This document shows, in pieces, positions 1 through 22,723 of a stretch of DNA of 22,723 nucleotides. How positions within the stretch are numbered: the first letter of the stretch is position 1; every line of letters begins with the position of its first letter. The stretch comes from Desulfobacterales bacterium. GTDB taxonomy: Bacteria > Desulfobacterota > Desulfobacteria > Desulfobacterales > Desulfobacteraceae. The position numbers were made by a program, and so were the translations under genes. Under the pieces are notes generated by a model. The model did not search any database. It was given only the letters and a program-made list of their open reading frames with translations, and had not been told where the DNA came from. The stretch covers positions 1 to 22,723 of the forward strand of contig JAKSAU010001134.1 of assembly GCA_022361535.1 (NCBI GenBank). Direction: 5' to 3'.

Positions 1-636
1 CTCTCAGCCCAGGCCAAGCTGCTAAGGTTTATGGAATCAGGTGAATTCTATAAAGTCGGGTCAACAGAAAAGCAGACCGTGAAAACCCGGATCGTTTCAG
101 CTACCAACAAAGACCTGGACGATATGATCTTGAACAATGAATTCAGAAAGGATCTCTATTTCAGGCTGGGTGTGGTCAAAATAGATGTGCCCTCCCTGAA
201 CGAACGCCAGGAGGATACAGTCCTGTTGGCAAGGTATTTTTTACAGGTCTTCAATGAAAAATTCGGCAAAACCCTTACCGGCATCAGCGATCAAGCGGTA
301 GACCTGCTCAAACTCTATATCTGGAGCGGCAATGTCCGGGAGTTGAAAAACATGATGGAACGTGCTGTGCTGACTGCCCGGGGCACCGAACTGACCCCTG
401 AGGACCTGGGTCTTGAACATATAGACAGGGGCCGTGTCATGGAAGATATGGATGACAAACGGTTTCCTGCTTTACCACCCACAGGCATTGACCTTGCCGA
501 GGTTCGCCTGTCCCTGGACCGGTTTTATTTCAAAAAGGCCATGGAAATGGCAAAGGGGAATGAAACTCGTGCTGCCAAGCTGCTCAACCTCAAGCACCAT
601 ACCTTTCGGTATCAGTTAAAAAAAATTACCGGATAA
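1..636 (+). CDS. Sigma-54-dependent transcriptional activator, C-terminal part (5' truncated by window)
   Basis: The reading frame is open from base 1, so the start lies outside the window. The visible 211 residues carry the second half of an AAA+ sigma-54 interaction domain: sensor I-like 'ATNKDL', the arginine-finger segment 'FRKDLYFRLGVVKIDVPSL' and the sensor II segment 'WSGNVRELKN'. The end is a Fis-type helix-turn-helix, 'GNETRAAKLLNLKHHTFRYQL'-like, in the last 25 residues. Proteins of this family use ATP to open sigma-54 promoters, often as NtrC-type response regulators. The N-terminal sensory domain is not visible, so the signal is unknown. No clear -24/-12 site was found in the 174 bases after the stop, so its target is not evident here. 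Confidence 0.93.
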   Translation, partial: LSAQAKLLRFMESGEFYKVGSTEKQTVKTRIVSATNKDLDDMILNNEFRKDLYFRLGVVKIDVPSLNERQEDTVLLARYFLQVFNEKFGKTLTGISDQAVDLLKLYIWSGNVRELKNMMERAVLTARGTELTPEDLGLEHIDRGRVMEDMDDKRFPALPPTGIDLAEVRLSLDRFYFKKAMEMAKGNETRAAKLLNLKHHTFRYQLKKITG

Positions 637-716
637 TAGTATCAGGTCAGGTTCCCGAGCATCATGTTGTCATTCATATTGCAAGCGCCTATCATGGGGA
701 TGTTCAAACAATTGCA

Positions 717-746
717 TTGACACTCCGGGTACGGTGCAGATATTTA
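717..746 (+). promoter_or_regulatory. Possible sigma-70 promoter for the radical SAM gene
   Basis: A perfect TTGACA (717-722) is followed 18 bases later by TATTTA (741-746), a weak -10 match with three of six bases. It lies 65 bases before the start at 811. The -35 is good and the -10 is poor, so this is only a candidate. Confidence 0.3.
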
Positions 747-810
747 TTTTACGTACCAGGTAGCAATCGGGACTGAAATTTAAATATGGAAAAAGAGGAT
801 AACTAAACCA

Positions 811-1725
811 ATGAACATGGATGTTGGCAATTTAGAGGCTCCTGTATTTAGACCACCTTCGGAGTGGAATTCATTGTTGATCAAAGTGACAAACGGATGC
901 ACCCACAGATGTACGTTTTGCTCCATGTACCGGACGAAAAAATTCTCCATGCGCAAGAATATCGAAGATATTAAGGCAGACATCAAAAAGGCACGGCAAA
1001 TGTTCGGCAACCGGGTTGAAAAGATATTTTTTGAAGACGGCAATGCTTTTGTCGTAAAATCCGATGTCCTGATTGAACTGACAAAATACTGCTATGAGCA
1101 GCATCCCAATTTAAGAAAAGTCAGTGCCTACGCCCATGTCAAAGATATCGTAAGAAAATCGGACGAGGATTTAAAACAACTTGGCGATGCCGGATTCACT
1201 ATGGTGTATGTAGGTATTGAAAGCGGGGATGACCAGGTCCTCAAAGACTGCAATAAAGGCGCAACCCAGGACGATTATGCCGAGGCTGCCCAGAAATGCC
1301 ATAGAGCCGGAATTGACTGGTCCGGAATCTTCCTGTTGGGTCTTGCCGGCAATGATCCTGAAAAAAGCCGCAGGCACGCAGTCGAATCTGCAAAACTGAT
1401 CAACCGAATGGCCCCGCCCACACCAAGAAAATGGTATATTTCTCCGCTGACTTTGGAAATGACCCCGGGTTCGGAGATACTCGCCTGGAGCCAGGAAAAT
1501 AAATTCCAGCCATGCACCTCAACACAGATTTTGGAAGAACTACACACCCTGATTTCACACACTGATGATGATCTGAAGGACTGTGTGTTTAACACCAATC
1601 ACGCATCCAATTACCTGAGCCTGAAAGGTGAGTTGGGAAGAGATAAACAAGATTTTTTACAACGGGTTGAAGCAGGTATTAAAGATCCGGCAGTCAGACG
1701 CCCTGAATACATGCGAGGATTGTAA
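811..1725 (+). CDS. Radical SAM protein
   Basis: The protein has 304 residues. The radical SAM [4Fe-4S] motif CX3CX2C is at Cys30, Cys34 and Cys37 ('NGCTHRCTFCSMY'), followed by a TIM-barrel-like domain with an 'YVGIESG' strand near residue 135 typical of the Elp3/MiaB-like branch. It has no B12-binding domain and no obvious C-terminal auxiliary cluster. The chemistry would be reductive SAM cleavage to a 5'-deoxyadenosyl radical; the substrate cannot be told from the sequence. The start at 811 is preceded by GAGG at 795-798, 12 bases away; a second in-frame ATG at 817 is further from it. It may head a loose group with the acetyltransferase and the second radical SAM gene, which lie downstream on the same strand. 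Confidence 0.88.
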   Translation: MNMDVGNLEAPVFRPPSEWNSLLIKVTNGCTHRCTFCSMYRTKKFSMRKNIEDIKADIKKARQMFGNRVEKIFFEDGNAFVVKSDVLIELTKYCYEQHPNLRKVSAYAHVKDIVRKSDEDLKQLGDAGFTMVYVGIESGDDQVLKDCNKGATQDDYAEAAQKCHRAGIDWSGIFLLGLAGNDPEKSRRHAVESAKLINRMAPPTPRKWYISPLTLEMTPGSEILAWSQENKFQPCTSTQILEELHTLISHTDDDLKDCVFNTNHASNYLSLKGELGRDKQDFLQRVEAGIKDPAVRRPEYMRGL

Positions 1726-1757
1726 ACAGCCCCTATGATTTTTAATCAAGGGAGCAA

Positions 1758-1829
1758 ATGGACACGCAGACAGTTTGTGAAATTAACTATGTTTGTGCGC
1801 TTGGGACAATGACCAGGCATGTATTATGA
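1758..1829 (+). CDS. Candidate 23-residue small ORF after the radical SAM gene
   Basis: A short frame starts with ATG at 1758 and ends with TGA at 1829. AAGGGAG (1748-1754) lies only three bases ahead, closer than usual. The peptide has two cysteines (residues 7 and 13) in 'CEINYVC'. It is listed because it sits directly behind a radical SAM gene, where short peptide substrates are sometimes encoded. It may equally be chance. Confidence 0.15.
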   Translation: MDTQTVCEINYVCALGTMTRHVL

Positions 1830-1854
1830 GAATCGGTGAAGCAAGAGATATTTA

Positions 1855-2382
1855 ATGGAAGTTACAATACGGCCTTGTTCAAAAAACGATTTGGATGCAT
1901 TACAGGACTTAAGCTACTCGACTTTTAATGAAACATTTGGACCACTGAACAGCCAAGAAACAATGAGCAAGTATCTTGAAAAGGCATTCAACAAAAATAA
2001 GTTGCAAAACGAGTTAAGTGATACGAATTGCAATTTTTTCTTTTTATTTCAGAACGATGAGTTAGCCGGGTATTTAAAAATAAATGAATCCCCGTCACAA
2101 ACAGATATCAATGACCCTAAATCAATTGAGTTGGAACGAATATATATAAAGAGTTCATTTGCAGGAAAAGGACTTGGCAGCAGGCTTATGAATCATGCAA
2201 TTCAATTAGCTGAAAAGATGAATAAGTCCTATGTCTGGTTGGGTGTATGGGAAAAAAACGTAAATGCGATCTCATTTTATAGGAAAATGGGGTTCAATGA
2301 AGCCGGATATCATTCTTTTAAAATGGGTGATGAATTGCAAAATGATTTAATAATGAAAAAGCAAATAAGGACAAATACTTGA
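1855..2382 (+). CDS. GNAT family N-acetyltransferase, PaiA-like
   Basis: The 175 residues have the full GNAT fold. The acetyl-CoA pyrophosphate loop is 'FAGKGLGSRL' near residues 102-111, preceded by the 'ELERIYIK' strand, followed by 'WLGVWEKNVNAISFYRKMGF' near residues 125-144. The beginning 'CSKNDLDALQDLS' and the end 'HSFKMGDELQNDLIMKK' resemble, from memory, Bacillus PaiA, which acetylates spermidine and spermine. A polyamine or other small amine is therefore a reasonable substrate guess, not a proven one. The gene is more AT-rich than the radical SAM genes on either side. It is followed by a strong hairpin at 2434-2462. Confidence 0.9.
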   Translation: MEVTIRPCSKNDLDALQDLSYSTFNETFGPLNSQETMSKYLEKAFNKNKLQNELSDTNCNFFFLFQNDELAGYLKINESPSQTDINDPKSIELERIYIKSSFAGKGLGSRLMNHAIQLAEKMNKSYVWLGVWEKNVNAISFYRKMGFNEAGYHSFKMGDELQNDLIMKKQIRTNT

Positions 2383-2433
2383 TAAAATGTCTAAAACTTT
2401 AACCAAAGGCAAAGCTGACAGCTATGATGGAAT

Positions 2434-2462
2434 AAAAATGATTTTGATCAAATCATTTTTTT
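2434..2462 (+). terminator. Rho-independent terminator after the acetyltransferase gene
   Basis: A perfect 11-bp inverted repeat (2434-2444 with 2450-2460) encloses the loop TGATC and runs into T residues. The stem is AT-rich and the sequence ends in A/T runs on both strands, so it could act in either direction. Confidence 0.6.
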
Positions 2463-2538
2463 AATGTCTAATATTAAAGATCGATGTAAGAAATCTGAAA
2501 CTGCTATAACTAAAACAAGATAGGCCTGAGAAAACTCT

Positions 2539-3453
2539 ATGCGACAGATTCATACCAAAGACTGGTTTTTCACACCACAGGGCGACCACCGAGGATTCAT
2601 TACACCTTTCACACTGCGCGAATTATGGTTTCATACCGGCACCATTTGCAACCTTCAGTGCCCCTTTTGCCTTGAAGGGTCTCGTCCGGGAGATCAACGA
2701 TTGCAAATGGTAGAGTATGATGACCTGAAACCATTTATTGATGAGGCGCTTTTACTCGGGGTACAGCAGTTTTCTTTTACCGGTGGTGAGCCTTTTTTGG
2801 CAAAAGACCTGATTAAAATTTTGGCTTTTGCTGCGCAATACCGTCCCTGCCTGGTTTTGACCAATGGCACTGAACCGCTCCAAAAACGGCTGGATGAAGT
2901 CGCCGAATTGAGAAATCTGCCAAATCCGGTAAGCTTTAGAGTCAGTATTGATAAACCCACTGCTAAAGAACATGATGCAGGGCGAGGTGCCGGCACCTTT
3001 GACAAGGCAATGTATGGGCTTAAAAAGTTATATGATATGGGGTTTCCTGTATCAGTGGCCAGACACATGGCAAAAAATGAGGATAGAGCTGCCATTGACG
3101 AGATTTACGCCGCACTTTTCAAAGAAAATGGGTTGCCTGAAGATTTAAACATTGTCGTGTTTCCGGATTTTGCAAGACCGGGAACTAATCCTGAAGTGCC
3201 CCAGGTGACAACATCTTGCATGATGACATACCAAAATGAAGAAAGTCGTAAAGAGTTTATGTGTGCTTTTTCTAAAATGGTAGTAAAGAAGAATGGTAAG
3301 ATGCAGGTCTATGCCTGTACCCTGGTTGACGATGATGATGAATATTCTTTGGGAAGCCGTTTAAACGAAAGCCTGTCTGAACAGATTAGTATGAAGCACC
3401 ATCGCTGCTATAATTGTTTTGCTTATGGCTCTTCTTGTAGCGAAGCCTCATGA
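2539..3453 (+). CDS. Radical SAM protein with C-terminal cysteine cluster (SPASM/twitch-like)
   Basis: The protein has 304 residues. The SAM-cluster motif is CX3CX2C at Cys37, Cys41 and Cys44 ('CNLQCPFC'), followed by the SAM-contacting 'FTGGEPFL' (82-85 GGEP). The last 70 residues hold several cysteines, in 'MCAF', 'YACT', 'RCYNCF' and 'SSCSE', as expected for an auxiliary Fe-S cluster of the SPASM/twitch kind used by peptide- and cofactor-modifying enzymes. Substrate unknown. The ribosome site is weak (GAGAAA before the ATG). The terminator at 2434-2462 separates it from the acetyltransferase, so it may be a separate transcript. The equal length to the upstream radical SAM protein is coincidental, because the two sequences differ in motif context and domain layout. 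Confidence 0.87.
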   Translation: MRQIHTKDWFFTPQGDHRGFITPFTLRELWFHTGTICNLQCPFCLEGSRPGDQRLQMVEYDDLKPFIDEALLLGVQQFSFTGGEPFLAKDLIKILAFAAQYRPCLVLTNGTEPLQKRLDEVAELRNLPNPVSFRVSIDKPTAKEHDAGRGAGTFDKAMYGLKKLYDMGFPVSVARHMAKNEDRAAIDEIYAALFKENGLPEDLNIVVFPDFARPGTNPEVPQVTTSCMMTYQNEESRKEFMCAFSKMVVKKNGKMQVYACTLVDDDDEYSLGSRLNESLSEQISMKHHRCYNCFAYGSSCSEAS

Positions 3454-3591
3454 ATCACTCTTCGTTAATCCTGAGCCTTATACAGCAAGACGCTTTTTTT
3501 TGATTTGCTGCGAATGGTAGGTTTATTCAGAGCAAAACAGAAACCGGATATAACGTAATCAAACGGGGTTCTTTTTAGAGCTTTTTTAAAC

Positions 3592-4236
3592 TTAATCTCT
3601 AATGCGTTTAGTTTTTCTAGTGGTCTTAATAATCAATGAAGCTACACCCACCATGGCATCAAACCTGTTTCTTAATAAAGTGTTGGACCAATGGCACAAT
3701 ACAGGTTTCCCTGTTTTTGTATTACTTATAAAGATGGTTTTTAATCCTACATCACTATTTGTTAAATCATGAACGATTTTTCTTCCTATCTTTTCTGAGT
3801 TTTCTTGGACAAGGAGTTTCATAATGTTTTTTCCAAGAACTTCTTTTCTTTTATATCCAAAGAGTTTTTCGGCAGCGGGATTCCATTCTTTGATTTTAAA
3901 TTCTAAATCCCATTGCACAGCTGCAATCGGTGTGTTCTTGAGATGATTTGACAGCAAATACTCACTATCCCTAAGCTTAATTTCAAGCGACTTTCGACTA
4001 GATATCTCCTTGCGAAGTATCGTATTTGCTCTTTTTAATTGGATTTGCTTTATCAAAGTCACAGCACTTAGACCTAAAGCATATACAGGAAGAATTAAAA
4101 ACAGTTCATCAAGCTCATATTTCTCATATTTTTCAAAAAAGTCGCTCATGGCTTCAAAAGCATCGAGATATACAAGAAAACCGTACAATAAAAGAGAACA
4201 AAACCCGATTATAAAAAAGCCATAATTTTTTTTCAT
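3592..4236 (-). CDS. Membrane-anchored PAS domain protein without output domain
   Basis: The 214 residues start with a transmembrane helix (about 5-24) and have a second near 44-63. A short coiled-coil-like linker (65-92) leads to one PAS domain from about residue 92 to 205, with the PAS core 'EWNPAAEKLFGYKRKEVLGK'. Sensors with this architecture normally continue into a histidine kinase or GGDEF domain. Here the frame stops straight after the PAS domain and nothing in the next 138 bases continues it. The protein is either a natural stand-alone sensor or a truncated gene. The ribosome site ahead of the ATG is poor. Ligand and partner unknown. Confidence 0.75.
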   Translation of the reverse strand: MKKNYGFFIIGFCSLLLYGFLVYLDAFEAMSDFFEKYEKYELDELFLILPVYALGLSAVTLIKQIQLKRANTILRKEISSRKSLEIKLRDSEYLLSNHLKNTPIAAVQWDLEFKIKEWNPAAEKLFGYKRKEVLGKNIMKLLVQENSEKIGRKIVHDLTNSDVGLKTIFISNTKTGKPVLCHWSNTLLRNRFDAMVGVASLIIKTTRKTKRIRD

Positions 4237-4337
4237 TGAATCTTTTTCAAAAAATTTAACAGTGTCCGAAAAAACACCCTTTGAAAAGCGTGTGGAATTT
4301 AGATAAAGGGTATAAAAAAGATTTAACCTTGTCTTGA

Positions 4338-4460
4338 TTATCGATAAGCAATTTCAATAAAGTCCTTTGTGATTTCATCCAAGGGCTTTTTAGGCCTGTC
4401 TAAAACTATCCCATACTGACACTCTTTTAATACTTTAAACCAAGTTTGTAAATGTAAGAA
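4338..4460 (-). pseudogene. Possible C-terminal remnant of a LysR-type regulator
   Basis: A minus-strand frame of 40 codons, with no start and closed by a stop at its 5' side, reads 'YGIVLDRPKKPLDEITKDF' followed by 'IEIAYR' and TAA. This resembles the end of a LysR substrate-binding domain, where '(K/R)PLSPAAKAFIEF'-like sequences occur. The match is short and judged by eye. Confidence 0.22.
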
Positions 4461-4687
4461 TCAAGTCCATTATCGGTCCATTATCTAACTTTGTTTTGGC
4501 CATATCCCAATTTGTAACAATTATGATTACCGAAAAAAACTCATGGTATTACCTGTCGCTCAGTCCCATTTCAACGCGGTTTTTATCAACAGAAATATTG
4601 TGTGGTAATGACCGATATGCTAACCGGGAAAGTTTGGGGTGGTATTCCATTTGAGACGTGGAGCCATGCCTCCAGGCCTGCACGCAG

Positions 4688-4716
4688 TCTTCACGTGAAG
4701 AAGCTTAGTTTAAACT
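4688..4716. repeat. Cluster of adjacent perfect palindromes
   Basis: Three perfect palindromes abut one another: TCTTCACGTGAAGA (4688-4701), AAGCTT (4701-4706) and AGTTTAAACT (4707-4716). No T-run follows, so this does not look like a terminator. It lies about 90 bases beyond the end of the DinB-like gene. Confidence 0.5.
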
Positions 4717-4808
4717 GCTAAACTATATTTGCTCCCGGTAACGGAAATAGTCAATGTCTCTTCAATAAAGACTTAGGAGCCATAAATAGACATATCATAG
4801 GGTTAAAA

Positions 4809-5273
4809 TTATAATTGACTGCTCAATTCTTCAATCTCTTTTAGATGCAGATTCAAATGCCAAAGATAGCCTTCGATAATACTATTGAGGGTTTCCTTCG
4901 TATTTTCAAAATCATGCCACGTATGAGATAAGCATTCTGGATTCGTGTTTTTTATAATATGAGCCATATGGAGATTATACAATGCCCAAAGTGAGACCAT
5001 TAGCTCCCAATCTTCTTCTTGATAGTTTTGGATTTTGATCCATCGATCATTATCCTGGCGGTAATCCGGAAATGTAAGATTGGATTTGTATTGAAGCCTA
5101 ACAATTCTATGATGATTGTTAACAGCTGAATCGATTAAATGCCCTAAAATTTCTTTGATTGTTCTGTTCTGACTGTTTCTTCGTTCACAAAGAACCGCAG
5201 TTGGAAGATTCATCAATATTGGTTCCCAAAAATCGATCTGCTCTTGGATTTTCATTCTTAGTTCTGAAAACAT
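4809..5273 (-). CDS. DinB-like four-helix-bundle protein
   Basis: The 154 residues fit the DinB/YfiT-like fold, usually 150-175 residues: a first helix with 'ILGHLIDSAVNNHHR' (His45 and His54/55) and a last helix with 'WHLNLHLKEIEEL' (His139 and His143). Histidines in these places form the metal site of the superfamily. Members include thiol-transferases and many proteins of unknown role; the reaction here is not known. The start at 5273 is preceded by GGGGGAA-like sequence on the minus strand. It faces away from the EFR1-type gene across a 0.55-kb gap. Confidence 0.82.
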   Translation of the reverse strand: MFSELRMKIQEQIDFWEPILMNLPTAVLCERRNSQNRTIKEILGHLIDSAVNNHHRIVRLQYKSNLTFPDYRQDNDRWIKIQNYQEEDWELMVSLWALYNLHMAHIIKNTNPECLSHTWHDFENTKETLNSIIEGYLWHLNLHLKEIEELSSQL

Positions 5274-5856
5274 ATTCCCCCTTAACCATTATAAATTTTT
5301 TCTTTTTTTTTGCTTTCTTAATGAGCAAATCCCATTAATTTGTCCATTTGTTTTATCTAAATGGGTCATTATGAATAACTGAATGGTAAAGATTTTAATG
5401 ATTTATTGATCTGGTATGCTTTGAAAGTTGACTGCCCTATATTTTAAAGCAAGCATCAACAGTTATCAACTTAACCGCGCTGAATCGCGATGCGCTTAGT
5501 GTTCAAGCACAAGGGGAGTCTGGGGTGATATTTATGCTCAGAAATGAAACTCAAAATGAAGCCGTCTTAATTCAAGTTGAATTTCAACTATAGTCTGCAT
5601 TTACACCATTCTTTAGGGGGGATGATTTGCTTTGTTTTTGTATGATTATTGCTTTTACCTGTCGATGTATGCAACTTGTTTTTGAGCCACAAGAAAATGA
5701 CTTCTGATGGTATTGGGGGATTTATTTGATTTGTTAACTTTTATTTTTATGGATACTGTAGCATGTGTTAACCTCTGCTAAGTATCACTTTAGTTCGAGG
5801 AAAAGAAATAAAAACTTCTTAATTTGAACTTCACTGGAAAATTATGTGGATATGAA
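5274..5856. other. Divergent intergenic region between DinB-like and EFR1-type genes
   Basis: About 0.55 kb without a supported gene. It contains a perfect 15-bp palindrome AGTTGAATTTCAACT (5575-5589) and a short GC-rich patch near 5473-5495 that stands out from its AT-rich surroundings. Promoters for the two flanking genes must lie here, but no convincing -35/-10 pair was picked out. Confidence 0.6.
5575..5589. promoter_or_regulatory. Perfect 15-bp palindrome, possible operator
   Basis: AGTTGAA-T-TTCAACT is a 7-1-7 perfect inverted repeat about 270 bases upstream of the EFR1-type gene. It has the size of a dimeric repressor site, but no regulator is identified for it. Confidence 0.3.
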
Positions 5857-6972
5857 ATGAAACCATTCGACACTTCAAGACTCTATGTTTTAAGCGGTAC
5901 CGGCAATACTTTTCGGGTGGCGTGTTGGATAGAGGACTATTTAAAAACAAGTGAGATAAAAACGGCTGTTAAATTCATTGAGCATGTCGAACTGAAAGAG
6001 GAATTTGAAAGTTTTGAACGCCAATTGGCTGTTGTTATGTTCCCTACCCATGGATTTATGCCGCCGTGGTCCATGATTAAGTTTTTATTCAAAATGCCAC
6101 GGCAAAAAAATGCAAAGATCCTAAGTATTGCCACCCGGGGGGCGCTATGGTTTGGACCAGTAAAAATACCTGGTGCTGCAGGTTTTGCAAACTTCTTTGC
6201 GGCATTGATTCTATTGTTCAAAGGGTATGATATCATAGGATTTTTTAGTTTGGATATGGCATCAAATTTTAACAATTTTCATCCAAGTCTTACGCATGAT
6301 GCCATAACCGGTATCTGTAATAAATCCAAAAATAAAGTCACAGCTTTTATGGCTCGTGTGGTAGAGGGTAAAAGGGTGTTATTTACCTTGAACAATCTTT
6401 ATGAAGCCATTTGGACAAGCCTCTTATTCTGGTTAATTCCGCTATTTCCAATACTCTATTTGATTTATGCGAAAACAAGCATGGCAAAAATGATGTTTGC
6501 CAGCAACAAATGTACGTCCTGCGGGATGTGTGCAAAAATATGCCCAAACAATGCCATTGAAATGAAAAAATTTCTTGGCCAGAAGCGCCCTTTTTGGACC
6601 TACCATTGTGAAAACTGTATGAGATGCTTGGGGTATTGCAAGGAAAAGGCTGTTGAGGCTGGACATTCCTGGATCTTACTTTTTACCTTTATCCTGTCAG
6701 TCCCTGTGCTGGCCAGTTTAGCCAAAAGTTTCACCCATGTTGTCGGGAATTTCTTAGGGGTCCAAAACTACTGGTTAGTGAGTCTGATTGAAGCGCTTTA
6801 CTATGTCCCCGTCCTACTTTTATCCTATTGGCTATTTTGGATGCTTATCAGAATTCCGTTTGCCAATACGATATTTAGTGTTACGACACTGACCCATTAT
6901 TTTAAACGGTTTCATGATCCGGAAACCAAAATTGGATCATTAATAAAAAAAGGAAAAAATAATCCTGAATAA
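5857..6972 (+). CDS. EFR1-type membrane flavodoxin/ferredoxin fusion protein
   Basis: From ATG 5857 the protein has 371 residues. It opens with a flavodoxin-like domain whose FMN phosphate loop is 'SGTGNT' (13-18). A hydrophobic segment follows (about 187-204), then two [4Fe-4S] ferredoxin motifs: Cys219/222/225/229 ('CTSCGMCAKICP') and Cys251/254/257/261 ('CENCMRCLGYC'). The C-terminal part has two or three further membrane helices. The likely role is electron transfer at the cytoplasmic membrane; donor and acceptor are unknown. An upstream TTG at 5824 would add 11 residues, but the flavodoxin strand already begins right after the ATG, so 5857 is preferred. Neither start has a strong ribosome site (GAGG at 5797-5800 is distant). 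Confidence 0.85.
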   Translation: MKPFDTSRLYVLSGTGNTFRVACWIEDYLKTSEIKTAVKFIEHVELKEEFESFERQLAVVMFPTHGFMPPWSMIKFLFKMPRQKNAKILSIATRGALWFGPVKIPGAAGFANFFAALILLFKGYDIIGFFSLDMASNFNNFHPSLTHDAITGICNKSKNKVTAFMARVVEGKRVLFTLNNLYEAIWTSLLFWLIPLFPILYLIYAKTSMAKMMFASNKCTSCGMCAKICPNNAIEMKKFLGQKRPFWTYHCENCMRCLGYCKEKAVEAGHSWILLFTFILSVPVLASLAKSFTHVVGNFLGVQNYWLVSLIEALYYVPVLLLSYWLFWMLIRIPFANTIFSVTTLTHYFKRFHDPETKIGSLIKKGKNNPE

Positions 6973-7281
6973 TGATTAAGTATTCTTCAGGACGGGTGTT
7001 ACTATATAGATTGTTTGTATAAATCATATATCGAATCTTTTATATATGAGTAAATAAGAGATTAACACGATGTCTATCATTGACCGCTTTTAAAAAAAGT
7101 TCAACTAAAATAGGTCGGGTGCAGGTTCACTTCATAAAAACGGAGCTTTAATAACATGATTGAACGCAATTGCATTACTCAATTCGCTCAAGTATATCGA
7201 CCGACTATAAGCTAAGTTACGATTTGAAACCGTCTATAATAAGGATTCTATATGTTTCATTCAAAGCAGATTGATTCGCCT
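6973..7281. other. Gap of about 310 bases with a possible transposase-like remnant
   Basis: No intact gene. An imperfect hairpin (6964-6973 with 6982-6991, nine of ten pairs) overlaps the end of the EFR1-type gene but has no T-run. A short sequence at 7070-7112 resembles one at 19517-19560. Confidence 0.6.
7070..7112 (+). repeat. Degenerate repeat copy A, possible N-terminal coding remnant
   Basis: Fourteen bases ATGTCTATCATTGA are identical to 19517-19530 and similarity continues for about 30 more. Allowing for two lost bases after 'GCTTTT', it reads MSIIDRF..KKSSTKI, against MSIIDGFFQNRSTTV in the other copy. The two sites lie just outside the two ends of the methyltransferase module. Confidence 0.4.
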
Positions 7282-7743
7282 TTATTCAAGCTTAAAATAT
7301 TTTGTCTCTGAATGGAGCATTATATGTGTTTCCGTAAAAGTGATTTCTTCAATTTTTTTGAAGTCACTTTTAAATAAAAAATCATTTAGATCATTTATGG
7401 AATCTGCCATGATTTCCATAAATAAGTCGAATTTTCCTGTAGTGACCCATACAGAATTTACATTGGGCAGCACCTGAAGTTTTTTCAACACCTCTGGATG
7501 GAATCTCTGATGAAGGTTAAGCCCGACCAAAGCTGTTACTTTATTTTGAAGTTTAAATGGGTCAACCCTGGCTTCTAGTTTTAAAATTCCTTTTTCCATA
7601 AGCCGATTTACCCTGTTGCTGATTGTCCCTTCTGAAACACCAATATCTTTGGCGATGCTTTTAAAAGATTTTCTTGCATCGTCCTGGAGGGCAAGGATGA
7701 TATTTTTTTCCAGATCGTCAATCATGCCATTTTTTTTTGCCAT
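7282..7743 (-). CDS. Lrp/AsnC family transcriptional regulator
   Basis: The 153 residues match the family length. The N-terminal winged helix-turn-helix is at about 8-60 ('LQDDARKSFKSIAKDIGVSE' then 'TISNRVNRLMEKGIL'). The RAM ligand-binding domain spans about 68-148, with 'VWVTTGKFDLFMEIMAD' as its central strand-turn-strand. Such proteins usually sense amino acids and often control a neighbouring divergent operon. This one is divergent from the ten-gene methyltransferase/TRAP cluster with 411 bases between starts, so it is the natural candidate for controlling that cluster, possibly in response to the imported amino acid or to glycine or threonine. ATG 7743 has a GGATAGAG ribosome site; an internal Met7 is a less likely start. 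Confidence 0.93.
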   Translation of the reverse strand: MAKKNGMIDDLEKNIILALQDDARKSFKSIAKDIGVSEGTISNRVNRLMEKGILKLEARVDPFKLQNKVTALVGLNLHQRFHPEVLKKLQVLPNVNSVWVTTGKFDLFMEIMADSINDLNDFLFKSDFKKIEEITFTETHIMLHSETKYFKLE

Positions 7744-7808
7744 CGTATCTCTATCCTTTGGGTTTTACTAAATTTGCTTCATTGGTGCTTTTTTGAGGCA
7801 TGAATAAA

Positions 7809-7837
7809 ACCATAATAAACAAAACGGAGAAACTCAA
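7809..7837 (-). promoter_or_regulatory. Candidate promoter of the Lrp-type gene
   Basis: On the minus strand TTGAGT (7837-7832) and TATGGT (7814-7809) are 17 bases apart, with five of six and four of six consensus matches. It would give a leader of about 60 bases. Confidence 0.35.
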
Positions 7838-8026
7838 GACTTAATAGAATATATGGCTGCCATTTTTTGCGTTCTTTAATTTTTAATATTATTTCTTGCG
7901 GAATAACCATTCTTTAAAAAGACGCGTTTAAAAAATATTTTGCGAAACACACCCTGAACAAAGGATATTTGACTAATTTATAAAAAAAGCATGATTTAAG
8001 TTTAATTCAAAATTAGCATCTAAATA

Positions 8027-8041
8027 TTGGATTAAATCCAA
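8027..8041. promoter_or_regulatory. Perfect 15-bp palindrome, candidate Lrp/AsnC-type operator
   Basis: TTGGAT-TAA-ATCCAA is a perfect 6-3-6 inverted repeat. It ends 17 bases upstream of the -35 box at 8059. Its size and AT-rich centre suit Lrp/AsnC dimers, and its place suits activation or repression of the downstream operon. Confidence 0.5.
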
Positions 8042-8058
8042 AAAATTAAATAAAATAC

Positions 8059-8087
8059 TTGACAATAAATAAAAGTTTTTCAATTAT
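8059..8087 (+). promoter_or_regulatory. Candidate sigma-70 promoter of the methyltransferase cluster
   Basis: A perfect TTGACA (8059-8064) is followed after 17 bases by AATTAT (8082-8087, four of six). Transcription would start near 8095, leaving about 60 bases of leader before the ATG at 8155. Confidence 0.5.
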
Positions 8088-8154
8088 GCCATAAAAGCAC
8101 TTTATGGTTTTTAAAATGCCCATGAATATCCCACCCTTATAAAAGGAGGCAACG

Positions 8155-9624
8155 ATGATAAACTCAGGATCAACACAGGCCCGCCAACCCTACCTGCGAA
8201 TTCTCACCGAAGATCAGATTTTCGAAATCAAACGTGCGGCCTTTGATATTATGTTCAGTGTCGGCTTTAAAGTCTTGCATAAAGAAGCTCGTGAAATGCT
8301 TAAAAAAGCTGGAGCTGTTGTTGAAGGAGAACTGGTCAGGGTCCCGGAATTTATCGTCAAGCAATGCCTGACAACGGCACCTAACGGCTTCACTCTTTAT
8401 GACCGGCTGGGCAACCGGGCTCTTGAGATTGAGGGGAGAAAAAGCTATTACGGCACTTCCACGGGTAGCCCGAGGTTTAAAGATGCCAGAACCGGGGAAA
8501 TTCATCCCACCCGGGTAGAAGACATCGGCATCGGCGCCCGGGTGGCCGACGCCTGCGAAAATATCGATTGGGTTATGCCCATGGGGTCTTCCCAGGACGT
8601 GCCTTCAATTGTTTCCGATCTCTACGATTTTGAGGCTGTGGTCACCAATACCATCAAACCCATTGTTTTTTTGGGTTATTCCGGACGGGGAACCCAGCTG
8701 GTCTTTGATATGGCTGCCGAAGTCGCTGGGGGAAAAGACAAACTGAGGCAAAAACCCTTTCTCGCTCTTTATCCCGAACCCATTACCCCCCTTGTCCAGC
8801 CCGATGAAACCATAGACCGGATTTTTGCGGCAGCGGATAATTTTATTCCCCAGGTTCCAGGGCCCGCACCCCAGTTGGGAGCCACCGCGCCTGCTACCAT
8901 GGCCGGCCTGATTACAATGATTACTGCTGAGTCCCTGATGTGCCTGGTACTGGCACAGCTTCGCCAGCCCGGATGTCCTGTCTGTCTCTCCGGAAATGTT
9001 CAGATCATGAATATGGCCTCAGGTGTATTCGGCGTGGGGTATCCTGAAATGAGTCTTGGGATATCCGCCCAGGCGGAGGTGGCACAATCATTTGACTTGC
9101 CCACCTGGGGCTATGCCGGATGTTCCGATTCCAAGCTCGTGGATGCCCAGGCCGGTCTTGAAAGTGGATTTTCCATTATTACACAGGCCCTTGCAGGGCT
9201 TAATCTTATCCATGATGTGGGTTACTTGGATCAGGCTATGGTCTGTTCGCCAGCCCAGCTGGTCCTGGGCAACGAAGCTGTGGGCATGGCCAGAAAATTT
9301 ATGGAAGGTATGCGTGTAGATCAGGGAACCATTGCCCGCCAGGTAATTGAAGATATCGGTCCCGGAGGCCACTACCTTGCCCACGAACACACACTAAAAC
9401 ACTGCCGGACGGCGGTATGGAACTCAAAACTACTGGCACGTGAGCCTTATGAATCCTGGGAAGCCAAGGGCTCCAAAGATATGGCTGAAAGAATTCAGGA
9501 AAAGCTGGCCGATATCCTTGATAACCACGAAGTACCTGCCATAGATGATGCTGTTCTCGCGCGGATCAGGGAAATCAGGGATGCCGGGGCCAAGGAATTG
9601 CTTGCCATGACTGAAGGCGGTTAA
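8155..9624 (+). CDS. MttB/MtgB family methylamine-type methyltransferase (non-pyrrolysine), paralogue 1
   Basis: The 489 residues cover the whole trimethylamine methyltransferase (MttB) family, usually 470-500. Conserved stretches include 'GSSQDVPSIVSDLYDFEAVV', the loop 'GYAGCSDSKLVDAQAG' in the second half, and 'IEDIGPGGHYLAHEHTLKHC' near the end. Family members move a methyl group from a quaternary or tertiary amine to the cobalt of a partner corrinoid protein. Archaeal-type MttB needs an in-frame amber codon for pyrrolysine; this gene has none and ends in TAA, so it belongs with MtgB-like enzymes that act on betaines (glycine betaine, proline betaine, carnitine and similar). The exact substrate cannot be read from the sequence. 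AAAGGAGG lies just ahead of the ATG. It is the first gene of the cluster. Confidence 0.93.
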   Translation: MINSGSTQARQPYLRILTEDQIFEIKRAAFDIMFSVGFKVLHKEAREMLKKAGAVVEGELVRVPEFIVKQCLTTAPNGFTLYDRLGNRALEIEGRKSYYGTSTGSPRFKDARTGEIHPTRVEDIGIGARVADACENIDWVMPMGSSQDVPSIVSDLYDFEAVVTNTIKPIVFLGYSGRGTQLVFDMAAEVAGGKDKLRQKPFLALYPEPITPLVQPDETIDRIFAAADNFIPQVPGPAPQLGATAPATMAGLITMITAESLMCLVLAQLRQPGCPVCLSGNVQIMNMASGVFGVGYPEMSLGISAQAEVAQSFDLPTWGYAGCSDSKLVDAQAGLESGFSIITQALAGLNLIHDVGYLDQAMVCSPAQLVLGNEAVGMARKFMEGMRVDQGTIARQVIEDIGPGGHYLAHEHTLKHCRTAVWNSKLLAREPYESWEAKGSKDMAERIQEKLADILDNHEVPAIDDAVLARIREIRDAGAKELLAMTEGG

Positions 9625-9811
9625 CGATATACTTCCGGGGATACGCCTGGCCACCGGCACTTTCAGAAATATCTCCGGTTTCACCAGACTTTTTTAATCC
9701 AGAAAAGCGAATGGTTTAATCTTAACCCGATAGGTGCGTCCGGGATTAAAAATAAGTAACAGGCTTAATTTAAACAAAATATCATCACCATATTTAAAAA
9801 GAGGTAGCAAC
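9625..9811. other. 187-base intercistronic gap with hairpin
   Basis: The only long gap inside the cluster. A bulged inverted repeat (TTTAAT 9715-9720 with ATTAAA 9745-9750, and CCCG 9726-9729 with CGGG 9741-9744) could form a hairpin. There is no following T-run, so it looks more like an mRNA processing or stability element than a terminator. Confidence 0.35.
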
Positions 9812-11125
9812 ATGAACAAAAAAGCAGACGCCGTCATCATCGGCTGCGGCATCATCGGTAACTGTATCGCCTTTGAATTGACTAAAAAGGGCTACAAGAC
9901 ACTGAGTGTTGACAAAAACGGGGATTCCGGTGCCGGTTCCACGGCCGGATCATGTGCCATTGTCCGGGCCCATTATTCAACCCTTGAAGGTGTGGCCTTT
10001 GCCTGGGAGGGATTCGACATCTGGAAGAACTGGGAAGATTACTGCGAAGTCAAAGATGACTGGGGTATGGCTAAATACCACCAATGCGGATCCGTCATGG
10101 TAAAATCCCAGGATCGCAACTGGAAAAAAATCCTTGAGCACTGGGATACTGTTGGCGTGCCCTATGAAAATTGGGACGCAGATACCATGGCAGAGCGTCT
10201 TCCAATCTTAAGCAAAACCGAATTTTGGCCCCCCTCCCGTCCTGAAGAAGATGAGGCTTTCTTTGATGGAAAAGATGCAGTCCTTGAAGGCGCGCTTTAC
10301 TGTCCTTCAGCCGGATATATGTCTGATCCCAAGCTGTCCACCCACAATGTCCAAGTGGCTGCTCAGGCTAAGGGTTCAGAGTTTTTATTCAATGCCGAGG
10401 TGGTCGAGATCCTCCAGGAAAACAACCAGGTTACCGGTGTACAACTTAAGGACGGCACTGTGATCGAAACAAGCATCGTCGTTAATGTTGCAGGTCCCCA
10501 TTCAAGCATTATCAATAATATTGCCGGCGTCGAGGAAAAAAATAATATTAAGACCCGTGCAGAACGCCATGAAGTCGCTTATGTGCCCTCGCCTGCAGGA
10601 TTCGATTTCGAAGCGGATGGTGTCCAGATTTCCGACGGCGATAATGGAATCTATATGCGTCCGGAAGTAGGAAACAATATCCTGGTGGGCAGTGAAGATC
10701 CCACCTGCGACACCCACCAGTGGGTAGACGACCCGGATGATTTTAACCGGAACACTACAGATGAGCAGTGGACGGCACAGATTTACAGAGCGGCACGGCG
10801 GTTGCCTGACCTGGGGATTCCCAATATGCACAAGGGGTTTGCCGAGCTCTACGATGTTTCCTCTGACTGGCTTCCCATATACGATAAGAGTGATTTGGGC
10901 GGATTTTACATGGCCTGCGGTTCTTCTGGAAACCAATACAAGAATGCACCTGTAGCCGGTATGATGATGAGCGAACTGATAGAACAGTGCGAAAAAGAAG
11001 GGCTTGATCACGATAATTATCCCCTGCAGTTTAAACTGCCCACCACCGGCGTCACCTTGGACATGGGGGCCTTTTCCCGAAACCGGGAACTGAACCCCGA
11101 TTCCACTTACTCGGTCATTGGTTAA
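9812..11125 (+). CDS. FAD-dependent oxidoreductase, DAO fold (sarcosine oxidase/dimethylglycine dehydrogenase-like)
   Basis: From ATG 9812 there are 437 residues. The start has AAAGAGG at 9798-9804 and the FAD-binding strand begins at once ('ADAVIIGCGIIGN', Gly11/Gly13/Gly16, acidic Asp34 after the second strand); a GTG at 9734 would add 26 unlikely residues. The C-terminal flavin-contacting segment is 'GFYMACGSSGNQYKNAPVAG'. Relatives oxidise N-methyl or amino groups of sarcosine, dimethylglycine and similar amino acids. The folate-binding GcvT-like C-terminal domain of true dimethylglycine dehydrogenases is missing, so the released one-carbon unit would not be captured on the same protein. 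Its place between two MttB-family genes suggests it works on a partly demethylated product. Electron acceptor unknown. Confidence 0.9.
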   Translation: MNKKADAVIIGCGIIGNCIAFELTKKGYKTLSVDKNGDSGAGSTAGSCAIVRAHYSTLEGVAFAWEGFDIWKNWEDYCEVKDDWGMAKYHQCGSVMVKSQDRNWKKILEHWDTVGVPYENWDADTMAERLPILSKTEFWPPSRPEEDEAFFDGKDAVLEGALYCPSAGYMSDPKLSTHNVQVAAQAKGSEFLFNAEVVEILQENNQVTGVQLKDGTVIETSIVVNVAGPHSSIINNIAGVEEKNNIKTRAERHEVAYVPSPAGFDFEADGVQISDGDNGIYMRPEVGNNILVGSEDPTCDTHQWVDDPDDFNRNTTDEQWTAQIYRAARRLPDLGIPNMHKGFAELYDVSSDWLPIYDKSDLGGFYMACGSSGNQYKNAPVAGMMMSELIEQCEKEGLDHDNYPLQFKLPTTGVTLDMGAFSRNRELNPDSTYSVIG

Positions 11126-11162
11126 CTTTTTCTTTAATTATAGAAAGATATAAGGAAACACC

Positions 11163-12602
11163 ATGAATACGCAGATCCCAGAAGCCCAAATACCGGAAGA
11201 AAAACTGGTGAAGCTCGAAAAACTAACCCTGGATATTATGGAGCAGGTTGGAATAAAAATCCTTAGCACCACCTACCTGGATCGGCTTAAAGCGTTGGGA
11301 TTCAAGGTCTGCGATGACCGGATTTACTTTGACCGAGATGAGGTCAATGAAACCCTTGCCAAGGCCCCGGTCTCATTTTCTTTAAAGGCGGTGAATCCGG
11401 ACCATGATCTTGAAATTGGCACAGGGCTGTCCAAGATCGCCCCGGGCTATGGGTGCTCCTCTGTCATGGATGCAGCAGGAAATGTCCGGGATGCATGTTT
11501 TAAAGATCACCTGGAATTGGTGAAATTGACACAAGCCAGTCCCGAACTTCAATTCAACGGTGGAATTCTTGCTCAACCATCGGATGTGCCGGTGGCCCAC
11601 CAACACCTTGCCATGCACTATGCCTCTCTGGTTTATTCGGATAAATGCCTCATGGGAATGCCCGGGTCCCTGTCCCAGGTGAATGACCTTATGGTACTTA
11701 CGGCCATCCGGGCAGGCGGTGAAGAAAAATTAGCCGCCCACCCCAGGTTAATCACCATGGTCAGTCCTATCAGTCCCCTGCAGATTGATGAAATGACCCT
11801 GGATTCTATTGAGGCAGCCGTTCGATACAGCCAGCCCGTCATGGCTTCGTCAGGGGTGGCCGCCGGAACAACCGGACCAATAGATCTGGCTTCCAATGTG
11901 GCCATGGCTGCGGCCGAGTGTCTGGCCGTAATCATGGTTGTCCAGGCAATAAACCCGGGAAACCCTGTTATCTTCGGTCTTCAGTGTTATGGGGCGGACA
12001 TGATATCCGGCAATATCTCCATTGGTTCACCAGCCTATGCGCTCCAGGCTAAATATACGGCAGCCCTTGCAAGACGATGGGGCATGCCCAGCCGGTGCGG
12101 AGGTACCACCAACGACGCTAAATCCCTGTCCGCCCAAGCCGGGTACGAGAGCATGCTCTCCATGTTTACGGCCATGGAAAATAATGTCAGTGTCATTGTC
12201 CACGGAGCCGGTATTCTGGACTCCTTTGCCGGTATCAGTTTTGAGAAATTCATCATGGATCTGGAGATTATCCGTATGAACCGGTTTTACCTGGATGATA
12301 TGGAGATCAGCGATGCGACACTGAACCTGGATCTTATCCAGGAGGTCGGCCCCGGGGGCCTGTTCATCATGTCTATGGATACCCTGACCAAATGCCGGAC
12401 CCACGCCTGGACCCCGGCCGCGGCCCTGAGGGGCAGCGTGAAGGGGATGACACCGGATGAAAAATTGCTGGATAACATTCAAAAGACGCGAAATCAGCTG
12501 CTGGCCGGGTATGTCCAGCCGGAAATTGATGCGGATATCCTCAACGGGATGAATCGATTTATGGCAGATAAAGGGGTGGATCTTTCCATGATTCGGGCAT
12601 AG
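11163..12602 (+). CDS. MttB/MtgB family methyltransferase (non-pyrrolysine), paralogue 2
   Basis: The 479 residues are a second, clearly divergent member of the MttB family. They align with paralogue 1 at 'GGTTNDAKSLSAQAGYES' (versus 'GCSDSKLVDAQAGLES') and 'QEVGPGGLFIMSMDTLTKCR' (versus 'EDIGPGGHYLAHEHTLKHCR'). No amber codon interrupts the frame. The stop itself is TAG, but reading through it would add only three residues before TAA, so it is a normal stop. The expected reaction is methyl transfer from an N-methylated substrate to a corrinoid protein. Two copies with one corrinoid partner suggest two substrates or two successive demethylations. AAGGAA is at 11152-11157, and the gap to the FAD gene is 37 bases. 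Confidence 0.92.
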   Translation: MNTQIPEAQIPEEKLVKLEKLTLDIMEQVGIKILSTTYLDRLKALGFKVCDDRIYFDRDEVNETLAKAPVSFSLKAVNPDHDLEIGTGLSKIAPGYGCSSVMDAAGNVRDACFKDHLELVKLTQASPELQFNGGILAQPSDVPVAHQHLAMHYASLVYSDKCLMGMPGSLSQVNDLMVLTAIRAGGEEKLAAHPRLITMVSPISPLQIDEMTLDSIEAAVRYSQPVMASSGVAAGTTGPIDLASNVAMAAAECLAVIMVVQAINPGNPVIFGLQCYGADMISGNISIGSPAYALQAKYTAALARRWGMPSRCGGTTNDAKSLSAQAGYESMLSMFTAMENNVSVIVHGAGILDSFAGISFEKFIMDLEIIRMNRFYLDDMEISDATLNLDLIQEVGPGGLFIMSMDTLTKCRTHAWTPAAALRGSVKGMTPDEKLLDNIQKTRNQLLAGYVQPEIDADILNGMNRFMADKGVDLSMIRA

Positions 12603-12644
12603 AGCCACCTTTAATATTTATAACAACCTAAAAGGGAGGGAGAA

Positions 12645-13640
12645 ATGAAAAAAAGACTTGTTATTTTAATGGTAGCCACACTGGCAGTCGCTTTAACAGC
12701 CGGAAATGTCATGGCCAAGAAACGTTGGCGGATTGCCGGTATAGCTCCGGTGGACCATGCCTCCACCAAAATCCTGAAGGCCGCTGCAAAGGAAATCAAC
12801 GGTAAGACCGACGATAAGTATAGGCTTAAAGTATATCCGGCCAGCCAGTTGGGGGACTACACCCTGGTACTCAATGAAGTGGCACAGGGCGCCATTGAAC
12901 TGGCGGACATCTCCATTACACCTCAGTTGGACAAAGCCTTGGGAATCGTATATATGCCTTGTCTGGCCTCCACCTATGACGATATTGATCGGGTTTATGC
13001 CAAAGGTTCCAATTTTTATTCCCTCTATGAAGAGTTGCTGGCTAAGCACAACATAAAGCTGCTGGGTCTTGACGTCCAGGGGTTTGCCGGTGTGGGTATG
13101 GTAAAAGAACCCAAGAACTATAAAGATATCGACCTGGCCAAGGATAGGATGATCCGGGTTCCGCCGATTGAGACCTGGAAAACCGTTGCTGAAGCACTGA
13201 ATTATAAGACCGTCACCATTAACTGGGGTGACCTCTACCCTGCCATGCAGTCCGGGGTTTGCGACGGCTGGATCGCCGGTACCCCGTCCTGGAATTACAT
13301 CGCTTTTAAAGACCTTCTCAATTACTATATTCCTTACAACACCACAGTAGATTCCACCGCTTACATTATGAGCATGGACAAGTGGAAATCTCTGAGTGCG
13401 GAAGAACAGAAAGTGTTTCAGGATGCCTTCACAACAGCTGCTGCAAAAAGCCGTGAGAATGCAAGAAAAGATGATGCCGGCTATATCCAGAAAATGGCTG
13501 ACAAAGGCATTAAAATCCTGGACCTGACAGAAGAAGAAACCCGAGCCATTGCCAAAAAGGTTCACAACAAGGTCTGGCCCCAGCTGACTGAAACCCTGGG
13601 CAAGGATATCATGGACCGTCTTGACAAGGATATCCAATAA
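12645..13640 (+). CDS. dctP: TRAP transporter substrate-binding protein DctP
   Basis: The 331 residues begin with a Sec signal peptide (basic MKKR, hydrophobic core, cleavage likely after Ala24 in 'NVMA-KK'), so the protein works in the periplasm. The DctP fold follows: the ligand-clamping arginine is in 'MIRVPP' (Arg171), and the hinge region reads 'WGDLYPAMQSGVCDGW'. TRAP receptors usually bind carboxylates through this arginine. The pocket region holds several tryptophans (178, 194, 209, 216), which could also hold a quaternary ammonium group; that is inference. GGGAGGG precedes the ATG. It forms a complete tripartite set with the next two genes and probably supplies the methyltransferase substrate. 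Confidence 0.94.
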   Translation: MKKRLVILMVATLAVALTAGNVMAKKRWRIAGIAPVDHASTKILKAAAKEINGKTDDKYRLKVYPASQLGDYTLVLNEVAQGAIELADISITPQLDKALGIVYMPCLASTYDDIDRVYAKGSNFYSLYEELLAKHNIKLLGLDVQGFAGVGMVKEPKNYKDIDLAKDRMIRVPPIETWKTVAEALNYKTVTINWGDLYPAMQSGVCDGWIAGTPSWNYIAFKDLLNYYIPYNTTVDSTAYIMSMDKWKSLSAEEQKVFQDAFTTAAAKSRENARKDDAGYIQKMADKGIKILDLTEEETRAIAKKVHNKVWPQLTETLGKDIMDRLDKDIQ

Positions 13641-13707
13641 TTGATGCGGTATCCCGGCCTGGTCGTCCACCGGGTCGGGACACCCGGATCCTATGGGAGG
13701 CAGTAAG

Positions 13708-14334
13708 ATGCAGCAATCAATAAACACCTTGGTAGAGGCGGAACCGGTTCGGTGCCAGGACACTATTGCGCCCCCGGAAGACAATACAGAAAACGGAATA
13801 CAGTCGGTCCTGGACAGGTATAATACGACCCTGGACCACATCCCCTTCTGGCAGAAATTCGAAAAAGTCCACAGATTCTTCCTTGTTACCTCATCGGTTC
13901 TCATTACCACAGCCATATGCATTGCATCGGCCATGCGGTATTTTTTCAAACTGGATTTCTTCGGACTTGAAGAATATGTCCTTATTGCCGCCTGTGTGCT
14001 TTACTTTGTCGGCGCAGCTCAGGGTAGCTTTGAACGCTCCCATATTTCCGCTGACTTTATGGAAAATTTTATGGCAAAGAGAGGGGGATTGGGCAAACTG
14101 CTTTTTATCCAGAAAACCATTGAGCTTGTCATGAGTTATATTTTCATTTATTGGGGGTTTCTCATGATCCAGTGGTGCTGGAATGCCTGGCCTGTGACCC
14201 CGGTATGGCGGATCCCATTCCTCATCCCCGAATCCATTGTCTGCCTTTCCTTTATCATGATGTCGATTTACACCACGGCCCACTATGTACAACTTATAAA
14301 AATTATTTTTGGTAAAAAAGGAGGCGCTTCATGA
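13708..14334 (+). CDS. dctQ: TRAP transporter small permease DctQ
   Basis: The start at ATG 13708 is chosen because GGGAGG (13695-13700) lies at the right distance; an in-frame ATG at 13693 overlaps that ribosome site. The 208 residues have a long hydrophilic N-terminus (about 50 residues) and four membrane helices, with 'FGLEEYVLIAACVLYFVGAA' as the typical second helix. The stop overlaps the next start in ATGA, so DctQ and DctM should be translationally coupled. DctQ joins the receptor-fed large permease in the inner membrane. Confidence 0.92.
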   Translation: MQQSINTLVEAEPVRCQDTIAPPEDNTENGIQSVLDRYNTTLDHIPFWQKFEKVHRFFLVTSSVLITTAICIASAMRYFFKLDFFGLEEYVLIAACVLYFVGAAQGSFERSHISADFMENFMAKRGGLGKLLFIQKTIELVMSYIFIYWGFLMIQWCWNAWPVTPVWRIPFLIPESIVCLSFIMMSIYTTAHYVQLIKIIFGKKGGAS

Positions 14335-15623
14335 TTGTTCTGGGAACTGTAGGCATTCTTGTTGTGTTGTTGATGATCGGCGTCCCCATCGTATTTACCT
14401 TTGGTGCAGCAACGCTGTTCATTGCCCTTGCAGGGGATTACAACATGGCCACCCTGCTGCCGGCGGGGTACAACCGAATGAACAATATGGTCCTGGTGGC
14501 CGTTCCGCTGTTTATCTATTCCGGCGCCTTGATCCAGAAAGGAAATATTGCCGAACCCCTTATCGGCATGGCCGAAATGGTATTTAAAAAGGTCAGAGGG
14601 GCTATGGCCATTGTTGCTGTGGTGGCATCTGCCGCTTTTGGCTCCATCTCGGGCTCGGCCGCTGCCACCCTGTCCTGCATGGGCTCCATCCTTCTGCCCA
14701 AGATGTACAAAGACAGATACCCCAGGGCCATTGCCAATGCCCTGGTGATCAATGCCTCGCCTTTGGGGCTTTTGATTCCCCCTTCGGCTGACCTCATTCT
14801 TTTTGCCTGGATCGCCCAGCAGTCGGTACTTGCCTGTTTCCTGGCTACTGTGATTCCGGGATTTATTCTTATGACACTGCTGGTCATTGTCAGTCTGGTG
14901 ATGCTTCGGAATAAAGACCTGGCCCGTGATCCGGAACTGGAAAAACCATTAACTGCAGAATTCGTCACCACTCGTGTAAAAACCGCAAGTCCGGCCATGA
15001 CGATGCCTATCATCGTTTTGGGCGGCATTTATGGCGGGTTTGTCACACCGACAGAGGCTGCCGGGCTGTCTGTTCTGGTCGCTGTCATCCTGGGACGTTA
15101 TGTTTACAATGGGCTGGACACCGGGGCTTTTAAAGATGCCTCAGTGGATTCTGCCGTGACCTCGGGCGTTTTCATGGTCATGCTTTTTGTCGTAATGATC
15201 ATGAGCCGTCTGTTTGTATTTGAAGATTTTTCCCAAATCACTCTGGATTTCCTTTACAGTGTCTCGGAAAACAAGTGGGTGGTGCTGTTCATGGTCAACC
15301 TGCTCATGATCATCATCGGCATGCTCATGGATGATGCCTCGGGTATCCTGATCTCCACCCCCATTCTTATCCCTGTGGTTCAGGAGTTAGGGATTTCTCC
15401 CATCCATTTTGCCGCCATCCAGGGGGTGAACCTTGGTATGGGGACCATTACACCGCCCACGGCACCCCTTTTGTATCTTGGAGCAAGGGTTGGTAAAACC
15501 CCTGTACCGGAGATGCTCAAGCCGACGATGATCTATATTATCTTTGCCTGGATACCTACACTTATACTTACCACCGTATTCCCGCAGATTGCGTTGTTCC
15601 TTCCCGAGTTCTTTTTAGGATAA
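14331..15623 (+). CDS. dctM: TRAP transporter large permease DctM
   Basis: The 430 residues are almost wholly hydrophobic, with about a dozen membrane helices, and match the usual DctM length. Family segments include 'AAFGSISGSAAATLSCMGSI', 'YGGFVTPTEAAGLSVL' and 'GMGTITPPTAPLLYLGA'. It is the ion-coupled transport subunit, driven by a sodium or proton gradient. It overlaps dctQ by four bases. The substrate is not set by this subunit but is presumably the N-methylated amino acid handled by the flanking enzymes. Confidence 0.95.
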   Translation: MIVLGTVGILVVLLMIGVPIVFTFGAATLFIALAGDYNMATLLPAGYNRMNNMVLVAVPLFIYSGALIQKGNIAEPLIGMAEMVFKKVRGAMAIVAVVASAAFGSISGSAAATLSCMGSILLPKMYKDRYPRAIANALVINASPLGLLIPPSADLILFAWIAQQSVLACFLATVIPGFILMTLLVIVSLVMLRNKDLARDPELEKPLTAEFVTTRVKTASPAMTMPIIVLGGIYGGFVTPTEAAGLSVLVAVILGRYVYNGLDTGAFKDASVDSAVTSGVFMVMLFVVMIMSRLFVFEDFSQITLDFLYSVSENKWVVLFMVNLLMIIIGMLMDDASGILISTPILIPVVQELGISPIHFAAIQGVNLGMGTITPPTAPLLYLGARVGKTPVPEMLKPTMIYIIFAWIPTLILTTVFPQIALFLPEFFLG

Positions 15624-15659
15624 GGGGTTCTCGGATAAGGACATATAAAGGAGATAACA

Positions 15660-16703
15660 ATGAAAACAATGAAGGCCTTGGTCAAGGCCGAACCCAAACC
15701 CGGACTGGTTCTTCAGGATGTTCCGGTGCCTGAGATCGCCCATAATGAGGTGTTGATTAAGATCTTAAAGACGGCCATCTGCGGTACTGACGTCCATATT
15801 TACAACTGGGATGCCTGGTCACAGCAGACCATTCCTGTCCCCATGCATGTGGGCCATGAGTTCGTGGGGACTGTGGCTGCTGTGGGGTCCCATGTGACCG
15901 ATTTCAAGCCCGGCGACCTGGTCTCCGGGGAAGGGCATCTCGTCTGCGGCCACTGCCGGAACTGCCTGGCCGGCCGCCGTCATTTGTGCAAGAACACCAA
16001 GGGGGTGGGGGTGAATCGTCCGGGGGCCTTTGCCGAATACCTGGCTATTCCCGTTACAAACGTATGGTATTGTGATCCTGACATTCCCCTGGATATCCTG
16101 GCCTGCTTTGACCCCTTGGGCAATGCTACCCATACGGCCCTTTCCTTTGATGTACTGGGCGAAGACGTATTGATCACAGGGGCCGGCCCCATCGGGTGCA
16201 TGGCCGCATCCATCGCACGCCATGCCGGCGCACGCCATGTGGTGGTTACTGATGTTAACCCCTTCCGCCTGGATCTGGCGAAGAAAGCCGGTGCCACATA
16301 TACCGTGGATGTGTCAAAGGACAAACTAAAAGATGCCCAGAAAACCCTGGGTATGAAAGAAGGCTTTGACGTGGCCATGGAAATGTCAGGCAACCCGGCC
16401 GCGCTGAACGACATTCTGGACAATATGTGCCACGGCGGTAAGATCGCCATGCTGGGCATTATGCCCGATGAAACCAATATTGATTGGAACAAGGTGGTGT
16501 TCAACATGCTCACCATCAAAGGCATTTACGGCCGGGAAATGTATGAGACCTGGTACAAAATGACCACCATGATTCAGACCGGTCTTGATATCAGCTCCAT
16601 TATCACCCATCATTTCCACTATACTGACTTTCAGAAAGGTTTTGACGTCATGAGTTCCGGCAATTCCGGCAAGGTTGTGCTGACCTGGGCCGACATGGAA
16701 TAA
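15660..16703 (+). CDS. tdh: L-threonine 3-dehydrogenase (zinc-dependent, NAD)
   Basis: The 347 residues closely resemble E. coli Tdh from memory, for example '[20 protein letters not shown]' and '[17 protein letters not shown]'. The catalytic zinc ligands Cys41 and His66-Glu67 and the structural-zinc cysteines 96, 99, 102 and 110 are all present. The NAD Rossmann motif is 'GAGPIG' (174-179). The enzyme oxidises L-threonine to 2-amino-3-ketobutyrate. AAGGAGA precedes the ATG. The next gene, 17 bases on, is kbl, the usual partner. In this cluster the true substrate could also be an N-methylated threonine-like compound, which sequence alone cannot tell. Confidence 0.93.
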
Positions 16704-16720
16704 AAAAAGGAATAACCACA

Positions 16721-17947
16721 ATGTCATTAGATAAATTAGATTCAAGCCTTGCCCAGGAAATAGACGTTCTAAAAGAGGAAGGACGGGCAAAAATTCCAGA
16801 AAGAATTATCAACGAGTACATTCCTCCCAAAGGGGAATTTGGCCCCCGGTATCGGATTCAAGGCAGTGACAATGAATTTATCCGCCTGAATTCCAATTCC
16901 TACCTTTCCCTTTCCTTTCATCCCGCCGTGTTGAAGGCAGCAGATGATGCCACAGCCGCCTTTGGTGTGGGGCCGGGTGCGGTACGGTTCATTGACGGAA
17001 CCTTTGCTCCCCATGCCCGGTTGGAAGAGCGGATTGCCGCATTTACAGAAAAGCCGGCAGCTAAAATATTTAATTCCGCCTATACCTCCAACTGTGGCCT
17101 GGCTCTGTCCATTTCTAACAAGAAAACCCATTGGATCGGGGATCAGCTCAACCATAATTCAATCATCCGCGCCATGCGTATTACCAATATCCCCAGTTCC
17201 AACAAGGGGATTTTCAAGCACAATGACATGGAAGACTTAAAGCGCTGTCTGGATGAAGTCTCTCCTGAAATGGAGCGGGTGGTGGTGGTCTTTGACGGGA
17301 TTTTTTCCATGCGCGGCGATTATGCGCCCATTTCTGAAATTGTTGAGATCTGCAAAGCCTATGACGGAAAATTCAAGGACGGGGTGATCACCGTTGTTGA
17401 CGACTCCCACGGTATCGGCGCCTATGGCGCAACAGGCAGGGGGACCCCTGAATATGCCGGCGCCTGGCCGGACATCGTTGTAGGCACATTCGGCAAGGCC
17501 TTTGGGGTGAACGGCGGTTTTATTGCCGCCAGCAATATCGTCATAGAAGCGGTTCGCCAGAAGGCTGATACCTACATTTATACCAACCCCTTAAGTGCTG
17601 CGGACTGCGCTGCGGCCACCACTGCCATAGACATCTGTGACAGCCCGGAAGGACTGGAACGTCTGGCCCATCTTGGCGGTGTGACTGCCAGGCTCAGGCA
17701 GGGCCTGGACGATCTCGGCCTGGAATCCATTCCCGGTCCCCATCCGGTTGTGCCGCTGATGGTCAGGGATACAGCCAAAACCCATACCCTTGTGAAAAAT
17801 CTCTATGATAACGGGGTCCTGGTGGTGGGCCTAACATTTCCTGTAGTACCCAAGGGGGATGAAACCATCCGCCTCCAGGTCAATGCCTGCCATACCAATG
17901 CTGATATTGACCGGGTTTTGGAATTAATTTCAACCTTCAAGCCATAA
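16721..17947 (+). CDS. kbl: Glycine C-acetyltransferase (2-amino-3-ketobutyrate CoA ligase), PLP enzyme
   Basis: The 408 residues are an alpha-oxoamine synthase. Visible motifs are 'LNHNSII' (144-149), the PLP-ring aspartate-histidine segment 'VVDDSHGIGAYG' (226-236) and the Schiff-base lysine in 'GTFGKAFG' (Lys259). Kbl cleaves 2-amino-3-ketobutyrate with CoA to glycine and acetyl-CoA, or works in reverse. The tight coupling to tdh supports this over the related BioF or serine palmitoyltransferase roles. From memory it is more distant from E. coli Kbl than the neighbouring Tdh is from its counterpart, with several insertions and 'SNSYLSLSFHP' in place of 'NNYLGLANHP'. A changed acyl or amino-acid preference is therefore possible. 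Confidence 0.87.
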   Translation: MSLDKLDSSLAQEIDVLKEEGRAKIPERIINEYIPPKGEFGPRYRIQGSDNEFIRLNSNSYLSLSFHPAVLKAADDATAAFGVGPGAVRFIDGTFAPHARLEERIAAFTEKPAAKIFNSAYTSNCGLALSISNKKTHWIGDQLNHNSIIRAMRITNIPSSNKGIFKHNDMEDLKRCLDEVSPEMERVVVVFDGIFSMRGDYAPISEIVEICKAYDGKFKDGVITVVDDSHGIGAYGATGRGTPEYAGAWPDIVVGTFGKAFGVNGGFIAASNIVIEAVRQKADTYIYTNPLSAADCAAATTAIDICDSPEGLERLAHLGGVTARLRQGLDDLGLESIPGPHPVVPLMVRDTAKTHTLVKNLYDNGVLVVGLTFPVVPKGDETIRLQVNACHTNADIDRVLELISTFKP

Positions 17948-17987
17948 AGCAAAAATTTTAAACTATATTTGATTCAAGGAGAGAACA

Positions 17988-18620
17988 ATGACAGATTTCA
18001 ATGCAATGACCGAAGCTCTGGTAGCCTGTGATGCCGCAAAACTCACAGATCTGGTAAACAATGCCCTGGCCGCCGACACCCCTGCCCAGGACATTCTGAA
18101 CAACGGTCTGATTTCAGGTATGGACATTGTGGGCGAAAAAATGGAGGCCGGCGACATGTTCATCCCGGAAGTCCTTATGGCGGCCCAGGCCATGGGATCC
18201 TGCGTGGAAATACTTAAACCCCTTTTGGGAGAAGGTGAAGGTGCTTCCGGCGGTTCCGTAATCATCGGGACAGTCAAAGGAGACCTCCACGACATCGGCA
18301 AAAACCTTGTTGCCATGATGATGGAAAGTGCCGGTCTTGAAGTCCACAATGTCGGTGTTGATATTGCCCCGGAAGATTTCGTGGCCCAGATCAAGGAAAA
18401 GAACGCTCAGATCGTCTGTCTCTCAGCGCTGCTCACCACCACCATGCCCGCAATGAAGCAGACAGTTGACGCCATTGTGGAGGCAGGCCTCAGGGAGCAG
18501 GTTAAAATCATGGTGGGCGGTGCGCCCGTGACCCAGACATTTGCCGATGAAATCGGGGCTGACGGATTTGCTGCCGATGCCGGGTCTGCATCCAAGATGG
18601 CCAAAACCTTCATCAACTAA
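17988..18620 (+). CDS. Corrinoid (B12-binding) methyltransferase protein, MtbC/MtgC type
   Basis: The 210 residues have the two expected parts: an N-terminal helical cap domain (about 1-85) and a Rossmann-like B12 domain. The lower-axial cobalt ligand lies in 'GDLHDIGKN' (His101); 'SALLTTTM' (146-153) and 'VGGAPV' (177-182) bind the corrinoid tail. It carries the methyl group between the MttB-family enzymes and the THF methyltransferase encoded ten bases downstream. No gene for a reductive activase (RamA-type Fe-S protein) is present in the window, although such systems need one to rescue cob(II)alamin. AAGGAGAG precedes the ATG. Confidence 0.95.
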   Translation: MTDFNAMTEALVACDAAKLTDLVNNALAADTPAQDILNNGLISGMDIVGEKMEAGDMFIPEVLMAAQAMGSCVEILKPLLGEGEGASGGSVIIGTVKGDLHDIGKNLVAMMMESAGLEVHNVGVDIAPEDFVAQIKEKNAQIVCLSALLTTTMPAMKQTVDAIVEAGLREQVKIMVGGAPVTQTFADEIGADGFAADAGSASKMAKTFIN

Positions 18621-18630
18621 CGGGGCTGCT

Positions 18631-19431
18631 ATGTTTGAAGTAATCGGAGAAAGAATTAATACGTCCAGAAAACTGGTCCAGGCTGCGGTTGCAGAACGCA
18701 ACGCAGAATACATCATCGATGATGTGCAAAAACAGCAGGACGCCGGGGCAACTTTTATTGACGTTAATGCCGGTGCCCGCATCGGCCATGAGGAAGAGGA
18801 CATGCGCTGGCTCCTGGATACTATCCAACCCGTAACCAAGATTCCATTAGCCTTGGATAGCCCGGACCCAGCCATCCTCGAAATGGCATTTGCCATGGTG
18901 GACCAGATACCCATGATCAACTCCATCTCACTTGAAAAAGAACGGTTTGATGCCATGATGCCTTTTCTTTCAGGCAAGGAGTGCCGTGTCATTGCCCTGT
19001 GCATGGATGATGCCGGCATGCCCAACTCTGCCGACGATATCCTGGGCCGGGCCAAAATCCTGGTGGGAGAACTTAACGGCATCGGCATCCCCACCGCCAG
19101 TATCTACGTGGATCCCCTGGTACAGCCCATTTCCACGGACTTCAACAAGGGTGTCATGGTGCTGGATGCCGTCCGAGCAATCAAGGCCGAATTTCCGGAC
19201 GTCCATATCACCGGCGGTCTGTCCAATATCTCTTATGGGCTCCCCCAGCGCCACATCATCAACCGCACCTTTGTAACCCTGATGATGGATGCGGGCATGG
19301 ACTCGGCCATTATTGATCCACTGGATAAAAAAATTATGGCCTCCATCCGCACGGCAGATATGCTTCTGGGACATGACCAGTTCTGTATGGAGTACCTCAA
19401 GGGTGTTCGCTCAGGCGCTATAGAAAGTTAA
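18631..19431 (+). CDS. Methylcorrinoid:tetrahydrofolate methyltransferase (MtgA/AcsE-like)
   Basis: The 266 residues form a pterin-binding TIM barrel: 'VIGERIN' (4-10), 'FIDVNAG' (42-48), 'LALDSPDP' (73-80), 'INSIS' (96-100), 'DPLVQPIS' (161-168) and 'GGLSNISYGLPQR' (195-207). It would pass the methyl group from the corrinoid protein to THF, giving methyl-THF for the Wood-Ljungdahl methyl branch. That target, rather than coenzyme M, points to a bacterium oxidising or assimilating methyl groups. The start at 18631 is the last sensible ATG; an upstream in-frame ATG at 18541 would overlap the corrinoid gene by 80 bases. The ribosome site is weak, so coupling to the preceding gene is likely. It is the last gene before a strong terminator. 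Confidence 0.93.
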   Translation: MFEVIGERINTSRKLVQAAVAERNAEYIIDDVQKQQDAGATFIDVNAGARIGHEEEDMRWLLDTIQPVTKIPLALDSPDPAILEMAFAMVDQIPMINSISLEKERFDAMMPFLSGKECRVIALCMDDAGMPNSADDILGRAKILVGELNGIGIPTASIYVDPLVQPISTDFNKGVMVLDAVRAIKAEFPDVHITGGLSNISYGLPQRHIINRTFVTLMMDAGMDSAIIDPLDKKIMASIRTADMLLGHDQFCMEYLKGVRSGAIES

Positions 19432-19451
19432 AAAATTTCCTCTTTACATTA

Positions 19452-19489
19452 CCCTGTTTCTGATCCTTGGAAGCAGGGTTTTCTTTTTT
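19452..19489 (+). terminator. Rho-independent terminator of the methyltransferase cluster
   Basis: A nine-pair stem, CCCTGTTTC (19452-19460) with GAAGCAGGG (19470-19478), one pair being G-U, is followed by TTTTCTTTTTT. It lies 20 bases after the last stop codon of the cluster. Confidence 0.88.
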
Positions 19490-19516
19490 AAAACAAGTAA
19501 TTCTACGACGATGGCT

Positions 19517-19560
19517 ATGTCTATCATTGATGGCTTTTTCCAAAATAGATCAACCACAGT
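19517..19560 (+). repeat. Degenerate repeat copy B, possible N-terminal coding remnant
   Basis: It matches copy A at 7070-7112: fourteen identical bases, then interrupted similarity. It reads MSIIDGFFQNRSTTV and then loses resemblance; the frame closes after 27 codons. This is compatible with the beginning of a decayed transposase gene, though no family could be named. Confidence 0.4.
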
Positions 19561-19780
19561 ATCTTGTATCCGAAATGAGAGATTAAAAACAATTTATTAA
19601 TGAATTAGATATACTCTAATAGGTCATATAGATTTAATTTAGTCGTCTTGCGTGCCTTATGCGGTTTAAAAATTTATTCCATAATTGAGATATGGGAGAT
19701 ACGTCCTGCTAATTATTGGGCCTTAGGATTAGATTATGAAAATAAATAATTGAGATTATAAGCTTTTTTGTTTTTATTAC

Positions 19781-19809
19781 TTGACTTACTATCTCCATTC
19801 CTATATCTT
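19781..19809 (+). promoter_or_regulatory. Candidate promoter of the cold-shock gene
   Basis: TTGACT (19781-19786) and TATCTT (19804-19809) are 17 bases apart. A start near 19816 would give a leader of about 125 bases, in the range of long cspA-type leaders. Within the leader CGATT-A-AATCG is a small perfect inverted repeat. Confidence 0.35.
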
Positions 19810-19940
19810 ACCCTGACTGTGCAAAATTGTTTTAGCATAGAAGTTTCCTTCCAAAGGTATATATTATCCGACGATTAAATCGGTCTTATCCCCAAAGTTA
19901 GAAACTCATATTTTTTTATTTTTTTTAGGAGATTGCCACT

Positions 19941-20144
19941 ATGGCTAATGGTATCGTAAAATGGTTTAACGACACAAAAGGTTTTGGATTTATCGAACAG
20001 CAAGACGGTGGAAAAGATGTTTTTGTACATCATTCAGCAATTAATGCTACCGGCTTTAAATCCCTTAATGAAGGGGATAGCGTTACATTCGACATTGAAG
20101 AAGGCCAGAAAGGTCCTGCTGCTGCAAATGTAACCGTGGTTTAG
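19941..20144 (+). CDS. Cold-shock domain protein (CspA family)
   Basis: The 67 residues form one OB-fold cold-shock domain, with RNP1 'KGFGFIE' (13-19) and RNP2 'VFVHH' (27-31), the family's usual length. Proteins of this kind bind single-stranded RNA or DNA and melt RNA structure, often at low temperature or during growth changes. AGGAGA at 19927-19932 is a good ribosome site after a T-rich stretch. It is a single-gene unit bounded by its own terminator. Confidence 0.97.
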
Positions 20145-20195
20145 TCGACCATTTTATTTGCGTGAAAAAGCCGTCTCGATGGCTTGAAAAATAAA

Positions 20196-20229
20196 AGACC
20201 CTAAACGGAAAACCGTTTGGGGTCTTTTT
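20196..20229 (+). terminator. Bidirectional terminator after the cold-shock gene
   Basis: A 13-pair stem, AGACCCTAAACGG (20196-20208) with CCGTTTGGGGTCT (20213-20225) including one G-U pair, has an AAAA loop and T residues after it. An A-rich run on the left gives a T-run on the other strand, so it may also end transcripts of the convergent hydrolase gene. Confidence 0.9.
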
Positions 20230-20324
20230 GTTTTGTTTGGGAAAAAATAACACTATGCCTTTTGAGAAGAAGTCGCCTTGAGTCTTCAAATCAATTGAAA
20301 CGTAAATTAATCTGCTAAACTACA

Positions 20325-20356
20325 CCCTGAGAAAACTTCCTGCTCAGGGGGAAGTT
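20325..20356. repeat. Two interleaved 7-bp inverted repeats (mutually exclusive hairpins)
   Basis: CCCTGAG (20325-20331) pairs with CTCAGGG (20343-20349), and AACTTCC (20334-20340) pairs with GGAAGTT (20350-20356). The arms interleave, so an RNA could form one hairpin or the other but not both. No T-run follows. Confidence 0.45.
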
Positions 20357-20404
20357 GAATTTCACAATCCCTATAACTAACGAGAGATCAATTAGTGGAT
20401 ATCC

Positions 20405-21583
20405 TCAAAAGGTTTCCGGATTGACCGTATCCATCACTTCACCCGAAGAAACAAATCTCACAAGGTCATCCCCAAACAGGCCAGGCTGATCATTGTGTGG
20501 GAAATGGCCGCTGTCAGGGTAAAGTTTGACTGCCACAGGACAATCGGCAGACATCATACGGCGATAAAAGGGTCTAATCATATCTTTTTTCAGGTCTTTC
20601 AATCCGGTGATTTTTTTGGGGTAAAATGGTTCATCTGCACCAAATATCAACAATATCGGTGCACGAATCTGATCATATCGCTTGAACAGACTTGCCGGAT
20701 CTTCCTTTTGAATTTCGATCCCAAGATTATACACGTCCCGGACACTGGTCATACTGTACCGCTGGAATTCAACAGGGTTCCCTGAAATCATCTCTACACG
20801 GATATCTGTTGCCAGCCTGGTATCCTGGGTTTCAATTTTAAAAAAGCCGGAGGGGATAAGTTTTCCCTTTATTTTAAGCTTGTAAAAATAGAAATCTTCG
20901 ATCAACTTTCCCTTGGTGCTGTGGTCCAAACGGGACTTGGAGGCATAATAGGGGAACCGGTTGAAATCCTCCCGGTCGGTGGTTAAAGCGTAATCTTCCG
21001 GAAAATATTTGGAAGGCAGTTCTTCTAATCCTGCCGGTGCAATAAGGATTATCTTTTCTACCGCGTCAGGATAAGTCAAAGCGTATCCCAGGGCCCACTG
21101 GCCGCCAAGGGAATGGCCCCCATATATGGCCTTCTGGATACCGAGCCGGTTGACAATGAGGTCATGAATGACTTCCCGCGTGCTCTGCAGACTGCGCACC
21201 AGTGGTTTGTCTATATTTCCCGGGATGGATTTCCCATAATTGGGCAGATCCGGCACGATAACCCGTATGCCGTTTTCACGAGCGATCTTTATGGCATTGC
21301 CAAAGTATGCACCGCTGAAGGCACGGCCATGAATCAGCACCAATACCTTCGGGTTGCTTTTAAACAAAGGGGCTACATCCATGTAACCGATCTCCCAGGG
21401 TGTTCCGTCATCTGATCGTGCAATGCTGTATTTAACCTTATATGGATAGGTTACCTGATCTTTGAAAAAGCTTTTGGAGGGGTCGCCTTTTTGGACGTGG
21501 GCAGTCTGTTTGGCACAAGCGGAAATAAAAAATAACGATACGATTGAAAAAAAGAGTATTGACCGACGGATTGTTTTTGTCAT
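20405..21583 (-). CDS. Lipoprotein alpha/beta hydrolase
   Basis: The 392 residues begin with a lipoprotein signal peptide whose lipobox is 'ISAC' (lipidated Cys23), so the mature enzyme is anchored to a membrane outside the cytoplasm. The hydrolase fold shows the oxyanion segment 'LIHGRAFSG' (about 81-89), the nucleophile elbow 'GGHSLGG' (Ser156), the acid in 'FGADEPFYP' (about 315) and the catalytic His in 'DSGHFPHND' (about 358). A cap domain fills roughly 185-300. Esterase, lipase or dehalogenase-like chemistry is possible; the substrate is unknown. GGAGGAAATC precedes the ATG. It is convergent with the cold-shock gene. Confidence 0.92.
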   Translation of the reverse strand: MTKTIRRSILFFSIVSLFFISACAKQTAHVQKGDPSKSFFKDQVTYPYKVKYSIARSDDGTPWEIGYMDVAPLFKSNPKVLVLIHGRAFSGAYFGNAIKIARENGIRVIVPDLPNYGKSIPGNIDKPLVRSLQSTREVIHDLIVNRLGIQKAIYGGHSLGGQWALGYALTYPDAVEKIILIAPAGLEELPSKYFPEDYALTTDREDFNRFPYYASKSRLDHSTKGKLIEDFYFYKLKIKGKLIPSGFFKIETQDTRLATDIRVEMISGNPVEFQRYSMTSVRDVYNLGIEIQKEDPASLFKRYDQIRAPILLIFGADEPFYPKKITGLKDLKKDMIRPFYRRMMSADCPVAVKLYPDSGHFPHNDQPGLFGDDLVRFVSSGEVMDTVNPETF

Positions 21584-21652
21584 GATTTCCTCCTTACTTT
21601 CTGATAGGCCTTCCAGTAAAATGCTGCTGCTAATAAAGCATCTGTTTTAGAT

Positions 21653-21847
21653 TCAGTGATACTGCTGCTGACATACTGGATATGAATTTTTCAGTCTGTT
21701 CAGAAATTCAGCGTCATTATTATAGTGAGACTTCGGCATCTTTGGCATGACTTCATCAATATAGCAGTCGTCACACAATACTGTAGATTTTAATTTCTTT
21801 ATATTGTCATCCTTAACATTAGATTTGCACTTTTCACATTTTTTCAT
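21653..21847 (-). CDS. Small Cys4 zinc-ribbon-like protein
   Basis: The 64 residues start 'MKKCEKCKSNVKDD', and a second pair 'CDDC' follows at about 25-28, giving CX2C-X17-CX2C as in small zinc-ribbon proteins. The second half is polar with 'NNDAEFLNRLKNSYPV' and one more cysteine. No named family was recognised. AAGGAAAG lies just before the ATG, which supports real translation. It lies 69 bases upstream of the hydrolase gene on the same strand and may share its transcript. Confidence 0.75.
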   Translation of the reverse strand: MKKCEKCKSNVKDDNIKKLKSTVLCDDCYIDEVMPKMPKSHYNNDAEFLNRLKNSYPVCQQQYH

Positions 21848-21987
21848 TGCTTTCCTTCAGACTAAAAATTTCAGGCAATCAAATTCTCCGCAGTGATGGC
21901 TTGCCCAATGCTACTTTTAAAGGCATGCGTGCCCAAGGTGTTCGGAAAAATCTCATTTGCTTCGCTTTCGGAACAATTGGATGGTCC

Positions 21988-22404
21988 TCACTTTTTGGGT
22001 GGATAAAGCGGCCTGCCCGTTACTATCCACTCATAATCATCACCGGTAAAGTCGCCCGCATCTGTTTTTCTTAGAACAGCATGGTCTGAATAGATCTCCT
22101 CAACGACGACCAGATGCGCATCCGGACTTTTGCGCATAACAACGACTTCAGGTTTTTGTTGATATCGGTGGGAATAGAAAATTTTTTTTGTCCCGGTTTC
22201 AAAAAGTTTAAAGAACCGCCTTTCAGTCAATGTGTCATTTTGGGAATCGTATATAAAACTTTCCGACTCAAAAAGACATTTCATTGAAATGCTATTCACT
22301 AAAAACCTCTGCCAGCAGTAGTAAAAGATAAAAGAGCTGATAGCGAGTAAAAAATACAGCTTTTTCATGTTAGAAGAAACATATTTCTCGGAAGAAAACT
22401 TCAT
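21988..22404 (-). CDS. Hypothetical membrane-anchored protein
   Basis: The 138 residues have one hydrophobic helix near the N-terminus ('LYFLLAISSFIFYYCW', about 16-31), followed by a soluble beta-rich part ending 'DDYEWIVTGRPLYPPKK'. It would sit in the inner membrane with its C-terminal part outside, or be secreted. No family was recognised. Met13 (ATG at 22368) is an alternative start that begins directly before the helix; the first ATG has AGGAATG about 13 bases ahead, so neither choice is firm. It lies 140 bases upstream of the zinc-ribbon gene on the same strand. Confidence 0.6.
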   Translation of the reverse strand: MKFSSEKYVSSNMKKLYFLLAISSFIFYYCWQRFLVNSISMKCLFESESFIYDSQNDTLTERRFFKLFETGTKKIFYSHRYQQKPEVVVMRKSPDAHLVVVEEIYSDHAVLRKTDAGDFTGDDYEWIVTGRPLYPPKK

Positions 22405-22723
22405 TGGGTTGATTCATTCCTAATCCTAATATGAAATTTGATTGATTTCTTTTGGAACTCGGATTTCGGATTGCTTTTACATACCATATAACTGATATAA
22501 GAAATTAAGCAAATAAAAACATTTAGCAGATTGTATGCTGAAAAATGGTATCATCGATGACGATTATATTTTCAAAATAGAATAATGCTTTTGAAAATGC
22601 TTTGAGCGACCTTGGCACCAATGTTGGGCTCAGTTTGTTTTTAAATATTTGACATTCATTTCGACCGGGAATAGACTGACTGAGAACCTGAACCTCCCGC
22701 TACCGTAGTATCTGCTTTTAATA
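22405..22723. other. Right-end gap of 319 bases
   Basis: AT-rich sequence without a supported gene, apart from a promoter-like site near the end. Confidence 0.6.
22649..22677 (+). promoter_or_regulatory. Candidate promoter facing out of the window
   Basis: A perfect TTGACA (22649-22654) and TAGACT (22672-22677, four of six) are separated by 17 bases. The gene it would serve lies beyond the right edge. Confidence 0.4.

What the first reader, a model, noticed from the sequence alone, without database searches (positions are those of the whole stretch)
8155..19431. Operon joining corrinoid N-demethylation to a threonine/glycine (Tdh-Kbl) module and a TRAP importer
Ten genes on one strand, mostly 10-45 bases apart and closed by a strong terminator, encode two MttB-family methyltransferases, a flavin amine oxidoreductase, a full TRAP transporter, Tdh, Kbl, a corrinoid protein and a THF methyltransferase. 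Known MtgB-type systems take one methyl group from glycine betaine and leave dimethylglycine. Here the set looks able to take the nitrogen fully bare and then use the carbon skeleton. Two models fit. (a) Glycine betaine is taken to glycine, with Kbl-Tdh connecting glycine to threonine. (b) The substrate is an N-methylated threonine-like amino acid that is demethylated to threonine and cleaved to glycine and acetyl-CoA. Model b explains every enzyme and gives products that all enter the Wood-Ljungdahl route. I know of no described pathway with this set.
Basis: partly seen in the sequence, partly recalled or inferred. Interest (0 to 1): 0.78.

Follow-up and report, generated by a model that had tools for sequence, protein, structure and literature searches.

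The report
Operon for stripping methyls off threonine
A ten-gene operon, apparently from a sulfate-reducing bacterium, joins enzymes that remove methyl groups from nitrogen to the two enzymes that break down threonine, and the pairing recurs in related bacteria, so it may be an undescribed way of eating methylated threonine; no enzyme has been assayed.

Summary
In detail: ten same-strand genes (8155-19431) encode two pyrrolysine-free MttB-family methyltransferases, a sarcosine-oxidase-fold flavoprotein (DAO), a TRAP importer, threonine dehydrogenase (Tdh), a Kbl-type enzyme, a corrinoid protein and a THF methyltransferase, beside a divergent AsnC/Lrp gene. It is not unique. MttB2 orthologues occur at 17 places in 16 of 193 relatives; Tdh and/or Kbl follow in 14 of the 15 that can be read. 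Sub-combinations recur: MttB2-Tdh-Kbl, DAO-Tdh-Kbl, MttB1-Kbl, and AsnC//Tdh-Kbl alone. Model b (a methylated threonine-like amino acid is demethylated to threonine, then cleaved) fits better than model a (glycine betaine): neither MttB is close to known MtgB (31%, 36%), and genomes with this DAO also hold another DAO of a sarcosine-oxidase/ETF-linked group. But MttB2 keeps four of five residues that docking predicted to hold glycine betaine, some MttB1 copies stand without Tdh or Kbl, and no substrate is known. Verdict: new variant of a known kind; a conserved, testable, unproven pathway.

The parts
7282..7743 (-). AsnC/Lrp-family regulator, divergent from the operon
   Evidence: PF13412, PF13404, PF01037; homologues at 65-77% identity lie beside mttB/tdh/kbl genes in 6 of 6 places
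8059..8087 (+). promoter-like site TTGACA-17-AATTAT ahead of mttB1
   Evidence: 10 of 12 consensus positions; such sites are near chance frequency
8155..9624 (+). MttB1: pyrrolysine-free MttB-superfamily methyltransferase, Cys at the Pyl position (motif PTWGYAGCSDSK)
   Evidence: PF06253 306 bits; TIGR02369 363 bits, below cut-off 525; position from the alignment to 7xcl; motif in relatives
9121..9220 (+). Rfam PYLIS_3 match inside mttB1 (no TAG codon)
   Evidence: 40.8 bits, gathering 38
9806..11125 (+). DAO: FAD amine/N-methyl-amino-acid dehydrogenase of sarcosine oxidase fold (a GTG start at 9734 is possible)
   Evidence: PF01266; AlphaFold2 pLDDT 89.5, Foldseek best hits L-proline dehydrogenase and heterotetrameric sarcosine oxidase beta
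11163..12602 (+). MttB2: pyrrolysine-free MttB-superfamily methyltransferase with a partly MtgB-like predicted pocket
   Evidence: PF06253 352 bits; Y94, R309, H345, F353 kept, N199 to Ser
12645..13640 (+). DctP: TRAP solute-binding protein
   Evidence: PF03480, NF037995 above cut-off
13693..14334 (+). DctQ: TRAP small permease
   Evidence: PF04290
14331..15623 (+). DctM: TRAP large permease
   Evidence: PF06808, TIGR00786 above cut-off
15660..16703 (+). Tdh: L-threonine 3-dehydrogenase
   Evidence: NF003808 580 bits (cut-off 380), TIGR00692 486 (458); 510 bits to PDB 5kia
16721..17947 (+). Kbl-type 2-amino-3-ketobutyrate CoA ligase (divergent)
   Evidence: 293 bits to NF005394 (cut-off 460); the three best PDB matches are Kbl
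17988..18620 (+). corrinoid protein (MtgC/MtbC-like)
   Evidence: PF02310, PF02607; NCBIfam MtbC/MtgC matches below cut-off
18628..19431 (+). methyl-THF:corrinoid methyltransferase (MtrH/AcsE/MtgA-like)
   Evidence: PF00809; NF005719 322 bits, cut-off 259
19451..19479 (+). intrinsic terminator-like hairpin with T-run
   Evidence: 13 pairs

Best explanation
The operon is a catabolic unit for an N-methylated threonine (threonine betaine, dimethyl- or methylthreonine, or a close beta-hydroxy alpha-amino acid). Inferred steps: the TRAP system imports the zwitterion; MttB2 and MttB1 move methyl groups to the corrinoid protein and the MtrH-like enzyme passes them to THF; the DAO oxidatively removes what remains, giving reduced FAD (probably to ETF) and a formaldehyde-level C1 unit; free threonine is oxidised by Tdh to 2-amino-3-ketobutyrate, which Kbl splits with CoA into glycine and acetyl-CoA. 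An AsnC/Lrp regulator controls the set. Shown here: gene content, families, conservation of the linkage, recurrence of sub-combinations. Not shown: substrate, order of demethylation, electron acceptor, transcription.
For: Tdh and/or Kbl lie downstream on the same strand of 14 of 15 determinable MttB2 orthologues (17 loci in 16 of 193 genomes; L031 and L036 end at contig edges, L032 lacks them). Of 12 MttB1 matches at 76% identity or more in 389 genomes, leaving out one fragment at a contig end, 10 lie in loci with Tdh and/or Kbl (not L241, L237). The ten-gene order recurs in L034, with a foreign ORF after mttB1, and without the last two genes in L001. Parts of the set recur with Tdh/Kbl: MttB2-Tdh-Kbl (L037, L043), DAO-Tdh-Kbl behind an AsnC gene (L126), MttB1-Kbl behind an AsnC gene with Tdh elsewhere (L236, L256). 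Tdh is canonical; Kbl lies next to Tdh in 17 of 20 Kbl loci read first and 15 of 17 read later, one locus in both. The DAOs of this locus type are one clade of 6 rows, 100/100; Tdh was seen in five, L031 is cut off before it. Some related MttB/DAO sets sit near other amino-acid genes (L160, L047; MttB pairs in L049, L051; an MttB in L057). N-methyl- and N,N-dimethylthreonine exist in bacterial flagellin glycans (PMC11833859, passages).
Against: No substrate is known; 'threonine betaine' occurs in no paper of the library. DAO and TRAP are absent from most of the 17 MttB2 loci, and CorP and MtrH follow only in L034. Tdh-Kbl is common without these MttBs: 57 of 193 relatives have near-full-length Kbl at 70% identity or more (my count), and 44 of these have no MttB2 match at 58% or more, so it mainly serves ordinary threonine. 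Kbl is below the family cut-off. Desulfospira-like G027 has an MttB1 at 86% (L241) and an MttB2 at 65% (L032) without Tdh or Kbl nearby. MttB1 relatives at 68-71% sit with ABC importers or neither (L238-L240). In G073 Kbl is beside MttB1 and SHMT without Tdh, which would also fit a glycine theme. MttB2 keeps most of the predicted glycine betaine pocket.
Confidence: 0.45

Rival explanations
1. Model a: the substrate is glycine betaine (or dimethylglycine); MttB2, MttB1 and DAO take it to glycine, and Tdh-Kbl is attached because both routes meet at glycine.
For: MttB2 keeps Y94, R309, H345 and F353 of the docking-predicted MtgB pocket in 17 of 17 orthologues at 58% or more (residues from PMC6855144, passages). 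In the tree D. hafniense MtgB is the first branch beside the MttB2 clade (support 86, not starred). The DAO clade is the weakly supported (92/84) sister of a group that includes the DAOs of SoxB-SoxA-SoxG-DAO-EtfB-EtfA operons. L236 has SHMT, a glycine enzyme, behind AsnC//MttB1-Kbl. Desulfobacterium isolates convert betaine to dimethylglycine (PMC6716910, passages).
Against: Identity to MtgB is only 36% and 31%. A 46% MtgB homologue lies elsewhere in G001 (L053). The five genomes with this DAO clade also hold a DAO at 57-60% identity, in four of them placed in the Sox/ETF-linked clade. Kbl and Tdh do no obvious catabolic work on glycine (inference).
Confidence: 0.22
2. Two separate catabolic routes, one for a methylated osmolyte and one for threonine, share one AsnC-controlled operon without a shared intermediate.
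For: AsnC//Tdh-Kbl exists alone (L127, L128) and AsnC//MttB2 alone (L032), so the units are separable. Of 12 genomes in which no DAO was seen at the MttB2 locus, 8 have one Kbl match and it is the one beside MttB2 (G046 has two; three have none, two of them with contigs ending after Tdh), so ordinary threonine use runs from these operons too.
Against: Sub-combinations (DAO-Tdh-Kbl, MttB1-Kbl, MttB2-Tdh-Kbl) keep one demethylation gene tied to Tdh or Kbl while others are missing, which is more than shared regulation predicts.
Confidence: 0.23
3. The substrate is another methylated amine (for example a betaine-lipid headgroup or a different hydroxy amino acid) and Tdh/Kbl here have shifted specificity.
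For: Kbl scores below the cut-off of each of the 11 NCBIfam families listed; MttB1 has a Tyr/Cys pair at the pocket (Cys in 119 of 120 homologues listed).
Against: Tdh passes two equivalog cut-offs, and Kbl of the same subfamily partners Tdh in relatives without MttB.
Confidence: 0.1

Closest known systems
MtgB-MtgC-MtgA glycine betaine demethylation (Desulfitobacterium, Methanolobus)
   Same: pyrrolysine-free MttB-superfamily methyltransferase with a corrinoid protein; MttB2 keeps 4 of 5 docking-predicted pocket residues
   Different: 36% and 31% identity only; two MttBs; adds DAO, TRAP, Tdh, Kbl; MtgB stops at dimethylglycine (PMC6855144, passages)
MtpB, MtcB, MtyB, MthB systems of Eubacterium limosum
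   Same: MttB-superfamily members for acidic quaternary amines; MtqC and MtqA serve MtpB, MtcB and MtyB (PMC12155760, passages)
   Different: no oxidase and no amino-acid catabolic enzymes with them in the passages read; sequences not compared here
Tdh-Kbl threonine catabolism
   Same: Tdh canonical, Kbl-type enzyme next to it
   Different: placed in one operon with demethylation genes; Kbl is a divergent subfamily
Sarcosine oxidase / dimethylglycine dehydrogenase family
   Same: DAO fold and family; some paralogues sit in Sox/ETF operons
   Different: 439 aa with no folate-binding domain found; the NCBIfam cut-offs are missed
Stepwise betaine demethylation to sarcosine in strain DCMF
   Same: a second demethylation by a methyltransferase was proposed (PMC9768040, passages)
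   Different: ends in sarcosine reductase, not in a free amino acid feeding Tdh-Kbl

Membership tests
MttB superfamily (COG5598/PF06253) | full-length PF06253 above the curated cut-off | tested here: met
   306 and 352 bits, cut-off 25
Trimethylamine methyltransferase MttB | in-frame TAG (pyrrolysine) and TIGR02369 cut-off 525 | tested here: not met
   no internal stop; 363 and 220 bits; Cys (MttB1) or Thr (MttB2) at the Pyl position
Glycine betaine methyltransferase MtgB | close orthology to D. hafniense MtgB | tested here: not met
   36% (MttB2) and 31% (MttB1) identity; MtgB branches outside the 81-row MttB2 clade, but deep branches of that quick tree are unsure: L053, 46% to MtgB, falls elsewhere
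Glycine betaine methyltransferase MtgB | docking-predicted pocket Y94, N199, R309, H345, F353 | tested here: inconclusive
   MttB2 4 of 5, MttB1 1 of 5; the prediction itself rests on docking (PMC6855144, passages)
Glycine betaine methyltransferase MtgB | methyl transfer from glycine betaine | not testable with these tools
   needs an enzyme assay
L-threonine 3-dehydrogenase (Tdh) | NCBIfam equivalog cut-offs | tested here: met
   NF003808 580/380, TIGR00692 486/458
Glycine C-acetyltransferase (Kbl) | NF005394 / TIGR01822 equivalog cut-off | tested here: not met
   293/460 and 259/493 bits; it may still work like a Kbl: best PDB matches and Tdh adjacency
Sarcosine oxidase / N-methyl-tryptophan oxidase | NCBIfam equivalog or subfamily cut-offs | tested here: not met
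   best 77 bits against 257; the fold matches this family
MtgC-type corrinoid protein | NF047996 / NF047995 / TIGR02370 cut-offs | tested here: not met
   199/370, 185/310, 197/215 bits; both B12-binding domains present
Methyl-THF:corrinoid methyltransferase | NF005719 cut-off | tested here: met
   322/259 bits
TRAP transporter | DctP, DctQ and DctM together | tested here: met
   PF03480, PF04290, PF06808

The most novel reading that the evidence does not exclude
The set strips three N-methyl groups by three different enzymes: MttB2 (MtgB-like pocket) takes the first from the quaternary amine, MttB1 (Glu at the N199 position, Trp at R309, Cys at the Pyl position) takes the second from the tertiary amine without pyrrolysine, and the flavoprotein takes the third, delivering free threonine to Tdh-Kbl. 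Related MttB-DAO sets would do the same for other amino-acid betaines, each plugged into its own amino-acid pathway. A pyrrolysine-free corrinoid demethylase for a tertiary amine would be new to my knowledge (recalled, not searched exhaustively).
Probability: 0.15. Interest if true: 0.8.

Novelty: new variant of a known kind. Interest (0 to 1): 0.52.

Why it matters
Only six MttB-superfamily members had an identified physiological substrate in 2025 (PMC12155760, passages), while single genomes carry many (22 matches in G001). A conserved link to a downstream amino-acid pathway is a rare clue to substrate. If right, it would show that anaerobes can strip an amino-acid betaine to the free amino acid and burn it completely, and the MttB-DAO pairing would offer a way to predict substrates of other MttB proteins from their neighbours.

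Tried and rejected
Pyrrolysine reading: the Rfam PYLIS_3 match in mttB1 suggested it, but there is no TAG and the Pyl position is Cys; rejected. MttB1 or MttB2 as a close MtgB orthologue: rejected on identity; the tree is too weak in its deep branches to decide kinship beyond that. AsnC as a faithful marker of the regulon: only partly; of 20 AsnC matches in 18 of 193 genomes, 8 lie beside these genes (one of them, in G027, carries stops); of the other 12 I read four (L275-L278), and none lies beside them. The 'GYAGC' motif as a Tdh-specific mark: rejected, relatives at 68-76% identity without Tdh nearby share it (L237-L240). A second Tdh of G012 on a 4-kb contig (L255) was hoped to be the missing end of its operon; inconclusive. 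A plasmid search with MttB2 gave 195 records, all under 60% identity, 31.6% the best of the five listed. No test with structure coordinates was possible. The DAO neighbour count rests on loci that I chose from the places listed, not on a random sample, and the aldehyde oxidoreductase proteins were chosen because their starts looked like that family.


Full report
1. What is there. The window holds ten + strand genes between 8155 and 19431: mttB1, dao, mttB2, dctP, dctQ, dctM, tdh, kbl, a corrinoid-protein gene and an mtrH-like gene, spaced by 181, 37, 42, 52, -4, 36, 17, 40 and 7 bases. A hairpin with a T-run follows at 19451-19479, and an AsnC/Lrp gene runs the other way at 7282-7743. Families are confirmed by Pfam and NCBIfam. 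Tdh passes two equivalog cut-offs. Kbl does not (293 against 460 bits), though its three best PDB relatives are Kbl enzymes. Both MttBs lack an in-frame TAG, and both miss the cut-off for trimethylamine methyltransferase. No whole genome is held for the window; its organism is inferred from its nearest relatives.

2. Conservation. One scan of public genomes with MttB2 gave one close relative, L001, an uncultured Desulfobacteraceae. Its genome, G001, was used as centre for 193 genomes (G001 included). MttB2 orthologues at 58-83% identity occur at 17 places in 16 genomes (where at most eight candidates per genome were scored). In 14 of the 15 where the downstream side can be read, Tdh and/or Kbl follow on the same strand; L031 and L036 end at contig edges and L032 has none. 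MttB1 lies upstream in 11 of the 17 (a fragment in L035); it is absent in L032, L036, L037 and L043, and L038 and L045 end at contig edges. DAO is at the locus in L001, L031, L033 and L034, TRAP in L001, L031 and L034 only. The corrinoid protein and MtrH-like gene follow Kbl in L034 but not in L001. In a wider draw, 389 genomes of the order, MttB1 at 76% identity or more was matched at 12 places (a fragment in G057 left out); 10 lie in loci with Tdh and/or Kbl, and L241 (G027, 86%) and L237 (G022, 76%, near a contig start) do not. G027, which holds L034, is probably Desulfospira joergensenii: proteins of that name lie on a contig of the same length, 2,428,772 bases. In L034 an ORF of 499 aa without a Pfam match separates mttB1 from dao; an ORF with the same sequence start lies in L241.

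3. The threonine module is wider. Near-full-length Kbl at 70% identity or more occurs in 57 of 193 genomes by my count (80 of 193 have any match at E <= 1e-60); 44 of the 57 have no MttB2 match at 58% or more. In the first 20 Kbl loci fetched, Tdh is adjacent in 17, allowing one short ORF between (not L132, L143, L145; L144 and L145 hold Kbl at only 57% and 49%). In 17 more, it is adjacent in 15 (not L265; L270 has three ORFs between); one of these, L260, repeats L140. In L127 and L128 the bare unit is AsnC divergent from tdh-kbl. So in the window the methyl-transfer genes lie between a regulator and a threonine module that exist together without them elsewhere.

4. Partial sets. G046 has AsnC divergent from DAO-Tdh-Kbl (L126) and, elsewhere, MttB1-MttB2-Tdh-Kbl with about 1.8 kb between MttB2 and Tdh (L044). 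G073 has AsnC divergent from MttB1-Kbl, with SHMT behind AsnC (L236), while its only Tdh match sits at C81, in a neighbourhood like that of G084 where Tdh-Kbl stand together (L256 and L272). AsnC homologues of 65-77% identity lie beside these genes in 6 of 6 places (G012 twice, G001, G009, G027, G073); so do the 56% one of G046 and a G027 copy that carries stops. Of the other 12 of 20 matches, four were read and do not. These partial sets are the main reason to think that the demethylation genes work with Tdh-Kbl rather than merely beside them. Against this, G027 also has MttB1 (L241) and AsnC//MttB2 (L032) without Tdh or Kbl.

5. The flavoprotein. The AlphaFold2 model (pLDDT 89.5) matches L-proline dehydrogenase, sarcosine oxidase beta and related folds. 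DAO-type relatives occur in 63 of 193 genomes at E <= 1e-50. Among 70 DAO genes in loci that I chose to fetch, 30 have an MttB within two genes (22 directly upstream on the same strand), 14 sit in Sox/ETF-type operons, 7 behind TRAP genes and 19 elsewhere. The Sox and ETF names come from one locus, L163, tested by family searches (SoxB 398 bits and SoxA 683, both below their subfamily cut-offs; GCV_T folate domains in SoxA; EtfB below cut-off; nothing for the third gene) and are carried to the others by BLAST. The six DAOs of the window's locus type are one clade (100/100), placed weakly (92/84) beside a group that includes 13 of the 14 Sox/ETF ones. Seven of seven proteins tested upstream of MttB1-DAO pairs, chosen because they looked so, and the one beside AsnC in L126, are aldehyde ferredoxin oxidoreductases, which would fit disposal of an aldehyde product (inference). 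Some related sets lie near amino-acid genes: saccharopine-dehydrogenase-family genes (L160); an aminotransferase and PanB (L047); MttB1/MttB2-like pairs without DAO lie near class III aminotransferases on the facing strand (L049, one ORF between; L051); a further MttB (L057) has a BCCT importer, a P5C-reductase-like gene and a corrinoid protein 87% identical to the window's. These contexts were noticed, not counted against a background, and most MttB-DAO pairs show ABC importers or other genes rather than such genes.

6. The methyltransferases. In a tree of 133 rows (quick method, many long branches) window MttB1 falls in a clade of 11 rows: nine labelled as Tdh loci (the window among them), plus L031 and L034 of the same locus type. 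The clade is nested among DAO-paired MttBs; MttB2 is in a separate large clade, beside which D. hafniense MtgB is the first branch (support 86, not starred). Identity to MtgB is 31% and 36%; L053 of G001 has 46% but falls elsewhere in the tree, so its deep branches are not to be trusted. At residues that PMC6855144 predicted by docking to hold glycine betaine (passages), MttB2 and 17 of 17 orthologues keep Y94, R309, H345, F353 and have Ser for N199; MttB1 and 10 of 10 close orthologues have T, E, W, H, A in the order 94, 199, 309, 345, 353. At the Pyl position MttB1 homologues have Cys in 119 of 120 listed, the window's own included, while 19 of 22 relatives at 44-58% identity have Ala. MttB1 relatives at 68-76% identity share the Cys motif in other contexts. 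This leaves open that MttB1 and MttB2 act on different methylation states.

7. Which substrate? Known MttB-superfamily substrates other than trimethylamine and phosphocholine are quaternary amines with a carboxylate (PMC12155760, passages), which suits an amino-acid betaine. Glycine betaine is possible, but the five genomes with this DAO clade (G001, G012, G027, G046, G075) each hold a further DAO at 57-60% identity; in G012, G027 and G046 I read it in a Sox/ETF operon; the G001 copy that I read (L161) falls in that clade but stands alone; the second G001 copy and the G075 one were not read. N-methyl- and N,N-dimethylthreonine occur in flagellin glycans (PMC11833859, passages). 'Threonine betaine' is in no paper of the library, and 'trimethylthreonine' in none of the 15 listed of the 28 papers found.

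8. Literature. Searches for MttB, corrinoid, threonine dehydrogenase, betaine, Desulfobacterium, Desulfobacula, Desulfospira and methylated threonines list no paper whose title or abstract start describes this gene set; none of the 25 papers listed holds 'threonine dehydrogenase', and none of the 10 listed of 61 holds 'trimethylamine methyltransferase'. The library is open-access only and the lists are capped. Passages were read in nine papers; the others were seen as search listings.

9. Verdict. The mechanism is a gene-context hypothesis without any biochemical test. I rate model b at 0.45, glycine betaine 0.22, co-regulation without a shared intermediate 0.23, other substrates 0.10.

Noticed in passing
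window 9121-9220: Rfam PYLIS_3 (pyrrolysine insertion element of mttB) reaches its gathering score in an mttB homologue without TAG, so the model can report plain mttB homology.
   Followed up: yes
L126 11979-13871; L174, L181, L188, L193, L197, L200, L204: Aldehyde ferredoxin oxidoreductase genes directly upstream of MttB-DAO pairs and beside AsnC//DAO-Tdh-Kbl.
   Followed up: partly
L147, L148, L149, L152, L155, L162, L163: Conserved SoxB-SoxA-SoxG-DAO-EtfB-EtfA-type operon in relatives, perhaps a dimethylglycine/sarcosine dehydrogenase system linked to ETF.
   Followed up: partly
L160 and L194: MttB-DAO pair with a peptide-type ABC importer; in L160 also two saccharopine-dehydrogenase-family genes and an MmgE/PrpD gene, perhaps for a methylated lysine-like compound.
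   Followed up: partly
L150, L164, L185, L186, L187, L196, L202: DAO behind a TRAP importer; in L150 a URO-D-family gene, tested by Pfam, lies a few genes upstream.
   Followed up: partly
G001 genome: 22 MttB-family matches in one genome, four with an in-frame TAG (perhaps pyrrolysine).
   Followed up: no
L256 and L236: In G073 kbl is missing from behind tdh and sits beside mttB1 instead.
   Followed up: yes
L001 4974-6419: A sodium:dicarboxylate symporter family gene (a family that includes Ser/Thr importers; recalled) lies between the AsnC gene and the operon.
   Followed up: partly
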